From Vibrio sp. JC009 (GTDB lineage Bacteria > Pseudomonadota > Gammaproteobacteria > Enterobacterales > Vibrionaceae): a stretch of 64,000 nucleotides of DNA. The position numbers and the translations under genes are program-made. The notes under the pieces were generated by a model. It did not search any database. It saw only the letters and a program-made list of their open reading frames with translations, and was not told where the DNA came from. Positions 1 to 64,000 of this stretch are shown here, one piece after another. The stretch lies in the NCBI RefSeq assembly GCF_029016485.1, contig NZ_CP092107.1:992001-1056000 (forward strand), written 5' to 3'. Numbering within the stretch: position 1 is the first letter of the stretch; every line of letters starts with the position of its first letter.

Positions 1-2079
1 CACCTGGTGGAGGCGGAACGCGCGCGAATAGAGGGCGATGGCTATACTGCCCTGAGAAACTATGAAAAAGCCATAGAGCTGGCCGGTAAGAACGGGTTTA
101 TTCATGAGCAGGCACTGGCCTTGGAACTGGCTGCCGATCACTTTGCACAAGAGAGAATGCCTTTAGTCCGGGATGTCTACCTGAACAAAGCACTGCATCA
201 GTTCCAGCAGTGGGGCGCGCAGGCAAAAGCAGAGCAGATGTTAAGGCAATACCCTGAACTTTCTGCAAACGAGTGGCACCACCTGGAACCGGGAACGGTA
301 AGCACGCTGAGCCACCAGAAAGAAGCGCAGATAGATTTATTCAGCATCATCAAAGCTGCTGAAGCCATCTCTGAAAAGCTGGAACTAAACAGCCTGCTTA
401 AAGCTATGCTGCGCATTGTGATTGAAAGCGCCGCAGCAGAAAAGGGCTGCCTGTTACTTCCCCGAGAAAACGAATGGTATCTGGAAGCCGAAGGCAGAAT
501 GGGAAATGATGATATCCGTACATTTACCTCAGTTTTACTCAAAGAGTGTCACCAGGTGCCTTTGAACGTTATCCGCTACGTACTCAGAACACAGGAAACC
601 CTTCTTTTAGAAGATGGCGGCACAGAAAATAACTTCTCTTCCGATCCCTATATCGCAGCAAATAAACCCAAATCTATTCTCTGTTTCCCTCTGGTCCAGC
701 AGGGAGAGCTCAGCGCCATCATATACCTGGAGAACAACCTTGTCCGGGGCGCCTTCTCACCCGACCGGATGGAGTTACTAAAACTGCTCTCCTCACAGAT
801 GGCAATTTCTCTGGAGAACGCACGTTTGTATACCCAGCTTGAAGAGAGAGTTCAGCTACGCACCTCTGAGCTGGAAATAAGCAACCAGCAACTGGAAATC
901 GCCAGAGATAAGGCAGAGGATGCCGCCAAAGCCAAAAGCGCTTTTCTTGCCAATATGAGCCATGAGATCAGAACCCCAATGAACGCTATTATCGGCCTGA
1001 CCAACCTGACTCTGAAAACAGAACTTGATGGCGTGCAGCGCGACTATCTGAGCAAAATTGAAGGCGCCGCTGACTCACTGCTTAGCATCATCAACGACAT
1101 TCTGGACTTCTCTAAGATAGAAGCAGGAAAAGTTGAAATCGAGAATGTTGAGTTCTCACTGAATGATGTCCTTAAAAAACTCTACGACCTGTTTTCTCTC
1201 AAAACAGAAGAGAAAGGGCTCGGCTTTGAGATAGAGATTGCCTCAGGCACAAGCCGGGAGCTGTTGGGTGACCCCATGCGGCTGGGACAGGTACTGGTCA
1301 ACCTGGTGGGCAATGCCGTGAAATTTACCAAGACAGGAAAAATCCTTGTCAGAGTAAAAGAGCAAAAAGTCGTGCTTAACTCCGCCGGTGAGCAGGCTGA
1401 ACTTCTGTTTGAAGTTATTGACACCGGCATAGGCATCACGCAGGAGCAGCAGGAAAAACTATTCCACGCATTTGAGCAGGTAGACAGCTCCACCACCCGG
1501 AAATTCGGAGGCACAGGACTTGGCTTAACTATCAGCCACGCCCTGGTGGAAATGATGGGTGGCTCTGTGTCTGTATCCAGTGAGCCGGGCAAAGGCAGCC
1601 GCTTTAGCTTCACAGCGCGCTTAACCCGCGCAACGTCAAAAACCGGTCAAGCCACATCAGAGGCGCGGAATAAAGAGCCGGATATCAACCAGCTAAACGG
1701 CCGCCGTGTGCTTCTGGTTGAGGATAATAAAGTAAACCAGATGGTTGCTGAGGCACTTTTAAAAAGCCAGGGCATAGAAGTCGTTGTAGCTGAAAATGGC
1801 AGAATCGCCGTAGACACGGTTCGCAACAATGCTCCGTTTGACACCATTCTTATGGATATACAACTGCCTGAAATGGATGGTTATCAGGCAACCAGACATA
1901 TCCGGGAAATCTGGTCAGAAAGCGAGCTGCCAATCATTGCTATGACAGCTCATGCTATGGATCAGGAAAAACAGAAATGCCTGGACGCCGGAATGAACGA
2001 TCACATAGGCAAGCCCATTGTTCCGCAAGCCCTGTTTGCTACTCTGGCCAAATGGATAAAGAATCATGCTGTAAGGTAG
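1..2079 (+). CDS. Hybrid sensor histidine kinase, C-terminal part (5' end cut by window)
   Basis: The frame is open to the left edge, so the protein starts outside the window. Visible order, numbering from the GTG at 7: helical TPR-like tail (about 1-85), GAF domain (about 115-275), short coiled coil, HisKA with SHEIRTP and phospho-acceptor His319, HATPase with N-box NLVGNAVKF and G-boxes DTGIGI and GGTGLGL, then a receiver with VEDNKVNQ and phospho-acceptor Asp617 in [11 protein letters not shown]. It should autophosphorylate and relay to its own receiver; no HPt is visible. A TPR-like tail before GAF-HisKA is typical of giant Ser/Thr-kinase/AAA/histidine-kinase fusions, so the missing half may carry those domains (inference). 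The signal is unknown. Confidence 0.9.
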
Positions 2080-2088
2080 TTTGGAGCA

Positions 2089-2110
2089 ACCGAGCTGCCT
2101 TGAGCTCGGT
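2089..2110. terminator. Hairpin between convergent genes
   Basis: Perfect 8-bp stem ACCGAGCT/AGCTCGGT with a 6-nt loop, lying between the ends of the sensor kinase and the leftward exporter operon. There is no strong T-run on either side, so it is a probable but not classical bidirectional terminator. Confidence 0.5.
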
Positions 2111-2114
2111 CACT

Positions 2115-3221
2115 TTACGCAAGCCTGGATCTGACCAGAATACTGGCAACCGGTAGGGAGACGAGGGCAACAATGCCCATGGGGATAATATGCGCGATAA
2201 CCTCTGCTGCCGGCAGGGCTTTTAAAAAAATTCCCTGCACGATAATCAGGTAGTGCTGAATAGGCAGCCAGTAGGCGATATGCTGAAGTATCTCAGGCAT
2301 ATTGGCAACCGGCGTTGCAAAGCCGGACATCAGCATCAGGGGCACAACAATGGCAAAACACCCCAGAATAGCCTGCTGCTGAGTATTCGATACGGCTGAA
2401 ATCATAAGCCCTAACGATGAAGTAGAAATCAGAAAGGCAATCAAAGCCAGCTGCAGCCACCAGAAGGATCCCATAAAAGGAATGTGAAACAGGAATACCC
2501 CTGCCGCAATCATCAGATTTCCCAGCACATAGCCGACAATCAGTGGCGGAATTGTCTTAGCGGCGATGATTTCTCCCGGATGACAGGGCGATACCAGCAG
2601 TTGTTCAAAGGTCCCTAACTCTCGCTCTCTGGCTATGGACAAAGCCGTCAGCAGCAGGGCAATAACCATAGAAAGCACCCCCGAAAGACCGGGGACAACA
2701 AACCACTGATAATTAAGATTACTGTTAAACCAGTGGCGAACAGTAACCGGACTTACGGTGGTCTGCGCCGGATTCACCCTTGAGATAAACTGCTGGCTGA
2801 TGCTCTGAATATACCCGGTGACCACCTGAGCCGCATTTGCCCTTCTTCCGTCAGAAATCACCTGAACCTGAGGATTTTCGCCCGAAGATAAGGCCTTAGA
2901 AAAATCAGAAGGCACAATAACCGAAACCAGACTCTGCCTCTGGTTCATACGCTGTTCAACTTCCCGGTACGAATAGACACTCGCCACATGCCCGACAAAA
3001 TCGGCCTTTGAAACCTGGTCTAAAAACTGCCGGGAATAGTAACCATTATCCTGATTAAAGACCGTGATATTGACGTTATACACATCCAGCGTAATGGCAT
3101 AGGCGAAGATAACCAGCTGCAAAAGCGGAGGGGCAACTAAAATGATCCGCGTTTTCTTATCATGCAGAATGCAGAGAAATTCTTTAATAATCTGAGCTCT
3201 TAATGCCGGGGAAAATAACAT
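2115..3221 (-). CDS. ybhR: ABC-2 exporter permease, YbhR-like
   Basis: Integral membrane subunit of an ABC-2 exporter, 368 residues, the same size as E. coli YbhR. One N-terminal membrane helix (near residues 25-45) is followed by a large extracytoplasmic domain and about five C-terminal helices. The start was set at ATG 3221, 4 bp after the previous stop and with a GAGGAG-type ribosome site; a longer frame to 3302 would overlap the upstream permease by 77 bp and begins with atypical residues. Last gene of the leftward operon ybhG-ybhF-ybhS-ybhR. In E. coli this system exports drugs and cations; the substrate here is unknown. Confidence 0.85.
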   Translation of the reverse strand: MLFSPALRAQIIKEFLCILHDKKTRIILVAPPLLQLVIFAYAITLDVYNVNITVFNQDNGYYSRQFLDQVSKADFVGHVASVYSYREVEQRMNQRQSLVSVIVPSDFSKALSSGENPQVQVISDGRRANAAQVVTGYIQSISQQFISRVNPAQTTVSPVTVRHWFNSNLNYQWFVVPGLSGVLSMVIALLLTALSIARERELGTFEQLLVSPCHPGEIIAAKTIPPLIVGYVLGNLMIAAGVFLFHIPFMGSFWWLQLALIAFLISTSSLGLMISAVSNTQQQAILGCFAIVVPLMLMSGFATPVANMPEILQHIAYWLPIQHYLIIVQGIFLKALPAAEVIAHIIPMGIVALVSLPVASILVRSRLA

Positions 3222-3225
3222 AACT

Positions 3226-4350
3226 CTACTCCTCCAGTGTCTTAGAGGACTTTTTGTGAGCGATAATAAAAAATACCAGCCCGATAAAAAGCATTGCCGC
3301 AATATTTGGGATAAACAGAGGCCATATATCCCCTGCCAGAAAGACTGTCTGGATACAGGCGATATAATATTTCACCGCCAGTACATAAGTTAAGAGCTGG
3401 ATAACATAAGGCATGGAGTCAATCTCAAACAGGAAGCCTGATAGCAGATAGGCAGGAAGAAATGCCGACATCAATGCCAGTATAGAAGCCACAAACTGAT
3501 TCTTTGCGACTGTAGAGATTAACAGCCCCTGGCCTAAAGCCGGAACCAGAAAACAGGACGAAAGCAGAAGAACCGCCCACCAGGATCCCACCAGCGGTAC
3601 ATCAAAGGCGTAAGTCGCCAGCAAGACACAAATCACTGTTGCAATTAAACCCAGTCCAAAATAGGGGATCAGCTTGCCGATAAGGATTTCGTTAACCTGG
3701 GCAGGGGTAGAAATCAACGCCTCCATTGTGCCTTTCTCCCACTCCCTTGCAATAACCAGAGCGGTTAACAGGGTGCCTATCATGGTCATCACTATGCCGA
3801 TGGCGCCTGGGATCAGAAACCGTTTACTTTCCACTTCCGGGTTAAACCAGACACGGTTTTCCACATTAATACTCTGCCCCTGAATATCTGACAGGGTTTG
3901 CTGAGCCCATAACATGGCGACGTTCTGAGAATAATTGGCAACAAAGTTGGCGGTATTGGGCTGAGAGGCATCGGTAATAATCTGGATCAGATTGCTTCTC
4001 TCTCCCGATGCAATTCTTTGTGAAAAATTATCGGGGATAATCACCACACCATTGAGTTTTCCCGAAGCCACTTTTTCCTGAGCCTGCCGCAGGTCACGTA
4101 CCGGCTCAACGATAAAATAACGGGTCCGGCTAAAGGCAGAGGAGAGAGACTCAGACCAGGAGGAGTTGTCCTGCTTCACCACCGCAATGGGAAGCTGCTT
4201 AATATCCAGAGAAACTGCAGTTGCAAACAGAACCAGCAGCACCACGGGAAGAATAAAGGCGATAACAATGGCCGATGGGTCACGGATCACCTGCAGTGAC
4301 TCTTTAACGATTAACGCTCTGACGCGTTTTAGACTGAATGTGCCGGCCAT
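3226..4350 (-). CDS. ybhS: ABC-2 exporter permease, YbhS-like
   Basis: Second membrane subunit of the exporter, 374 residues, with the same plan as its neighbour: one N-terminal helix (IVIAFILPVVLLVLF), a periplasmic domain and a five-helix C-terminal bundle. ATG 4350 was chosen because it follows the ATPase stop by 1 bp and has a GAGGA site at good spacing; ATG candidates at 4365 and 4371 lie inside the ATPase gene. YbhS and YbhR are expected to form a heterodimeric channel driven by the double-cassette ATPase. The 1-bp and 4-bp junctions suggest translational coupling. Confidence 0.85.
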   Translation of the reverse strand: MAGTFSLKRVRALIVKESLQVIRDPSAIVIAFILPVVLLVLFATAVSLDIKQLPIAVVKQDNSSWSESLSSAFSRTRYFIVEPVRDLRQAQEKVASGKLNGVVIIPDNFSQRIASGERSNLIQIITDASQPNTANFVANYSQNVAMLWAQQTLSDIQGQSINVENRVWFNPEVESKRFLIPGAIGIVMTMIGTLLTALVIAREWEKGTMEALISTPAQVNEILIGKLIPYFGLGLIATVICVLLATYAFDVPLVGSWWAVLLLSSCFLVPALGQGLLISTVAKNQFVASILALMSAFLPAYLLSGFLFEIDSMPYVIQLLTYVLAVKYYIACIQTVFLAGDIWPLFIPNIAAMLFIGLVFFIIAHKKSSKTLEE

Positions 4351-4351
4351 A

Positions 4352-6070
4352 TCACTCGTCCTCATTTTCAATCAGCTTAATGAAGGCTTGCTCCATTGTC
4401 GGATCCGGATTATCCGGGGTACTCCAGCGGCGTTTAAGGTTATCCGGACTGTCCAACGCAATTAGCTTCGAGCGGTACATCAGGGCAATCCGGTCGCAAT
4501 ATTCCGCCTCGTCCATAAAGTGAGTGGTGACCATTACCGTCATGCCTTTGGCGACAAAGCCGTTAATATGAGTCCAGAATTCACGCCGGGTGATGGGGTC
4601 CACCCCGGACGTAGGCTCATCCAGAAACAGCACCTTTGGACGGTGCATGACCGCACAGGCCAGAGCCAATCTCTGCTTGTAACCAAGCGATAGATCATCC
4701 GGGTTGGCATTAAGGTAAGGCTGCAGACGGAAGGTCTCAATCATGTCCTGAATCCGCTGCTTTTTCACTTTACCGGTCAGGCCGTACACTCCGGCGGAAA
4801 AGTCCAGGTTCTGCTTAACCGAAAGCAGGTTATAAAGTGAGAACTTTTGCGCCATATAGCCCAGTTGCATTTTTGCCTGAGTGGACGCGCTTGCCAGATT
4901 CACACCCGCCACTCTGGCGCTTCCCGAGCTGACCGAAAGCAGGCCGCACAGCATTTTAAATGTGGTCGACTTACCCGCACCATTGGGCCCGAGCAGGCCA
5001 AAAACCTCTCCGCGCTGAACTGAAAAGGAGACGCTGTCGGTGGCCTTAAAATGACCAAACTGTTTGGTTAGCTCGGTGCATTCCACCACGTTTTGCAGTT
5101 CATTACTGATCTGCTCCATCTTCTCCGCCAGGTCTGATCGCCCGGACGGAGCCCCGCCCAGCAGATCTATAAAGGCATCTTCAAACCTTGGCGGACACTC
5201 CACCACCTGCGCCTGCTCCTGCCCGGCAAACTGCTCCAGTTCCTGACGCTGCTCTGCACCGGAGAGCACCGCACGAATGGCCTGCCCCTGAATCACACCA
5301 TCAGAGCTAAAAGGCATATCCAGAAGGTGGCGCAACACATCCCTGCGCCTGTCGTAGACATTGTTCAGCTTATAACTGCGGTGGGCAAGCCGCTCAGTCA
5401 GTACATCGGGTTTTCCTGAATAGAGCAGTGCTCCCTGATTCAGAAGCAGTACTTCATCACACTGTTCTACCTCATCCAGATAAGCGGTAGCCCAGACCAC
5501 AGCCATCCCCTCATCAAGCAGTTGATCAACCATAGCCCATAAATCGCGACGGCTAAGAGGATCCACGCCAACGCCAGGCTCATCCAGCAGCAAAAGTCTT
5601 GGCCGGGCCATCAGGGCGCAGGCAAGCCCCAGTTTTTGCTTCATACCGCCGGACAGATTGCCCGCAAGCCTTTCGGTAAAAGGTTGCAGGCGGGTAAACT
5701 TAAGCAGCTCTGAAAAAAGGTCAGATTGCGCTCTGGTATCGATACCGCGAAGCTGAGCGTATAACTGCATATTTTCCATTACACTCAGATCTTCATACAG
5801 ACCAAAACGCTGAGGCATATAGCCTATCTGCTCTGCCAGTTCGTCATGAAACTCAACAGAATCTTTTCCTACCACTTCGATAGAGCCTTCCCCGGGGTTC
5901 AGTAAGCCCGCAATCATCCGCATCAGGGTGGTTTTCCCGGCACCATCCGGGCCCACAAGCCCGGTAAGCACTCCCGAGCGAACCGAAGCTGAGACATCAT
6001 CTAACACCTTGCTGCCGGAGAAAGATTTGCTGACATTGCAGATCCTTGCCACCACATTCTGACTGGTCAT
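4352..6070 (-). CDS. ybhF: Double-cassette ABC ATPase, YbhF-like
   Basis: Two fused nucleotide-binding domains in 572 residues. Domain 1 has Walker A GPDGAGKTT, signature LSGGMKQKL and Walker B LLLLDEPGVGVD; domain 2 has GPNGAGKST, a degenerate signature SLGYKQRLALAC and VLFLDEPTSGVD. The linker near residues 225-320 is cassette-free. The unusual Asp in the first Walker A also occurs in E. coli YbhF, and the length matches. ATG 6070 was preferred over an in-frame TTG at 6076 because of the GAGG site in front. It powers the adjacent YbhS/YbhR pair. Confidence 0.9.
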   Translation of the reverse strand: MTSQNVVARICNVSKSFSGSKVLDDVSASVRSGVLTGLVGPDGAGKTTLMRMIAGLLNPGEGSIEVVGKDSVEFHDELAEQIGYMPQRFGLYEDLSVMENMQLYAQLRGIDTRAQSDLFSELLKFTRLQPFTERLAGNLSGGMKQKLGLACALMARPRLLLLDEPGVGVDPLSRRDLWAMVDQLLDEGMAVVWATAYLDEVEQCDEVLLLNQGALLYSGKPDVLTERLAHRSYKLNNVYDRRRDVLRHLLDMPFSSDGVIQGQAIRAVLSGAEQRQELEQFAGQEQAQVVECPPRFEDAFIDLLGGAPSGRSDLAEKMEQISNELQNVVECTELTKQFGHFKATDSVSFSVQRGEVFGLLGPNGAGKSTTFKMLCGLLSVSSGSARVAGVNLASASTQAKMQLGYMAQKFSLYNLLSVKQNLDFSAGVYGLTGKVKKQRIQDMIETFRLQPYLNANPDDLSLGYKQRLALACAVMHRPKVLFLDEPTSGVDPITRREFWTHINGFVAKGMTVMVTTHFMDEAEYCDRIALMYRSKLIALDSPDNLKRRWSTPDNPDPTMEQAFIKLIENEDE

Positions 6071-6080
6071 AACCAAAGCC

Positions 6081-7052
6081 TCACTGCAGAGAAATGGTAA
6101 CGGGTTGCCCCTGATTTAATCCTCTGTCGTCGCCGTGAACCACTATCCGGATGCGGTAAACAAGGCTGGTTCTCAACTCAGGTGTCTCTACCGATTTCGG
6201 GGTGAATTCTGCCTTAGGTGAAATATAGCCAATTTGTCCCTCGAAGGTCTGCTGACCGGAATCGGTATAAATCGTCACGGTATCACCGGAAGCAATTTGT
6301 CCCAGCATGGTCTCCGCAACGTAAGCACGGACATAAGTAGGGTTTCTTAAAGACAGGGAAATCACAGGACTTCCCGCACTCACCATTGAGCCGGGTTCCA
6401 GAATGCGGGTAAGCACAATTCCGTTTTCAGGCGCATAGAGTTTTGTGTCCTGCAAAGCGGTCTCTTTGATTGCAAGCTCTGCCCTGGCGACATCCACTTC
6501 CTGGCGGGCAATGGCGATGGTTTCCGCTTTTGTTCCTTCCTCCAGCAGAGACAGGCGCTGCTTAGCTGCGGCCAGTGCGGCACCGGTTTCACTGTAGCGG
6601 GCCTGGGCATTGTCCAGATTATCGGCACTGGTTGATCCGGTTTTGATCAAATCTTTCTGACGGTTGTACTGGTACCCTGCGTTTTTTAACGTAGCGGTAA
6701 GCTGAATCACTTCCTGTCTTGCACATTCAACTTCCTGCTCACGCGGGCCCTTTATCAAATCAGCGAGCTTTGCTTCTGCAACCAGCAGCTGGGCCCTGGC
6801 AAGATCAACCTGTCTCTGAAAAGGAATATCGTCAATCTCGGCAAGTAAATCCCCTTTTTCAACCTGCGCACCATCTTCAACATACATATGTTCAATACGC
6901 CCGGACTGACGAAAGGCCGGTTTGACTTCCCGGATATCGATATTGCCATAAATGACACTCTCATCATTCCGGGGCATATAATAATTGCTGTAGCCATACC
7001 AGCTTCCGGCAGCAATAATAACCAGTACAAGTGGGATTAGTTTCTTGCTCAT
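6081..7052 (-). CDS. ybhG: HlyD-family periplasmic adaptor, YbhG-like
   Basis: Membrane fusion protein of 323 residues. A single N-terminal anchor (about residues 5-22) is followed by a biotinyl-lipoyl-like half (FRQSGRIEHMYVEDGAQV), a long alpha-helical hairpin rich in Ala, Gln and Glu (about 75-200), the second lipoyl half (LYAPENGIVLTRI) and a beta-barrel domain. It would link the inner-membrane ABC exporter to an outer-membrane channel such as TolC, which is not encoded here. First gene of the operon. Unlike E. coli, no TetR gene of the cecR type precedes it; the neighbouring gene upstream is a diguanylate cyclase. Confidence 0.88.
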   Translation of the reverse strand: MSKKLIPLVLVIIAAGSWYGYSNYYMPRNDESVIYGNIDIREVKPAFRQSGRIEHMYVEDGAQVEKGDLLAEIDDIPFQRQVDLARAQLLVAEAKLADLIKGPREQEVECARQEVIQLTATLKNAGYQYNRQKDLIKTGSTSADNLDNAQARYSETGAALAAAKQRLSLLEEGTKAETIAIARQEVDVARAELAIKETALQDTKLYAPENGIVLTRILEPGSMVSAGSPVISLSLRNPTYVRAYVAETMLGQIASGDTVTIYTDSGQQTFEGQIGYISPKAEFTPKSVETPELRTSLVYRIRIVVHGDDRGLNQGQPVTISLQ

Positions 7053-7149
7053 AGCCGATTTACCTGCAAAGTTACTGACGAATTATTTAACTCTTCTAAG
7101 ATAACTTTAGGTGTTTATCGGAATAACATCATTGATTTTTAAGAAAAAT

Positions 7150-7180
7150 AATTATTCAGGAAAACCGCTCCTGAATAATT
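7150..7180 (-). terminator. Rho-independent terminator after the PAS-GGDEF gene
   Basis: 11-bp perfect stem AATTATTCAGG/CCTGAATAATT with a 9-nt loop. Read leftward it is followed by a T-rich stretch (complement of aagaaaaa). It isolates the diguanylate cyclase gene from the ybhGFSR operon. Confidence 0.8.
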
Positions 7181-7207
7181 TGAAAAATATGGGGCAAGGT
7201 TTAATAC

Positions 7208-8251
7208 CTATCTTTCATAGACCTCTACGCAGTTCTTTCCATTACGTTTCGCTGAGTAAAGCGCTTTATCTGCATTGCTAAGAAGCTTATCAAGAATAAA
7301 GTTTTCATCGGGAATCGTGACCGCTAACCCAATGCTGGAGGTCACCTTTACTGATTTGTCATTGACAATAAACGGACTTGAGCTGACAGATTGTAATATT
7401 TCAGCCGCTTTTTTTCTTGCTGCTTCTGTATCAACCTCAGGCAGAAAAATAACAAACTCTTCTCCTCCAAACCGGGCAAATATATCGGAATCCGTAAGCT
7501 GAGAATTAATGCGCTCAGTGAACTCTTTCAGAATAGAATCACCCACCAGATGACCATAGCTGTCATTCACTTGCTTAAAGTTATCTAAATCGGTGTAAAT
7601 AATGGAAACCGGCTGATTCTTATCCTTTGCAGCCTGCAGGTAAGATTCAACATGATTAAAGAAGTAGCGCCTGTTTCCGATTTGAGTAAGCGGATCTTTA
7701 AGAGCCTGCTCTTCCAGTTTGCGGGACTGTTCCATAAGTTTGCTATTGGATTCCTGCAACTCTATGGTGCGCTCAGAAATAACCTTCTCAAGACCTTCAT
7801 TAATCGTTGCTAACGCTTCTTTAGCCTTAATAAGGGGAGTCATTTCCCTCGCAATCCCAAAGATCCGGGTTTTACCGTCAGCAGAATTAAGGACAGGGAT
7901 AATCATGGTATTCCAGTGCCTGGTTTTACCATGAAGTAAAAAAGTTTCGTCGTAGGTGTGGGGAATGTTTTCTGCAAGACACTTCCGGTAACGAAAATCG
8001 ACACTTGCGTGAATGGCATCATCCAGCAGTTCTTTTAACTTTTTTCCTTTATATTCATTACCCATCTCGAAATTACGGATCTGAGCGGGATTAAGATCCT
8101 CTATTGAGAACTCATCGTCCTCATCAAGAACCATGATAAAAATATTGTCATCCGAGTGCTGCCAAAAGTGTTCCAGTATGCTCATTTTACCGGCATGTAT
8201 AGATGACTCGTAACTTAAGTCTGGTGATTCATCACTCATAAAACCGCTCAT
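7208..8251 (-). CDS. PAS-GGDEF diguanylate cyclase, cytoplasmic
   Basis: Cytoplasmic protein of 347 residues with no membrane helices: a PAS-like sensor domain (about 30-145), a coiled-coil linker (about 145-185) and a GGDEF domain with an intact FGGEEF active site and substrate loop DLDNFKQVND. It should make c-di-GMP from two GTP. The RxxD inhibitory site before GGEEF is not kept (TDSD in its place), so product inhibition at that site is unlikely. ATG 8251 has a GGGAAGAT site; ATG 8239 is an alternative. Single-gene unit with its own terminator, divergent from the AraC gene. Confidence 0.9.
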   Translation of the reverse strand: MSGFMSDESPDLSYESSIHAGKMSILEHFWQHSDDNIFIMVLDEDDEFSIEDLNPAQIRNFEMGNEYKGKKLKELLDDAIHASVDFRYRKCLAENIPHTYDETFLLHGKTRHWNTMIIPVLNSADGKTRIFGIAREMTPLIKAKEALATINEGLEKVISERTIELQESNSKLMEQSRKLEEQALKDPLTQIGNRRYFFNHVESYLQAAKDKNQPVSIIYTDLDNFKQVNDSYGHLVGDSILKEFTERINSQLTDSDIFARFGGEEFVIFLPEVDTEAARKKAAEILQSVSSSPFIVNDKSVKVTSSIGLAVTIPDENFILDKLLSNADKALYSAKRNGKNCVEVYER

Positions 8252-8426
8252 ATCTTCCCTGATACCCAGACCAAAATAATAGTACTATTACTGCTTTCCG
8301 CCAAAGGTAATATTGCTGATTTTTGATTCGAAACATATTTCATCCGATCCATATTCAAAGTTGACGCCTCACAACCTATTCGGCTAAGGTTTTGTGCGGT
8401 AGATATTTGATAGAAAGGATGAATTG

Positions 8427-9332
8427 ATGAAGTCTCACCTGACATTTTATGACTTTGAATCTAATGAATTATCTGATTGTGGTCAGGTTCTGAACATTGA
8501 GCTTTCAAATCACGGACTGGACTGGCCGGGAGTCATAATAGAAAAAGGCAATTCACCGCATTTTTATCCAACCAATGTTTATACGCCCTATTTCTATTTT
8601 GCTCTGGCGCTGGATCAGGATCTCAACTGGAGCGCAGAAAGAGATGGCAGCCTGACATCGTTAAAAACCAGTCCGGGAAATATCTGGATCAACCCGCCGA
8701 AAACCCCCTTTACCCACGACATTTCAGAGCCCTGTTACTTTGTTATTCTGGCCGTGGAAGAGAAAGAGTTTCTGGCTAACTGCCCACTCAACCTTGAGGG
8801 GAAAGAGCTTCAGTTTCTGAATAACTACAATGTGCTGGACGAAACAATTAAAGGAATCATTGAACTGTTTTTATTAGAAACACAGGCGAAAGGCCGGAAC
8901 GGAAAGGCGTATTTAAGAAATATGTTGTCCCTGCTGGCAACCCATTACATTCAGAACTATTCCAACTACTTCGACCTGCAGGATGTTCAGCTCTCTTCGT
9001 CCAAGTTTGACCAGGGGCAGGTTGATAAAATCGACCAATACATCAGCGACAACATCGGCAAACATATCTCGGTGGAAGATCTCGCAGACCTGCTAAGATG
9101 CAGTAAGTTTTACTTCCTGAGAGAGTTTAAAAAACTGGTTGGCGTTACGCCCTATCAATATCTGATGAATAAACGGCTGGATCAGGCCAAAGCTCTGCTA
9201 TCTTCAGACAAAGTTAACATTGCTTCCGTGGGACACGAGCTAGGCTTTAATGACCAGTCCCATTTTACAAGGGCGTTCAAAAGCCGATTCGGAATGACAC
9301 CAGGACAGTATATAAAACAGTCCGGTGCTTAA
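8427..9332 (+). CDS. AraC/XylS-family transcriptional regulator
   Basis: 301 residues. The N-terminal 190 residues form a cupin-like effector-binding region with no recognised ligand; the C-terminal 100 residues carry two helix-turn-helix motifs (ISVEDLADLLRCSKFYFLRE and VGHELGFNDQSHFTRAF) and the family signature. ATG 8427 follows an AAAGGA site by 7 bp; an in-frame TTG at 8424 was rejected. It is transcribed alone and ends at a GC-rich terminator. Targets are not evident; the divergent diguanylate cyclase is one possibility. Confidence 0.88.
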   Translation: MKSHLTFYDFESNELSDCGQVLNIELSNHGLDWPGVIIEKGNSPHFYPTNVYTPYFYFALALDQDLNWSAERDGSLTSLKTSPGNIWINPPKTPFTHDISEPCYFVILAVEEKEFLANCPLNLEGKELQFLNNYNVLDETIKGIIELFLLETQAKGRNGKAYLRNMLSLLATHYIQNYSNYFDLQDVQLSSSKFDQGQVDKIDQYISDNIGKHISVEDLADLLRCSKFYFLREFKKLVGVTPYQYLMNKRLDQAKALLSSDKVNIASVGHELGFNDQSHFTRAFKSRFGMTPGQYIKQSGA

Positions 9333-9339
9333 CCATATT

Positions 9340-9358
9340 CCCCGGGATTCGGGGTTTT
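9340..9358 (+). terminator. Terminator of the AraC gene
   Basis: Stem CCCCG/CGGGG with a 5-nt loop followed directly by TTTT, 8 bp after the AraC stop codon. Confidence 0.65.
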
Positions 9359-9379
9359 CAACCCGCCCGGCTGGCGCTT

Positions 9380-9601
9380 TTAGCAAGCTTCAGCCCAGCG
9401 GTTCATATCCACATCTGTGACATTATCATTGATAACGGAGATAAACGGCAGCAGCTCCAGCGAATGATAAGAGTTAAATCCATAGTCAGTCACAACTGCA
9501 CTGCCCTGAACCACACACTTTCCGCCCATACTTACGATGAAGCTCTCAACCATCATCGCTGATGATTCACAATAGGTCTCAATTTTATACACACTGCTCA
9601 T
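9380..9601 (-). CDS. Small hypothetical protein
   Basis: 73-residue frame in an otherwise empty stretch. The protein is acidic, has no signal peptide or membrane helix, contains three Cys residues and ends in RWAEAC. I do not recognise a family. A weak AGAAG ribosome site precedes ATG 9601. An AT-rich 24-bp inverted repeat (TTTGTA...TACAAA, 9638-9661) lies just upstream and could be its promoter or operator. Coding status is plausible from composition and isolation but unproven. Confidence 0.45.
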   Translation of the reverse strand: MSSVYKIETYCESSAMMVESFIVSMGGKCVVQGSAVVTDYGFNSYHSLELLPFISVINDNVTDVDMNRWAEAC

Positions 9602-9768
9602 ACTTCTTGCTCTACTACATCTAATTACTGCTTTTTATTTGTAATACAATATATATACAAACTCAGGTTAGAATTCCAGCACTAATTATGAAAACTGTCA
9701 CTTTCTGTACAATTAATAACCATCTTTTCAGTTTTGAGACAATCTTTGCATAACCAGGAACAACTCTG

Positions 9769-10827
9769 TTAAGCCACATCAGGCAAACTATGCTGAATTC
9801 TTTCATGTGCTCTTATCAGGGCATTGAAATTATTACTCATTCTTTCAATACCCCCCCTATACTGAGCCATTCTCTGATCTAAATCGTTACTGTGCTCCCC
9901 AAGAGACCTTAGCTTATGTGAAAATTCCTGCAATTCGGCTCTGCGTTGATTAATCTGTTCCACAGCTGTGCTGACATTGTCGTAAACCACATCCATTGCC
10001 TGTTTTGATTCGTCAGCATTTAAGGTAAGTACGTCCACCCTCTGTTCAATGCTGGTCGTAGAAGCGTGAGTTCTGCCTGCAAGCGTCCGCACTTCATCGG
10101 CAACAACCGCAAATCCACGTCCTTGTTCCCCCGCTCTGGCAGCTTCAATCGCAGCGTTCAGCGCCAGCAGGTTAGTTTGATCTGAAATGCTGTTAATTTC
10201 CTGGGTCAGGCCATTAATCTTGTCAACACCTTCACTCAGATTGATGACCATCTGCCGGGAGTCAGTGATGTGTTCAGCATCCGCCATTGTGCCTTCTTCC
10301 ATTTTATCCAGCGCTTCGATGCAACTTAAAATATCCAAATCCAATGCTGCAACCTTGTCTGAAATAGCACAAGATCTCCCAGCAGAATAATCCGCAAAGG
10401 TGTCCAGATCTTCAGATAGCCTTGCAACAATATCTGAAACCAGTACAGATAACTCACGAACACTCCCGCTCAGAGATTCTTTTAGCTCATCCCGTTGGAT
10501 CTGACTATCATGCCGCTCAGAAATAACCGCAAGCTCTGCTTCATTGAGTCTTTTAGCCAGTTTCTCAACCAGAGCTTTACCTTCGGTAATACTTGCTACA
10601 CTTTCTGCCGTAACCAGATCATCAACAAGCAGGCCGGAAAGGCGATTATTAAAGTCTTTTATTGGCTGAACATAGCAAAGATGAATCAGCCCCAGATTGG
10701 TCACTGATAATAAGAGAATAAAAACTAGATCTCCATAATAAAATATTTCATCAAAGTAGTTATCGGTTAATAAAAATAGAAAAATAAATGTTAGATTAAT
10801 TATAATTATTTTATTAAACGTACTCAT
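9769..10827 (-). CDS. Short methyl-accepting chemotaxis-like protein
   Basis: 352 residues: two N-terminal membrane helices separated by a very short loop (about 4-50), then a cytoplasmic coiled coil with the receptor hairpin tip ([20 protein letters not shown] and [18 protein letters not shown]). There is essentially no periplasmic ligand domain and no classical HAMP, so it must sense inside the membrane or cytoplasm, or through a partner. ATG 10827 was chosen because AGGTGG sits at correct spacing; a GTG at 10836 falls inside that site. It stands apart from the main chemosensory locus at 22533-36517. Confidence 0.85.
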
Positions 10828-10961
10828 AATTACCACCTGATACTTATTCTTAAAAAGTATTTTTCAATTAACTCATAATACTCCTCATAACTGAGCCAAT
10901 TGTTGATAAAAGTAGCAACTATCTTTTCCTGATTTCCCATACATAAAAACTCACTTCCCAT

Positions 10962-10992
10962 AAAAAAAACGGCTTATAACAGCCGTTTTTTT
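10962..10992 (-). terminator. Terminator of the symporter-small protein operon
   Basis: A-tract, stem around CGGCT/AGCCG with loop TATAAC, and T-tract: aaaaaaaacggct / agccgttttttt. It lies just past the last small protein and can act on both strands. Confidence 0.85.
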
Positions 10993-11007
10993 ATCGAAAA
11001 TGATTTA

Positions 11008-11097
11008 TCAGGTACGGTTTCCAAAATAAACCGTACATGCGTAAAACACCACTCCGGCAAAAATTACGCCCATCATCCAAATATCTGTCTGATCCAT
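11008..11097 (-). CDS. 29-residue membrane protein, probable transporter small subunit B
   Basis: Tiny gene of 29 codons: one hydrophobic helix (about residues 7-24, WMMGVIFAGVVFYACTVYF) with short polar ends. Its ATG overlaps the previous TAA by one base (TAATG), and a GGAGAAG ribosome site lies inside the end of that gene, so it is translationally coupled. It is followed at once by a strong terminator. Position, single membrane helix and coupling to a symporter resemble small accessory subunits of SSS/NSS transporters. Function is inferred from context only. Confidence 0.7.
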   Translation of the reverse strand: MDQTDIWMMGVIFAGVVFYACTVYFGNRT

Positions 11098-11210
11098 TAT
11101 TCTTCTCCTTCAGTATTTGTGCCGATTATTTTTGAAACCACCACAGAAATAACAATCACTGTAAAAATTAATCCTGCTGAGTGTAAAAACAGTTCTGCTG
11201 CAAAATTCAT
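11097..11210 (-). CDS. 37-residue membrane protein, probable transporter small subunit A
   Basis: 37 codons, starting 11 bp after the symporter stop with a textbook AAGGAG site. One strongly hydrophobic helix (about residues 12-30, SAGLIFTVIVISVVVSKII) and a short charged tail. It shares the TAATG junction with the next small gene. Together with the symporter it forms a three-gene leftward operon closed by the terminator at 10962-10992. Probably needed for assembly or activity of the symporter (inference). Confidence 0.72.
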   Translation of the reverse strand: MNFAAELFLHSAGLIFTVIVISVVVSKIIGTNTEGEE

Positions 11211-11221
11211 TATATTTCTCC

Positions 11222-12694
11222 TTAGTACGAAGTCGCTGGCTGAGGCTTACTGAATTTCGCAGGTTCAGCATCCGAGGAAAGCGAAAGTAATACTACCGTC
11301 ATTATCAGTGCTACCGCTGCGGTAATGTGCGCATTGGCCAATGGCGCTGTTGAAGGGAATGCATCCACAATCATTTGCTTAACCGGACGGATAGTCCACG
11401 CCAGGTTACATGCCCAGGATACCAGCAGTGTTGCTGTTGCCGCTTTTGCATTACGCTTCCAGAACAGACCCGCAACTGTTACGAAGAACAGTGGAGCAAG
11501 CCATGCAAACAACCAGTTGATAGCAGGTACAATCGCAGGCTGGTTGAAGAAGGTCAGCACTGCACCAACGATACCGAAGATAAGGATCATACGCTGCATA
11601 GTGCGCTTCTCTTCAACAGGTGTCATATCCGTCTTAGAGTTAGCCTGAATAATGTCCTTAGTAAAGATGGTTGCCGGAGCCAGTACCGTCATAGCGTAAG
11701 TAGACAGCAATGCGCCCATAAAGCCAGCCTGAAGCAGAACGACCAGCCAGGTTGGAAGCAGTTTAACCACCAGTGTTGCACCCGCCAGCTTAGGACCAAG
11801 CTCTGCAAACTCAGGAATTGTCGCAGCCGCAAGGCCAACCAGTACCGGGAATACACCGAACAAACCATTGATTGGCGCGGCAATCCAGATGGAGCGACGG
11901 ATAACCTTTTCGTTCTTGGCTGACATTGCCGCAGCCATACCCTGCTGGTTAACTGACTGAGAAAATACCACTGAGAAAATAGTTGCCACACCAAAGCCAA
12001 ACAGCAGATCAGGTGTACCAAAGATGCTTAGCTTGAATTCAGTTCCATTGTCCACGTAGAACTGTTTAACACCTTCCCAACCCTCCGGCAGAGCGAATGC
12101 TAGATAGAAGCCTGCGATAATAATCGAACCGTACATCACCACTGCGTTAACCAGGTTAACCCACATGGTTTGCTTGATACCGCCCATGGTTACATAAGCC
12201 AGACCAAGAATCGCACCGACGATAACAGATACAGGAAGAGACCAGCCACTGGATGCGGAAAGTGCGATACCCAAAGCTTGTGTTTCCAGAGAAACCAGTC
12301 CGAACACAACCATACCACCCACACAGGCTGTCAGGTTGCGCATCTGTTTACCAAACATATCACCCTGAAGTTCAGGGATTGTGGCACAGCCAAGGCGACG
12401 CACCCAGCGGCCGGTACCCAGACAGATTACACACATTAGAATGGTATGAGCAAAACAGAACCAGAGTGCTACCGCACCCATGCCAAACGACATTTCCATT
12501 AAGCCATATACGTGAGCAGAACCAAGGTAAGTAATTGCCAATGTAACGGAGAACATTGCCATATTGGCATCTGCACCACCGCGCGCCATATCTGTTACTG
12601 TACCCGCTGCTTTATCTTTTTGATTTAAATACCATCCAATACCACCGATAACGACGACATTGTAGATAAGTACCATTAGTAGTACGGAGTTCAT
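11222..12694 (-). CDS. Sodium:solute symporter (SSS family)
   Basis: 490 residues with about 13 predicted membrane helices and the SSS fold pattern: an N-terminal outward helix (VLLMVLIYNVVVIGGIGWYL), the conserved region ending in TMGGIKQTMWVNLVN and the sodium-site helix region LLSTYAMTVLAPATIFTKDI. It probably imports an organic solute with Na+. It lies 245 bp beyond a LysR gene and beside the BKACE catabolic operon, so it may import that pathway's substrate (inference). Two tiny membrane proteins follow in the same operon. The precise substrate cannot be read from sequence. Confidence 0.9.
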   Translation of the reverse strand: MNSVLLMVLIYNVVVIGGIGWYLNQKDKAAGTVTDMARGGADANMAMFSVTLAITYLGSAHVYGLMEMSFGMGAVALWFCFAHTILMCVICLGTGRWVRRLGCATIPELQGDMFGKQMRNLTACVGGMVVFGLVSLETQALGIALSASSGWSLPVSVIVGAILGLAYVTMGGIKQTMWVNLVNAVVMYGSIIIAGFYLAFALPEGWEGVKQFYVDNGTEFKLSIFGTPDLLFGFGVATIFSVVFSQSVNQQGMAAAMSAKNEKVIRRSIWIAAPINGLFGVFPVLVGLAAATIPEFAELGPKLAGATLVVKLLPTWLVVLLQAGFMGALLSTYAMTVLAPATIFTKDIIQANSKTDMTPVEEKRTMQRMILIFGIVGAVLTFFNQPAIVPAINWLFAWLAPLFFVTVAGLFWKRNAKAATATLLVSWACNLAWTIRPVKQMIVDAFPSTAPLANAHITAAVALIMTVVLLSLSSDAEPAKFSKPQPATSY

Positions 12695-12878
12695 ATTCCG
12701 TCCCCCTGTTTCACATGTTATTTAATTATTGAGTTGAATACCTATTGGACTAAGTAGATATTGCATTACTACTAAATATAAAAAATGGAACTAAATCACC
12801 CTTCAAAATATATCCTATTCCATCAGCGGGAACCCACTTCCCGCCAAAAAAACAACCGTAAATACAACCAGATAGAAA

Positions 12879-12912
12879 CAGAGGGCGTCAGTATAATTAC
12901 TGACGCCCTCTG
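12879..12912 (-). terminator. Terminator of the LysR gene
   Basis: Perfect 15-bp stem (cagagggcgtcagta and its complement) with a 4-nt loop TAAT, 28 bp past the LysR stop. Only a short T-rich stretch follows on the left. Confidence 0.75.
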
Positions 12913-12939
12913 CTTATCTAAACTTTTTCTAAACTAGTT

Positions 12940-13923
12940 TTAACTTGTCGCTTTAAATTCATTTACCTGCTCCCTGTGGTTCGCCAGGAAAAAGTCTTTA
13001 AATGATTTAACACAGTGCGTCATAAATCGCTGAGGCAGGTAATAAATATTTAAATACCAGTCATCAGTTTCATATTCATCTAATAATGTCACCAGGCTTC
13101 CATCCTGAATATGTTTCTGCACAACAAATTCCGGTAAATAAGTAATACCGGTAGAATGAAGTGCTGCGGATAACATTACCTTAGCATCAGACACTTCTAT
13201 GGATTTCACAATCCGGATTGGAACCGCTTCACCGTTTTGTTTATAGACCCACTGGTTCTGATTTTGCAGTGCTTTTGAATAGAGGCAACGGTGATTAACC
13301 AGATCCTGTGGAACCAGAGGTTCACCATTTTTTTTGATGTACTCAGGAGAAGCGACGGTTATAAACTTTTGGGTAAGAAGATTTCGACGAACCAGTAGCA
13401 GTTCTGAATCTTTGTTTGCCGCATAACCTGCAACGGCAGAGATAATAAAATCGTGGTCCTTGTAGTAATCCATCCCCCTTGGGGTCATGGTTAACTGAAT
13501 ATTCACCAGCGGATTATCTTCAATAAATTCGCTGATAATAGGCAGCACCACTTTTTCGGCATAGATAGGCGTACAGCAAACCTTGATATTACCGCGGGTT
13601 TCGGTGGTGAACCCGGTAAGCTCATTAATCATCAGATGAATATCATCTGTGATTTCCGAGAATTTGCTGTAAAGGAAAGAACCGGCTTCCGTCAGTCTTT
13701 CATTCGGGTTATTTCTTTGATACAGGCTAATGCCCAGTTCTTCTTCCAGGTCGCTTAACCAACGGGAACCGGTACTGGTTGAAATTCCCATGGTTTCCGC
13801 TGCTTTAGTAATTGAGCCGGCATTAATCAACTCGATAAAAAACAGCATGCGAACCAACTGCTGAGGATCTATAACCTGAGACCCATTTAAGCTAGCTGTG
13901 TTTTTTAATTCCTCGTCCAACAT
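12940..13923 (-). CDS. LysR-family regulator of the catabolic island
   Basis: 327 residues, about 25 longer than usual because of an N-terminal extension before the helix-turn-helix (SITKAAETMGISTSTGSRWL, about residues 37-56). The remainder is a LysR effector-binding domain. It lies between the symporter and the BKACE operon, all leftward, with its own terminator. A perfect palindrome 40 bp upstream (13963-13984) is a likely autoregulatory site. The coinducer is probably a pathway intermediate (inference). Confidence 0.87.
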   Translation of the reverse strand: MLDEELKNTASLNGSQVIDPQQLVRMLFFIELINAGSITKAAETMGISTSTGSRWLSDLEEELGISLYQRNNPNERLTEAGSFLYSKFSEITDDIHLMINELTGFTTETRGNIKVCCTPIYAEKVVLPIISEFIEDNPLVNIQLTMTPRGMDYYKDHDFIISAVAGYAANKDSELLLVRRNLLTQKFITVASPEYIKKNGEPLVPQDLVNHRCLYSKALQNQNQWVYKQNGEAVPIRIVKSIEVSDAKVMLSAALHSTGITYLPEFVVQKHIQDGSLVTLLDEYETDDWYLNIYYLPQRFMTHCVKSFKDFFLANHREQVNEFKATS

Positions 13924-13962
13924 AACAACATCTCAAACTTCGTATTATTATTCAGGCATTGT

Positions 13963-13984
13963 ATTACAGATCACGTTCTGTAAT
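13963..13984. promoter_or_regulatory. Palindrome upstream of the LysR gene
   Basis: Perfect 8-bp arms ATTACAGA/TCTGTAAT separated by 6 nt, contained in a T-N11-A-like dyad about 40 bp before the LysR start. Position and symmetry fit a LysR autoregulatory operator; I did not find a second copy before the symporter. Confidence 0.5.
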
Positions 13985-14024
13985 TAGCTGACAAATGTAT
14001 TACTGAGACCTGAGGCAATAAAAA

Positions 14025-14052
14025 TGGGAGTGATGCCATCGCAAAACTCCCA
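14025..14052 (-). terminator. Terminator of the BKACE operon
   Basis: 7-bp stem TGGGAGT/ACTCCCA with a 14-nt loop; leftward it is followed by TTTTATTG. It lies 40 bp past the BKACE stop. Confidence 0.65.
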
Positions 14053-14091
14053 AAAACGTTGAACCAGATCTATTAAGGCAGAAAAGGTTTA

Positions 14092-15015
14092 TTACTCGTA
14101 GCTTTTCCAGCTTGGGAAGTTCGACTTATTCAGATTCAGGATCTGACGAGCTTCATCCGGAGTTGCAATTTCAAGGTCGTTGCACTCAAGCATACGCTTA
14201 GTACGCTCAACAAACTCAACGTTAGACTTAGCTAATTGACCGCGACGGTAGTAAACGTTGTCTTCCATACCCACACGGATATGACCGCCAAGTGCGATAC
14301 ATGCGTTGATGATCGGAAGGTGACCACGGCCGATACCCAGACCACCCCAGGTAAAGTTATCACCCCAGTGACGACGTACTTCATCAAGCATCTGAAGAAG
14401 AATATGAACTTCAGCCGGAGAACCACCCGGTGCGCCCAATACAAACTGGAAGTGAGGACGGATGAATGGGTTATGCGCTTCAGGCTCACCCGCTTCGCGT
14501 GCTTTCGCATTCGCCTTTTCAATCGAGTTGCGGTAGAACAGCACGTTGTGAATCATACCGATATCGAAGATTTCGATTTCAGGAGTAACGCCAACCAGAG
14601 GCATCTCTTTAGCCAGTTTGCCCAGGAACACAGGTGTATTTTCAAATACTGTTGTGTGTGCCCAGTTCATTGTACCTGCATCGAAGGTTGCGATTTCAGG
14701 GCGAAGCTCCTGGAATGGCAGCATACGGATTTCATCTTCGATACCCAGACCACCGGAAGTAGTCAGGTTGATTACGATGTCACATTCAGCTTCACGAACA
14801 TAGTTCACAGTTTCCTGAAACTTAGCGATATCCATAGTGGCGTTTTGATTATCATCACGTACATGAATATGAGCAATCGATGCACCTGCAGCATGACACG
14901 CAATGATTTCATCTGCTTCTTCACGTGGCGTTACCGGCACATCAGGGAACATATCTTTCTTTGGCCAGGCACCAGTACAAGCAACGGTAAGAATACGTTT
15001 ATTTGCAAGAGACAT
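14092..15015 (-). CDS. Beta-keto acid cleavage enzyme (BKACE, DUF849 family)
   Basis: 307 residues. BKACE enzymes use Zn2+ to exchange a beta-keto acid with acetyl-CoA, giving acetoacetyl-CoA or acetoacetate and a CoA ester. Zinc ligands are visible: His49 and His51 in AHIHVRD and Glu251 in RVGMEDN. The length and the FDAGTMNW and GLGIGRGH segments fit the family that includes 3-keto-5-aminohexanoate and dehydrocarnitine cleavage enzymes; the subfamily cannot be fixed by eye. Last gene of the operon. A thiolase immediately upstream would convert acetoacetyl-CoA to acetyl-CoA. Confidence 0.9.
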   Translation of the reverse strand: MSLANKRILTVACTGAWPKKDMFPDVPVTPREEADEIIACHAAGASIAHIHVRDDNQNATMDIAKFQETVNYVREAECDIVINLTTSGGLGIEDEIRMLPFQELRPEIATFDAGTMNWAHTTVFENTPVFLGKLAKEMPLVGVTPEIEIFDIGMIHNVLFYRNSIEKANAKAREAGEPEAHNPFIRPHFQFVLGAPGGSPAEVHILLQMLDEVRRHWGDNFTWGGLGIGRGHLPIINACIALGGHIRVGMEDNVYYRRGQLAKSNVEFVERTKRMLECNDLEIATPDEARQILNLNKSNFPSWKSYE

Positions 15016-15151
15016 AATTATTTTCCTCTTATTTTTGATGCGCCATCAGCGGGAAAACCCTGAATCCGGCGCGAATTTATCTAAGCCATATTCCCTGAGG
15101 AACAAGCCTGAAATGTATAAATCGGATTACTATTCGTGAGGTTAAGACGCT

Positions 15152-16336
15152 TTAAGCGCGCTCAATAACCACTGCACAAGCCTGTCCGCCACCGATACAG
15201 AGAGTTGCCAGACCGTAACGCTGTTCACGCTTGGTAAGCTCATGAACCAGAGTAACCAGAATACGTGCGCCGGATGCACCGATTGGGTGACCAAGAGCAA
15301 TCGCACCGCCGTTTACATTTGTGATTGCAGGATCAAGATCCAGACCTTTACACACTGAAAGTGCCTGTGATGCAAAAGCTTCGTTTGCTTCAACCAGATC
15401 CATATCTGCCACGTCCAGTCCGGCGATTTTCAGTGCCTTCTCGGTAGCAGGAACCGGAGCGTAACCCATGATTTCTGGATCAACACCGGCAGCAGCCTGA
15501 GAAACAAAAGTTGCCAAAGGTTTCAGGCCCAGTTTATCTGCTTTTTCTCGGCTCATCAGTACAAGAGCTGCCGCACCATCGTTCAGACCGGAAGCATTCG
15601 CTGCCGTTACCGTGCCACTGCCATCGCGAATAAACGCAGGACGAGGTCTTGCAACGCTTTCCATTGTCGCGCCAAACTTAGGGAACTCATCGGTATCAAC
15701 CACAACGTCACCCTTACGGCCAGGAATGGTGTGCGGAGCAATTTCATCTTTAAATCGGCCGGAAGTTACCGCAGCTTCGGCGCGGTTTTGCGACTGAACG
15801 GCAAACGCATCCTGCTCTTCGCGGGAGATTTCATATTTCTTAGCAAGATTCTCAGCCGTGATACCCATATGGAAACCACCGAAAGCATCCGTCAGACCAT
15901 CATTCAGCATGGTGTCAGTAAGCTGAGAGTGACCCATTTTTACGCCGTTTCTGTGTGACTGCAGCACATGCCCTGCATTGGACATAGACTCCATACCACC
16001 GGCAACAACGATTTCAGCTTCACCCAGACGAATCTGGTTTACGCCGTCCATCACCGCCTTCAGGCCAGAGCCACACACCATAGAAACCACATTCGCGGTT
16101 CTTTCATTCGGGATACCGGCAAACTTAGCAACCTGACGCGCAGGGTTCTGACCAAGACCACCAGACAGCACGTTACCAAGAACAACATTATCTACCTGCT
16201 CAGGTGTGATGCCCGCTTCTTCAATCGCAGCCTTAACTGCCGTGACACCCAGATCAATTGCGGAAACATTCGCGTAAGCACCAAGATAGGCGCCAATCGC
16301 TGTACGTTTCGCGCTGACTATTACTACTTCTTTCAT
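15152..16336 (-). CDS. Acetyl-CoA acetyltransferase (thiolase II)
   Basis: 394 residues with all thiolase landmarks: nucleophilic Cys near 88 in [12 protein letters not shown], His in [15 protein letters not shown] and the second Cys in [13 protein letters not shown]. It should cleave acetoacetyl-CoA to two acetyl-CoA, completing the BKACE route. Two adjacent ATGs (16339, 16336) are possible; the second has better spacing to GAGG. A strong internal terminator-like hairpin separates it from the upstream genes, so thiolase-BKACE may be expressed at a different level from the rest. Confidence 0.93.
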
Positions 16337-16366
16337 CATCGAAGCCTCAAAATGTAGGTAAAAAAT

Positions 16367-16425
16367 GATTCCACCACCCTAATTCAGGTAGGTAGGTGAG
16401 ACTTGGGAAGTCGGATGGTGGAATC
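16367..16425 (-). terminator. Terminator-like hairpin inside the catabolic operon
   Basis: 10-bp perfect stem GATTCCACCA/TGGTGGAATC enclosing 39 nt, followed leftward by ATTTTTTACC. It lies between the cyclase and thiolase genes, so it is either a real terminator or an attenuating element that reduces thiolase-BKACE transcription. Confidence 0.65.
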
Positions 16426-16440
16426 AAACTTAATTAGGTA

Positions 16441-17412
16441 TTAGTGGTCACCATATGGGTATACGCGATCCGGTACTTCGTTCACCTGATCTTCATCGAT
16501 AACCGCCATCAGACGTGACATAGAGCCGTCACCACAGTACAGGTTCAGTGGAACACCAATGATGGTGCAACGCTTACCAGCAATTTTCGCTACATTACCG
16601 CCAACGTTTTCCCAGCCTACTTTACCGTTACCAAGAAGCAGCTTGTGACATGGTTCCCATACGCCGTTACACATGCCTTTCTCTTCAACCAGGCCGTACA
16701 GCTCCTGATACGCTTCTTCACCGTGGATCTCTTTGTACAGGTCACGGTCAAAGTGAGCGAACTCTTCGATACCGAATTTCTCGATATACTCGTGACGCAG
16801 AGGAAGGCCGGAATAACCTTCAAGCCCCATAGACAGACGTCCAGCCAGCTTTTCACCGATAGAAGTATGCAGCGGATGGTCAAGAGCCTGCTGGTCAACA
16901 CCAAGCGCCTTGATATCGTGCTTCATGCACCAGTGACCAACAGATGCACCCACACCAGTTGCGTAGTGGTAGTACTGCTTGCTGTCGTCCCACTGCTCTG
17001 CCATACCTGTGTAGATGATAACGATCATGTCTTTCAGCTCTTCATGAGTCACACCGGTTTTCGCCAGTGCTTCATCCATGTGCTCAGCCTTAATCAGAGT
17101 CCACTGCTCAAGGTGAGAAAGGTCCAGACATACTGCATCACCACAGTAAGCTTCCAGATCCATCTCGTGAGTGTAGCGGGCACGACGGCCATCAAACTCA
17201 GTTTCGATAACGTGACGAGGTGAGTCCGCGTGAGTACCACAGTGCATTGGCATCTTGAAGAACTGAGTCAGTACGCCAGACTTAGCCAGACCGTGTGCAC
17301 GGGTAATTTCAGGCTGAGGGAAGTAAGGCCACTGTGGCGACTGTGAGCCTACCGGGTGTGAAAGATCGACAATTACTTTGCCGGCAAAAAAGTTATGGTT
17401 CTTGTTAGTCAT
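16441..17412 (-). CDS. Cyclase-family metal-dependent hydrolase (kynurenine formamidase-like fold)
   Basis: 323 residues with the defining metal motif HCGTHADSPRH (HxGTHxDxPxH) near residue 57, as in kynurenine formamidases, isatin hydrolases and related amidases or lactonases. It is longer than kynurenine formamidase (about 210), so the substrate differs. ATG 17412 was set by a GGAGAT site; a longer frame to 17526 would overlap the preceding gene. In the pathway it could open a lactone or amide, or release an acid for the dehydrogenases (inference). Confidence 0.8.
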   Translation of the reverse strand: MTNKNHNFFAGKVIVDLSHPVGSQSPQWPYFPQPEITRAHGLAKSGVLTQFFKMPMHCGTHADSPRHVIETEFDGRRARYTHEMDLEAYCGDAVCLDLSHLEQWTLIKAEHMDEALAKTGVTHEELKDMIVIIYTGMAEQWDDSKQYYHYATGVGASVGHWCMKHDIKALGVDQQALDHPLHTSIGEKLAGRLSMGLEGYSGLPLRHEYIEKFGIEEFAHFDRDLYKEIHGEEAYQELYGLVEEKGMCNGVWEPCHKLLLGNGKVGWENVGGNVAKIAGKRCTIIGVPLNLYCGDGSMSRLMAVIDEDQVNEVPDRVYPYGDH

Positions 17413-17442
17413 TGTGACTATCTCCAGATGATTAGCTTTATT

Positions 17443-17477
17443 CTGAGCGACCCTGGTTTCTAATCCTGGCCGCTCAG
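17443..17477 (-). other. Intercistronic hairpin between dehydrogenase and cyclase genes
   Basis: 7-bp inverted repeat CTGAGCG/CGCTCAG with a 21-nt loop and no T-run. More likely an mRNA-processing or stabilising hairpin than a terminator. Confidence 0.35.
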
Positions 17478-17488
17478 TTATTGTTAAA

Positions 17489-18442
17489 TTAGTTTTCCAG
17501 TGAACGACGGTACTTCGTCTGATCAATCAGATATTTAAATAAACCGTCTTTAGAGGCTGCAGTCTGCTCGGGCGTCCAGTTCTGGAAGCCTTCACCAGTC
17601 TTAAAGCCTGATTTTCCGTCTTCTACCAGCTTCTTCAGCGTTGTACTTGGTTCAATTCCTGAGTACAGGTGCTGGAACATATAATCATGAATGTTCAGGC
17701 TAAGCTCAGTTGAAACCATGTCTGCATTTTCAAACGGAGCCAGTTGAGGAATACGGAAACCGAAAGAGTTCTTGATGCACTCATCAATGGTTTTCGGATC
17801 AGCGATACCTTCGTCCGCCATGTAGAAAGCTTCACGCCACAGAGCATGTTGAAGGCGGTTTGCCAAAAAGCCCGGAACGTCTTTCTTACACTCAGCCGGA
17901 GCCTTGCCACAGTCAGTCAGCAAATCCATCGCAGCCTGAATTACGTCATCTGCACTGTCTTTTGTGCGGATCACTTCCACAAGCGGAATAAGTACCGCCG
18001 GGTTCCAGAAGTGCATACCGATAACACGGTCTTTCTTCTCAACAGCCTCTGCAATTTCAGTAATCGACTTCACTGAAGTACCGGAAGCAAAGATACAGTC
18101 CGGACGAGCATGCGCTTCCATTTCACGGAAGGTATCGTGCTTGATATCCATCACTTCAGGAACCGATTCAAAGATAAGATCCGCATCTGCATAGGCTTCA
18201 ATCGCATCAGCTGTGATAGAGATTCGGTCCAGAATTGCATCTTTCTTATCCGCATCCATCAGGCCTTCGCGGATAAACATATCCAGCTGAGGAGCCATAT
18301 CTTCCGTCGCGCTGCAGTTAGCCACGTTACGGGTTTTGATGGTTACATTGCGGCCGCCACCAGCGAAGATCTGAGCAATACCAACGCCCATCATGCCCGA
18401 GCCACCAACAATGGTTATATTTTTAATATCGTTATGATTCAT
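17489..18442 (-). CDS. 3-hydroxyacyl-CoA / L-carnitine-type dehydrogenase
   Basis: 317 residues. An N-terminal Rossmann fold with GGSGMMGVGIA near residue 13 binds NAD; the catalytic His lies in GMHFWNP; the C-terminal helical domain has VPGFLANRLQHALWREAF. Family members oxidise 3-hydroxyacyl-CoA or free 3-hydroxy acids such as carnitine and gulonate. Beside a BKACE, a carnitine-like dehydrogenase supplying the 3-keto acid is attractive but not proven, and no betainyl-CoA thioesterase is recognisable here. ATG 18442 was chosen over 18469 because AGGAAA precedes it. Confidence 0.87.
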   Translation of the reverse strand: MNHNDIKNITIVGGSGMMGVGIAQIFAGGGRNVTIKTRNVANCSATEDMAPQLDMFIREGLMDADKKDAILDRISITADAIEAYADADLIFESVPEVMDIKHDTFREMEAHARPDCIFASGTSVKSITEIAEAVEKKDRVIGMHFWNPAVLIPLVEVIRTKDSADDVIQAAMDLLTDCGKAPAECKKDVPGFLANRLQHALWREAFYMADEGIADPKTIDECIKNSFGFRIPQLAPFENADMVSTELSLNIHDYMFQHLYSGIEPSTTLKKLVEDGKSGFKTGEGFQNWTPEQTAASKDGLFKYLIDQTKYRRSLEN

Positions 18443-18469
18443 AGTATTTTCCTGTTTCTGCCCAGGCAA

Positions 18470-19285
18470 TTAACCTGCAGTGCAACCGCCGTCCACGTAG
18501 ATAATCTGACCGTTGATAAAGTCCGATGCCGGAGATGAAAGGAACATAACCAGACCAATCATATCTTTAGTTTCAGCAACGCGGCCCATTGGCAGACGAG
18601 CCAGGAATGGAGCGATACGGGCAGGATCTTCACAGATTTCCTGAGTCAGAGGAGACTTGATAAGAGTCGGTGCAATGGCGTTCACATTGATAGTGAAGCC
18701 TTCTTTCACACCCTTGATAGACCATTCGGTGGACATCTGCTTGGTCAGTGAGTCAACCGCAGCCTTAGAAGCAGAGTAAGCAGTGTAACCATCAGGGTGA
18801 CCACAGAAACCGCGAACACTTGATGTGTTTACAATCTTACCGTGTCCCTGTTTCATAAAGTACTTACCAAATACCTGACAAGGAACCAGAGTACCGGTTA
18901 CGTTTACGTTCAGTACCTGGTTAAATTTATCAACCGGCATCTCTTCTGCAGGAGCACGGAACGCCATGCCCGCGTTGTTTACCAGAACATCGATACGTCC
19001 ATACATTTCATGAACCTTATCTACGATAGCCTGCTGTGCTTCAACGTCTGTCACGTCACCAGTGATTGCCGTACATTCACCACCAACTTCAGCCACAGAT
19101 TTTACTGTCTCTTCCAGTGTTTCAAGACGACGCGCCGTCACGATAACTTTTGCGCCGTGCAGAGCAAATGCCTGTGCATAAGCCGCACCAAGCGTACCGT
19201 TACCACCGGTAATTACCGCAACCTTGTCTTTCAGGTCAAAGCAGTTTGTCGCGAAGTTGTTGTCCCAGGTAGATGTCATAACCAT
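18470..19285 (-). CDS. Short-chain dehydrogenase/reductase
   Basis: 271 residues, classical SDR: cofactor motif TGGNGTLGAAYA (a variant of TGxxxGxG), structural VNNAG, catalytic Ser in NTSSVRG, and Tyr and Lys in YSASK. The Arg-rich turn after beta-2 (ARRLETLEE) hints at NADP(H). It probably oxidises or reduces a hydroxyl of a pathway intermediate. Two start codons (19285, 19279) are possible; AAGGA fits the first. It is 27 bp from the cupin gene in the same operon. Confidence 0.88.
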   Translation of the reverse strand: MVMTSTWDNNFATNCFDLKDKVAVITGGNGTLGAAYAQAFALHGAKVIVTARRLETLEETVKSVAEVGGECTAITGDVTDVEAQQAIVDKVHEMYGRIDVLVNNAGMAFRAPAEEMPVDKFNQVLNVNVTGTLVPCQVFGKYFMKQGHGKIVNTSSVRGFCGHPDGYTAYSASKAAVDSLTKQMSTEWSIKGVKEGFTINVNAIAPTLIKSPLTQEICEDPARIAPFLARLPMGRVAETKDMIGLVMFLSSPASDFINGQIIYVDGGCTAG

Positions 19286-19312
19286 TTTGATATTTCCTTA
19301 ACTAAAATTTGT

Positions 19313-19666
19313 TTATGCTGCTGTAATTGTGACCAGTACTTTTGCCTGGCTACCGCCGCTAACCCATAGCTTGCGCTTTTCGTTTGGCAGCATAGAAATT
19401 GAAGAACTCTCACCAACAACGAACTGTTCACCGGCTTCATTTTCAACCGTGATTTCGCCTTCAAGAACAAAGTAGCTTTTCTCTGTTTCAGCACCGAATG
19501 TACCTGCGCCGTACTGCCACTCAGCACCACCGTCTGCTTCAAAAGTTGACAGACCCTGCCAGAATTTTTTCAGGCCGGTCTCTTCGCCCTGAATTTTCAC
19601 GCAGGTTACGCCAAAGTGACCCGGTGGCTGATATTCATTCACGTCCTGGATTTTTGTAAGTTTCAT
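19313..19666 (-). CDS. Small cupin-domain protein
   Basis: 117 residues forming a single cupin barrel: pattern around FEADGGAEWQYGAG, then KSYFVLEGEITVEN and SMLPNEKRKL. The first motif lacks the usual His pair (one Glu/Trp-rich strand instead), so metal binding is doubtful. It could be an isomerase, an ectoine-synthase-like enzyme or a ligand-binding protein. Its ATG overlaps the atoA stop (TAATG), so it is co-translated with the CoA transferase. Function unknown. Confidence 0.7.
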   Translation of the reverse strand: MKLTKIQDVNEYQPPGHFGVTCVKIQGEETGLKKFWQGLSTFEADGGAEWQYGAGTFGAETEKSYFVLEGEITVENEAGEQFVVGESSSISMLPNEKRKLWVSGGSQAKVLVTITAA

Positions 19667-20322
19667 TATTCTTCTCCGAATGTTTTTATTTCTTGTGGAA
19701 CAATCAGTTCGGTACCTGTCTTCTGAAGTACTTCTTCAACTGTGGTGTTATAAGCCACTTCTTTCAGTACCAGACCTTCAGCTGTAGGTTGGATAACGGC
19801 CAGCTCAGTAACGATTAAATCAACACAATTAGTCGCTGTGAGAGGAAGGGTGCAGTTATCCAGAATCTTTGGTTCGCCTTTTTTGTTGCAGTGAGTCATC
19901 ATGATGATCACTTTCTTGGCGCCGTTCACCAGATCCATAGCGCCGCCCATACCGGCTACCATTTTTCCGGGAATCATGTAGTTCGCCAGATTACCCTTGC
20001 GATCCACTTCCATGGCGCCCAGCACAGTTGCGTCAACATGTCCGCCACGGATCAGGCTGAATGAAAGTGTTGAATCAAAATAGCCGGCACCTTCAGTTGC
20101 GGTGACCGGTGTGCCGCCTGCATTGGTCAGATCCCAGTCTTCTTCACCTTCAGCCGGCGTTGAATCCAGACCGACCATGCCATTCTCAGACTGAAATACA
20201 ATGTGCTTTTCCTTAGGAACAAAGTCTGCAACAGAAGTTGGCATGCCAATGCCCAGGTTCACCAGATCGCCGATATTCAGTTCTTCGGCAACGCGTTTTG
20301 CGATTAAATCTTTCATCGACAT
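19666..20322 (-). CDS. atoA: Acetoacetate-type CoA transferase, beta subunit
   Basis: 218 residues of the 3-oxoacid CoA transferase B family. The catalytic Glu is in SENGMVG near residue 46, where a glutamyl-CoA thioester forms; GMGGAMDLVNGAKK is the other family mark. With the upstream alpha subunit it would move CoA between acetyl-CoA or acyl-CoA and acetoacetate or the pathway acid. It fits BKACE chemistry by activating acetoacetate for the thiolase, or by activating the substrate. 5 bp from atoD. Confidence 0.9.
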   Translation of the reverse strand: MSMKDLIAKRVAEELNIGDLVNLGIGMPTSVADFVPKEKHIVFQSENGMVGLDSTPAEGEEDWDLTNAGGTPVTATEGAGYFDSTLSFSLIRGGHVDATVLGAMEVDRKGNLANYMIPGKMVAGMGGAMDLVNGAKKVIIMMTHCNKKGEPKILDNCTLPLTATNCVDLIVTELAVIQPTAEGLVLKEVAYNTTVEEVLQKTGTELIVPQEIKTFGEE

Positions 20323-20327
20323 CTGCC

Positions 20328-20978
20328 TTACCTCACAATGTAATCAACTAGAACAGAAGGAAGAGTGAAAAAGTTGGGATCAACTTTATCCGGCTCGTAG
20401 ATTTCATCAGGTTCAACTAAAACCAGTTCAGCAGCAGTCGCCATAACCGGGTTAAAGTTCGCTGTGGTTTTGTTAAACATGGTATTGCCGTACACATCGG
20501 TAACGGTTGATTTGAGAAGCGCAACGTCTGCTTTAAGCGGCTCTTCCAGCAGGAACTCCTCTCCTGCAACAGTGACCTTCTGCTTGCCTTCTTCCACCAG
20601 AGTGCTAAGACCTGTTTTGGTAAGCACTCCACCAAGACCGGCACCGGCAGCGCGAATTTGTTCTGCCAGCGTGCCCTGAGGAATCAGGTCGACTTCCATG
20701 TCACCGGAGTTCATTTTCTCACCTGCGATACGGTTCAGGCCTATGTGAGAGGCGATAAGTTTCGAAACCTGGCCATTCTCGATCAATTTCCCTACGCCTT
20801 TCTCTGGTAATCCCGCATCATTACAGATGATGGTAAGGTCTTTAACACCGGACTCTGCAATGGCATTCACCAGGCTTTCTGGTGTGCCAATTGTCATGAA
20901 CCCACCAACCATTACGGTCATCCCATCTTTTAGTTTGGATGCCGCTTGTTGGGGAGTTATAATCTCTTTCTTAAGCAT
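20328..20978 (-). CDS. atoD: Acetoacetate-type CoA transferase, alpha subunit
   Basis: 216 residues, highly similar in pattern to E. coli AtoD: DGMTVMVGGFMTIGTPE, SHIGLN, LIPQGTLAEQIRAAGAGLGG and NFNPVMATAAELVLVEPDE. It binds CoA together with AtoA. First gene of the leftward catabolic operon; the 306 bp in front contain two TGAAA/TTTCA palindromes matching one before the kdgR-like gene, so control by that regulator is likely. Confidence 0.9.
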   Translation of the reverse strand: MLKKEIITPQQAASKLKDGMTVMVGGFMTIGTPESLVNAIAESGVKDLTIICNDAGLPEKGVGKLIENGQVSKLIASHIGLNRIAGEKMNSGDMEVDLIPQGTLAEQIRAAGAGLGGVLTKTGLSTLVEEGKQKVTVAGEEFLLEEPLKADVALLKSTVTDVYGNTMFNKTTANFNPVMATAAELVLVEPDEIYEPDKVDPNFFTLPSVLVDYIVR

Positions 20979-21048
20979 CGTTGAACGTCTCTTTACCGTC
21001 TAAGTGGGCCCAACTTTACTCCTTATAGAATTTTCCAGAACAGCATAA

Positions 21049-21067
21049 ATGAAAGGACGTCTTTCAT
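21049..21067. promoter_or_regulatory. KdgR-like operator 1, before atoD
   Basis: ATGAAAG-N5-CTTTCAT, perfect 7-bp arms, about 80 bp before atoD. It belongs with sites at 21149-21174 and 22117-22135 to one TGAAA-N(6-8)-TTTCA family. Confidence 0.65.
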
Positions 21068-21148
21068 CGGTGAAAGGTATTGTTTGAGAAATATCACAGA
21101 AATGGGGGTTTTATGTACGAGTTCACAAAACCCATGCGCCATATTCCA

Positions 21149-21174
21149 CCAATGAAACGGAGGTGTTTCACTGG
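21149..21174. promoter_or_regulatory. KdgR-like operator 2, before atoD
   Basis: CCAATGAAAC-N6-GTTTCACTGG: 6-bp perfect core arms TGAAAC/GTTTCA with outer CCA/TGG also paired (one mismatch between). Very close to the known enterobacterial KdgR box style. About 180 bp before atoD. The 306-bp gap also holds the kdgR terminator; nothing else is seen. Confidence 0.68.
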
Positions 21175-21240
21175 CGCAAAATTATTTTTGATTTAAGAAG
21201 AGAATTTAGTAGCTTTGAGAGGAATTGAAGTGATTAAAAA

Positions 21241-21273
21241 GCCATCAAGCTTAAATAGGTATTGATTGATGGC
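21241..21273 (-). terminator. Terminator of the kdgR-like gene
   Basis: 8-bp stem GCCATCAA/TTGATGGC with a 17-nt loop; leftward it is followed by TTTTTAATC. It ends 12 bp from the stop codon. Confidence 0.7.
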
Positions 21274-21284
21274 TGATTTAAAAA

Positions 21285-22067
21285 TCAAACCGGATAGTCG
21301 TAATAGCCCATCTGCTCAGAGATGGTTCTGCCTGCATCGTGAAGCAGTTTTACATAATAAGACTTACGCTTTTCATCAAAACGTATAGTCGGGAATGAGA
21401 TAGACAGGCCATAAATAATATTACCAAAGCGGTCATAGACTGGCGCACCGATACAGTACACGCCCAACTCCTGCTCTTCATTATCTTCCGCGTAATGCTG
21501 CATCTTCACGGTTTCCAGTTCCGCCAGCAGTTGCTCTACGTTTTCCAGAGTCTTATTGGTACTTTTTACAAACTCAACTTCTGCCAGCGCATCACGCACA
21601 AACTCTTCGGAGCGGCCTGACAGAAGAACTTTACCTATCGCGGTGCTATACAAAGGGTTACGACGGCCAATTCTTGAATACATACGCAGACTGTAGCTGG
21701 AGTCGATTTTATGGATATAGATAATCGAGCCCTCATCCAGAGCACCAAGATGCACGGTTTCTCTGGTCTGCTCTGAGATGTAACGCATCTGCTTTTCAAC
21801 CAGCTCAACGACATCCACATACTCCAGTGACTTTGAGCCCAGCTCAAACATCTTCAGGGTAAGCGCGTATTTATCTGCTTCATCCTCCTGAGCCACATAG
21901 CCCAGAGATTTCATGGTCTGCAGAAAGCGGTAGGTGGTTGCTTTTGAGGTCATTAACCGCTGTGACAGCTCTGAGACACCAATCTCTTTTTGCTGACCCA
22001 GAGCTTCAAGAATACTGAAAACCTTTAATACTGACGATACTGCTTCCGGCTGTGTAGACTTTGCCAT
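21285..22067 (-). CDS. kdgR: IclR-family regulator, KdgR homologue
   Basis: 260 residues. The helix-turn-helix region (IGVSELSQRLMTSKATTYRF) and the effector domain (HLGALDEGSIIYIHKIDS, MYSRIGRRNPLYSTAIGKVLL, CIGAPVYDRFG, ending GYYDYP) match E. coli KdgR almost segment for segment. In enterobacteria KdgR represses 2-keto-3-deoxygluconate and pectin genes. Here the nearest operators lie before the BKACE/CoA-transferase operon and before this gene itself, suggesting autoregulation and a local target. Whether it also controls the kdgK/eda-like genes at 57081-58642 is open; no matching site was seen there. Confidence 0.9.
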   Translation of the reverse strand: MAKSTQPEAVSSVLKVFSILEALGQQKEIGVSELSQRLMTSKATTYRFLQTMKSLGYVAQEDEADKYALTLKMFELGSKSLEYVDVVELVEKQMRYISEQTRETVHLGALDEGSIIYIHKIDSSYSLRMYSRIGRRNPLYSTAIGKVLLSGRSEEFVRDALAEVEFVKSTNKTLENVEQLLAELETVKMQHYAEDNEEQELGVYCIGAPVYDRFGNIIYGLSISFPTIRFDEKRKSYYVKLLHDAGRTISEQMGYYDYPV

Positions 22068-22116
22068 GACTTAACCTTATTCGTATAACGTCCCATCATT
22101 ATAACCAACTGAATTT

Positions 22117-22135
22117 ATGAAACTAGTAATTTCAA
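22117..22135. promoter_or_regulatory. KdgR-like operator 3, before kdgR
   Basis: ATGAAACTAGTAATTTCAA: arms TGAAA/TTTCA with 7 nt between, centred 59 bp upstream of the kdgR start; likely autoregulatory. Confidence 0.6.
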
Positions 22136-22372
22136 AACCGCTTTTTAAAATTAGGAAAACACAAATGTATGAATAAGGGTCTGGGTTGTCTGATTCTTAA
22201 ACTTAAGCATACCAACACTTCACCATCTAACCAGCTCACATTTTTAACATCTGATTCACGCCGAGCGTGTTTTTTTGGCTAAAGTTATTGGGTTAGGGTG
22301 GAATGTTTATCTGTTTGTGAGAATTTCTCAGCGGATTGTCACCAAATTGTACAACCTGTGTAGATTTCGCAT

Positions 22373-22412
22373 GTATTTGATGCAAAATTAAAGAAAACAC
22401 AACATCAAATAC
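22373..22412. promoter_or_regulatory. Long perfect inverted repeat upstream of the chemosensory locus
   Basis: GTATTTGATG-N20-CATCAAATAC, 10-bp perfect arms and an A-rich spacer, 120 bp before the first receptor-like gene. No T-run follows. It lies in a 465-bp intergenic stretch that otherwise holds only the kdgR operator; it may be an operator or structured leader for the locus. Confidence 0.4.
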
Positions 22413-22532
22413 TATTTGTATCGATTATTAGTTTCCATTAAGGTGTTCTTGAAACCGATTACAAATTAACAATAATTAAACATATAAATGTAGTTTCATA
22501 GGGCTAGATTTTACAACATCAGTAGGTAGTTT

Positions 22533-23720
22533 ATGGGTAAGGGATATTACGCATATATTCAGTTTATTTTAGCAATTCTTATTCTATTCAATTTTACATT
22601 ACTCACCGGACTTCCTTCTGTCGTCTTGTGGGGAACGGGTCTGCTGCTTCTTGCTTTAAATTTTGCTGTAGCGATTAAAGCTCAAAGCCAGACCGGAAAG
22701 TTACTCAAGCAACAAAACCAGGATCAAAAAGAACTCGAAACGCTAAGAGATAAAACAGACAAAATTCAGCAGCAGCTTAACGATACCTACAATATCTTCA
22801 GCCAGATAGCCCCTATCTGGCAGCGTCAGTTACAAACCTGTTCAGAGCAGATGGACGAAAACATCGGCGTTCTGACCGAGAAGTTTGCCTCACTGACAAC
22901 AGAGATGAATCAGGTAACCCAAGCCTCAAACTTCGGCGATGAAGGCAATGTGCTGCATAACGATGAGAGTGATCGTCAGCGCCTGGAAAACATCTCTGAG
23001 AAGTTTATGCAGATCGAAAACTCCAATAGCCAGTTGGCCTCCCGCATCAATAACCTGACCCAGTACACCTCTGAGCTTGAGTCCATGGCCAGCAACGTTG
23101 GCGATATCGCCGACCAGACCAGCCTGCTTGCTCTTAACGCAGCAATAGAAGCGGCGCGTGCCGGTGAGTCCGGAAGAGGCTTTGCCGTGGTTGCAGATGA
23201 AGTGCGCAAGCTTTCTTCCCAGTCAGGCGAAACCGGTTCTCATATTATCGAAAAGATGTCCGAGGTAGGTAATACCGTGCAGGAACTGTCCGGCGTATCT
23301 GACCAGACAAGCCAGTCGATCACCGACGCGATAAGTTCCAGTCAGGAAGTGATCGAAGGAGTTATCGGCCACCTGACCGTTCGCTCAGACAAACTGAGGG
23401 CTGAAGGTAACACATTGCTTCAACTGAGCCAGCAGACTCAGGCAGAAATCGAAGACATGCTGGTTGCTTTCCAGTTCCAGGACCGGATCAGCCAGATTAT
23501 TGCTCAGGTTATCGGCAGCATGGATCAGATGTCCGCTCTGTCTCAGGAAAGATATGAAAAACGGAATTCAGGAGAAGTGCTGGAACCATTGGATATAGAA
23601 AATCTGATAGAAGAGATGAAGCAGGACTATGTGACCTCTGAACAATTTAAAAACCATAGTGGTGACGGTTCAGGCCGTGACGGCCAGGAAGCCGCAGCGT
23701 CCTCAATCTCATTTTTCTGA
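22533..23720 (+). CDS. Receptor-like signalling protein with CheZ-like C-terminal motif
   Basis: 395 residues. Two N-terminal membrane helices (about 8-50) with a minimal loop, a coiled coil with the receptor tip ([38 protein letters not shown]), then a C-terminal segment around Asp317-Gln321 ([13 protein letters not shown]). That segment resembles the CheZ phosphatase motif FQDLTGQVI, where Asp and Gln four residues apart act on CheY-P. No separate CheZ is found in this locus, so this protein may both cluster with CheA and dephosphorylate the adjacent CheY (inference). First gene of the chemosensory operon, 24 bp before cheY. Confidence 0.8.
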
Positions 23721-23744
23721 TTAATTAATGTAAGGAGTCATTAA

Positions 23745-24113
23745 GTGTCAAAGAACATTTTAGTTGTTGATGATTCAGCCTCTATCCGCCACGTGGTTGG
23801 CGTTGCACTTCGCGGTGCAGGTTATAACGTCCTTGAAGGGAAAGATGGAAAAGATGCACTGACCAAACTGGATGGCACAAAAATCCATCTGATCATCAGT
23901 GACGTTAACATGCCTAACATGGACGGTATCACCTTCCTGAAGGCGGTACGGGCAAACCCGCGCTATAAGTTCACCCCGGTCATTATGCTTACTACCGAAT
24001 CGGGCCAGGCAAAAATGGCCGAAGGTAAAGCGGCGGGAGCAAAAGCATGGGTGGTTAAACCCTTCCAGCCAAAACAGATGCTGGATGCCGTAGCTAAATT
24101 AATTCTGCCTTAA
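23745..24113 (+). CDS. cheY: CheY-like response regulator 1
   Basis: 122-residue single receiver domain. The acidic pocket DD (9-10), phospho-acceptor Asp53 in IISDVNMPNMDG, Thr in MLTTES and Lys in VVKPFQP are all present. It starts with GTG 23745 after an AAGGAG site. It should be phosphorylated by the CheA encoded two genes downstream. No output domain, so it acts by protein contact. Module order CheY-STAS-CheA is repeated at 31916-34866. Confidence 0.92.
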   Translation: MSKNILVVDDSASIRHVVGVALRGAGYNVLEGKDGKDALTKLDGTKIHLIISDVNMPNMDGITFLKAVRANPRYKFTPVIMLTTESGQAKMAEGKAAGAKAWVVKPFQPKQMLDAVAKLILP

Positions 24114-24177
24114 TTAAGGCCTGAATATTCCCCTGATAAAAACAATCCGTTAGTGGCTAGGTTGTGGGAGTACAAGA

Positions 24178-24507
24178 ATGGGAATGGTTGCAAAAAAGAA
24201 AAATGAAACGCTGAAATTCCAGATGGATAGCGAAATGACTATCTATAACGCAGCCGAATTGAAAGAAGAGCTGTATAAAAAATGGAATAAGGTGACGGAA
24301 ATTGAGCTGAACCTTTCTCAGGTTGATGAGCTCGACTGCGCAGGAATCCAGATCCTGCTGCAACTCAAATATGACAGCGAACGCTTCGGCAAGCAGATAC
24401 GCTTTGTCGAGCACAGCCCGGCGATTATCGAAGCGCTGGAAATGCTGAATCTTATCGGTCACTTTGGTGATCCGGTTGTTCTTTCTGCTGAAAAACCGGA
24501 GGCATAA
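24178..24507 (+). CDS. STAS-domain protein 1
   Basis: 109-residue single STAS domain. The usual phosphorylatable Ser in the D-S-(S/A)-G turn is replaced (DELDCAGIQILLQL), so SpoIIAA-type serine switching is unlikely; this resembles MlaB-type STAS domains. It ends 2 bp before cheA, suggesting coupled expression and a role as a structural or regulatory partner in the signalling array. The exact partner is unknown. Confidence 0.85.
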   Translation: MGMVAKKKNETLKFQMDSEMTIYNAAELKEELYKKWNKVTEIELNLSQVDELDCAGIQILLQLKYDSERFGKQIRFVEHSPAIIEALEMLNLIGHFGDPVVLSAEKPEA

Positions 24508-24509
24508 CC

Positions 24510-26735
24510 ATGAGTGACGAAGCTAAACAGATATTTGTCCAGGAATCGGAAGAGCTGCTCCAGGAAATGGAAGATGCCCTGCTGATGATGGAAGAAGATC
24601 CGGAAGACTCGGAACACCTGAACAGTGTTTTCCGTGCCATGCACACCATCAAAGGCTCTGGCGGCATCTTCGGCTTTGACTATATTGTCACCTTTACCCA
24701 TCCGGTCGAAACCGAGCTGGATAAAGCCCGTTCAGGTGAACGCCCGGTGGATCAGGATCTCATCGCCCTGCTGCTGAAATGTAAAGACCACGCCGCTGCA
24801 CTGGTGGATTTTGCCTCTCAGGCAGACACAGGTTCTAAGCTTCCCGATGAGCTGGAGCAGAACGGCCAGGCGCTTATCGCCGAAATCAGTGCCGAACAAA
24901 CCGGATTGACCCGTTCGGAAGCGGTTATTGTTTCTGCCGATTCAGAAACACCCTCAGTTGAAAAAATGTTTGAAGAAAGAGCATATGCCGACAAGCACTG
25001 GCTTATCGCTCTGGACTTTAAACCCGATACCTTCAGAAATGGCTTTGATCCCCTCTCCTTCCTGCGCTATCTGACCAACCTTGGTGAAATCATTGAGGTG
25101 ATGACGTTGTACCGTATGGAAAGCAACGAAGATGAGGAGATGGATGCAGAAAGTTGTTATCTCTCTTTCCGCATTGCCTTTAACAGCTCTGCGACAAAAG
25201 CCGAAATACACGACGTATTTGAGTTTGTCGCCGACGACTGCGATATCAGGATACTTCCTCCGCAATCAAGACAGACAGAATATATTGCGCTGTTGCAAGA
25301 GGCTCCGGAAAACGAAACCCGTCCGTTAGGTGAGCTCTTGTGTCATATCGGCGCCCTTACGGAAACCGAACTGAATCTTGCCCTGGATCACCAAAGCGAA
25401 ACCACCTCCGAGCAGGAAGAAGACAGAAAGCCACTGGGCAAAATCCTGGTTGAGCAGCAGGTAATCAATAAAAGCGTTGTCAAAGAAGCGCTGAAAAAAC
25501 AGGAAACCATAAAGGAAAAAGTCAGCAAGGAAGCCCGCTCTATCCGGGTTGATGCCCAGAAGCTGGGACAGTTGATAAACCTTGTGGGTGAACTGGTGAT
25601 TTCAAGCGCCTCTATGCGCACCAAAATCAGCAAACTTAATCTTCCTGAAGTCAATGATGCGGCCTCCAATATGGAACTTCTGGTTGAAGAGATCCGGGAT
25701 AATGCCCTGCAACTGAGAATGGTCCAGATTGGCGAAACCTTCTCCCGCTTCAAACGTGTTGTCCGGGACGTAAGCCGGGAGCTGGGCAAAGAGATCAATC
25801 TGGAGATTAACGGCGGCGAAAGCGAGCTGGATAAATCCGTTATAGAAAAACTGAACGATCCCCTGACCCATCTTGTGCGTAACTCACTGGACCACGGTAT
25901 TGAAATGCCGGAAGAACGTGTGGCAGCGGGCAAGCCTGCAAAAGGTGTCCTGACACTGAACGCCTATCATGACTCCGGGCATATTGTCGTGGAAGTTTTC
26001 GATGACGGTGCCGGGCTGGATGTGGAAAAAATACGCGCCAAAGCGGAAGCCAAAGGCATTGTTCAGCCTGATCAGGTACTAAGCCGTCAGGAAGAGCTGC
26101 AACTTATTTTTGAGCCGGGACTCAGCACCAAACAGGAAGCGTCTAACCTTTCAGGCCGTGGCGTAGGTATGGATGTGGTGAAGCGGAATATCGATTCACT
26201 GCGCGGCTCTATCGAGCTGGACAGTGAACGCGGCAAAGGCACACGAATAACCATCCGGCTACCGTTAACGCTTGCGATTATCGATGGCTTCCTGGTGGGC
26301 ATTGAACAGGAGTCCTACATTATTCCGCTCAGCATGGTGCAGGAATGCATTGAGTTCGGAGCTGACCAGCTGCAGCAAAACAAGAATTACGTCAACTTCC
26401 GTGGCGAGGTAATGCCTTTTATTCATTTGCGCAGTTTCTTTGGTTTACCTTCAGCAGAGCCGGTGCAAAGGGAATCACTGGTTATCGTCCGCTTCGGCAG
26501 AGCCCGTGCCGCGCTTGTTGTTGATAACCTTCTGGGCGAACAACAGACGGTTATCAAGCCATTGGGCGCAGTATTCCAGAATTTGTCCGGTATCAGCGGA
26601 GCAACGGTTCTGGGCAGCGGCGACATCGCTCTGATTCTGAATATTCAGGAGCTTATAGAAAGGGCAGAGCAAGTTACCGGAATTGCAAACAAGCTTCCTG
26701 ACAAGGCAGCAGAATTACCATTATATGAAAACTAA
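24510..26735 (+). CDS. cheA: Chemotaxis histidine kinase CheA 1
   Basis: 741 residues. P1/HPt with His45 in HTIKGSGGIFGF; a second domain with the pattern FKPDTFRNGFDPLSFLRYL (about 165-265); two short helical repeats of the type LGELLCHIGALTETELNLAL and LGKILVEQQVINKSVVKEAL (about 275-335); dimerisation P3; HATPase P4 (HLVRNSLDHGIE, DDGAGLD, GRGVGMDVV); P5 CheW-like domain. All residues needed for kinase activity appear present. The repeats resemble GspE/MshE N-terminal motifs, an uncommon insertion. It phosphorylates CheY and CheB of the locus. Confidence 0.93.
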   Translation: MSDEAKQIFVQESEELLQEMEDALLMMEEDPEDSEHLNSVFRAMHTIKGSGGIFGFDYIVTFTHPVETELDKARSGERPVDQDLIALLLKCKDHAAALVDFASQADTGSKLPDELEQNGQALIAEISAEQTGLTRSEAVIVSADSETPSVEKMFEERAYADKHWLIALDFKPDTFRNGFDPLSFLRYLTNLGEIIEVMTLYRMESNEDEEMDAESCYLSFRIAFNSSATKAEIHDVFEFVADDCDIRILPPQSRQTEYIALLQEAPENETRPLGELLCHIGALTETELNLALDHQSETTSEQEEDRKPLGKILVEQQVINKSVVKEALKKQETIKEKVSKEARSIRVDAQKLGQLINLVGELVISSASMRTKISKLNLPEVNDAASNMELLVEEIRDNALQLRMVQIGETFSRFKRVVRDVSRELGKEINLEINGGESELDKSVIEKLNDPLTHLVRNSLDHGIEMPEERVAAGKPAKGVLTLNAYHDSGHIVVEVFDDGAGLDVEKIRAKAEAKGIVQPDQVLSRQEELQLIFEPGLSTKQEASNLSGRGVGMDVVKRNIDSLRGSIELDSERGKGTRITIRLPLTLAIIDGFLVGIEQESYIIPLSMVQECIEFGADQLQQNKNYVNFRGEVMPFIHLRSFFGLPSAEPVQRESLVIVRFGRARAALVVDNLLGEQQTVIKPLGAVFQNLSGISGATVLGSGDIALILNIQELIERAEQVTGIANKLPDKAAELPLYEN

Positions 26736-26753
26736 CCACAAGGACTCTGGATC

Positions 26754-27326
26754 GTGACACAAGAACTAGCAACGTTAAATCAATCCACTGCAGTGTCCGC
26801 CGGGAGCAGCGTGACACAATACCTGACTTTTATGTGTTCAGGAGAGCGGTTGGCCGTTGAAATCCTCGACGTAAAAGAACTGATCGAGGTCACCAATATG
26901 ACCCGTGTTCCCATGACGCCGGATTTTATCCGTGGTGTTATCAACCTCAGGGGCAGCGTCGTTCCTGTGGTGGATCTTTCCGCCCGTCTGGCCGGAAAAA
27001 AATGCTCACTGACCAAACGCAGTTCCATCGTTCTGGTCGAGGTCACTCAGGGCGAACATACCCAGACACTGGGAATGCTGGTCGATGAAGTGAGTGAAAT
27101 CCTGGAGATAGAAGAAGGCAATATCCAGCCACCACCAAGTTTTGGCGCGAATATCCGCACTGACTTTATCCAGGCGATGGGCAATGTAAACGGCGAATTT
27201 ATCATTCTGCTGGCAATAGACAAGGTACTTTCCGTAGAAGAGCTTTCTGCTCTGAATGAAATTGCCTCCTATGCGGGCGCAACCAATAACGAAACCAGCG
27301 AGCCACTTACAGGCATTAGCGTATAA
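26754..27326 (+). CDS. cheW: CheW coupling protein
   Basis: 190 residues with the CheW fold: FMCSGERLAVEILDVKELIEV, the conserved Arg region TRVPMTPDFIRGVINLRGSV and VPVVDLSARL, then MLVDEVSEIL. The start is GTG 26754 after AAGGA; the first 20 residues are a variable tail and the C-terminus carries an extra tail of about 15 residues. It bridges receptors to CheA in the array. Confidence 0.92.
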   Translation: MTQELATLNQSTAVSAGSSVTQYLTFMCSGERLAVEILDVKELIEVTNMTRVPMTPDFIRGVINLRGSVVPVVDLSARLAGKKCSLTKRSSIVLVEVTQGEHTQTLGMLVDEVSEILEIEEGNIQPPPSFGANIRTDFIQAMGNVNGEFIILLAIDKVLSVEELSALNEIASYAGATNNETSEPLTGISV

Positions 27327-27395
27327 ATAAAGGGCAGTTCAAAAGCTGCTTAAGATTACAACATAGAAAAAACAACACAGTTGGAGTAGACACCT

Positions 27396-29333
27396 ATGTT
27401 AAATAAACTAAGACTCGGCACACAGATTGGTCTGGGATATGGGGTTTTAATCATTCTATTGATTGCCGTCTCAGCATCATCTTACATCGGCCTTCAACAC
27501 TCAGTTAAAGGCTTTAATGACTATCGCGAATTAGCCCGCGACGCTAACCTGGCCGGACGTGTTCAGGCCAATATGCTGATGGTTCGTCTGTTCGCAAAAG
27601 ACTTCCTGATCAAGAACTCTGATAAATCCAAAGGCGATTTTGAAGAACGTTTTGCCCTGCTGAAAGAGCTGGTCGGTGATGCTGAAACGGATATTCAGAA
27701 GCCGGAAAGAGCGGAAAAGGTCGATCAGATCAACAATCTTATCGGCGGTTACTATACCAACTTTGAGCAGGTGACCGACCTGATTCAAAAGCATGATGAA
27801 GTGCTTTATGACAAACTTGGCCCTCTTGGCTCAGAAATGGCCAATGCGCTTGATGAAATCGCAACGACAGCCCATAACGAAGGCTATGACGAAGTCGCTT
27901 ATTTTGCTTCCCGTGCCAGAGAAACCCTTCTGAACGGTCGTCTGTCTCTGGTCAAATATACTGATCAGAATCTGCAGAGCGATATGGATAATGCCCTTAA
28001 GGAACTGACAACAAATCTGGACGCCTTTTATGAAGACCTGGATCTGCAGATTGTCAATCCTGATCGAAAAGTGCTTCTGAACAAGTTCCAGAAAGCCAGA
28101 GAGCAGTATCTGGCAGGTGTTAAAACTATCCATGAGGTCACCGTTGAGCGTAACCGTATTATCCAGAGCGAACTGGACAGAATCGGTCCAATCGTTGCTG
28201 ATGCCAGTGAAGAAGTAAAACTGTCAGTACAAAAAGATCAGGATATCCTTGGTCCTCAGGTAAAACAGGTTAATGAAAGAACCATTCAGACCGTTATCTG
28301 GGTTAGTGTCCTGGCTATCGTTGTCGGCATTGTTCTGGCTTACATCTTAGCCCGCATTATCCGTCGTCCGCTTGGTGGTGAACCACGCGAGATGGAAAAT
28401 ATTGCCCGCGATATCGCTGACGGCGACCTGACCATTAAGTTTAATGATCCGGACAAAGCCACAGGCGTATACGCCGCAATGATGGATATGACCAATGGCC
28501 TGAACGAAGTAATACAACAGGTTCGCTCTGGTTCAAACAACCTGAGTGCCGCTTCCCAGCAGGTAAATGCAACCGCGCAGGGCATCAGCCAGTCAGCCAC
28601 TGAACAGGCATCCGGTGTTGAAGAGACCACAGCAGCTGTTGAACAGCTAAACGCTTCTGTGCAGCAGAACACTGAAAATGCCCGCGTAACCAACAATATG
28701 GCAACGACGGCAGCTCAGCAGGCAGAACAGGGCGGACAGGCCGTGGTTCAGACCGTTGAAGCAATGAAACAGATTGCGGACAAGATTGGCCTTATTGAAG
28801 ATATCGCCTATAAAACCAACCTGCTTTCTCTGAACGCCGCTATCGAAGCCGCCCGTGCCGGTGAGCATGGTAAAGGCTTTACCGTGGTGGCCTCTGAGGT
28901 ACGTAAGCTGGCTGAAAACAGCTCCACAACCGCGCAGGAAATCAATGAACTGGCGACACACAGTGTTGGCATTGCAGAAAACGCAGGCAACCTGATCGCT
29001 GAAATCGTTCCTAGCATCAAGAAGACCGCCGATCTTGTAGAAGAGATCACCGCATCTTCTGAAGAGCAGGCATCCGGTATCGCCCAGATCAATGAATCCA
29101 TGGTGCAGTTGGATAAGGCAACTCAGCAGAATGCTTCCGCCTCTGAAGAGCTGGCTGCAACTGCAGAAGAGCTGAGCGGACAGGCAAGCCAGTTGATTCA
29201 GGCTGTCGCTTTCTTCAAGGTTCAGGACCTGATGCGGACAGGCAGTATCAATGCGCAGCCAATTGCTACCCCTGTCAATGCGAAAAAGGACAACTACGAC
29301 AATCTGGATAACGCAGAGTTTGTAAACTTTTAA
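27396..29333 (+). CDS. Methyl-accepting chemotaxis receptor, HBM-like sensor
   Basis: 645 residues: membrane helix about 9-30, long all-helical periplasmic domain (about 31-300), second membrane helix (about 305-325), HAMP, and signalling domain with tip [20 protein letters not shown] and [18 protein letters not shown]. The sensor opens with a [18 protein letters not shown] pattern, as in helical bimodular (HBM) domains that bind organic acids in Pseudomonas McpS. No C-terminal NWETF-type CheR tether. Methylation sites should lie in the Gln/Glu-rich heptads around 410 and 570. The sole full-length receptor gene in the locus. Confidence 0.9.
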
Positions 29334-29344
29334 TTGAAAAACAA

Positions 29345-29376
29345 CAGCATAACCCTGAAGCTTCAGGGTTATGCTG
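29345..29376. other. Perfect 32-bp palindrome between receptor gene and cheR
   Basis: CAGCATAACCCTGAAG joined without spacer to its exact complement, 12 bp past the receptor stop. As RNA it is a very stable hairpin without a T-run; probably an intrinsic 3'-end or attenuator that limits cheR transcription. Confidence 0.6.
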
Positions 29377-29488
29377 CTCCAGATCTGACTTAGCTAAAAC
29401 TCTGTCTCCGGTTTAAGGAGAACAGGACCGAAAAGGTCTATAATTAGAGGATAGGCTCTATTGGATCGACTCTGGGTAATAATAACTT

Positions 29489-30391
29489 TTGAAAAAATCG
29501 GTAATTGATTTGTTTTCAGGCTTTAATCTATCAAGCAGTAATAAGAGCAACCTGGCCGCAGAGCTGGCAGGCAGCCGCCTGGCAGAAGTCACTCCTGTCA
29601 ACCGCCATGAGTTTATGCTCTTTAAGGAACTGCTCTACAAACAGGCCGGTATTCATCTGGCGCCGTCTAAAACAACGTTGCTGGAATCGCGTCTGGGCAG
29701 CCGTCTGATCTTTTACGGCTTCAAAACCTACTTTGACTACTATCAGCAGGTTCTCAGAGATGAGAATGAGCTACAGATTTTTATTGATCTGCTGACCACC
29801 AACGAAACCTTTTTCTTCCGTGAAATTGCGCATTTTGACTATCTTCAGCAGCATATTCTTCCCCATTACCGGTACAGCCCAATGCGGGTCTGGAGCGCGG
29901 CCTGTTCCTCCGGGGAGGAAACCTACAGTCTGGGAATGATTCTGGACGACACCTTGGTAAACCGGAACTGGGAACTGATAGGCTCGGATATCAGCCAGAG
30001 GGTTCTGGAAAAAGCGGCCGCCGGTCACTACCAGATGCAACGCCATGAAGGCATTCCGGCACAATACCTGAAGAAATACTGCCTGCGCGGAACCGGCTCT
30101 CAGGAAGGCACGCTTCTGATTCATCAGGGTTTGCGCGAACGGGTTCAGTTCAGCCAGGTAAACCTGAATGCCCAGCTTGCCACTATGGGCCAGTTTGACG
30201 TGATTTTCCTGCGCAATGTTCTTATCTATTTTAATCAGGAAAAGAAAGAAGATATTGTAAGACGGGTAGTAAACCAGTTAAAACCGGGTGGCCACTTATT
30301 TATCAGCCATACAGAAAATCTTCAGGGAATAGATTTAAAATTAAATATGATTCGCCCATCTATTTTCCAGAAATCGGGTGGCACTAATTAG
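29489..30391 (+). CDS. cheR: Chemotaxis methyltransferase CheR
   Basis: About 300 residues. N-terminal CheR domain (EFMLFKELLYKQAGIHL, TNETFFFRE) and SAM-binding domain with VWSAACSSGEETYSLGM and DVIFLRNVLIYF; it methylates receptor glutamates. No ATG is available before the conserved region, so the start is probably the TTG at 29489, with a poor ribosome site. The first 40 residues are Ser/Asn-rich and not conserved. The leader 29400-29460 holds three small hairpins, which with the weak start suggests low or regulated translation. Confidence 0.88.
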   Translation: MKKSVIDLFSGFNLSSSNKSNLAAELAGSRLAEVTPVNRHEFMLFKELLYKQAGIHLAPSKTTLLESRLGSRLIFYGFKTYFDYYQQVLRDENELQIFIDLLTTNETFFFREIAHFDYLQQHILPHYRYSPMRVWSAACSSGEETYSLGMILDDTLVNRNWELIGSDISQRVLEKAAAGHYQMQRHEGIPAQYLKKYCLRGTGSQEGTLLIHQGLRERVQFSQVNLNAQLATMGQFDVIFLRNVLIYFNQEKKEDIVRRVVNQLKPGGHLFISHTENLQGIDLKLNMIRPSIFQKSGGTN

Positions 30392-30456
30392 TTTGTTTGC
30401 ATATAAAACATATGTCATATTTAATATAACGAATAAAAAATAATTGGATTAACGCC

Positions 30457-31542
30457 ATGATAAATGTTCAGTTAGTTGATGATTCAGCTCTGGTTAGAAA
30501 ACTTCTTCAGGAACAGTTAGAAAAAGCGCCGGGAATTACCATTTCGGGCTCAGCTAGAGATCCTATCTTTGCCATGCGAAATATGGAAAAGCAGTGGCCG
30601 GATGTCATTATTCTGGATATTGAAATGCCACGTATGGATGGCATCACCTTCCTGAAAAAAATCATGAGCGAAAGGCCAACCCCTGTCATTATCTGTTCTA
30701 CCCTGACAGAAAAAGGCGCAGATACCACGATGCAGGCAATGGCTGCCGGTGCTGTAGATATTATCACTAAACCTCAGTCGGAGTTGCGCTCGTTTATGCA
30801 AGAATCAAGAGACAGGTTGGTTCATTCAGTAAAAGCGGCCGCTCAGGCAAGAATGGCTAAGGTCCGGGCCTCATCCTCAACTGGAGCAAAATTAAAACCA
30901 ACACCTCCGGAGCCAACTGAAAAACTGACAGCGGATGCCGTTTTACCCGCTCACTCAGACAGAAAGGTGTTCAATACCACAGACAGGGTGGTTGCTATCG
31001 GCACCTCAACCGGTGGCACTCAGGCACTGGAAAAAGTGCTGACCCGCCTGCCCCGCACGGCACCGGGCATTGTGGTTGTTCAGCATATGCCGGAGCAGTT
31101 TACCGCCGCTTTTGCAGAAAGATTGAACCAGCTCAGTGAAGTGACCGTAAAAGAGGCAAAAACCGGCGACAGGGTCATGCCGGGCACAGTGCTTATCGCC
31201 AATGGCGGTAAACATATGCTGTTAAACAGAAGTGGCGCGCAATACACTGTGGTGATCAAGGACGGACCTCTGGTAAGCCGTCACCGCCCGTCGGTGGATG
31301 TGCTGTTCCGCTCCGTTGCAAATGCTGCAGGCCAGAACTCCATCGGCATTATCATGACAGGTATGGGCGATGATGGCGTCAAAGGCATGCTGGAAATGAA
31401 GACCTCCGGCGCGGACACCTATGCCCAGGATGAAGCCTCCTGTGTGGTATACGGAATGCCTAAAGAGGCAGTCAGGCATGGCGCAGCCATGTATGAGGTT
31501 TCCCTGGAGAATATTCCGGAATTGATCGCTTCTTTTTCGTGA
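30457..31542 (+). CDS. cheB: Chemotaxis methylesterase CheB
   Basis: 361 residues: receiver domain (VDDSALVR, phospho-Asp near 54 in [10 protein letters not shown], Lys in ITKP), flexible linker (about 120-175), and methylesterase domain with catalytic Ser in [11 protein letters not shown], His in [10 protein letters not shown] and Asp in MTGMGDDGV. It removes methyl groups and deamidates receptors under CheA control. Unlike many loci of this kind there is no CheD gene between cheR and cheB. Confidence 0.93.
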
Positions 31543-31621
31543 GATTAATTCCAAAATTAAATTTAATGTTTCCGAATTAATTATAGGTTAACCCAAAATA
31601 CAAGGTTATTGATTATTTTAT

Positions 31622-31659
31622 AAACGGGCATGATTATCCTAATAACATCAAGCCCGTTT
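31622..31659 (+). terminator. Terminator after cheB
   Basis: 8-bp stem AAACGGGC/GCCCGTTT with a loop that itself can pair (TTAT/ATAA), followed by AATTTT. The remaining 250 bp before the second cheY are AT-rich with no further structure recognised, apart from what must be the promoter of the second module. Confidence 0.7.
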
Positions 31660-31915
31660 AATTTTATGAAAGATAGATTTTAACACTCAAAACAGCTCAC
31701 TAAAATGAGTTAATTATTAATAAATGGATTTATCTAAAAACTATTTATTCAATATAAATACAATTCCATCAGATGATTATTCCTTACGTATTAACTTTAA
31801 CCAAAAACACCAATTTTTTTGATAAGAAACTTAACCAAGTTTGAATTTTTGTCTAAGATAACTAAGTAGGCACAAATAATTTATACATATTGCCGGGCTA
31901 GGGACGTAAAAAGAA

Positions 31916-32281
31916 ATGAGTAAAACAATTTTAATTGTTGATGATTCCGACTCACTCAGACAGGTCGTATCCATCGCACTAAGCGGTGTCGGGTATACTG
32001 TACTAGAGGCCAGAGACGGAAAAGAAGGCTTGCTGCAACTGAATGATAACCGGGTTCACCTGATTATCAGTGACTTTAATATGCCAAATATGAACGGCAT
32101 AGAGTTTGTCAGAAATGCCAAGCAGATAAACAAGTACAAATTTACCCCAATACTCATGCTCACCACAGAGAGCCAGAAGCATCTTGTCGAAGAAAGTAAA
32201 AAAGCCGGGGCCATCGCGTGGATGCTCAAGCCATTCCGGCCTGAGAAGATGATAGATACGGTAAGCAAGCTTATTGCTTAA
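31916..32281 (+). CDS. CheY-like response regulator 2
   Basis: 121-residue receiver with the same layout as the first copy: DD at 9-10, Asp53 in IISDFNMPNMNG, Thr in MLTTES, Lys in MLKPFRP. The two are clearly paralogous, sharing long identical runs such as the start and the TTES/KPF regions. It begins the second CheY-STAS-CheA module, behind its own 373-bp intergenic region, so it may be regulated separately from the first module. Confidence 0.92.
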   Translation: MSKTILIVDDSDSLRQVVSIALSGVGYTVLEARDGKEGLLQLNDNRVHLIISDFNMPNMNGIEFVRNAKQINKYKFTPILMLTTESQKHLVEESKKAGAIAWMLKPFRPEKMIDTVSKLIA

Positions 32282-32317
32282 CCCTCTTCTGCCGACAAGT
32301 AACCGGGGTCAATTCAC

Positions 32318-32605
32318 ATGTCTTCCACTGTCTTTCAGCTACCTGAAGAATTGATGGTCTATAACGCATCCGAGATACACGCTGAACTATATAAAGCAAT
32401 GCTCGGAGCCTCTTCGATCTCACTAGATGCCGGTAAGGTTGAAGAGATAGATGGTGCAGGTTTTCAACTGCTGCTCTGGTCCCGGGTTAAGTGCCAGAAA
32501 TTGAGCAAAGGCTGGGAGCTTGTTAAACCAAGTGAAGAAGTGAGTAACTGTTTTGCGCAGCTTAACCTTCCTCTTCCGGCCGGTATCGATGAGGAGGAGT
32601 TATGA
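32318..32605 (+). CDS. STAS-domain protein 2
   Basis: 95-residue STAS domain, paralogue of the protein at 24178. The turn reads EIDGAGFQLLLW, again without the phosphorylatable Ser. Overlaps the following cheA by 4 bp, so translation is coupled. A parallel loss of the Ser in both copies argues that these act as docking proteins and not as phospho-switches (inference). Confidence 0.82.
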   Translation: MSSTVFQLPEELMVYNASEIHAELYKAMLGASSISLDAGKVEEIDGAGFQLLLWSRVKCQKLSKGWELVKPSEEVSNCFAQLNLPLPAGIDEEEL

Positions 32606-34866
32606 TCCCGGGAATGGAACAGGCGGTAATTACCTTTGTTACCGAATCAAAAGAGCTGCTTGAAGAGATGGAAGCCAGCCTTCTCCAGCTGGAAGAAAAT
32701 GGTGCGTTCGCGGATGATGAGCTGATTAACTCCGTATTCCGCTCTATTCACACCATTAAAGGCAGTGCAGGGATCTTCGGCTTTGAGCACGTAGTAAATC
32801 TGACTCATATTGCAGAAACCATCCTGAGCCAGGTCAGAAACAGTGAAACCAGGCTGGATAAATCTTTAATCAAGCTGTTTCTTTCATGCCGTGATATAAC
32901 CGATGAGCTGGTTCTCAACGCCTCTGAAGACCGCGAACCTGACTGTATACTGCTGGACAAGTCACAAAATTTGATAGAGGCACTGACCGCATACCAACCA
33001 GATATATCCGGTGCGCCCTCGTCCTCATCAACACAGGACTCAGCTCAGGATAAAGAAGAGCAACCAGACAAAAGCAGCAATACCAAAGAAGCTCAATGGT
33101 ATATCTCCTTCCGGCCAAGGCCTCATGTTTTTCTTGACGGCATTGACCCCCTTTCCTGTATCCGGTATCTGAACAAACTCGGCAGAATCAAGCATCTGGA
33201 TGTCATTCAGGATCAGTTGGCAGGGACTTCGGATTTTGACCCCGAGCTCTGTTATCTGGGGTTTGAAATTGCCTTTATCGGTAATGTCAGCAGACAGGAG
33301 CTTATTGATGTTTTTGAGTTTATTCAGTCCGATGCTGATATCACCATAATTCCGCCTGACAGCTCCGTTCAGGACTACATCTCTCTGATTAAAAGGCTGC
33401 CTGACAACAAACAGAAAGTCGGCCAGATCCTGGTTGATGCGGGCGCATTAACCCGCAAGGAGCTGGAGTCCGGCCTTGCACTGCAAAATGAGCTGAAGGA
33501 AACACAGGGCAAACCTCCGCTGATTGGTTCAATGCTGAGTGAATCCGGTAGCGTCAGCCCGGAAGTGATTCAGGCCGCCATTGAAAAACAGACAATAAAG
33601 GCCGGTAAAACCATACAAAAAGTCCAGACACTGCGGATAGAAAACGACAAGCTGGATACCTTGATTGATCAGGTAGGGGAAATGGTCATTACCGGAGCCA
33701 GAACCAATCTGCTGGCACGCGAAACCGGCAGTGAACCCCTGATCGAAGCCATGGAACTGCTTGGCCGTCTGGTGGAAAACATCCGTGACAGCTCACTGAA
33801 ACTGAGGATGGTAAAAATCGGCAACACCTTTAATACCTTCCGGCGTGTTGTCCGGGATATTGCCGAAGGCATGGAAAAGAAAGTGATCCTGAATACTAAA
33901 GGTGATGAAACCGAGCTGGACAAAACCTTTCTGGAAAAAATCAGCGATCCGCTTATGCATATTGTGCGCAACGCTATCGATCACGGAATAGAAACACCTG
34001 AGGAAAGAATTAAAAAAGGAAAGCCCGAGTCCGGTGCCATTGTATTGAACAGTTATCACGATTCAGGATCCGTTGTGATTGAGGTCAGTGATGACGGCAG
34101 AGGCATAGACAAAACAAGGGTGCTGGAAAAGGCACTGGAAAAAGGGCTGATTTCAGAACAGGCCAGACTCAGTGACAGAGAAATTTATGCCCTTATGTTT
34201 GAGCCTGGTTTTTCCACCGCCGAACAGGTTACCAACATCTCAGGCCGCGGCGTCGGCCTTGATGTGGTTAAACGCAATATCGAATCCCTGCGCGGAGAAA
34301 TAGAGATTGATAGCGAGCCTAATCAGGGTTCAACTATCCGTATCCGCCTGCCGCTGACCTTGTCGATTATCGACGGCTTTATGTTTGAGGTCGGAGGCGA
34401 AATGTATGTGATCCCGCTTGATACTGTCGTCGAATGCATCGGGCTTCACGACGTCACTCAGGAGTGCCATGTCAGGGGCAGCCACTATATAAATCTCAGA
34501 GGCGAAGCTTTACCTTTTATCAGGCTCAGGGAGCTTTTCGACTGTCACAATAAACAGGGCAATGACTCAGAAACTCTGGTTATTCTCCAGTCCGGAAAGC
34601 TAAGGGCCGGCATAGTGGTAGATACGCTCAAGGGAGAGTTGCAAACGGTAATTAAACCGCTGGGACAAGTGTTCAGACAACTCAAATGCTTCAGCGGCGC
34701 AACCATATTGGGCAACAGTGATGTAGCAATGATTTTAGATGTACCGGCGTTAGTCCGCCTGGCAACGTCAGTACATGAAAAGAATAACAACGACACCGGA
34801 TTAGCGTTGAGCCAGGAAGAAAGCACCAAGCACCTGGATTTAACCGCAGAGCCGTTAACAGCCTGA
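32602..34866 (+). CDS. Chemotaxis histidine kinase CheA 2
   Basis: 754 residues, same domain order as the first CheA: HPt with His50 in HTIKGSAGIFGF, linker rich in Ser/Gln/Asp, FRPRPHVFLDGIDPLSCIRYL domain, two LGE-like repeats (VGQILVDAGALTRKELESGL; IGSMLSESGSVSPEVIQAAI), P3, P4 (HIVRNAIDHGIE, DDGRGID, GRGVGLDVV) and P5 CheW-like domain. The catalytic parts are intact. Strong GAGGAGGAG ribosome site before ATG 32602. It may form heterodimers with CheA 1 or share the single CheW and receptor set (inference). Confidence 0.92.
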   Translation: MIPGMEQAVITFVTESKELLEEMEASLLQLEENGAFADDELINSVFRSIHTIKGSAGIFGFEHVVNLTHIAETILSQVRNSETRLDKSLIKLFLSCRDITDELVLNASEDREPDCILLDKSQNLIEALTAYQPDISGAPSSSSTQDSAQDKEEQPDKSSNTKEAQWYISFRPRPHVFLDGIDPLSCIRYLNKLGRIKHLDVIQDQLAGTSDFDPELCYLGFEIAFIGNVSRQELIDVFEFIQSDADITIIPPDSSVQDYISLIKRLPDNKQKVGQILVDAGALTRKELESGLALQNELKETQGKPPLIGSMLSESGSVSPEVIQAAIEKQTIKAGKTIQKVQTLRIENDKLDTLIDQVGEMVITGARTNLLARETGSEPLIEAMELLGRLVENIRDSSLKLRMVKIGNTFNTFRRVVRDIAEGMEKKVILNTKGDETELDKTFLEKISDPLMHIVRNAIDHGIETPEERIKKGKPESGAIVLNSYHDSGSVVIEVSDDGRGIDKTRVLEKALEKGLISEQARLSDREIYALMFEPGFSTAEQVTNISGRGVGLDVVKRNIESLRGEIEIDSEPNQGSTIRIRLPLTLSIIDGFMFEVGGEMYVIPLDTVVECIGLHDVTQECHVRGSHYINLRGEALPFIRLRELFDCHNKQGNDSETLVILQSGKLRAGIVVDTLKGELQTVIKPLGQVFRQLKCFSGATILGNSDVAMILDVPALVRLATSVHEKNNNDTGLALSQEESTKHLDLTAEPLTA

Positions 34867-34888
34867 TAGACCGGTAGAGGAATTGTCT

Positions 34889-36517
34889 ATGGAAAATATT
34901 TGTAAACAAATAGCCGCAATGGAAATTGCTTTCGTTCTGATGGATAAAGACTGCACTGTATTAACAGCATCAGACAAAGCCGTACAACTATTCGGTTGCA
35001 AAGCGGGTAACTCTCTGTTTCAGGATAATAAGCTACAGTTTCTTAATCCGGATTATGAAAGCTACCCATTTGAATCTGAGTTGAGAGCACGTCTGGCAAA
35101 AACGCCATCTTCGGATATTGAGGTGGGAATTACCTCTGAAAGCTTCGCCATTAACTGGTACAGGGTGAAGTTAACCGGCTATGAAGACAATTATATTCTC
35201 TTTCTGGAAGATATTACCGAACTGGTAGGGACAAGACGCCTGAACAAACAGCTGTCTGAACGCGACTCTCATACCGGCCTGTTCTACAGGGAAGCCTTTC
35301 TGACCGAAATCAAGACTCATTATGATCAGGGTACGGTTTGCTGTATCCGCATCTGTAATTACCAGAGAATTAAAGAGATCTGGGGAACCGCTGTTGCCAA
35401 TCTGGTCTTTATGGAAATACTGGCACGGGTTCAGTCTGAATGGGAATACGCCATCTGCTGTAAACACTCCATAGACAGTTTTAATATTTTTGTTGATTCC
35501 GGACATGAGCTTGAGATTGAGCCGCTGTATAACCGCCTGAATGAGCCCTTTCATTTCAACGGACATAACTTTTTCAGCAATATCGCCCTTGGCTACTATC
35601 AGGAAAAAGAAGGTGATGAGCTGGAGCGGAGCCTGAACAAAGCTGAAATGGCGATACTGGATGTGATTGACAGCCGTCATCGTCTGGCAGAATTTCAGGA
35701 AGAGCTGGCCAGCCATATGGAGCATCAGACCCGGCTTGAAGCTACTTTCCAGCACGCCATAAACTCAGGCGCAATAGACGAACAGTTTGAAGTGGTTTTC
35801 CAGCCGCTGAATGATGAGAAGAGAGGCACGCCTGCCGGCGCCGAATGCCTGATGCGCTGGAAACTGGATGGCAGCTATGTTTCACCGGTGGAGTTTATTC
35901 CGATTGCAGAACGGCTGGGAGAGATTTCTGAACTGACTTACCTGACCATCCGCTCAATCGCCTCCATCATCAAAAAGATGCAAAACAGCGGTCTGGACTA
36001 CAATCAGTATATTTTTGCCGTCAATATCAGCGTGGTTGAGATATTAGATGTCGATTTTGTGGACAAGATCTGCAACTACATCAACAAACATCAGCTTAGC
36101 CCTAAACAGATAAAGCTGGAGCTTACTGAGTCGGCGTTTATTGATAATTTCAGCTATGTGAATTCTGTCCTGACCAAACTACAGCACAGAGGCTTCAGGA
36201 TATCCATTGATGACTTTGGTACCGGTTTTTCCAGTCTGAGCTACCTGTGCCGGCTGAATTTTGATGAGATAAAAATCGACAAATCCTTTGTTGACGATGT
36301 TGTCTCAAACAGAAAAATTCAGACCGTGTTCAATACCATAGTCTCTCTGGCCCAGAACCTGGACAAGCCGGTTGTAGCAGAAGGGGTTGAATACAGTGAC
36401 CAGCTAGCTTTCGCCAGAATAAAAGGCATTCAGTATGTGCAGGGGTATTATTACAGCAAGCCGCTAAGCAGTAATGATTTTGTCGAGTATCTGCTTGAAC
36501 ATCAGGTAACAGCTTAA
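34889..36517 (+). CDS. PAS / degenerate GGDEF / EAL phosphodiesterase
   Basis: 542 residues, no membrane helices. PAS-like region (about 1-115), a GGDEF fold with the active site lost (HSIDSF in its place), and an EAL domain (about 290-540) with the catalytic set: ECL in GAECLMRW, NIS, ELTES, DDFGTGFSS, KIDKSF, AEGVE and QGYYYSKPL. It should hydrolyse c-di-GMP. ATG 34889 has an AGAGG site; a TTG at 34883 was rejected. 22 bp after cheA 2, so it is the last gene of the module and links chemosensing to c-di-GMP. Confidence 0.9.
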   Translation: MENICKQIAAMEIAFVLMDKDCTVLTASDKAVQLFGCKAGNSLFQDNKLQFLNPDYESYPFESELRARLAKTPSSDIEVGITSESFAINWYRVKLTGYEDNYILFLEDITELVGTRRLNKQLSERDSHTGLFYREAFLTEIKTHYDQGTVCCIRICNYQRIKEIWGTAVANLVFMEILARVQSEWEYAICCKHSIDSFNIFVDSGHELEIEPLYNRLNEPFHFNGHNFFSNIALGYYQEKEGDELERSLNKAEMAILDVIDSRHRLAEFQEELASHMEHQTRLEATFQHAINSGAIDEQFEVVFQPLNDEKRGTPAGAECLMRWKLDGSYVSPVEFIPIAERLGEISELTYLTIRSIASIIKKMQNSGLDYNQYIFAVNISVVEILDVDFVDKICNYINKHQLSPKQIKLELTESAFIDNFSYVNSVLTKLQHRGFRISIDDFGTGFSSLSYLCRLNFDEIKIDKSFVDDVVSNRKIQTVFNTIVSLAQNLDKPVVAEGVEYSDQLAFARIKGIQYVQGYYYSKPLSSNDFVEYLLEHQVTA

Positions 36518-36550
36518 CTCCGGCACCTGGCAAACCTCAGCCAAAATCTC

Positions 36551-36575
36551 ATTCCCACGCCCACCGCGTGGGAAT
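36551..36575. terminator. Terminator / REP-like palindrome after the chemosensory locus
   Basis: 10-bp perfect stem ATTCCCACGC/GCGTGGGAAT with a 5-nt loop, between convergent genes. Sequences of this form recur in many gammaproteobacterial genomes, so it may be both a terminator and a dispersed repeat. Confidence 0.6.
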
Positions 36576-36616
36576 GTTTGTCTTAGCAACTACACAAGGC
36601 AGATAAAAGGCGCGAA

Positions 36617-37096
36617 CTAGACAATCTTCTCAGCAGAAACAATCACACCATCCGTATCTGCATATAAGTAATCACCGTTTTTCACTTCAATATCACCAAA
36701 GGCAAGGTCAACACCCTTTGCACCTTCAGTTAACGGGATGTATTTGCGCGAACAGGTACCTAACGCATACAGGGCTACCGGAATATCTTTGATCTGGAAG
36801 GTGTCTCTGATGTAGCCATTAACAACGATGCCTGAATAGTTGTTGTTTCTTGCAAACTTCATCAGGTTTTCACCCACCACGGCGTAGTATTCACGATCCA
36901 CATCAACCACAACAACTTTACCTGTGCCATCTTCGTCACGAAGCAGTTTGATCAGTTCCGAATTGTTCTTATCCAGTTTTACGGTTACGACTTCACCCTG
37001 ACATTTCTCAGCGCCACCGAAATTTGAATAACCAGGGCCTAAAACACTGACTCGTTCCGGGTACTCGTCACAGATATCTGCGGTAAAAAATTCCAT
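36617..37096 (-). CDS. RraA-family protein (HMG/CHA aldolase type)
   Basis: 159 residues, the size of RraA. Family marks: PGYSNFGGAEKCQGEVVTVK, VVVVDVDREYYAVVG and VVNGYIRDTFQIKD. The Arg-Asp pair in the last motif is the catalytic signature of 4-hydroxy-4-methyl-2-oxoglutarate / oxaloacetate-cleaving aldolases, whereas E. coli RraA has RQ there; the N-terminus (TADICDEYPERV) is nevertheless RraA-like. So it is either an RNase E inhibitor paralogue or a metal-dependent 2-keto acid lyase; I favour the latter. Divergent from the glutamate mutase operon with 229 bp between. A second family member is at 56344. Confidence 0.8.
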   Translation of the reverse strand: MEFFTADICDEYPERVSVLGPGYSNFGGAEKCQGEVVTVKLDKNNSELIKLLRDEDGTGKVVVVDVDREYYAVVGENLMKFARNNNYSGIVVNGYIRDTFQIKDIPVALYALGTCSRKYIPLTEGAKGVDLAFGDIEVKNGDYLYADTDGVIVSAEKIV

Positions 37097-37214
37097 ATAA
37101 ATTCCTTCCTTAATAGGTATTGGTCACTCCCGCATAATAGCACTCTGTGAACATTTTTTTACATCTTTTTTGAAATCATGTACGGTTACGCTACTTGGTC
37201 AAAAAAACACTAAA

Positions 37215-37292
37215 ACTCCCCATAAAAAGACTGCTTCAGAAGCCGTTCAGAGCAAGTCTGATTAAATATAAAAATAGACCATTCCGGGGAGT
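37215..37292 (+). promoter_or_regulatory. Structured leader of the glutamate mutase operon
   Basis: Outer 7-bp stem ACTCCCC/GGGGAGT closing 64 nt, inner pairs AGACT/AGTCT with GCT/AGC, and a competing GCTT-CAG-AAGC hairpin. It ends 33 nt before glmS, whose ribosome site is weak. It does not show a cobalamin-riboswitch B12 box. Possible cis-regulatory RNA. Confidence 0.4.
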
Positions 37293-37325
37293 CATAAACA
37301 CAGGATTTCAGGTTAAAAACACAAT

Positions 37326-37739
37326 ATGAAAGTAGTTACGGGCGTAGTCGGCAATGATATCCACGTTGTTGCTAACCGACTCATTGAACTCTCTCTCGAC
37401 GCCAGAGGCTATGAGGTGTTCAATTTAGGTGTAAATACGCACCTTGAAGAGTTCTTCGATGCCGTGGTGGAAACCGGGGCAGAAGTACTTTTGATCTCTT
37501 CACTTAACGGTGAGGCCGAAGGCTGGAGCCGTGAGGTCAGAGCGTTAAAATCCAAATACAAAGGATTAGATGATCTGATCATGATGATTGGCGGTAACCT
37601 GACCGTTGGTACCGGTGATCCGGAAGAGATTCAGGAAAAGTACAAAAAGTATGGCTTTGACCTGGTGTGTCACCAGGTAGACTTGAACGTCGGCCTTGAC
37701 CTTTTGGATGATTTAATAAGGGAGAGGAATTTAGCATGA
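37326..37739 (+). CDS. glmS: Glutamate mutase sigma (B12-binding) subunit
   Basis: 137 residues, the size of clostridial GlmS. It binds adenosylcobalamin with the axial His13 in GNDIHVVANRL, then LLISSLNGEAEG and IGGNLTVG as the other cofactor loops. The usual DxHxxG motif here reads DIHVVA, an Ala replacing Gly. With GlmE it rearranges L-glutamate to (2S,3S)-3-methylaspartate. Overlaps glmE by 4 bp. First gene of the four-gene operon glmS-glmE-mutL-ligase. Confidence 0.9.
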   Translation: MKVVTGVVGNDIHVVANRLIELSLDARGYEVFNLGVNTHLEEFFDAVVETGAEVLLISSLNGEAEGWSREVRALKSKYKGLDDLIMMIGGNLTVGTGDPEEIQEKYKKYGFDLVCHQVDLNVGLDLLDDLIRERNLA

Positions 37740-39100
37740 GCCTGCTTCAGGAAGAAAGAGAGATCATTTTAAGCAACGAATATGTCGACAACTTTGACTT
37801 CGACGAAGTAAAAGAATTTGTTGCCGGTGCCAGCAAAGAGCTGTTTATCTCTCACCATTTCAAAAACAAAAGCAAGATGTTAGTACAGCCACGTGGCGGC
37901 TTCCCTACTTATAAAAAACAGTTTGCCCTTAACGAATTTTTCGTCAATGCCAACGTTGATGTACTTCCGCTGACAATCGATTCCAACACACGTCTGAATG
38001 ACTACGGCACGGCGAAAAAGATGCTGCGCCTGAGTGAAGAGAACGATGTGGATATGCTGAACGGTTACCCGCTGGTGAACCACGGCTACCGTACTACGCG
38101 TAAGATGATTACCCACTTTAATAAGCCGGTCAGTCTGCGCCACGGTACGCCTGATGCGAGGCTGCTAACCGAAACGGCTATCGCTTCAGGTATCTTCGAG
38201 ATCGAAGGCGGACCTATTACCTATCTTCTGCCGTACTCAAAGAACTTCCCGCTGGATAAAGCCTTTATGTACTGGAAGTATGTAGAGCGCGTGTGTGCGA
38301 AATACTCTGAGCTTAACGCACCGATTAACCGTGAGTCCTTTGGCCCGCTTACAGCGACGCTTGTACCGCCGTCAATCACTATCGTTATCCAGCTTCTGGA
38401 AATGCTGCTTGCCCTTGAAGAAGGCGTAAAATCTTTCTCTGTCTCCTTCTCTCAGACCGGTTCTATGAATCAGGATATCGTGATGGGTGCGGTCATTAAG
38501 AAAATGGCAAGACACTATGCAGAATCTATTGGCTGCGGCGATGCTGCCATTCATCTGGTTTATCACCAGTGGATGGGCGCATTCCCGACCAATAAAAGTT
38601 ATGCAGAGCAGCTGATTAACATGTCTACCGTTATCGCCGCTATGGTTGGTGCAGATAAGATCATCACCAAGACCCGAGAAGAGGCGTCCGGTATTCCGAC
38701 GAAAGAAGCGAATGCAAAAACCGTTGCCGATACTCAGTACACGCTGGGCATTCTCAATGGCCTGCCTAATATTGTTGACGAACAGGAAGAAGAGATCCTG
38801 ACTGCCGAAGTGATGGCAATTATGGAAGCTGTGTTTAACGACCCGGCCGATACGCTGTGGCGTAAAGTCTTTAACTCCATCAAGTGTGGCATTATCGATG
38901 TGCCTTTCTCACCGCACATCATCAACCACAACAAGATGATCACCATCAGGGACGCCAATAAGAACATCCGCATCATTGATCGCGGCGGTGTGCCAATCCC
39001 TGATCGCTGCTTCGAGTACGAACGCTCGCAGTGCGACCTGAACAAAGACACCACCAGTATCGTTAGCGACATAATTCATGATATAGGCATTATGCAATGA
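37736..39100 (+). CDS. glmE: Glutamate mutase epsilon (catalytic) subunit
   Basis: 454 residues, somewhat shorter than clostridial GlmE (about 480). Substrate-binding residues can be placed by pattern: Arg53 (QPRGGFPTY), Arg86 (SNTRLNDY), Arg135 (RHGTPDAR) and Glu157 (EGGPITYLLPY), the last three at a constant offset of 14 from clostridial Arg100, Arg149 and Glu171. The loop reads EGGPITYLLPY instead of EGGGISYNIPY. Glutamate is the likely substrate, but the altered loop leaves room for a close analogue. Overlaps both neighbours by 4 bp. Confidence 0.92.
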   Translation: MSLLQEEREIILSNEYVDNFDFDEVKEFVAGASKELFISHHFKNKSKMLVQPRGGFPTYKKQFALNEFFVNANVDVLPLTIDSNTRLNDYGTAKKMLRLSEENDVDMLNGYPLVNHGYRTTRKMITHFNKPVSLRHGTPDARLLTETAIASGIFEIEGGPITYLLPYSKNFPLDKAFMYWKYVERVCAKYSELNAPINRESFGPLTATLVPPSITIVIQLLEMLLALEEGVKSFSVSFSQTGSMNQDIVMGAVIKKMARHYAESIGCGDAAIHLVYHQWMGAFPTNKSYAEQLINMSTVIAAMVGADKIITKTREEASGIPTKEANAKTVADTQYTLGILNGLPNIVDEQEEEILTAEVMAIMEAVFNDPADTLWRKVFNSIKCGIIDVPFSPHIINHNKMITIRDANKNIRIIDRGGVPIPDRCFEYERSQCDLNKDTTSIVSDIIHDIGIMQ

Positions 39101-40296
39101 GCCAGGAAAAACTATTTATCGACATCGGCAGTACCTACTTCAAGGTTTCCGACTCACAACATATCGAGCAGCACTTCAGGGATTTCAACAAAGACATCCT
39201 TGATGACCTGATGCAGAAATGCGGCACACGGGTGAGCCAGTTCAACCAAGACGATATCTATATCTGCTCTTCCGCAAATGGTGGCCTGAGCACGCTGATT
39301 ATTGGTGTGACAAACTCATTCTCGCTGAAGTACGCGACAAACATTGCCTTTAACTCAGGCATCAACATCATTGATACCATCCTGTATCAGAACATTGAAG
39401 ACTACTCTGTTCCAAGTGATCTGGTGGATGTGGTTATCGTGGTTGGCGGTGTAAACAGTAACGGCTCTATTTTTGGTGATGAGCTGTACAACTATCTGGA
39501 GCAGTTGAACTACTCCAACATTGTTTACGTGGGTAACGAGCAAGATGCTCAGTCTGTGGCTGAAAATGTAGAGAACCTGGTGACGCTGCCGAACATCATC
39601 GACAGCCGTCTTCATATTGTGGAAGAACACCTGAAAGAGTATCTGACCAACCTGTATCAGCAGGATATTGAAGGTAAAGAGGACATTAAGAGCCTGTACC
39701 AGATCACCTCTAATCAGATCTTCTCAACACCTTACATCGTAAATCAGGCGCTGCCTCATATTGATGCAGGCTACTCTGTGGTGGACCCGTTTATCGTGCT
39801 GGATATCGGTGGTGCAACGACGGATATCCACTACTCCAAAGATCTGGTTATCGATGAAAATATCGTAACCGAAAACGAATATGACCGTCTGGTATTCAAA
39901 AAACTGGGCGTGTACAAATCCAAACAGTCACTGATCTTTGCAGCGCAAAACAACGAGTTTGTTTATGAGCTGTTGATGCACCTGAAAGTGACGGAAAACA
40001 TCTTCGAAGAGCAGAGCGAAAAAGCCACCAAGATACTGATGCAGCTTGCTATCTTCCTGGTGCTCTGCAAAATTTCTCATTACCGTAAAGCCTATATCAA
40101 CCTGAAATTGCTGGCGATCAATTCTATAGTAATCACAGGTGGTATTACTAAAGTGCTTTCAGTTGAAGAGGTTGAAGACATCATCGCCTTCTTCTACAAG
40201 AAAATTATGACGTCGGAACATAAGCCTGTGACCATTATGGACAGCAACTATGATATCTGGACGTTAGGCGCAAAAGGAAAACTAGAATGTCAATAA
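39097..40296 (+). CDS. mutL: MutL-type reactivating factor for glutamate mutase
   Basis: 399 residues, an ASKHA-fold ATPase: phosphate-1 loop FIDIGSTYFKV near residue 7 and a second motif FIVLDIGGATTDIHYS near 232. MutL proteins found with glutamate mutase are thought to exchange damaged cobalamin, keeping the mutase active. Shorter than many MutL proteins (about 460). It is unrelated to the mismatch-repair MutL despite the name. Overlaps glmE by 4 bp and the ligase by 10 bp, so all four proteins are probably made together. Confidence 0.85.
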   Translation: MSQEKLFIDIGSTYFKVSDSQHIEQHFRDFNKDILDDLMQKCGTRVSQFNQDDIYICSSANGGLSTLIIGVTNSFSLKYATNIAFNSGINIIDTILYQNIEDYSVPSDLVDVVIVVGGVNSNGSIFGDELYNYLEQLNYSNIVYVGNEQDAQSVAENVENLVTLPNIIDSRLHIVEEHLKEYLTNLYQQDIEGKEDIKSLYQITSNQIFSTPYIVNQALPHIDAGYSVVDPFIVLDIGGATTDIHYSKDLVIDENIVTENEYDRLVFKKLGVYKSKQSLIFAAQNNEFVYELLMHLKVTENIFEEQSEKATKILMQLAIFLVLCKISHYRKAYINLKLLAINSIVITGGITKVLSVEEVEDIIAFFYKKIMTSEHKPVTIMDSNYDIWTLGAKGKLECQ

Positions 40297-41858
40297 ACTG
40301 TATCCGAACCCTGCTGGAAAGTGCCGTTAAGACACATGCGGATAAAACCGCTGTCACTTTGGACAGCAGCAAGGTTACCTACGCGGAGCTCTATAAAAAA
40401 GTCAATCAGGTCGCACTCTACCTGAAGGAACTGGACCTGCCTAAAGATTCACGAATCGGCATCTACTCCAATAAGCGGATTGAGCAGGTCATCGCCCAGC
40501 TTGCGATCCTTTCAACCGACTATATTCTGGTGCCGATGTCGAAAATGCTCAAGCCAGAGCAGGTGAATTACATCATCAAAGATTGCGATATCAAGTGCAT
40601 TATCACGGATAAAGCGAAGCTGGAAAGCCTTGATGAGATCAACTACGAAGGCCATGTCATCTCCTATGATATCGCCGGCAGCGAGATTGCTTCGTTTGAA
40701 GAGATCTACAAGTACTACAACAAACCTTACGAGTGCGACATCAGCGGGCACGACTCCGCAGTAATTACTTACTCCTTTGGCCTGTCAGGCACACCAAAGG
40801 GGATAGTTATCTCGCACCGTAACCTGATTGACTCAGCTCGTGTGGTTTCTCTGTATCTGAAACTGACTGAAGACGATGTTATCTCAGGCGTTCTGTTCTT
40901 CAATCTGGACTATGGCCTGAATCAGGTGTTCTGTAGCCTGTACAAGAAAGCGACCCTGGCACTGCACCGCTTTATCCTGCCGGATGAGTTCTTCAGCCAC
41001 CTTATTGACGATCAGGTGACGGTTCTTCCGGTTATGCCGGTTTACATCTCTCAGATGTTTGAAGAAGGCACAGCCCGTATTCCGAGCCCTGAACTGTTCG
41101 ACAAGGTTCGTATCATCACCTCTTCCGGCGGTAACGTTAACCGCAGAATGGTGGATGACTGTAAGCAGACTTTCCAGAAGGCTGACTTTTACTCAATGCA
41201 TGGTCTGACAGAGGCCTTCCGCTCTACTTACCTGGATCCGTCTCAGATTCAGATAAGACCGGAATCTATCGGTAAAGCGATCCCGGATGTGGAGCTTTAT
41301 GTCCTGAATGAAGAGGGCAAAGAGTGTGCACCACGTGAAGTGGGTGAGCTTATCCACCGTGGCGGCTATATCTACAAAGGCTACTGGAATGCACCGGAAG
41401 AGACAGCGGAACGTTATAAGTCGGTTTCTATCCTGAAGGATGCGATTAATCTTGAGGGCCAGCTGGTCGATGAACTTGTTGTGGCGACCGGCGATTATGT
41501 TTACCGCGATGAAGAGGGTTACCTCTACTTCGCCTATCGTAAAGATGACATGATCAAAACCCGCGGCTTCCGCGTTTCTCCGTATGAAATCGAATCGGTA
41601 GTAGCCAAGAACCTTCCGGATATCGACCGCTGCGCCGTATTCGGTATGGAAAACGAGCTTATCGAAGAGGAAGTGGTACTGGTTTACTCAGCACCAAGCC
41701 AGATCAGCGAAACTGAGATCCTGTTTGAGCTGAACAAACACCTGGCGTCCTACATGATCCCGGCCCGTATCGTTTACAAGAAGCACATGCCGCTTCTGCA
41801 AAATGATAAAAACCGGGTGAATAAGGAAGCACTGAAAGAAGAGCTGTCAGCCTATTAA
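40287..41858 (+). CDS. AMP-forming acyl/amino-acid ligase of the glutamate mutase operon
   Basis: 523 residues, ANL superfamily. Core motifs: a diverged P-loop (TYSFGLSGTPKGIVISH, normally YTSGTTGxPKG), HGLTEAF, ATGDYVYRDEEGYLY, the hinge KDDMIKTRGFRVSPYEIE, and a C-terminal NDKNRVNKEAL with the adenylation Lys. It would activate a carboxylate as its adenylate and pass it to CoA, a carrier thiol or an amine. No carrier-protein gene is in the operon. By position the likely acid is 3-methylaspartate or a product of it. The general look is close to D-alanyl-carrier and exosortase-associated ligases. Confidence 0.85.
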   Translation: MSINCIRTLLESAVKTHADKTAVTLDSSKVTYAELYKKVNQVALYLKELDLPKDSRIGIYSNKRIEQVIAQLAILSTDYILVPMSKMLKPEQVNYIIKDCDIKCIITDKAKLESLDEINYEGHVISYDIAGSEIASFEEIYKYYNKPYECDISGHDSAVITYSFGLSGTPKGIVISHRNLIDSARVVSLYLKLTEDDVISGVLFFNLDYGLNQVFCSLYKKATLALHRFILPDEFFSHLIDDQVTVLPVMPVYISQMFEEGTARIPSPELFDKVRIITSSGGNVNRRMVDDCKQTFQKADFYSMHGLTEAFRSTYLDPSQIQIRPESIGKAIPDVELYVLNEEGKECAPREVGELIHRGGYIYKGYWNAPEETAERYKSVSILKDAINLEGQLVDELVVATGDYVYRDEEGYLYFAYRKDDMIKTRGFRVSPYEIESVVAKNLPDIDRCAVFGMENELIEEEVVLVYSAPSQISETEILFELNKHLASYMIPARIVYKKHMPLLQNDKNRVNKEALKEELSAY

Positions 41859-41867
41859 CCTTTTATA

Positions 41868-42009
41868 GGGACAGGCACCTCAACTACGGGGACAGACACC
41901 TTAATTATGAGGAAAGGCACCTTAATCCTGTATTTATTAATTCGGACGCCAGCACCATGCTGGCGTTTTTATGGGGACAGGCACCTTAGTTACAAGGACA
42001 GACACCTTA
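41868..42009. repeat. REP-like repeat cluster 1 (five copies)
   Basis: Five direct copies of (G)GGACAGGCACCTTA or its GACAGACACC / GAAAGGCACC variants, at about 41868-41880, 41888-41903, 41910-41924, 41973-41988 and 41995-42009. They surround the ligase-operon terminator. The family is shared with clusters around the transposase at 43582 and further downstream. Confidence 0.85.
41947..41970 (+). terminator. Terminator of the glutamate mutase operon
   Basis: Perfect 8-bp stem CGCCAGCA/TGCTGGCG with a 3-nt loop and a following TTTTT. Confidence 0.88.
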
Positions 42010-42032
42010 TTAGGTATTCAACGGATTTCTAA

Positions 42033-43238
42033 TCAACCCAAAGCGGGCAAAACTCCTGCGGTGATCAAAAACTGCGCGGCAATAATAACAAAGCCGCTAC
42101 CAGCAGCCAGAGTCAGGCTCATGCCACCACCCTTTACTTGGTATAGGTTGTCATATGTTGCGTTGGAACGTGCTTTTTTCACCATAGCTACCGGCAAAAA
42201 GATCGCCAGAACCACAAGTGCAATCGCAGCGTAGCCTAACGCAGTAATAAACCCTTGCGGATAAAAAAGCGCGAAACACATCGGAGGCAGAAAGGTAACC
42301 AGTGCAGATAGAATGCGGTTCTGACTCTGTCCGCTTTTCTTCATCGAGTCACCAAGGAATTCAAACAGACCAAGGCTCACACCTAAAAATGAGGTCAGCA
42401 GTGCCAGGTCTGCAAAAATACCGATTATCTGACCCAATTTACCAAAGTGAATTTTCTCAGACAGTGCTCCGATAAGCCCTGTCAGCCCCTTATTATCAAA
42501 CAACTCCTGCTGACTGATCACCCCAAGCGTCACCGCCTGCCAGAACAGGTAAATAACCAAAGGGATAGCAGAACCGATAACGATAGCCTTCTTTAGAGAT
42601 CGGGTATCGCCATCCAGATAATTCACAATTGCCGGAATACTGCCGTGGAAACCAAACGAAGTAAAAATAACCGGAATAGCTGCAACAACCAGCCCCTTTT
42701 CCAGCGGCATGTTAAGCAGATAAGCTTCGGTGACATTAGGTGCAAGGAAAAAAAGTACTATAACCATTACCGCAAGCTTGGTTGCGAAGAGAAGCCGGTT
42801 AATACGGTCAACTGTTCCAGTACCGATAGTTACAACCGAAGCCACAATCAATGTAAAAATAACTGTCGCAGTCTGGTTGCTTATGGATATGCCCGACAGT
42901 TGCCCGATACGCTGTCCAAACTGAGCCCCGCCACCAGCAATATAAGCGGCGCACAGAGCATAAAACAGAAACAACATGGAAATACTGGCAATCCATTTAC
43001 CTCTGTTACCCAGAAACTGTTTTGCCAGAGTATGCAATGTGGCGCTAGCCGGAGCATGCTGATGCAATTCCAGCATCAATAATGCGGTATAGGTCATCAA
43101 AGCCCACAGCAGCAGCATCACCGCAAGAGAAGTAGTAAAGCCGATCCCGGCAGACGCGAGAGGAAGAGCAAGCATACCGGCACCAATTGTGGTACCCGCA
43201 ATGATCAGTGTGCTTCCAAGAACTTTTGAATTTAGCAT
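42033..43238 (-). CDS. tyrP: Aromatic amino acid permease (HAAAP family)
   Basis: 401 residues, about 11 membrane helices, with the family start IIAGTTIGAGMLALPLASAG and VIFTSFGFHGSIPAIVNYL. Members import tyrosine, tryptophan or phenylalanine with H+. TyrP is the closest by look; Mtr or TnaB-like specificity cannot be excluded. No good ribosome site precedes ATG 43238. It is convergent with the glutamate mutase operon and bracketed by REP-like repeats on both sides. Confidence 0.85.
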   Translation of the reverse strand: MLNSKVLGSTLIIAGTTIGAGMLALPLASAGIGFTTSLAVMLLLWALMTYTALLMLELHQHAPASATLHTLAKQFLGNRGKWIASISMLFLFYALCAAYIAGGGAQFGQRIGQLSGISISNQTATVIFTLIVASVVTIGTGTVDRINRLLFATKLAVMVIVLFFLAPNVTEAYLLNMPLEKGLVVAAIPVIFTSFGFHGSIPAIVNYLDGDTRSLKKAIVIGSAIPLVIYLFWQAVTLGVISQQELFDNKGLTGLIGALSEKIHFGKLGQIIGIFADLALLTSFLGVSLGLFEFLGDSMKKSGQSQNRILSALVTFLPPMCFALFYPQGFITALGYAAIALVVLAIFLPVAMVKKARSNATYDNLYQVKGGGMSLTLAAGSGFVIIAAQFLITAGVLPALG

Positions 43239-43269
43239 TGTAAGGATTTATTTACGCCATTAAATTAAG

Positions 43270-43400
43270 ACAGGGACAGACCTTAACCTTCGATACAAAC
43301 CTATTCAACGTAATATGTAAATTTGCAACCACAGTAATTGTAATGAATATTTTACACCAACTTTGCCGGGACAGGCACCTTATCAATGAGGACAGACACT
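43270..43400. repeat. REP-like repeat cluster 2 (three copies)
   Basis: Copies at 43271-43285 (degenerate, gggacagaccttaac), 43368-43381 (gggacaggcacctt) and 43388-43400 (gaggacagacact), in the same orientation as cluster 1. The 343-bp stretch 43239-43581 holds these and a start-less remnant-looking tract only; I see no gene there. Confidence 0.75.
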
Positions 43401-43581
43401 CGATCTATTTTCACACCAGAAATAAGTCAAAGACGCGTTTATAGACGCCTGTTTACCCACAAACCACCAAACTTAAAATCTCTATTTTTGGGAAACTACC
43501 GCTTGTTGGTTTCTATCTGCATACGAAACCCAAATCGCTTTGGATTTGTTATCAAATTAGGAAGGGAAAATGCACTGTAGG

Positions 43582-44535
43582 TTAAGTTAAGGAGTACCCA
43601 ACAACCCTATGTCGATTAAGCTCAGGAATTGCTCTTTCAATACTCCGTTTGTGGCCAACCAATAAAGCGCGCTTACATTCGAGACAGGTACATATTTGTA
43701 ACCATTCGCTCTGTTCAGATTTTAGTCGCTCCAAAATCGGAGGTAGACTATTATCAATACTCATCTTACCTTCCCGAAGTTGCCGCCCGGTCCAATCGAC
43801 TAATTCAATATAGTCCATCAAACGAAATGGTATTCCTTCCGCATTAGTCCTGCTTCCTGCAAAAGGATACAATCCTGCGGGTGTTGCTTTTGTTTCGATT
43901 AAATTATCTATCCGCTCTTTGATCGAAGTATGCTCAGATTTTTCCGGAGTTTCTGCTTCACCCGCCCGAACCGGATTTAAATCAACGTAGGCCATGGCTG
44001 CCAGTACTGCTTTATCATCGACCAAAGCCTGACTCTTAAAGCGACTCTCCCAGAAATGCCCTCTACATTCGTCTTCCAGGTTGGCTTTTTTAGCTATATC
44101 CATATTGAGCTCTTTCATAAACCAGCTTAGATTGAACAAACGTTCACGCCAATCATCAATGATAGCCTGAGCTTTTAGATATTCTGTTTCAGATTTCAGT
44201 TCTCTGCTTAGAAGTCGCTGAATTAATACAGGTTGATGATGCTGAGATGACCAGCGCTCAATAACCTCCACATCTGATAATGCTTTAGCTTTTTTTCTAT
44301 TGAGGTGCACCACTAGGTGATAATGATTACTCATAACTGCATAGGCGCAAATATCAATACAGTACATCATCGATAGCTCTTTGATACGGGCTTCTATCCA
44401 TTCTCTGCGGTGTTCATAGCAACGCTGTGACTGAGCATCGTATCCACATAAATAGGTCCTGCGTACACAACGGGAAACACAGTGATAATAAGAGGTTACA
44501 TTGGGGTTTACCTGCTGGCTTCTGGCTGTAGTCAT
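43582..44535 (-). mobile_element. REP-associated transposase (RAYT, Y1_Tnp family)
   Basis: 317-residue protein with the IS200/REP transposase fold: YYHCVSRCVRRTYLCG, the HUH motif His71-Tyr-His73 in VMSNHYHLVVHLN, RGHFWESRFKSQ and AYVDLNPVRAG. I could not place the catalytic Tyr at its usual spot (LNMDIAKKAN has Asp). ATG 44535 is favoured by AGGTGA. RAYTs act on short palindromic repeats instead of IS ends; matching repeats flank it on both sides in opposite orientation. It is probably a domesticated single-copy gene. Confidence 0.85.
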
Positions 44536-44656
44536 AGTGGTCACCTAAATAGAAAACGCCATAAATGGTATCTGTTTTAGGTAAGAATTAATTTTTTGAT
44601 TCAGTAGGTTACGAGCCAAAGAACATAAATCTGCAATAAGGCGGTCATGTTGCATC

Positions 44657-44690
44657 GGGTGCCTGTCCTAATAACTAAAGTGCCTGTCCC
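44657..44690. repeat. REP-like repeat cluster 3 (two inverted copies)
   Basis: gggtgcctgtccta (44657-44670) and aaagtgcctgtccc (44677-44690): the same motif as clusters 1 and 2 but inverted, on the upstream side of the transposase gene. Confidence 0.8.
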
Positions 44691-44796
44691 GATAATATTC
44701 TCTCACTTTTTGCTGTTAACTCTTTCCAAACCCAAAAAAGTCAGTAGACTCGGGATCCTGTTTTAAGTAACCCTGTTTTTCTCCGGAGTGTGTTAA

Positions 44797-45285
44797 TTGG
44801 AAAAGCATGAAGAAGTATTAGTTTCCCTCAGACAAATTATCCGAGCGATCGATCTGCATTCAAAAAAGCTTAGTAAAGAAGCTGGTTTAACCGGGCCGCA
44901 GCTGATTCTGATGCGCTCAATCAGAGAACTGGGCGAAGTCACGATCAGACAGTTGTCCAACCACACTAATATGAGTCCTGCAACCGCAACGACAATTCTG
45001 GACCGACTGGAGCGTAACGGCCTGGCCGAAAGGATCAGAAGCACAACGGACAAAAGAAAAGTGCATGCCAATCTCACTGAAAAAGGCCTGCAGTTGCTCG
45101 ACTCAGCTCCGCTTCCCCTGCAAGAGAATTTCATCAATAAATTCCAGAGCCTGGAAGAGTGGGAGCAAAGCCTGTTGCTCTCTTCCGTTCAGCGCATTGC
45201 AGGTATGATGAACGCTGAATCTTATGATGCAGCACCTGTACTTGAGCTGGGCAGTATCACCGACCCAGGCGTAACATCCAAGTAA
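44797..45285 (+). CDS. cosR: MarR-family regulator, EctR/CosR type
   Basis: 162 residues, winged helix-turn-helix (TIRQLSNHTNMSPATATTIL, then the wing IRSTTDKRKVHANLT). The N-terminus VLVSLRQIIRAIDLHSKKL followed by GLTGPQLILMRSI matches EctR/CosR proteins that repress ectoine and betaine genes in Vibrio and halophiles. Start is TTG 44797 behind GGAG. It precedes proXWV in the same direction, with a terminator and 353 bp between, and may repress it (inference; the symbol is tentative). Confidence 0.78.
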   Translation: MEKHEEVLVSLRQIIRAIDLHSKKLSKEAGLTGPQLILMRSIRELGEVTIRQLSNHTNMSPATATTILDRLERNGLAERIRSTTDKRKVHANLTEKGLQLLDSAPLPLQENFINKFQSLEEWEQSLLLSSVQRIAGMMNAESYDAAPVLELGSITDPGVTSK

Positions 45286-45322
45286 GCACTTTTCCGCAGC
45301 ATCCCGCATAAGAAACACCCTG

Positions 45323-45360
45323 ATACCTCTTGGCCTCGCTGGCTGAGAGGTATTTTTTTG
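45323..45360 (+). terminator. Terminator of the MarR gene
   Basis: 8-bp stem ATACCTCT/AGAGGTAT, 15-nt loop that can pair further, then TTTTTTT. Confidence 0.85.
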
Positions 45361-45380
45361 CGACTAACTCTTTATAGCAT

Positions 45381-45581
45381 TAGTTTGAACAATAACGTTA
45401 TTTAATATATCACTAAAAAGACCAGCTAATTTCGTTAGACATCTACCCAGAGAAAATCGAGGGTAATCGCTTATATTCAGAGAGTTAATTCACAAAAATT
45501 TCAGTAAATTCACTCATACTAACATTTCTATCATCTGCATCGTGAATTTATGGTTACAGATCTAATAGTTTGAACACTAAC
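45381..45581 (+). promoter_or_regulatory. Direct repeat in the proX promoter region
   Basis: TAGTTTGAACAATAAC at 45381-45396 and TAGTTTGAACACTAAC at 45566-45581, one mismatch in 16. The second copy lies 58 bp before proX. Candidate binding sites for the adjacent MarR protein or another osmotic regulator. No gene is seen in 45286-45638. Confidence 0.45.
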
Positions 45582-45638
45582 TAAAATGCATGTATGCTTA
45601 TTAACGTTTTAGATACATGGACAAAAAAGGATTTAACC

Positions 45639-46622
45639 ATGAAATGGAATTATGCAGCGCTTGCACTGTTTGCAAGTGCGTCTGTTCAAGCCAGTGAATG
45701 TGGCCACGTAACTATCGCAGATATGAACTGGAGCTCTGCCAGTCTGATTGCCAATATTGACCGATTTGTTCTGGAGCACGGATTTGAGTGTGATGCAGAA
45801 CTGGTTCCTGGCGATACCATGCCGACTACTGCCTCAATGATCGAAAAAGGCCAGCCCGATATTGCCCCGGAAATCTGGACTAACGCGGTAAAAGAAGCTA
45901 TCGACAACGGTGTGAGCGAAGGGCGTCTTGCCTACGCAGGGGAAGCACTGGTTGACGGTGGTGAAGAAGGTTTCTGGGTTCCGAGTTATTTGGTAGCTAA
46001 ATACCCTGAACTAAAAACAATTGAGGGTGTTAAGCAGCACCCAGAACTATTCTCACACCCAGAAAACCCTGACGCTGCTGGCTTCTACAGCTGTCCGGCT
46101 GGCTGGAACTGTCAGATATCCAGCGGAAATCTGTTCAATGCACTTAACCTTGATAAAGCTGGCTTTGAGCTTATCGATCCGGGTTCAGCTGCCGGTCTGT
46201 CAGGCGCTATTGCAAAGGCATACGAACGTAAAGAAGGATGGTTTGGTTACTACTGGGCACCAACTGCCATTCTGGGTAAATACGAAATGGTTAAAGTGGA
46301 CTTTGGCACCGGCGTTGATAAAGAAGAATTCCTGAACTGTACTTCAATGGAAGACTGTGATGCACCGAAAGTCACTATGTACCCTAAAGCTATAGTAAAC
46401 ACCGTTGTTACAGACGCTTTCTCGAAAAAGAATCCTGAAGCGATGCAGTACCTGGAAATGCGTGGTTTAAAAAATGCAGATCTAAACAAAATGTTGGCAT
46501 GGATGGAAGATGAGCAGGCTGACGCTGAAGAAGCAATGTTCTACTTCTTTGAAACATACCCTGAAATTTGGAAAACATGGGTATCAGCATCTGTAGCAGA
46601 CAAAATTGCTGCTGAGCTCTAA
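45639..46622 (+). CDS. proX: Glycine betaine/proline-type ABC binding protein
   Basis: 327 residues. Signal peptide with a cut expected after SASVQA (residue about 18), then an OpuAC-type ligand domain with DMNWSSASLIANI, a Trp/Tyr-rich pocket (EGFWVPSYL, GWFGYYWAPTAIL) typical of betaine cages, and paired Cys residues. ATG 45639 was chosen because it opens the signal peptide and follows AAAGGA; the frame runs further upstream to 45594. It captures betaine-like osmolytes in the periplasm for ProWV. Confidence 0.88.
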   Translation: MKWNYAALALFASASVQASECGHVTIADMNWSSASLIANIDRFVLEHGFECDAELVPGDTMPTTASMIEKGQPDIAPEIWTNAVKEAIDNGVSEGRLAYAGEALVDGGEEGFWVPSYLVAKYPELKTIEGVKQHPELFSHPENPDAAGFYSCPAGWNCQISSGNLFNALNLDKAGFELIDPGSAAGLSGAIAKAYERKEGWFGYYWAPTAILGKYEMVKVDFGTGVDKEEFLNCTSMEDCDAPKVTMYPKAIVNTVVTDAFSKKNPEAMQYLEMRGLKNADLNKMLAWMEDEQADAEEAMFYFFETYPEIWKTWVSASVADKIAAEL

Positions 46623-46688
46623 TATAAAATTTTGTTGTATTTAGAGTAACCTGAATAAGGTTACTCTTTTGATTTAAAGGATATAGTC

Positions 46689-47588
46689 ATGGCCGATAGT
46701 AGTTGGTTGACCAGCTTCCCGGAAATGGAGCGTTCCAGTTTACGTGCCATACGTAAAGCACTTGATGGCGCATATAAAGATTTCTCTCGTGAATATGGCG
46801 ACTTAATCGAATCCATATTTGACCCTCTTCTCTCTTTTCTTATCTGGTTTGAGAAGCTGCTTTTAAGCACTCCGTGGTGGCTGGTATTAATTATCTCGAC
46901 GGGTTTAGTTTACCTTGCCAGTCGCTCAGCCAAGCTTGCTGCCGGCTGTGTTGTTTCTCTGTTGCTGATTGGTTATTTTGGCATGTGGGAAGATACGATG
47001 CGCACACTAAGTATCATAACCGTGTGTACATTCCTCGCCATCGTGCTTGGTATTCCAATTGGTATTGCAATGGCACGTTCAAATCGTGTACAGGCTATTG
47101 TGACGCCTATGCTTGATGTCATGCAAACCATGCCAGCATTTGTGTACCTTATCCCTGTCGTCATGCTTCTGGGTATCGGTAAAATTCCAGGCCTGATTGC
47201 GGTTATCATTTATGCAATCCCGCCTGTAATTCGTCTGACCAACCTGGGCATCCGCCTGGTGGATAAAGAAGTAATGGAAGCCGCAACCGCATTTGGTGCC
47301 AACAAATGGCAACGATTGGTAGGGGTGCAGCTCCCTCTGGCCATGCCAACTATTATGGCAGGTATCAACCAGACTATTATGATGGCCCTTTCCATGGTGG
47401 TTATCGCTTCTATGATTGGTGTTAAAGGTTTGGGACAACCAGTACTGAAATCCATCACCAACCAATATTTCACCCTTGGCCTGCTTAATGGTTTCGCCAT
47501 TGTTGCTCTGGCAATACTATTCGACCGCGCTTCTCAGGCTTATGCGAAACGCACCCAGGCACACTTGGGAGGAAACAAACATGACTAA
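46689..47588 (+). CDS. proW: Glycine betaine/proline-type ABC permease
   Basis: 299 residues. A soluble and amphipathic N-terminal region (about 1-55) as in ProW, then about six membrane helices with the EAA loop EVMEAATAFGANKWQRLVGVQLPLA (seen around residues 196-220) and MAGINQTIMMALSMVVIASM. Gene order proX-proW-proV differs from the classical proVWX but is common in marine bacteria. Overlaps proV by 8 bp. Confidence 0.9.
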   Translation: MADSSWLTSFPEMERSSLRAIRKALDGAYKDFSREYGDLIESIFDPLLSFLIWFEKLLLSTPWWLVLIISTGLVYLASRSAKLAAGCVVSLLLIGYFGMWEDTMRTLSIITVCTFLAIVLGIPIGIAMARSNRVQAIVTPMLDVMQTMPAFVYLIPVVMLLGIGKIPGLIAVIIYAIPPVIRLTNLGIRLVDKEVMEAATAFGANKWQRLVGVQLPLAMPTIMAGINQTIMMALSMVVIASMIGVKGLGQPVLKSITNQYFTLGLLNGFAIVALAILFDRASQAYAKRTQAHLGGNKHD

Positions 47589-48795
47589 GCCACTGATTAA
47601 GATTTCCGGCCTGTACAAGATTTTTGGCCCGAAACCAAAAAGCATTCTGCCTATGGTCAAAGAAGGCCAAAGCAAAGACGAAGTGCTGGCAAAAACAGGT
47701 CACACTGTAGGGCTAAAAGATATCAACCTTGAGATAAACAAAGGTGAGATCTTTGTGATTATGGGCTTGTCCGGCTCAGGTAAATCTACTCTAATCCGTC
47801 ACTTTAACCGCCTTATCGACCCTACCGAAGGGCAGATCGATGTAGAAGGTGTGGATGTCATGGAGTTTTCAGCCAAGCAACTGGAAGAGTTCCGCAGACA
47901 TAAGATGTCGATGGTTTTCCAAAGATTCGGGCTGTTCCCGCATCGCAAAGTTCTGGAAAACGTTGGTTACGGTCTTGAAGTACAGAAAATCCCAAAAGAA
48001 AAGCGCCTGGCACAGGCCAGCGAATGGCTCGAAACGGTTGGCCTGAAAGGCTATGAAGATCAGTACCCTTCTCAGCTATCAGGCGGTCAGCAGCAGCGTG
48101 TCGGTCTTGCAAGGGCTTTATGTACCAATGCCGAAATCCTGCTTATGGATGAAGCCTTCTCCGCACTTGATCCGCTTATCCGAAGTGAAATGCAGGACCA
48201 GCTGATTGAACTTCAGGAAACTCTGCATAAAACCATTATCTTTATCACTCATGACCTGGACGAAGCTCTTCGCCTTGGTGACAGAATTGCTATCCTAAAA
48301 GACGGTGAGCTTGTGCAGCAAGGAACGCCGGATGACATCCTGCTTAACCCGGCTACAGATTATGTAGAAGCCTTTGTGAAAGATGTGAACCGAGCACGGG
48401 CACTGACTGTAGAAACAGTTATGCAAAAACCTGCGCTGCGTATTACGGCAACCACGATTGCAGAAGCGCTTAAGCAGATGAAGATGAAGAATCAGGACTA
48501 CGGCTATCATGTAACCGAAGACGGTTATCAGGGCCTGATCACTGAAGAAGGTCTTAAAGATGCAGCCAACAGCGAAGGCGACTTAATTGAGCCAACGATT
48601 TACGAGGATGTCCCGACCATATCTCCGGAAGCGGCCATCGAAGAGGTCCTTACTGAGTCGATCTCTTCTGATTACTCTCTGCCGGTAATTGATGAAGACG
48701 GTAAGCTGAAAGGTGCTCTAGAGCGTGAAAAAGTCGCTGATATTTTCTCAGAAAAGTCTCAGGCAAGTGAATCCGAAGAAGTAAAAGAAGGCTGA
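47581..48795 (+). CDS. proV: Glycine betaine/proline-type ABC ATPase
   Basis: 404 residues. Walker A GLSGSGKST, Q-loop VFQRFGLFPH, signature LSGGQQQRVG, Walker B ILLMDEAFSALD, then tandem CBS domains (about 285-390) and an acidic Ser/Glu-rich tail. CBS domains in this family sense ionic strength or nucleotides. ATG 47581 is inside the end of proW and preceded by GGAGG; an in-frame upstream extension was rejected. It energises betaine uptake. Confidence 0.92.
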   Translation: MTKPLIKISGLYKIFGPKPKSILPMVKEGQSKDEVLAKTGHTVGLKDINLEINKGEIFVIMGLSGSGKSTLIRHFNRLIDPTEGQIDVEGVDVMEFSAKQLEEFRRHKMSMVFQRFGLFPHRKVLENVGYGLEVQKIPKEKRLAQASEWLETVGLKGYEDQYPSQLSGGQQQRVGLARALCTNAEILLMDEAFSALDPLIRSEMQDQLIELQETLHKTIIFITHDLDEALRLGDRIAILKDGELVQQGTPDDILLNPATDYVEAFVKDVNRARALTVETVMQKPALRITATTIAEALKQMKMKNQDYGYHVTEDGYQGLITEEGLKDAANSEGDLIEPTIYEDVPTISPEAAIEEVLTESISSDYSLPVIDEDGKLKGALEREKVADIFSEKSQASESEEVKEG

Positions 48796-48801
48796 TAACC
48801 A

Positions 48802-49878
48802 GTGACAAAAAGTGTAATGAAAGCCGTAGTCACCACCGGAAATGGTGGCTACGACAAATTGGTTTACAAAGATGTTCCAGTTCCTGAGTTAGAGCAAGGC
48901 GAGGTACTGATAAAAGTACTTGCAGCCGGGGTGAATAATACCGAAATCAACACCAGGCTCGGCTGGTACTCCTCCTCCGTTACTGCTTCGACCAACGATA
49001 CTTCCGATGAAAGCAGTGAAGCGGATGAAAACAAGGCAGACGGTGGCTGGAATGAAGGTACGCCATTCCCATTCATTCAGGGTACTGACTGTTGTGGCAC
49101 AGTGGTCGCAGTTGCTGATACCAGCGACGAAGACTTGATGGATAAACGAGTGCTAATCAGACCTTGTATCCGCAAAACGGATTTCAGCTCTCTGGAAAAT
49201 ATCTGGATGGGTTCAGACTTTGACGGCGCATTTGCTCAGTACGTTAAAGTGGCTGCCAGTGAAGTATTTCCAGTAGCTTGTGATTGGTCAGACGCAGAGC
49301 TGGGAAGTATTCCCTGCGCCTACGGTACATCGGAAAATATGCTTCATAGAGCAGAGCTTAGTGCAGGTGAAACCGTACTGATCACAGGTGCATCCGGCGG
49401 TGTTGGCTCGGCTACGGTACAACTGGCAAAGCGCCGCAATGCAAAAGTAATTGCCATTGCCGGTAAAAGTAAGCATAAAAAAGTTCTTGAACTGGGCGCT
49501 GATATCGTACTGGACAGAAGTGACGACTGGCTGGCACATCTGGGCGAACAGTCTGTTGATGTTGTGGTAGACAATGTTGCAGGCAATGGATTCCCCGCCA
49601 TGCTAAAACTTCTCAAACGTGGTGGCCGTTTTGTTTCTTCCGGTGCCGTAGCAGGCCCAATAGTCGAGCTGGATATGCGGGATATGTACCTAAAAGACAT
49701 CAGGCTTATCGGAACAACCGCCTGGGATGAACCCGTCTTTCCAAATCTGGTGAAATATATAGAGCAAAACGAAATCCGCCCGGTAGTCGCAAAAACCTTC
49801 CCGCTTGAAGAAATCGCGCAAGCACAAGAAGAACTCCTTATGAGGACACACACCGGAAAGTTTGTTCTGATCCCTTAA
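48802..49878 (+). CDS. Zinc-type alcohol dehydrogenase / quinone oxidoreductase family protein
   Basis: 358 residues, MDR superfamily. GroES-like N-domain (VTTGNGGYDKLVYKDVPVPE, LAAGVNNTEINTRLGW) and a Rossmann domain with ITGASGGVGSATVQLAK. An insert rich in Ser, Asp and Glu near residues 58-82 is unusual. Zinc ligands are not clear, so a quinone- or enone-reductase role is likelier than alcohol oxidation. Start GTG 48802 lies 6 bp after proV; ATG 48817 is the alternative. Cotranscription with proXWV is likely but a shared function is not obvious. Confidence 0.8.
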   Translation: MTKSVMKAVVTTGNGGYDKLVYKDVPVPELEQGEVLIKVLAAGVNNTEINTRLGWYSSSVTASTNDTSDESSEADENKADGGWNEGTPFPFIQGTDCCGTVVAVADTSDEDLMDKRVLIRPCIRKTDFSSLENIWMGSDFDGAFAQYVKVAASEVFPVACDWSDAELGSIPCAYGTSENMLHRAELSAGETVLITGASGGVGSATVQLAKRRNAKVIAIAGKSKHKKVLELGADIVLDRSDDWLAHLGEQSVDVVVDNVAGNGFPAMLKLLKRGGRFVSSGAVAGPIVELDMRDMYLKDIRLIGTTAWDEPVFPNLVKYIEQNEIRPVVAKTFPLEEIAQAQEELLMRTHTGKFVLIP

Positions 49879-49885
49879 CTCCTAC

Positions 49886-49984
49886 GGGGACAGGCACCTT
49901 AATTGTAAGGACAGGCACCCAAATTAAGGTGCCTGTCCTCGTAAGAAAACCCACAAACTAATCGAAATTAAGATGCCTGTCCCC
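49886..49984. repeat. REP-like repeat cluster 4 (two direct, two inverted copies)
   Basis: ggggacaggcacctta (49886-49901), aaggacaggcaccc (49907-49920), then inverted taaggtgcctgtcctcg (49925-49941) and taagatgcctgtcccc (49969-49984). The inner pair forms a stem of about 12 bp. It sits at the end of the quinone oxidoreductase gene and may also act as its terminator. Confidence 0.85.
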
Positions 49985-50082
49985 ATAAGAAAACCCAGCC
50001 CACAGAATTACAAATGAAAGGAAGCTAAGCTAGTCCTATACTCACATATACACAGGTGCCATACAGGAGTATTTAGGTTTAG

Positions 50083-51246
50083 ATGTACCGATACTATGCA
50101 AAGCTCCAGAAGAGCGTTGAACATCTTGCTGTTCAGGGGCAAAAACGCTCTACCACTGAGACTCTCAGATTAAACCACTATATCTGGCTGGTGCTTGTTG
50201 CTACTGTAGTCAGCCTTCTCTTTATCGGTGTAAATATTGCGGCAGGTACCTACCCGCTGGCGATAGCTCTCGCGCTTTTCCTGTCCTCCATGATTGGCAG
50301 TTTGTGGATGATTCCGCGAACACTCAATGTCTCACTTATTTACCATATAAATAATCTGGTATTTGTTTCCATGCTGACCTTTGTATCCGTCAAAGGTGGT
50401 ATAGATAATGGCAGCATACTATGGATATACACTTACCCGGTGCTGTCTGTGTTTCTGTTTGGTAATACCATCGGCTCAATATGGAGTATTGTTCTTCTTA
50501 TCCTGAATATCTATTTCCTTGCGTTTCAGCAGGGCTCAGAGGGAGATTACTCCTTGGGATTCACACTGCGCTTTGCCATTGCCTATTTAACTATGCTAAC
50601 CGTAACCACCCGGCTTGAATATGAGAGACAGGCCTATATCCAGCGAACCAAAAGACAAAGACGCTTTTTGGAGAGAGAAAGAAAGTCTCTTCGTGGGGAA
50701 ATATACCGCAGAGTTGAACTGGAAGAGCAGTTAGTCAAATTAGCCAATACCGATGGGTTAACCGGCCTATATAACCGTCGCTGTTTCTGGGACGAAGCGC
50801 TGGAAGAACTTGCTGTATCCCAAAGATACAAAATTCCTATGTCACTGGCGGTAATAGATATTGACCACTTTAAGAAAATAAACGATAGCTATGGCCACCA
50901 GGCAGGCGATGCGGTACTCAGGTATTTCGGTGAAATCTGCACTAAAGAGCTAAGAAGCACAGATATTATCGGCCGTATTGGTGGCGAAGAGTTTGCGGTA
51001 TTGCTTCTGCATACAGATACTCAGCAAGCCTCGGATATCATGGAAAGGTTCAGAGAAAATATCAGCCAAAAGTCGGTTCAGTTTAAGGATAAAGAGATTC
51101 CATTTACCATCAGTATCGGCATCAGCTCTATCAGCACCCAAGCTACCGATCTTGAGCTTGCCTATAGCTGCGCTGATATCGCCCTCTACCAGGCTAAGCA
51201 AGATGGGCGAAATCAGCTCAAATTGTCGGATATTCCACAAAGCTAA
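50083..51246 (+). CDS. Membrane-bound diguanylate cyclase
   Basis: 387 residues. Six hydrophobic segments (about 32-190) form a MASE-like membrane sensor, followed by a basic coiled coil and a GGDEF domain with RIGGEEF, DIDHFKKINDSYGH and an intact inhibitory site RSTD. It should make c-di-GMP with product feedback inhibition. Single gene, ATG 50083, upstream AGGAG. Its end abuts a long palindromic repeat. Confidence 0.9.
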   Translation: MYRYYAKLQKSVEHLAVQGQKRSTTETLRLNHYIWLVLVATVVSLLFIGVNIAAGTYPLAIALALFLSSMIGSLWMIPRTLNVSLIYHINNLVFVSMLTFVSVKGGIDNGSILWIYTYPVLSVFLFGNTIGSIWSIVLLILNIYFLAFQQGSEGDYSLGFTLRFAIAYLTMLTVTTRLEYERQAYIQRTKRQRRFLERERKSLRGEIYRRVELEEQLVKLANTDGLTGLYNRRCFWDEALEELAVSQRYKIPMSLAVIDIDHFKKINDSYGHQAGDAVLRYFGEICTKELRSTDIIGRIGGEEFAVLLLHTDTQQASDIMERFRENISQKSVQFKDKEIPFTISIGISSISTQATDLELAYSCADIALYQAKQDGRNQLKLSDIPQS

Positions 51247-51264
51247 TCTGATATAAATTAAACT

Positions 51265-51428
51265 TATACCAATCCCAGTAATTAGCTGTTCAGTGATTGC
51301 GCAGGAAAAATCGCTAAGAGCAAGGCAAAATTTGCAGTAACTAGTGGATCTAATTACAAAAATTTTAACGCCGCTATTAGCGATTTTGACAAGCAAGGAT
51401 GAACAGATAATTGCTGGGATTGGTATTA
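51265..51428. repeat. Palindromic interspersed repeat element, about 164 bp
   Basis: Imperfect terminal inverted repeats of about 28 bp: TATACCAATCCCAGTAATTA at the left and TAATTGCTGGGATTGGTATT-type sequence at the right (51402-51427). An inner inverted repeat AAAATCGCTAA/TTAGCGATTTT is also present. No coding content. The whole unit can fold as one long hairpin, like ERIC or other MITE-type repeats. A much shortened relative is at 61018-61054. Confidence 0.8.
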
Positions 51429-51467
51429 CAGCTCAGATGATCAACAAAATCCATAAACTGATTCATA

Positions 51468-52112
51468 TCACGCCAGGTTAGCCGAACTCCAGTAAGCCCC
51501 ATGCTCAGGCAGAATATGGCAGATCAGCTGATACTGAGCATCATTAATCTGGTTATCCTGCAAGGCACAGACAATCGCCCGGTGTTGCTCAAAAGAGCGC
51601 TGGAGGTGGTCTTCGTTTCCGCCAAGGTGGTTTCTTGCCGTGGACATCCGCGATGAAATCAGGGCATAAGACTCCTGAAAATAACGGTTATCACACAATG
51701 AAATCAGTGTCTGGTGAAACTGGTTATCCAGGTTCAGATATTCCAGCGAGCTTGAATTATTCAGGCACACTTCCATCTTATCCAGAATAAAGCACAGCTC
51801 CTGAATCAACTGCTTAGGGTTATTCTTCCATGCCAGCTTCAGCCCTTCCGACTCAATAAAATAGCGAAACTCCAGCAACTCATTAAATTCCTGAGTGTTA
51901 AAACTGAATACAAAAGTACCACTCTTAGGTTTGATCTGGACAAGGCCTTCACTCTGCAGCCTTTTTAAAGCATCACGAATGGGCGCTTTGGTCGCATTTA
52001 GCTTGTTCGCCAGTACCGTTTCCGAAAGTTTCATTCCCATCGGCAAAGTACCGACAATAATCATTTCTCTGATTCGCCGATAAATAACATCTTTCAGCAA
52101 GTCCTGTTTCAT
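51468..52112 (-). CDS. GntR-family (FadR subfamily) regulator
   Basis: 214 residues. Winged helix (LSETVLANKLNATKAPIRDA, about 25-45) and an all-helical FadR/FCD effector domain whose metal-binding His/Asp residues appear kept (QFHQTLISLCDN, HRAIVCAL). FCD regulators bind organic or sugar acids. ATG 52112 was chosen because the conserved domain begins there; the frame extends to 52199 without family residues. Operators at 52163 and 55265-55328 suggest it governs itself and the TRAP/dehydrogenase genes. Confidence 0.87.
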   Translation of the reverse strand: MKQDLLKDVIYRRIREMIIVGTLPMGMKLSETVLANKLNATKAPIRDALKRLQSEGLVQIKPKSGTFVFSFNTQEFNELLEFRYFIESEGLKLAWKNNPKQLIQELCFILDKMEVCLNNSSSLEYLNLDNQFHQTLISLCDNRYFQESYALISSRMSTARNHLGGNEDHLQRSFEQHRAIVCALQDNQINDAQYQLICHILPEHGAYWSSANLA

Positions 52113-52162
52113 CTTTCCGCTCACACTCTTTATTGTATTATTATATACCCTACAGCCTGCAT

Positions 52163-52174
52163 CTAAAATGTCAA
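52163..52174. promoter_or_regulatory. Candidate GntR operator before its own gene
   Basis: CTAAAATGTCAA, matching 10 of 12 positions with the reverse complement of the site at 55265-55276. It lies 51 bp before the GntR start. Confidence 0.5.
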
Positions 52175-52229
52175 GCGAGAGAAAAAAAAGGAGCAGCAAA
52201 GCTACTCCTATATGCCTTGATTACCGATA

Positions 52230-53540
52230 TTACAGCAACATAGATGGCAGAAACAGCGACAACTGTGGAATAAAAGTTACCATCATTAGCATAACAAACA
52301 TGGCAATCAGGAAAGGAACAATGGATTTTACCAGCTCTTCCAGGGAAACATTTGCCACACCCGTTGCCACAAAAAGGTTTGCGCCCAGTGGCGGGGTACA
52401 GAATCCGATTGCCAGGTTAACCGTCATAATGATACCGAAGTGAATCGGATCGACACCCAGAGCCTGAACAATAGGCAGCAGAATCGGTGTAAGTATGATG
52501 ATGGAAGCGATGGTCTCCATAAACATACCCACAATAAGCAGCATAATGTTGATGAGCACCAGCACAATCAACGGATTCTCGGATACCGCAGTAATGGCAT
52601 TGGCTACTTCAACAGGCACACGCTCCAGTGTCAGTAAGCGACCAAAAGATGCCGCCATCACAACCATAACAAGCACCGTAGCCGAAGTAAGTCCTGACTT
52701 CAGAAATACACTATTCAGATCCGAAAGTTTCAGGTCACGATAGATATAAAGACTAACCATCAGCGCATAAACTACCGCAACACCGGCCGCCTCTGTTGGC
52801 GTAAAGATACCGCCGTAGATACCACCCAAAATAATCACAGGAACAATCAGAGCCCAGATAGAGTGCTGACGCCAGCCTTTAGGTGCCGCACCATCTATCG
52901 ACGAAATCGCATCTTCCATATTCTTCGAAGCACGGCTTGCCGGGAACAGGTTCTTATTAACCGTCATCTTAGCGACAAACATATAACCCAGACCAAACAG
53001 CAGCCCCGGTAGTACACCCGCAAGGAACAACTTACCAATCGACTGGTTTGCCGTAACACCATAAATAATCAATGGAATCGAAGGCGGAATCATTACTCCG
53101 GTAATACCAGCCGCAGCGGTAATTGCCGCAGAGAAAGGACGCTTATAGCCCACACGCTCCATTTCCGGAATCATGTTTGAACCGATAGCCGCAACCGTTG
53201 CAGGGGATGAGCCTGAAATCGCAGCAAAGAACATACTCGCCAGTACATTTACATAGGCAAGACCCGCTTTAAAGTGACCAACAAGATTATAGGCTGCACC
53301 AACGATTCGCGATGACAAACCGCCACGCTGCATGATCTCACCGGCAAGAACAAACAGAGGAATTGCGACAAGCGGGAAGGAGTTGCCGCCCATAACGGCA
53401 CTCTTGGCAAGCAGAGTAATGTTAGGCGTCTTAGGCAGATATTCCAGTACCACAAGGGACGAAACACCCAGACAAATTGCAACCGGCGCACCAAGTAAAA
53501 CCAGAAGCAGGAATACACCAAATAAGGTTACCGTAACCAT
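52230..53540 (-). CDS. dctM: TRAP transporter large membrane subunit DctM
   Basis: 436 residues, about 12 membrane helices, with family marks FAAISGSSPATVAAIGSNMI, ITAAAGITGVMIPPSIPLII and IHFGIIMTVNLAIGFCTPPL. It carries substrate and Na+ across the inner membrane. Its start overlaps the dctQ stop by one base. Leftward operon dctP-dctQ-dctM, followed after about 117 bp by the GntR gene in the same direction. Confidence 0.93.
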   Translation of the reverse strand: MVTVTLFGVFLLLVLLGAPVAICLGVSSLVVLEYLPKTPNITLLAKSAVMGGNSFPLVAIPLFVLAGEIMQRGGLSSRIVGAAYNLVGHFKAGLAYVNVLASMFFAAISGSSPATVAAIGSNMIPEMERVGYKRPFSAAITAAAGITGVMIPPSIPLIIYGVTANQSIGKLFLAGVLPGLLFGLGYMFVAKMTVNKNLFPASRASKNMEDAISSIDGAAPKGWRQHSIWALIVPVIILGGIYGGIFTPTEAAGVAVVYALMVSLYIYRDLKLSDLNSVFLKSGLTSATVLVMVVMAASFGRLLTLERVPVEVANAITAVSENPLIVLVLINIMLLIVGMFMETIASIIILTPILLPIVQALGVDPIHFGIIMTVNLAIGFCTPPLGANLFVATGVANVSLEELVKSIVPFLIAMFVMLMMVTFIPQLSLFLPSMLL

Positions 53541-54091
53541 TATTTACCTCCTTGGTGAGAAAGTGTGGATTTTGAATCTGTAGACTTCACAGGCACTTTC
53601 ACCAGAGAAGAGATATCCTGATACAGATTTTGAACAAGGCGCAAGGCACTAAGCAGCGCACCAGCCGGCAGTGATGCATACAGCCACTGCATGCTTACCC
53701 GGGTTTCAGTCAGAGGCCAGTACAGTACAATTGAGCTCTGGCGGGCAATAATCGGGCTACTGATCTGACTCCAGCCATAAAGAAACATCTTCACCATGCA
53801 CCAAAGCACCACCAGGTTGACCGCGATACTGATCAAATCGAAAACCCGCTTAGGGAACAGATTGATCAGAGCCGTAACCGCAATATGCTTACGGGTTCTA
53901 AAGCCATAACTCACACCCACCCAGATAAACCAGATAAAGCACCAGCGCACAAACTCTTCACTCCATGGAAGTGAATTACTGAACACGTAGCGCATCACTA
54001 CCTGCAGGAAAATCCAGAAAACAATATTCACCAGCAGAAAGTTAATCAGCCAGGCTTCTATATTTTCGTCAAATAACTTCAACCATTTCAT
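53540..54091 (-). CDS. dctQ: TRAP transporter small membrane subunit DctQ
   Basis: 183 residues, four membrane helices (AWLINFLLVNIVFWIFLQVV; WCFIWFIWVGVSYGF; LISIAVNLVVLWCMVKMFLY; WLYASLPAGALLSAL) with PWSEEFVRW typical of DctQ. ATG 54091 was chosen over 54118 because GAGGAA precedes it. It partners DctM in the membrane. Confidence 0.9.
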   Translation of the reverse strand: MKWLKLFDENIEAWLINFLLVNIVFWIFLQVVMRYVFSNSLPWSEEFVRWCFIWFIWVGVSYGFRTRKHIAVTALINLFPKRVFDLISIAVNLVVLWCMVKMFLYGWSQISSPIIARQSSIVLYWPLTETRVSMQWLYASLPAGALLSALRLVQNLYQDISSLVKVPVKSTDSKSTLSHQGGK

Positions 54092-54149
54092 CTTATATTC
54101 CTCTGATCCGGCCCCCAAAAAGAGTGCCGGACCATGCCACGTATGGCTG

Positions 54150-55127
54150 TTACTTATTCAGGGCTTCGATCAGCTTAGGCTCAACCAGCTTAGTGTACTT
54201 TTCACGAATTGGTGCAGTCACAGCCTGGAACTTCGCTGTCTCTTCCGGAGTCAGATTAGTGACCGTTACACCGGCTGCTTTAATAGCAGCTAACTGCTCT
54301 TTTTCTTCGCTGGCAATCACGTCTTGCTGATAATCAATTGCACGCTCAAGCGCAGAATCGATCAGAGCCTTATCTTTCTCAGACAGACTTTCATAGAAGT
54401 CAGGGTTAGCCAGAACCATATGAGTTGAGTATACGTGACCAGACAGAGTCACACAGTTCTGCACTTCGTAGAAACGGGAAGAGTAGATGTGACCCAGAGG
54501 GTTCTCCTGAGCGTCAACCACGCCTTGCTGTAGCGCAGAGTACACTTCGTTGAATGACATCGGAGTCGGGTTTGCCCCCATCGCCTTAAAGGCATCCATA
54601 TGCGCTTCAACCTGCATGGTACGAATTTTCACACCATCCAGATCTGACGGCTGCTTGATAGGACACTTGTTACTGGTGATATTACGGATACCATTTTCCA
54701 TCCAGCCAAGACCTGTAATACCGAAGTCCTGAACTTTACCCAGAAGCTGCTGCCCGAATTCACCATTCAGAGCCTTAAGAGCAGCTTCACGGTTAGCAAA
54801 TGTGTATGGAAGGCCAGGTACAGAGAACGCAGGGTCCCAGCCAGCCATAACTTCTACAACAGGCGCTGTCATCTCAATGATGCCTGACTGCACAGCTTCA
54901 GTAAGCTCACGGTCACCACCAACCTGCCCGTTAGGGTAGATATCAACGGTAATATCGTTATTGGATTCTTTCTCAACAATCTCTTTGAACTTCACCCAGG
55001 CTTTGTGCATGTGGTAGGTGTCAGCGGCTCCGTGACCAACCCGGATATTCGTTTCTGCAAAAGCTTGTGTACTTATCACGCCTGAAATTGCGATAGAAAG
55101 GGCCAGGCACAGGGTACTCTTTTTCAT
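54150..55127 (-). CDS. dctP: TRAP transporter periplasmic binding protein DctP
   Basis: 325 residues. Signal peptide (cut expected near TQAFA, residue 25), then a DctP domain with RVGHGAADTYHMHKAWVKF, the substrate-carboxylate Arg region LDGVKIRTMQVEAHMDAFKA and GVVDAQENPLGHIYSS. Family members with this pattern bind sugar acids such as uronates, gluconate-like acids or keto-deoxy acids. The kinase and KDPG-type aldolase of the divergent operon support a sugar-acid substrate. Confidence 0.92.
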   Translation of the reverse strand: MKKSTLCLALSIAISGVISTQAFAETNIRVGHGAADTYHMHKAWVKFKEIVEKESNNDITVDIYPNGQVGGDRELTEAVQSGIIEMTAPVVEVMAGWDPAFSVPGLPYTFANREAALKALNGEFGQQLLGKVQDFGITGLGWMENGIRNITSNKCPIKQPSDLDGVKIRTMQVEAHMDAFKAMGANPTPMSFNEVYSALQQGVVDAQENPLGHIYSSRFYEVQNCVTLSGHVYSTHMVLANPDFYESLSEKDKALIDSALERAIDYQQDVIASEEKEQLAAIKAAGVTVTNLTPEETAKFQAVTAPIREKYTKLVEPKLIEALNK

Positions 55128-55264
55128 GTTTATATTCCTTTGATTGACATTTCAGTTTGCCATTTCATTTTCACCTGATATTTCACTCATTTTACGTGAT
55201 CACGATCGTCTTTCCTAAAAAATGGGGGTTTTTTGGTCGTTTTTGGTGACTCCAATCACACAAA

Positions 55265-55328
55265 CTAACATTTTAGATTGCTGACATCCGATTTGAGGAA
55301 TTAAATAAACGCAAAACTAACATGTCAG
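55265..55328. promoter_or_regulatory. Paired GntR-type operators between dctP and the dehydrogenase gene
   Basis: CTAACATTTTAG (55265-55276) and CTAACATGTCAG (55317-55328), each inside a longer direct repeat AAACTAACATnnnnGATT, spaced 52 bp. The second is a near-palindrome (10 of 12). They are placed to control the rightward operon; the same motif occurs before the GntR gene. Confidence 0.55.
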
Positions 55329-55344
55329 ATTTAGGAAACACATC

Positions 55345-56304
55345 ATGAAAAAAGTCGTTGTTATCGAACCTGGATACCTTGATTACAAGGAAGAAGAAAA
55401 AGTGCTTAGCGCTCATCAGGCAAAGTTCACTTCACTGCCAATCGGCACACCTAAGAGCCAGATTCTGGCAGAAGTGGCTGATGCAGATGCCATTATGGTT
55501 CGTGAAGCTATCGTTGATTCTGAAGTTCTGGACGCAGCGCCAGAGTGTAAGGTTGTCGTCCGCTACGGTGTTGGTGTCGACAATATCGACCTTAACTACG
55601 CAAAGGAAAAAGGCGTCTATGTAGCAAACGTGCCCGATTACGGCTCTGAAGATGTTGCTGAGCATGCAGTATCACTTCTTGTTTCAGCTACCCGCCGTGT
55701 CGTAACCCGGGACCGTGATGTTCACGACGGAAAATGGGGCATCGGCCAGGCTGAACCTATCCCTCGTATGGGCGGTAAGGTTCTGGGTGTTGTTGGCTTT
55801 GGCCGTATTGCCCGCTGCTTTGCAGAAAAAGCCTCCGGCCTGGGCTTCAGAACAACTCTGGTTTTCGACCCGGCATTAACAGAAGAGCAGGCAAAAGAGG
55901 CCAATGTACAAAAAGTTGACCTGGAAACTCTGGTTCAGGAATCCGACTTTATCTCTTTGCATGCGCCTTTAAATGAGCATACACGCCACATGATCAACGG
56001 CGATCTTATCAGCAAGATGAAGCCGATGGCGGTACTGGTAAACACCAGCCGTGGCGGACTGGTTGATGAGCAGGCGCTTTACGACGCACTAAAAGAAAAC
56101 CGTATTCACGCGGCAGGTATCGACGTATTTGAAACCGAGCCAGTCCCTTCAGACAACCCTTTACTCACGCTGCCAAACGCAATCTGTACCGACCACACAG
56201 CCTGGTTTACTGAAGAATCCGTAGTGGAGCTTCAGCACAAAGGAGCCATGGAAGTACTGCGCGTATTTGACGGCACCAAACCAAACAGCTGGGTTAACCA
56301 GTAA
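55345..56304 (+). CDS. D-2-hydroxyacid dehydrogenase (phosphoglycerate dehydrogenase-like)
   Basis: 319 residues. NAD-binding VLGVVGFGRIAR, catalytic Arg in NTSRGGLVDEQAL, Glu in DVFETEPVPSDNPL and His in CTDHTAW. The C-terminal regulatory domains of SerA are absent. It interconverts 2-keto and D-2-hydroxy acids. As first gene of the rightward operon, under the paired operators, it probably acts early on the imported acid. Confidence 0.88.
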   Translation: MKKVVVIEPGYLDYKEEEKVLSAHQAKFTSLPIGTPKSQILAEVADADAIMVREAIVDSEVLDAAPECKVVVRYGVGVDNIDLNYAKEKGVYVANVPDYGSEDVAEHAVSLLVSATRRVVTRDRDVHDGKWGIGQAEPIPRMGGKVLGVVGFGRIARCFAEKASGLGFRTTLVFDPALTEEQAKEANVQKVDLETLVQESDFISLHAPLNEHTRHMINGDLISKMKPMAVLVNTSRGGLVDEQALYDALKENRIHAAGIDVFETEPVPSDNPLLTLPNAICTDHTAWFTEESVVELQHKGAMEVLRVFDGTKPNSWVNQ

Positions 56305-56343
56305 TACCAAATTAAATCGATTTTTAACCAAAGGAAATAAACC

Positions 56344-57000
56344 ATGTATAGCAAAGAAATCATTGACGGATACCGCGAAATCTTCTCAACCGCATCCATT
56401 GCAGATGCCTGTGATCTGCTGTTAGGCAAAACAATGTACCTGCCTTTTGATGTAAAAAACCGTATCAATGAAAAGAAAATTGTTGGCCCTGCTGTAACCA
56501 TCGTAGAAGAAGCAACACTGGAAAAAGTGGCTCCTCAGCATGCGCTTGATGCTATCGATGAATCAAACGAAGGCAGCGTTATCGTTATCTCTGGTGACGC
56601 TGCACTGGAAACAGTTGCAGTATGGGGCGGTCTGATGACAGCTGGTGCAGTAGCAAACAAACACGAAGGTGCCGTTCTTAACGGCGGTATGCGTGATATC
56701 GCTGAGATCCGTCGTGACTACGACTTCCCTGTTTACGCAAAAACAATTTCACCGGGTACCACTCTTGGCCGTTTCAAAACTGTAGCAGCGAACAAGCCGG
56801 TACAGATTGGTGAAGCACTGATCCGTCCGGGAGACCTGATTATCGGTGACGTTGACGGCGTAGTTTGTGTTCCTCAGGAGCATGTAGAAGCGGTGCTTCG
56901 TGAATCTCAGTCTATCGATTCACGCGAACTTGAGCAGGCGCAACTTATCATCCAGAGCGGCTCTCTTCGCGAAGGTCTGGCTAAGTACGGCCGTATTTAA
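56344..57000 (+). CDS. RraA-family aldolase/decarboxylase-like protein
   Basis: 218 residues, the longer form of the RraA fold (dimethylmenaquinone methyltransferase-like in old annotation). Marks: SIADACDLL, AAVWGGLMTAGAV-type segment, and the catalytic VLNGGMRDIAEIRRDYDFPV with Arg-Asp, then GDLIIGDVDGVVCVPQE. Such proteins act as metal-dependent aldolases giving pyruvate, or as oxaloacetate-type decarboxylases. Between the dehydrogenase and a sugar-acid kinase, a lyase or epimerase-like role on a 2-keto acid is likely; the substrate is unknown. Confidence 0.83.
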   Translation: MYSKEIIDGYREIFSTASIADACDLLLGKTMYLPFDVKNRINEKKIVGPAVTIVEEATLEKVAPQHALDAIDESNEGSVIVISGDAALETVAVWGGLMTAGAVANKHEGAVLNGGMRDIAEIRRDYDFPVYAKTISPGTTLGRFKTVAANKPVQIGEALIRPGDLIIGDVDGVVCVPQEHVEAVLRESQSIDSRELEQAQLIIQSGSLREGLAKYGRI

Positions 57001-57018
57001 GATTTCTGTCTAAGTAAA

Positions 57019-57051
57019 AGCTGGCCGGTTCGGTCCTGTTTCCGGCTGGCT
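57019..57051 (+). terminator. Hairpin between the RraA-like and kinase genes
   Basis: 10-pair stem AGCTGGCCGG/CCGGCTGGCT (two G-U pairs as RNA) with a 13-nt loop and TTTCTGC after it. Likely attenuator within the operon. Confidence 0.5.
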
Positions 57052-57080
57052 TTCTGCACTTTTTATTTGAGATAACGATT

Positions 57081-58013
57081 ATGAGTATTGATATTGTTTC
57101 ATTTGGCGAACCGCTATTTGAGTTTTCCCAGATCCCCGGCCAACAAAAAGAGATCTCTTACCTGAGTGGCTTTGGTGGTGACACTTCCAACTTCTCTGTC
57201 AGTGCTGCGCGTCAGGGCGCAAAGGTCGCTATCCTTGCACACCTTGGCAGCGATGTTTTTGGTGATCAGTTTGTCGACCTGTGGCAACAAGAAGGTGTAA
57301 ACACGGACTTTGTGGTTCGCAACCCGGACGCACCAACCGGCGTCTACTTTATTTCCCACGATGAACGTGGCCATCACTTCACCTTCTACCGCAAAGGTTC
57401 TGCAGCATCACTGGTTACTCCGCAACAGATCCCAACAGATGCAATCGCTCAGGCTAAACTGCTGCACACCTCTGCGATTACCCATGCTATCAGCGACTCT
57501 TCAAGCGACTCTGTTTTTGAAGCTATTGATATCGCGAAACAGAACGGCACTCAGGTTTCATTTGATACTAACCTGCGTTTAAAACTCTGGCCTCTTTCAA
57601 GAGCAAGAGCGGTAATTCATGAAACCATCCGCCATGTAGATATCTGCATGCCAAGCCTGGATGAAGCGCAGCTACTGACTAACCTTGAAGATGCCAACGA
57701 AATCGCAGACTTCTACCTTGGCCTTGGCGCTAAAACTATCGTGCTGAAGATGGGCAAAGACGGCGCAATGGTCGCAACCCGGGATAAACGCTTTACCGCT
57801 GGCGGTCACAAGGTAGACACAGTAGATGCAACCGGTGCCGGTGACTGCTTCTCAGGTGCATTCCTGAGCCAGGTAGTAAAAGGCGAATCCCTGGAGACGG
57901 CTCTGGCTTACGCGAACTGCGCAGCGGCTCTGACCACAACAGGCTACGGCGCGGTTGCTCCGATCCCAACAGCAGAAAAAGTTCTGGCCTTTAAAGCAGA
58001 GGTAAAAGCCTGA
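57081..58013 (+). CDS. kdgK: PfkB-family sugar-acid kinase, KDG kinase-like
   Basis: 310 residues. N-terminal GGDTSNFSVSAARQGAKV (PfkB signature 1 region) and C-terminal VDATGAGDCFSGAF with the catalytic Asp (signature 2). Closest by look to 2-keto-3-deoxygluconate kinase, which would make KDPG for the aldolase encoded next. Its last codon overlaps the eda start by one base (TGATGG). The substrate could be a related deoxy keto acid. Confidence 0.85.
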   Translation: MSIDIVSFGEPLFEFSQIPGQQKEISYLSGFGGDTSNFSVSAARQGAKVAILAHLGSDVFGDQFVDLWQQEGVNTDFVVRNPDAPTGVYFISHDERGHHFTFYRKGSAASLVTPQQIPTDAIAQAKLLHTSAITHAISDSSSDSVFEAIDIAKQNGTQVSFDTNLRLKLWPLSRARAVIHETIRHVDICMPSLDEAQLLTNLEDANEIADFYLGLGAKTIVLKMGKDGAMVATRDKRFTAGGHKVDTVDATGAGDCFSGAFLSQVVKGESLETALAYANCAAALTTTGYGAVAPIPTAEKVLAFKAEVKA

Positions 58014-58642
58014 TGGAAAAAGCGCTCGAACTACTGGCTAAAACCAGAGTAGTACCGGTTATCCAAATAGACAATCTGGATGACGCGATTCCCCTGGCAG
58101 AGACGCTGGTAAAAAACGGCCTGCCGATTGCGGAAGTCACGCTGCGTTCTCCTGTTGCCATGGATGCAATCAGGTTAATTAGCCAGAAACTGCCTGAAAT
58201 GCTGGTCATCGCAGGCACAGTCACCTCACCAGAGCGGGCCGCACAGGTAATGGAAGCCGGAGCCAGCATGGTGGTCTCTCCCGGCTTTAACCCAAAAACC
58301 GTCGGCTACTGCGTTTCTAACGGCATCGATATTATCCCCGGCGTAGCAACACCGGGCGAAATGGAACAGGCGATGAACTTCGGCCTGTCCACCGTTAAGT
58401 TCTTCCCGGCTGAAGCCAACGGCGGTATCGCAACTCTTAAAGCCGTTTCAGCACCTTACAGCCAGCTGAAATTTATGCCAACAGGAGGCATTACGCCTGC
58501 AAATATTCAGGACTACCTGGCACTACCGTCCGTAACCTGCTGCGGCGGATCCTGGATGGTGGATAAAAAACTGATCGCCAATAAAGACTGGGGCAAGCTA
58601 GCAGAGCTTATCCGTAAAGCAGTCGAACAGGTTCAGATCTGA
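58013..58642 (+). CDS. eda: KDPG/KHG aldolase
   Basis: 209 residues, class I aldolase. Schiff-base Lys129 in STVKFFPAEANGG, Glu41 in EVTLRSP, and phosphate-binding PTGGI and GGSWM. It splits 2-keto-3-deoxy-6-phosphogluconate to pyruvate and glyceraldehyde-3-phosphate. Last gene of the operon, followed by a strong hairpin. Confidence 0.92.
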   Translation: MEKALELLAKTRVVPVIQIDNLDDAIPLAETLVKNGLPIAEVTLRSPVAMDAIRLISQKLPEMLVIAGTVTSPERAAQVMEAGASMVVSPGFNPKTVGYCVSNGIDIIPGVATPGEMEQAMNFGLSTVKFFPAEANGGIATLKAVSAPYSQLKFMPTGGITPANIQDYLALPSVTCCGGSWMVDKKLIANKDWGKLAELIRKAVEQVQI

Positions 58643-58663
58643 AATTGATTAATTGCTCCCAAC

Positions 58664-58695
58664 TCCGGCAGCTCTGCTTAAAACAGACTGCCGGA
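58664..58695 (+). terminator. Terminator after eda
   Basis: TCCGGCAG/CTGCCGGA stem extended by TCTG/CAGA with one bulge; a T-rich CTATTTAT follows. Confidence 0.7.
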
Positions 58696-58787
58696 ACACT
58701 CTATTTATAACAAAAGAAAGCAGGTTCAGGCTCATAACTCTATGCTAACAGGTGCCGATGACATGACAGCAGACCATGATAACTGTC

Positions 58788-59201
58788 TTAAAATGAGACT
58801 TTTTTACGCATAGCCTTAACCGCGCCGTTTCTCTTCTTGGCGTCAACGCGGCGACGCTGAGAGCCCTTGGTCGGTTTGGTGGGCCTGCGTTTCTTTACCT
58901 GGACCATGGCGGAGCAGATAAGATCTTTCAGACGGTTCAGAGCATCTTCTTTATTTTGCTCCTGAGTCCTGTAGGACTGAGCTTTGATAACAATAACGCC
59001 CTCTTTACTGATCCTTGAGTCTGAAAGAGCGAGCAGCTTCTGCTTATAGATATCCGGCAGAGCAGAACGCCTGATATCAAACCTCAAGTGGATGGCACTG
59101 GAGACCTTGTTTACATTCTGCCCTCCGCTACCCATTGCCCGGATGGCCGAGAGCTCAATCTCCCAGTCTGCAATTTCAACATTGTTGGATATCTTCAGCA
59201 T
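58788..59201 (-). CDS. arfB: Ribosome rescue peptidyl-tRNA hydrolase ArfB
   Basis: 137 residues. The catalytic GGQ loop is in MGSGGQNVNKVSSAIHLRF and the C-terminal tail is rich in Lys/Arg (KKRRPTKPTKGSQRRRVDAK), as needed to enter the mRNA channel of stalled ribosomes. It releases nascent chains on non-stop ribosomes, a backup for tmRNA. Single leftward gene; its promoter region carries two degenerate REP-like copies. Confidence 0.93.
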   Translation of the reverse strand: MLKISNNVEIADWEIELSAIRAMGSGGQNVNKVSSAIHLRFDIRRSALPDIYKQKLLALSDSRISKEGVIVIKAQSYRTQEQNKEDALNRLKDLICSAMVQVKKRRPTKPTKGSQRRRVDAKKRNGAVKAMRKKVSF

Positions 59202-59211
59202 AAAAGTGTCT

Positions 59212-59238
59212 GTCGTAAAATCTAGACAGGCACTTTAA
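59212..59238. repeat. REP-like repeat cluster 5 (degenerate inverted pair)
   Basis: aaaagtgtctgtc (59212-59224) and gacaggcacttta (59225-59238 region) form an inverted pair of the same GACAGGCAC family, just upstream of arfB. Confidence 0.55.
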
Positions 59239-59432
59239 CTCACTAACACACCATTATCCAAACCAATAAGCATCTACAGGTAATTCCGCTAATCAATTCC
59301 ATTTACTTATTGCGAGCAAAACATCCATACACTCAAAAAATGTTTTTTATTTACAATAACATAACACAGAAGTTCAGAAATACCATGATACTGCTTCCCA
59401 AGGTTACATTCATCAATGTTAAGGTGGTAAAA

Positions 59433-60938
59433 ATGAAGCAACTACGTAGTTTGGTTAGTATCAGTGTCTCGGCTGCCCTGTTATGCACTTCAGGTACAAC
59501 GCAGGCAAATGTTCACAGCAAGTCAGTGGTTGAACAGGGTCAGAAACTTGAGATCATGGATACACGTATCGGTAAGCTGAAGTTTGAAAATGATCATCTG
59601 GTCGGTATTCCTACAGAGGAAACCAGAGATAAGATTTTCGATGCCATCGATTTCCAGCGTGCGTCTCAGGCGTATATCTGGTCCGTGCCACTAACCAGCT
59701 TCTACGCCTGGAAGCAGTCCTTCTACGACATGGGCGGTGAAGATGGACAGATTAATTTCTTTGAAAGCTATGAGTCGCGTTTTGGTGGCCTGACATACAA
59801 CACCACAACGCCGTATGTGCTTGCTTTCTTCAATGTACTTAAGCAGCCAACCATGATCACCATCCCGACAAATGAAGTTCGTGGCGCGGTACACAATATG
59901 TGGCAGATTGGCCTATCTCAGATGACCAAGCCTGGAAAGTACGTCATCATTCCTAAAGACTCTGATATTCCGGCTAACCTCCCTGCCGGAGCAAAAGTTG
60001 TTGAATCCGATACCAACTACGCATTCCTTGGCATTCGCCTGATGGCGAAAACCCGCGATCAGCGTATGAAGGATCTGAACAATATCAAAATCACTGACCT
60101 GAATGGCAAGCCAATCAGCAGCAACGGCATCAATATGCCAAAACGAGGCCTGGATGCCAAACACCCTCGCGGAATGGCTTTCTGGGAGCTGCTAAATGAA
60201 GCGATTCAGACAGAGCCGGTTCACGAGCGTGACCGCATGATGCACGATATGCTCCGTCCGCTGGGTATCGAAAAAGGTAAACCATTTAAACCTAATGCAA
60301 GACAGACCCGACTTCTGAAAGAAGGTGCTCTGGTTGGCGAAATCATGACCAAGAACATCGATTTCAGCAAAACCGGTCGCCTAGAGCATGCAGAATATGG
60401 CCCGGAAGGAAACCGCTGGGAAATTGCAACAGCATCAACACCAAACCAAAACCGTGACTACGGTATGGATCTGGACGGCCGTGCTGCCTGGTTCTATGAA
60501 GCGGTAAGTAACGATATTGCCATGCACGGTATGGTCAATGGCGGCTGGGGTCAGGTATATCTTGATAACTACCGTGACAGCAACGGTAACGGCCTGGACG
60601 GCAGTAAGCACTACACGCTAACGGTAAGAGGTGATGTGGACTACGCCGAAACCTTCTGGACAGTAACGGTTTACAACATTGAAAACCGCGGGATTGTAGA
60701 AAACGATCTTAAGCGTGCAGATGTGGGCTCTAACGTCCCTGGCACCCAGAAAAACAAGAACGGAGACTATGTGTTCCACTTCTCGCCAACGCAGCCAAAA
60801 GGCGTAGCAAAAGCAAACTGGGTACAGACAAACCCTGATGAAAACTGGTTTGTATACTTCCGCGCCTACTCTCCGAGCAAAGACTTTGTTGCTCAGAAAC
60901 CGGAAACCATCCTGCCAAACTTCGTAGAAGTTAAATAG
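59433..60938 (+). CDS. Exported DUF1254/DUF1214 protein
   Basis: 501 residues. Signal peptide (SISVSAALLCTSGTTQANV, cut near 27). DUF1254 spans about 75-215 (ASQAYIWSVPLTSFYAWKQS, MITIPTNEVRGAVHNMW) and DUF1214 about 370-490 (MHGMVNGGWGQVY, HYTLTVRGDVDYAETFWTVT). Function of the family is poorly known; it is often near lipid or polymer metabolism. ATG 59433 was set by AAGGTGG and by the signal peptide; the frame continues upstream to 59310. Single gene with its own terminator. Confidence 0.88.
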   Translation: MKQLRSLVSISVSAALLCTSGTTQANVHSKSVVEQGQKLEIMDTRIGKLKFENDHLVGIPTEETRDKIFDAIDFQRASQAYIWSVPLTSFYAWKQSFYDMGGEDGQINFFESYESRFGGLTYNTTTPYVLAFFNVLKQPTMITIPTNEVRGAVHNMWQIGLSQMTKPGKYVIIPKDSDIPANLPAGAKVVESDTNYAFLGIRLMAKTRDQRMKDLNNIKITDLNGKPISSNGINMPKRGLDAKHPRGMAFWELLNEAIQTEPVHERDRMMHDMLRPLGIEKGKPFKPNARQTRLLKEGALVGEIMTKNIDFSKTGRLEHAEYGPEGNRWEIATASTPNQNRDYGMDLDGRAAWFYEAVSNDIAMHGMVNGGWGQVYLDNYRDSNGNGLDGSKHYTLTVRGDVDYAETFWTVTVYNIENRGIVENDLKRADVGSNVPGTQKNKNGDYVFHFSPTQPKGVAKANWVQTNPDENWFVYFRAYSPSKDFVAQKPETILPNFVEVK

Positions 60939-60947
60939 CAGAAGCCC

Positions 60948-60974
60948 AAATGCCCGTATCCGTTACGGGCATTT
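60948..60974 (+). terminator. Terminator of the DUF1254 gene
   Basis: 11-bp stem AAATGCCCGTA/TACGGGCATTT with a 5-nt loop and a T-run. Confidence 0.9.
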
Positions 60975-61017
60975 TTCTATTCCATGCAATCTGTTTTCTA
61001 TGACCACAATTGCCAGC

Positions 61018-61054
61018 TAATACCAATAATTAGCTGTTCAGTGATTGGTATAAC
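61018..61054. repeat. Short derivative of the palindromic repeat
   Basis: TAATACCAATAATTAGCTGT then TCAGTGATTGGTATAAC: the left end of the 51265-51428 element joined to its TTGGTATA end, lacking the interior. The rest of 60975-61258 shows no gene I can support. Confidence 0.7.
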
Positions 61055-61258
61055 ATAGTGTTTGGTTGTTTCATAATCTAGTCCTCTGAAGTTATTAAAT
61101 AGTTTTGTTAAGACAACGAGGAGCATTATATTTTTCTTAGTGAGAATGATAATAAGAGATTGAGAAGGATCACTTTTAATGAAAAACTGATAATGGGAGG
61201 ATTGGTTGGCCGACAGCAACAAAGTCATAGTTTGAGTCAGGACTGAAGCGCTCAATCT

Positions 61259-61477
61259 TTACTTTTTGGTTTTAACTGTCCACGTTTCCTCCAATGACAT
61301 GTTGATTATTTCACGCATAATTTCATTAGGCTCTGGTGGATTTTCTAATGCATACATTACTGACTCCAGTACAAACATGCTAACAGTGGTATTAGACAGA
61401 ATTGCCGTCTCTTCCAAAGCGAGTTTTTCTTTCGTTGAAAGCCGAAACTCTACCCGTTCTTTTATAAATGAAGACAT
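61259..61477 (-). CDS. DUF1778-like ribbon-helix-helix protein (orphan antitoxin?)
   Basis: 72 residues. RHH-type start FIKERVEFRLSTKEKLALEE followed by a helix and a C-terminal tail, as in TacA-type antitoxins that pair with GNAT toxins. No intact toxin gene follows: the 280 bp downstream contain only short frames. ATG 61477 was chosen for its GAGGAAG site; an upstream extension to 61522 was rejected. Either a solitary regulator or the remains of a toxin-antitoxin pair. Confidence 0.7.
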   Translation of the reverse strand: MSSFIKERVEFRLSTKEKLALEETAILSNTTVSMFVLESVMYALENPPEPNEIMREIINMSLEETWTVKTKK

Positions 61478-61675
61478 TTTGTACTTCCTCTCATCAAATA
61501 TGAGAGGACTCCTTAGGTTCAATTAAATAAAAATTAGAGAAGTGAAAAACACTTACAGTGTTTTCCCGCACATATGAATTCTGGTACTTGGCTAGAACGA
61601 TGTCCATTGATTTGTACAGAATCTAACCGTAACTTTACAATAGAGTTGGTAATTTGAGGTTATATGCGAATTCCG

Positions 61676-62365
61676 TTACCACTCAATTGGTTTACCATCC
61701 CGGAAAAAGCCGCCTGTCGGGCCGTTGTCCGGAAGCGTTGCAGCCCAGACGATTCCTTCAGCGCCATCTTTCACCGGGCGACCGCCAAGTCCGCCCATGT
61801 CTGTGGCAACCCAGCCGGGGCAGACGGCATTAACTAAAATATGATCACCTCGTAATTCATCTGCCCACATCAATGTCAGCGCGTTTAGTGACGCCTTAGA
61901 AACACTGTAGGCAGGCGTTCCTCCTGACATGCCGTGCAGAGCACCACCGCCACTGCTGACATTCACAATGCGCGGATGTGAAGAGTTGCGTAACAGAGGC
62001 AAAAAAGTCTGAACCATCCGCCATGGGCCGTAGACATTGGTATCTAAGGCTTCCTGAACCACCTCTAAATCGGCATTTATTGCCTTCTGCCAGGTGTCAT
62101 AATGAATAGCGGCATTATTAACCAGCACATCCACCCTGCCAAATTCAGCGGTCACGCGTTCATTTAACCTTTCAATGCTGGAAGGATCAGCCACATCCAG
62201 CTCAGCCGGAACAATATTCTCAAAGCCCAGCTCTTTTGCCGTATCCTGAGCTTTCTGCAGTGAGCGCGAAGTCAGAATAACCAGATAGTCCTGCGCGGCA
62301 AGCTGTCTGCTCACCTCTTTTCCCAAACCTCGGTTTGCACCTGTTACGATAGCAATTGGTTTCAT
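61676..62365 (-). CDS. Short-chain dehydrogenase/reductase
   Basis: 229 residues. TGANRGLGKEV (NAD(P) site), NNAA, catalytic Ser in VSSGGGALHG, and Tyr/Lys in YSVSKAS. The family resembles carbonyl reductases that use NADPH (TSRS after beta-2). ATG 62365 follows GGAAGG. A TTAG-N7-CTAA site before it matches the site between the neighbouring LysR and quinone reductase genes, so the three are probably one regulon for reactive carbonyls or quinones (inference). Confidence 0.87.
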   Translation of the reverse strand: MKPIAIVTGANRGLGKEVSRQLAAQDYLVILTSRSLQKAQDTAKELGFENIVPAELDVADPSSIERLNERVTAEFGRVDVLVNNAAIHYDTWQKAINADLEVVQEALDTNVYGPWRMVQTFLPLLRNSSHPRIVNVSSGGGALHGMSGGTPAYSVSKASLNALTLMWADELRGDHILVNAVCPGWVATDMGGLGGRPVKDGAEGIVWAATLPDNGPTGGFFRDGKPIEW

Positions 62366-62457
62366 TGTAAAGCCTTCCTGTAAAACCGGAGAAATAACCA
62401 TTGTTAATAAATATATCGGATATCACCGGTTTTGATTAGATGCGGCGCCCGGAATAG

Positions 62458-62482
62458 ACTATTAGGTGAAACCTAACAATAG
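62458..62482. promoter_or_regulatory. LysR operator before the SDR gene
   Basis: CTATTAGGTGAAACCTAACAATAG-type sequence; the core TTAGGTGAAACCTAA (62462-62476) is a perfect palindrome with a 3-nt centre. It shares ATTAG-N7-CTAA-n-AAT with the site at 63420-63442. Confidence 0.65.
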
Positions 62483-62497
62483 CGGAAGTTAAACCCG

Positions 62498-63397
62498 CTA
62501 CACGCCTAACTGCTCCAGCAGGAAGTCTATAAATACCCGCACCCGCTTGGCCTTCTGAGTATTGCGGTGAAAATAGATATACAGCGCAGGATAGGGATAC
62601 CAGTACTCTTGCAGAACAGGCACAAGTTTCCCTTCTGCAAAAAAGGGCTCAACCATAGGGTCGACAATACGCCCTATTCCCAGCCCTTTTATCGCCGCAT
62701 CCATCATAAGGTCAGTGTCGTTGCAGACCATTCCAATCGGCATATCCACCAGCACTTCCGAGCCGTTATTATTCAGCTTAAGAGGAGCAAGCTGATTGGA
62801 AGACATAAAACGGTACTGGATCAGCTTATGTTGTTTCAGATCTTCCGGTGTTTTTGGTTCTCCGTATTGACGAATATATTCTGGAGAGGCAAACAGCGTC
62901 TCTTTCATGGGAGTCGTAAGCGGGCGGGCAATCAGGCCCTCCTCGATTCTGTCCCCAAAACGGATGCCTAAGTCATAACCCTCGCTGATAATATTTACCG
63001 CCGCATCAGAGACCGAGATCTCTAACTCGATATTCGGATACCTAAGACAAAACTCGGCATAAACAGGCTGAATCAAATACTGGGATACAAACCGCGGCAT
63101 AGTGATCCGCACCTTACCTGACGGCACGTCACTCAGTTCACTGACATTTTCCACGGCAATATTCAGATCAGCGATGGCGTTAATCGTCTGGTCATACAGC
63201 ATCTGCCCGGCTTCGGTCAGATCCATCTGCCGGGTGGTGCGGGTAAAAAGCGGAAGCCCGAGCTGCTCTTCCAGCGTTTTCAGCGCCCGGCTTACTGAGG
63301 GCGGGGCGAGTTCCATTTTTCGCGCAGCAGCAGTAATACTGCCTTCCTCCGCAATAGTGTGAAACATCAGCAGTTGGTTATACATGGTGCCGTTCAT
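62498..63397 (-). CDS. LysR-family regulator
   Basis: 299 residues. Helix-turn-helix SITAAARKMELAPPSVSRAL (about 19-38) and a standard effector domain. Divergent from the NAD(P)H-quinone reductase-like gene and followed in the same direction by the SDR gene, both of which carry the same operator. Likely an autoregulated activator of the pair, answering to quinones or electrophiles (inference). Confidence 0.9.
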   Translation of the reverse strand: MNGTMYNQLLMFHTIAEEGSITAAARKMELAPPSVSRALKTLEEQLGLPLFTRTTRQMDLTEAGQMLYDQTINAIADLNIAVENVSELSDVPSGKVRITMPRFVSQYLIQPVYAEFCLRYPNIELEISVSDAAVNIISEGYDLGIRFGDRIEEGLIARPLTTPMKETLFASPEYIRQYGEPKTPEDLKQHKLIQYRFMSSNQLAPLKLNNNGSEVLVDMPIGMVCNDTDLMMDAAIKGLGIGRIVDPMVEPFFAEGKLVPVLQEYWYPYPALYIYFHRNTQKAKRVRVFIDFLLEQLGV

Positions 63398-63419
63398 TGC
63401 TTTACCCCCCGGAAAATTT

Positions 63420-63442
63420 ATTATTAGTTTGTACCTAATAAT
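63420..63442. promoter_or_regulatory. LysR operator between lysR and the quinone reductase gene
   Basis: ATTATTAG-N7-CTAATAAT, perfect 8-bp arms, 23 bp before the LysR start and 94 bp before the reductase start. Confidence 0.68.
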
Positions 63443-63535
63443 CTTTTAAGTAAACATGATCTAAAAATTAATATTCTTCCTGAGTAAACTGTATTCATCA
63501 ATTTGAGAAGATTTCTAACTGAAGAGATGAACAAG

Positions 63536-64000
63536 ATGAGTAAAGTACTGGTAATTTCTGGTCACCCGAATCTGGCCGAATCTTATACAAACCGCGTAAT
63601 TCTGGATGAACTGAATACTCAGCTAAGCGATGTGTCTGTACGCCGTCTGGACAGTCTGTATGCAGATTCAAAAATCGATGTTGCCGCAGAGCAGAAAGCC
63701 CTGACTGAAGCTGAGGTGATCGTACTGCAATTCCCGTTCTACTGGTATTCAGTACCGGGTTTAATGAAAACCTGGATCGATGAAGTCATGACATTTAACT
63801 TCGCCTTTGGTCCGGAAGGCGACAAGCTAAAAGGTAAAGACTTTATCCTGTCATTCACTGTCGGCGGTCCGCAGGAGTCTTACCAGCCGCTGGGTTACAA
63901 CCACTTCAACATTGAAATGTTTATGTACCCGCTACAGCAGATGGCTTATCTGGCCAGCATGAACTACCACGCTCCGGTTTATACCCATAGCATGGTTTAC
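63536..64000 (+). CDS. NAD(P)H dehydrogenase (quinone), flavodoxin-like; 3' end cut
   Basis: 155 residues visible before the window ends. Flavodoxin-like fold: VLVISGHPNLAESYTN (FMN phosphate loop), LQFPFYWYSVPGLMKTW and FAFGPEGDKLKGKD, as in KefF/MdaB/NQO1-type two-electron quinone reductases. It needs FAD or FMN and NAD(P)H. ATG 63536 has GAAGAG at proper spacing; ATG 63527 is the alternative. The active part is largely within the window but the C-terminus is missing. Confidence 0.88.
   Translation, partial: MSKVLVISGHPNLAESYTNRVILDELNTQLSDVSVRRLDSLYADSKIDVAAEQKALTEAEVIVLQFPFYWYSVPGLMKTWIDEVMTFNFAFGPEGDKLKGKDFILSFTVGGPQESYQPLGYNHFNIEMFMYPLQQMAYLASMNYHAPVYTHSMVY

Follow-up and report, generated by a model that had tools for sequence, protein, structure and literature searches.

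A glutamate mutase cassette with a VinN-like ANL enzyme and an RraA-like protein in Vibrio and distantly related, mostly marine bacteria

What becomes of 3-methylaspartate where the glutamate mutase genes adjoin an adenylating enzyme rather than a methylaspartate ammonia-lyase? This question is raised by a locus in the window, a 64,000-nucleotide stretch of the Vibrio sp. JC009 genome. Four open reading frames (ORFs) follow one another on the forward strand: glmS, encoding the 137-aa B12-binding subunit of glutamate mutase (37326 to 37739); glmE, encoding the 454-aa catalytic subunit (37736 to 39100); glmL, encoding a mutL-type reactivating factor of 399 aa (39097 to 40296); and the gene for LIG, a 523-aa ANL (AMP-binding) enzyme with a VinN-like pocket (40287 to 41858). 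They overlap by 4, 4, and 10 bp. A preliminary description of this DNA had placed four overlapping genes at exactly these positions and had called the mutase operon "fused" to the ligase; the genes are adjacent instead. The block it delimited left out a divergent gene on the reverse strand (36617 to 37096), encoding a 159-aa RraA-like protein (RRA). An intergenic region common to both divergent units lies between RRA and glmS (37097 to 37325). Among the 28 of 81 loci that could be anchored at both the RRA and glmS starts, this region contains an extended -10-like word in 12 cases; the word is absent from the window's own region. A riboswitch was considered and rejected, as an Rfam search gave no match at an E value of ≤1 within positions 36400 to 42100.

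A profile search of the ORFs assigned the four forward genes to the B12-binding, Met_asp_mut_E, MutL, and AMP-binding families. GlmS scores 146.6 bits against NF002612 (cut-off, 110) and 90.2 bits against TIGR01501, below the cut-off of 135.8, and has homologues of known structure (1be1/1i9c). Its D-x-H motif, which we take to be the cobalamin histidine site, reads DIHVVA, with alanine in place of the final glycine. GlmE, the only Met_asp_mut_E match in the genome, reaches 391.9 bits with PF06368 (cut-off, 26.6) and 375.1 bits with TIGR01503, slightly below the cut-off of 390.1. The residues that we take to form the active site of the Clostridium mutase (Arg66, Arg100, Arg149, Glu171, Tyr177, Tyr181, Lys326, and Glu330) are identical in GlmE at all eight positions, as counted by hand on the alignment, and 264 of 454 alignment columns are at least 98% identical across 69 members. 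GlmL matches PF13941 (91.1 bits) and scores 76.1 bits against the equivalog NF040745, below its cut-off of 475. Judged from these sequences, it is near certain that GlmS and GlmE would convert glutamate to L-threo-3-methylaspartate with coenzyme B12, with GlmL reactivating the mutase.

Glutamate mutase is described as the first enzyme of glutamate fermentation via mesaconate (PMC4682846), and an unlinked ammonia-lyase could complete that route here. The lyase, noted earlier as missing from the locus, has no MAAL_C match at an E value of ≤0.001 anywhere in the window's genome, so methylaspartate fermentation was rejected for this genome. Since PF07476, TIGR03099, and TIGR01124 also match common paralogues, cut-offs were used. 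MAAL_C exceeds its cut-off in 4 of 24 cassette-carrying genomes, once strongly (364 bits) and three times partially (28 to 39 bits), and ordinary fermentation is a most improbable explanation of the cassette.

Another 80 loci hold the block. They belong to Gammaproteobacteria, betaproteobacterial bins, Campylobacterota, and one bin of Rhodothermales, and their GlmE is 81 to 94% identical; between Vibrio and Sulfurimonas, identity is about 90%. GlmS was matched in all 81 loci, and the ligase is intact in 75 of the 76 whose contig does not end first (it is truncated in L005). Where both glmL and the ligase were called, the glmE/glmL spacing equals -4 in 65 of 75 loci. In the groups sampled, few genomes carry the cassette (3/296 Vibrionaceae; 4/369 Gammaproteobacteria), but its sequence differs little between hosts that are distant relatives, most of them marine. 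Of 369 Gammaproteobacteria, four have both the ligase (E ≤ 1e-100) and GlmE (E ≤ 1e-60), and none has just one of the two. Similarly, cassette-type GlmE and RRA share the same 3 of 296 Vibrionaceae; two further Vibrionaceae encode a different mutase, 36% identical, without RRA. That a roughly 90% identical mutase is tied to ANL and RraA-like partners wherever tested suggests a product of value. Transfer between phyla was rejected as a proven event. The GlmE tree, built from the 69 of 81 rows with 440 to 470 aa (12 were dropped), needs four label changes where the minimum is two, and a tree with more than one such change is no proof of transfer.

LIG clearly belongs to the AMP-binding family (PF00501, 211.6 bits; cut-off, 29.9). 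Its closest NCBIfam model is TIGR03098, with 433.8 bits, below the cut-off of 592.35. A PDB search with full-length LIG ranks linear gramicidin and tyrocidine synthetases first and VinN ninth; with the pocket region, VinN comes top. Neither search has SlgN1, a second 3-methylaspartate enzyme whose structure has been solved (PMC11253843), among its best 60 listed PDB matches. VinN is reported as the adenylation enzyme for 3-methylaspartate, with a pocket comprising Asp230, Phe231, Ser299, Lys330, and Arg331, in which Asp230 is assigned to the substrate amino group and Phe231 to a bulky wall (PMC11253843). The aligned LIG residues are Asp208-Tyr209 (40908 to 40913), Ser280 (41124 to 41126), and Phe311-Arg312 (41217 to 41222), each conserved in 73/73 members. 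Thus, three of the five are identical to VinN (D208, S280, and R312), Y209 is a conservative change, and Lys330 is replaced by Phe311. This pocket supports 3-methylaspartate as the substrate, which LIG may bind as a β-amino acid in the manner of VinN, activating the β-carboxylate. The family's mean column identity of 81% (53 members) marks LIG as a working protein, though conservation does not tell which reaction it performs. The AlphaFold model (mean pLDDT, 65.7; residues 322 to 430, <50) is too poor for a pocket test, and no fold or pocket claim rests on it.

The ATP-site motifs of LIG are altered. The A3 (P-loop) motif SFGLSGTPKG (40773 to 40802) follows the pattern YSFG[LMIV][ST]GxPxG in 75/75 members and departs from the canonical consensus (S/T)(S/T/G)G(S/T)TGxPK (PMC8388817), whereas two exosortase-type ligases read YTSGSTGKPKG. 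Serine is changed to Phe164 in 73/73 members, and Ser/Thr to Leu, Met, Ile, or Val166 in all. In the A10 region (DKNRVNK, 41805 to 41825), the lysine varies: position 508 is K, R, N, Q, or E across the family, 13 of 73 members lack K508, and 11 of 73 have K at neither 508 nor 510. An altered A3 and an A10 lysine lost from part of the family are unexpected for an ATP-using ligase and count against LIG being a simple one. The earlier proposal that 3-methylaspartate is made and then directly activated is supported by the VinN-nearest pocket, with plain adenylation made uncertain by these motifs. LIG might instead no longer adenylate with ATP and bind 3-methylaspartate together with AMP or a thioester, acting in another reaction, as a sensor, or as a channelling partner of the mutase. 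The retained A8 (thiolation) lysine position, Lys424 (41556 to 41558; K in 72/73, X in the remaining one), would fit such a role, as would the canonical motifs of the two exosortase-type relatives. This explanation is nevertheless rather unlikely. The window's LIG has K508 at the A10 position in the HMMER alignment, and its S163, G165, G168, and P170 are the counterparts of the A3 Thr, both Gly, and Pro residues that were mutated and measured in an aryl-CoA ligase (PMC8388817).

The VinN-like pocket would also suit loading of 3-methylaspartate onto a carrier protein encoded elsewhere, for a natural product as in vicenistatin. The absence of a carrier protein noted earlier applies to the locus surroundings; elsewhere, the genome has three PP-binding matches, one of them within a 986-aa frame with a ligase match as well. 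Of 19 cassette-carrying genomes, 12 have several PP-binding matches and the other seven exactly one, presumably AcpP; this makes a dedicated carrier protein unlikely and weakens the earlier idea of transfer to a distant one. A VinO-type decarboxylase partner was rejected: just 2 of 24 cassette-carrying genomes score above the cut-off of TIGR03099, which we take as a VinO-like model. A downstream gene was called in 71 of 75 ligase loci. A small cytochrome-like family comes first in 12 of these, all from Arcobacter kin, and other families occur at most twice each. Across groups, the ligase has no recurrent neighbouring family, and a conserved downstream acceptor gene was rejected. The comparison with other genomes called for earlier thus gave no recurrent carrier, condensation, or transporter gene nearby, and the neighbours across loci include no acceptor, export, or condensation gene linked to the cassette. 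Carrier loading is accordingly improbable.

RRA has the RraA/HMG-CHA aldolase family fold and an Arg-Asp pair. It barely reaches the cut-off of NF006875 (RNase E regulator; 136.1 versus 136 bits) and stays below that of RraA_entero (99.3 versus 241.25 bits). Arg97-Asp98 (codons 36803 to 36808) resemble by motif the pair of HMG/CHA aldolase, an RraA-fold enzyme described as decarboxylating oxaloacetate (PMC5065237); the ordinary RraA of P. aeruginosa has both residues too. RRA is present in 23/23 cassette-carrying genomes. At ≥45% identity it was not found inside 11 of 81 loci; ten of these are assigned to relatives of Sulfurimonas or Arcobacter and to further Campylobacterales, with which the eleventh (L059) groups. 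Copies beside the cassette in G016 and G020 are 57% and 55% identical, the best copy in G015 (52%) lies on another contig, and in G002 the gene is split over two frames, possibly by a sequencing error. A cassette-type aminotransferase (74 to 100%) occurs in 15 of 25 cassette-carrying genomes (15 of the 20 gammaproteobacterial ones) and in 0 of 5 hand-picked Vibrio genomes without the cassette; it is lacking in 10 of 25, the window's genome included. Neither these partners nor the altered ATP motifs had been foreseen in the preliminary description.

Isoleucine synthesis via glutamate mutase needs the mutase, a transaminase, and a methyloxaloacetate decarboxylase, and the cassette-linked genes offer a candidate for each of these three chemistries. 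Where present, the aminotransferase might convert 3-methylaspartate to 3-methyloxaloacetate, which RRA might decarboxylate to 2-oxobutyrate; these two conversions are the weakest step, the decarboxylase role resting on the fold and two residues. The module could then be a threonine-independent 2-oxobutyrate route leading to isoleucine, with the ANL enzyme as a side activity or sensor. The oxaloacetate decarboxylation by an RraA-fold enzyme favours this, and one of the nine or more ways to 2-ketobutyrate enumerated in PMC7476758 runs through glutamate mutase. We give it little credence: the ligase, as constant as the mutase, goes unexplained, and 10 of 25 genomes are without the aminotransferase. 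Moreover, threonine dehydratase matches occur in 23/23 cassette-carrying genomes (18 exceed the TIGR01124 cut-off; the five others, all Campylobacterota, score lower, at 326 to 331 bits), and a need for this route for want of that enzyme was rejected.

We consider it about an even call that the cassette is an accessory biosynthetic module making 3-methylaspartate, which a VinN-like ANL enzyme activates for transfer to an acceptor. That acceptor would be no dedicated carrier protein; CoA or a small amine is the likeliest candidate. In this module, RRA and, in genomes that have it, the aminotransferase may work on 3-methylaspartate too, by the transamination and decarboxylation to 2-oxobutyrate set out above. 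The equilibrium of glutamate mutase is unfavourable, and the LIG step could pull it. More tentatively, the cassette may represent a new B12-dependent pathway of mostly marine bacteria, in which 3-methylaspartate is neither fermented nor antibiotic-bound, a VinN relative with a remodelled ATP site does a new, carrier-independent reaction, and a dedicated RraA-family enzyme takes part. B12 would gain a further candidate role, and there would be a defined substrate to try with RraA-family proteins. As the enzymes are ordinary in size and open to assay one at a time, the question can be tested directly. Taken together, the earlier interpretation is partly supported.

Among known systems, the methylaspartate fermentation cluster of Clostridia and O157 E. 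coli is described as glmS, glmL, glmE, mal, and mesaconase (PMC4682846). The glmS/glmE/glmL core is common to both; unlike that cluster, the cassette has no ammonia-lyase match and adds an ANL enzyme and an RraA-like protein. Genomes with the cassette also hold candidates for the steps of the mutase pathway of isoleucine biosynthesis, reportedly due to Abramsky et al. in 1962 (as cited in PMC7476758), but they have threonine dehydratase matches too, and that pathway leaves the ligase unaccounted for. The exosortase A ligases of TIGR03098 resemble LIG in the L090 and L091 members, which share its DYG and TEAFRST motifs at 32 to 34% identity. They differ in their canonical A3 and A10, LIG falls short of the model's cut-off, and no exosortase A locus was seen here; the likeness hints that these ligases may also handle an aspartate-type β-amino acid. 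The preliminary description knew of no pathway of this form. The literature yielded no paper naming the cassette's product and no description of the carrier-less, cross-phylum form, but the pairing of a mutase with a 3-methylaspartate-adenylating enzyme is not new, being known from vicenistatin biosynthesis (PMC11284099). That system is described with the mutase VinH/VinI, the adenylation enzyme VinN, the carrier VinL, and the decarboxylase VinO (PMC11284099, PMC11253843). Both systems combine a glutamate mutase with a stand-alone enzyme that adenylates, or in the cassette is predicted to adenylate, 3-methylaspartate; three of five pocket residues are identical and one is conservative. In contrast to vicenistatin, the cassette is without a linked carrier, decarboxylase, second adenylation enzyme, or PKS, and it has instead RraA-like and aminotransferase partners, an altered A3 and A10, and phenylalanine at the position of Lys330.

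Four overlapping genes on the forward strand of the window encode, according to Pfam and NCBIfam, a B12-binding mutase subunit (glmS, 37326 to 37739), methylaspartate mutase E (glmE, 37736 to 39100), a MutL-type protein (glmL, 39097 to 40296), and an AMP-binding ANL enzyme (LIG, 40287 to 41858). Together with successive overlaps of 4, 4, and 10 bp, these assignments and ORF coordinates confirm the block of glutamate mutase genes and an AMP-forming ligase reported in the preliminary description. GlmE of the window aligns with the Clostridium enzyme of solved structure and, counted by hand, is identical at all eight positions that we take to form the active site of the latter (Arg66, Arg100, Arg149, Glu171, Tyr177, Tyr181, Lys326, and Glu330). 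Based on this match, 3-methylaspartate is the expected product of GlmS and GlmE. The genome itself (GCF_029016485.1; 5.21 Mb, 3 contigs) contains one Met_asp_mut_E match and none to the methylaspartate ammonia-lyase profile MAAL_C, extending the previously noted lack of this enzyme to the whole genome. The GC content of the cassette equals that of the window (0.462 versus 0.465), giving no sign of recent arrival, and the closest GlmE entries are from Vibrio.

A scan of species-representative genomes identified 212 relatives, the best 80 of which were kept as loci. Among these 80, GlmE identity is 81 to 94%, and the hosts comprise gammaproteobacteria (Vibrio, Colwellia, Thalassotalea, Neptuniibacter, Amphritea, Reinekea, Haliea and its kin, and Granulosicoccaceae), betaproteobacterial bins, Sulfurimonas, Arcobacter and its kin, and one Rhodothermales bin. 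When 81 loci (the 80 plus the window) were searched by tblastn at an identity of at least 45%, glmS was found in 81, glmL in 80, LIG in 77, and the divergent gene for RRA, a RraA-like protein (36617 to 37096, reverse strand, in the window), in 70. The four loci without LIG all stop at a contig edge, as does L059 with its partial copy, leaving only the truncated copy of L005, so that LIG is complete in 75 of the 76 testable loci. An aminotransferase of the PRK09257 group (assignment based on two members) is present in 33 of the 81 loci, more than 90% covered in 31, and usually lies directly past RRA in convergent orientation. Downstream of LIG, a gene is called in 71 of 75 loci. A cytochrome-like family comes first in 12 loci, which all belong to Arcobacter kin; every other family does so in two at most. 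A recurring gene downstream of LIG was not found across groups.

In the RRA/glmS intergenic regions, an extended -10 word like TGCTAGAAT recurs; of the 28 regions that could be anchored, as many as 12 contain its 8-mers, and that of the window does not. Downstream of the cassette and of a TyrP-like permease, the segment from 43582 to 44544 (reverse strand) weakly resembles REP-associated tyrosine (IS200-like) transposases (45.4 bits versus a cut-off of 80).

Cassette-type GlmE occurs in 3 of 296 Vibrionaceae genomes, with cassette-type RRA in the same three, and two further genomes of this set hold a different mutase (36% identical). Among 369 Gammaproteobacteria, LIG was detected in four and GlmE in the same four, once as a fragment. 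All 23 carrier genomes searched contain RRA (52 to 100% identity), including non-adjacent copies and one split over two frames. The cassette-type aminotransferase (74 to 100%) is found in 15 of 25 carriers (15/20 gammaproteobacterial, 0/5 Campylobacterota) and is absent from five of five non-carrying Vibrio, where the best match reaches 48 to 50%; the best match in the genome of the window is 52%. Genome G257 and the uncultured Vibrio locus L010, which is this same genome, have aminotransferases with 100% identity. In a comparison over 18 kb, the window has the cassette but no flanking genes in common with Vibrio genomes G257 and G261, and in the GlmE tree L010 groups with Reinekea (support 100/95). 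These differing flanks and this grouping fit an accessory unit acquired repeatedly.

Additional RraA-like and mutase genes were observed. The window encodes a second RraA-like/aldolase domain (56401 to 56871, forward strand), approximately 30% identical to RRA. Arcobacter-like genomes G015, G016, and G020 have two RraA-like copies each (52/47%, 57/51%, and 55/43% identity to RRA); the first adjoins the cassette in G016 and G020, and neither does in G015, as far as the locus shows. In another Vibrionaceae genus, locus L153 (G144:C2, 5253 to 9314) encodes a fused GlmS-GlmE of 634 amino acids. An ATP-grasp (Dala_Dala_lig_C) protein immediately precedes it, a weak methyltransferase match follows, and an upstream gene is transporter-like by eye. 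This is a second kind of mutase-ligase pairing, different from that in the window. Genome G162 contains a similar 641-amino-acid frame.

The best NCBIfam model of LIG is the exosortase-A ligase TIGR03098, at 433.8 bits versus a cut-off of 592.35. A PDB search with the pocket region only returned VinN, the 3-methylaspartate adenylation enzyme of vicenistatin biosynthesis (3wv4 and 3wvn), first; with full-length LIG, VinN ranked ninth, after gramicidin and tyrocidine synthetases and others. VinN holds 3-methylaspartate as a beta-amino acid via Asp230, with Phe231, Ser299, Lys330, and Arg331 as other named pocket residues (PMC11253843). The LIG counterparts are D208, Y209, S280, F311, and R312 (three identical, one conservative, one different), each invariant in 73 of 73 members. 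This correspondence is good evidence, though not proof, that LIG would act on an acidic beta-amino acid. SlgN1, another 3-methylaspartate enzyme, is noted in that review to bind its substrate in the orientation opposite to that in VinN (PMC11253843), and is absent among the PDB matches listed for LIG. The exosortase-A type ligases of L090 and L091, from two carrier genomes, have the DYG and TEAFRST motifs in common with LIG and adjoin a decarboxylase exceeding the TIGR03099 cut-off; these two ligases may load an aspartate-type beta-amino acid.

The ATP site of LIG is altered. Its A3 loop reads YSFG[LMIV][ST]GxPxG in 75 of 75 members, and that of two exosortase-type relatives reads YTSGSTGKPKG. 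The A10 lysine, described as stabilizing adenylation (PMC11253843), is K508 in the window; 13 of 73 members have R, N, Q, or E at this position, and 11 of 73 lack lysine at both plausible A10 positions. At K424, the A8 thiolation position, 72 of 73 members retain lysine, and the remaining one has X. At the A3 positions with measured mutants in an aryl-CoA ligase (PMC8388817), LIG residues are retained or conservative, the last, a lysine, being Asn in 6 of 73. The site is therefore remodeled rather than plainly dead. The predicted structure model of LIG was of too poor quality for use.

A single carrier-protein (PP-binding) match, presumably AcpP, was found in 7 of 19 carrier genomes, and three in the genome of the window. 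Because of these seven, a dedicated carrier protein is not a general part of the cassette system. Neither is a TIGR03099-type decarboxylase, since the cut-off is exceeded in only 2 of 24 carriers. The gene arrangement of the preliminary description stands, and its proposal that 3-methylaspartate is made and directly activated is partly supported. A carrier-less cassette system is not named in the titles or abstract openings among the literature matches listed, a scope that excludes most subscription journals. The known parallel is vicenistatin (PMC11284099); no description was found of the carrier-less form that occurs across phyla, is co-inherited with RRA, and has an altered ATP site.
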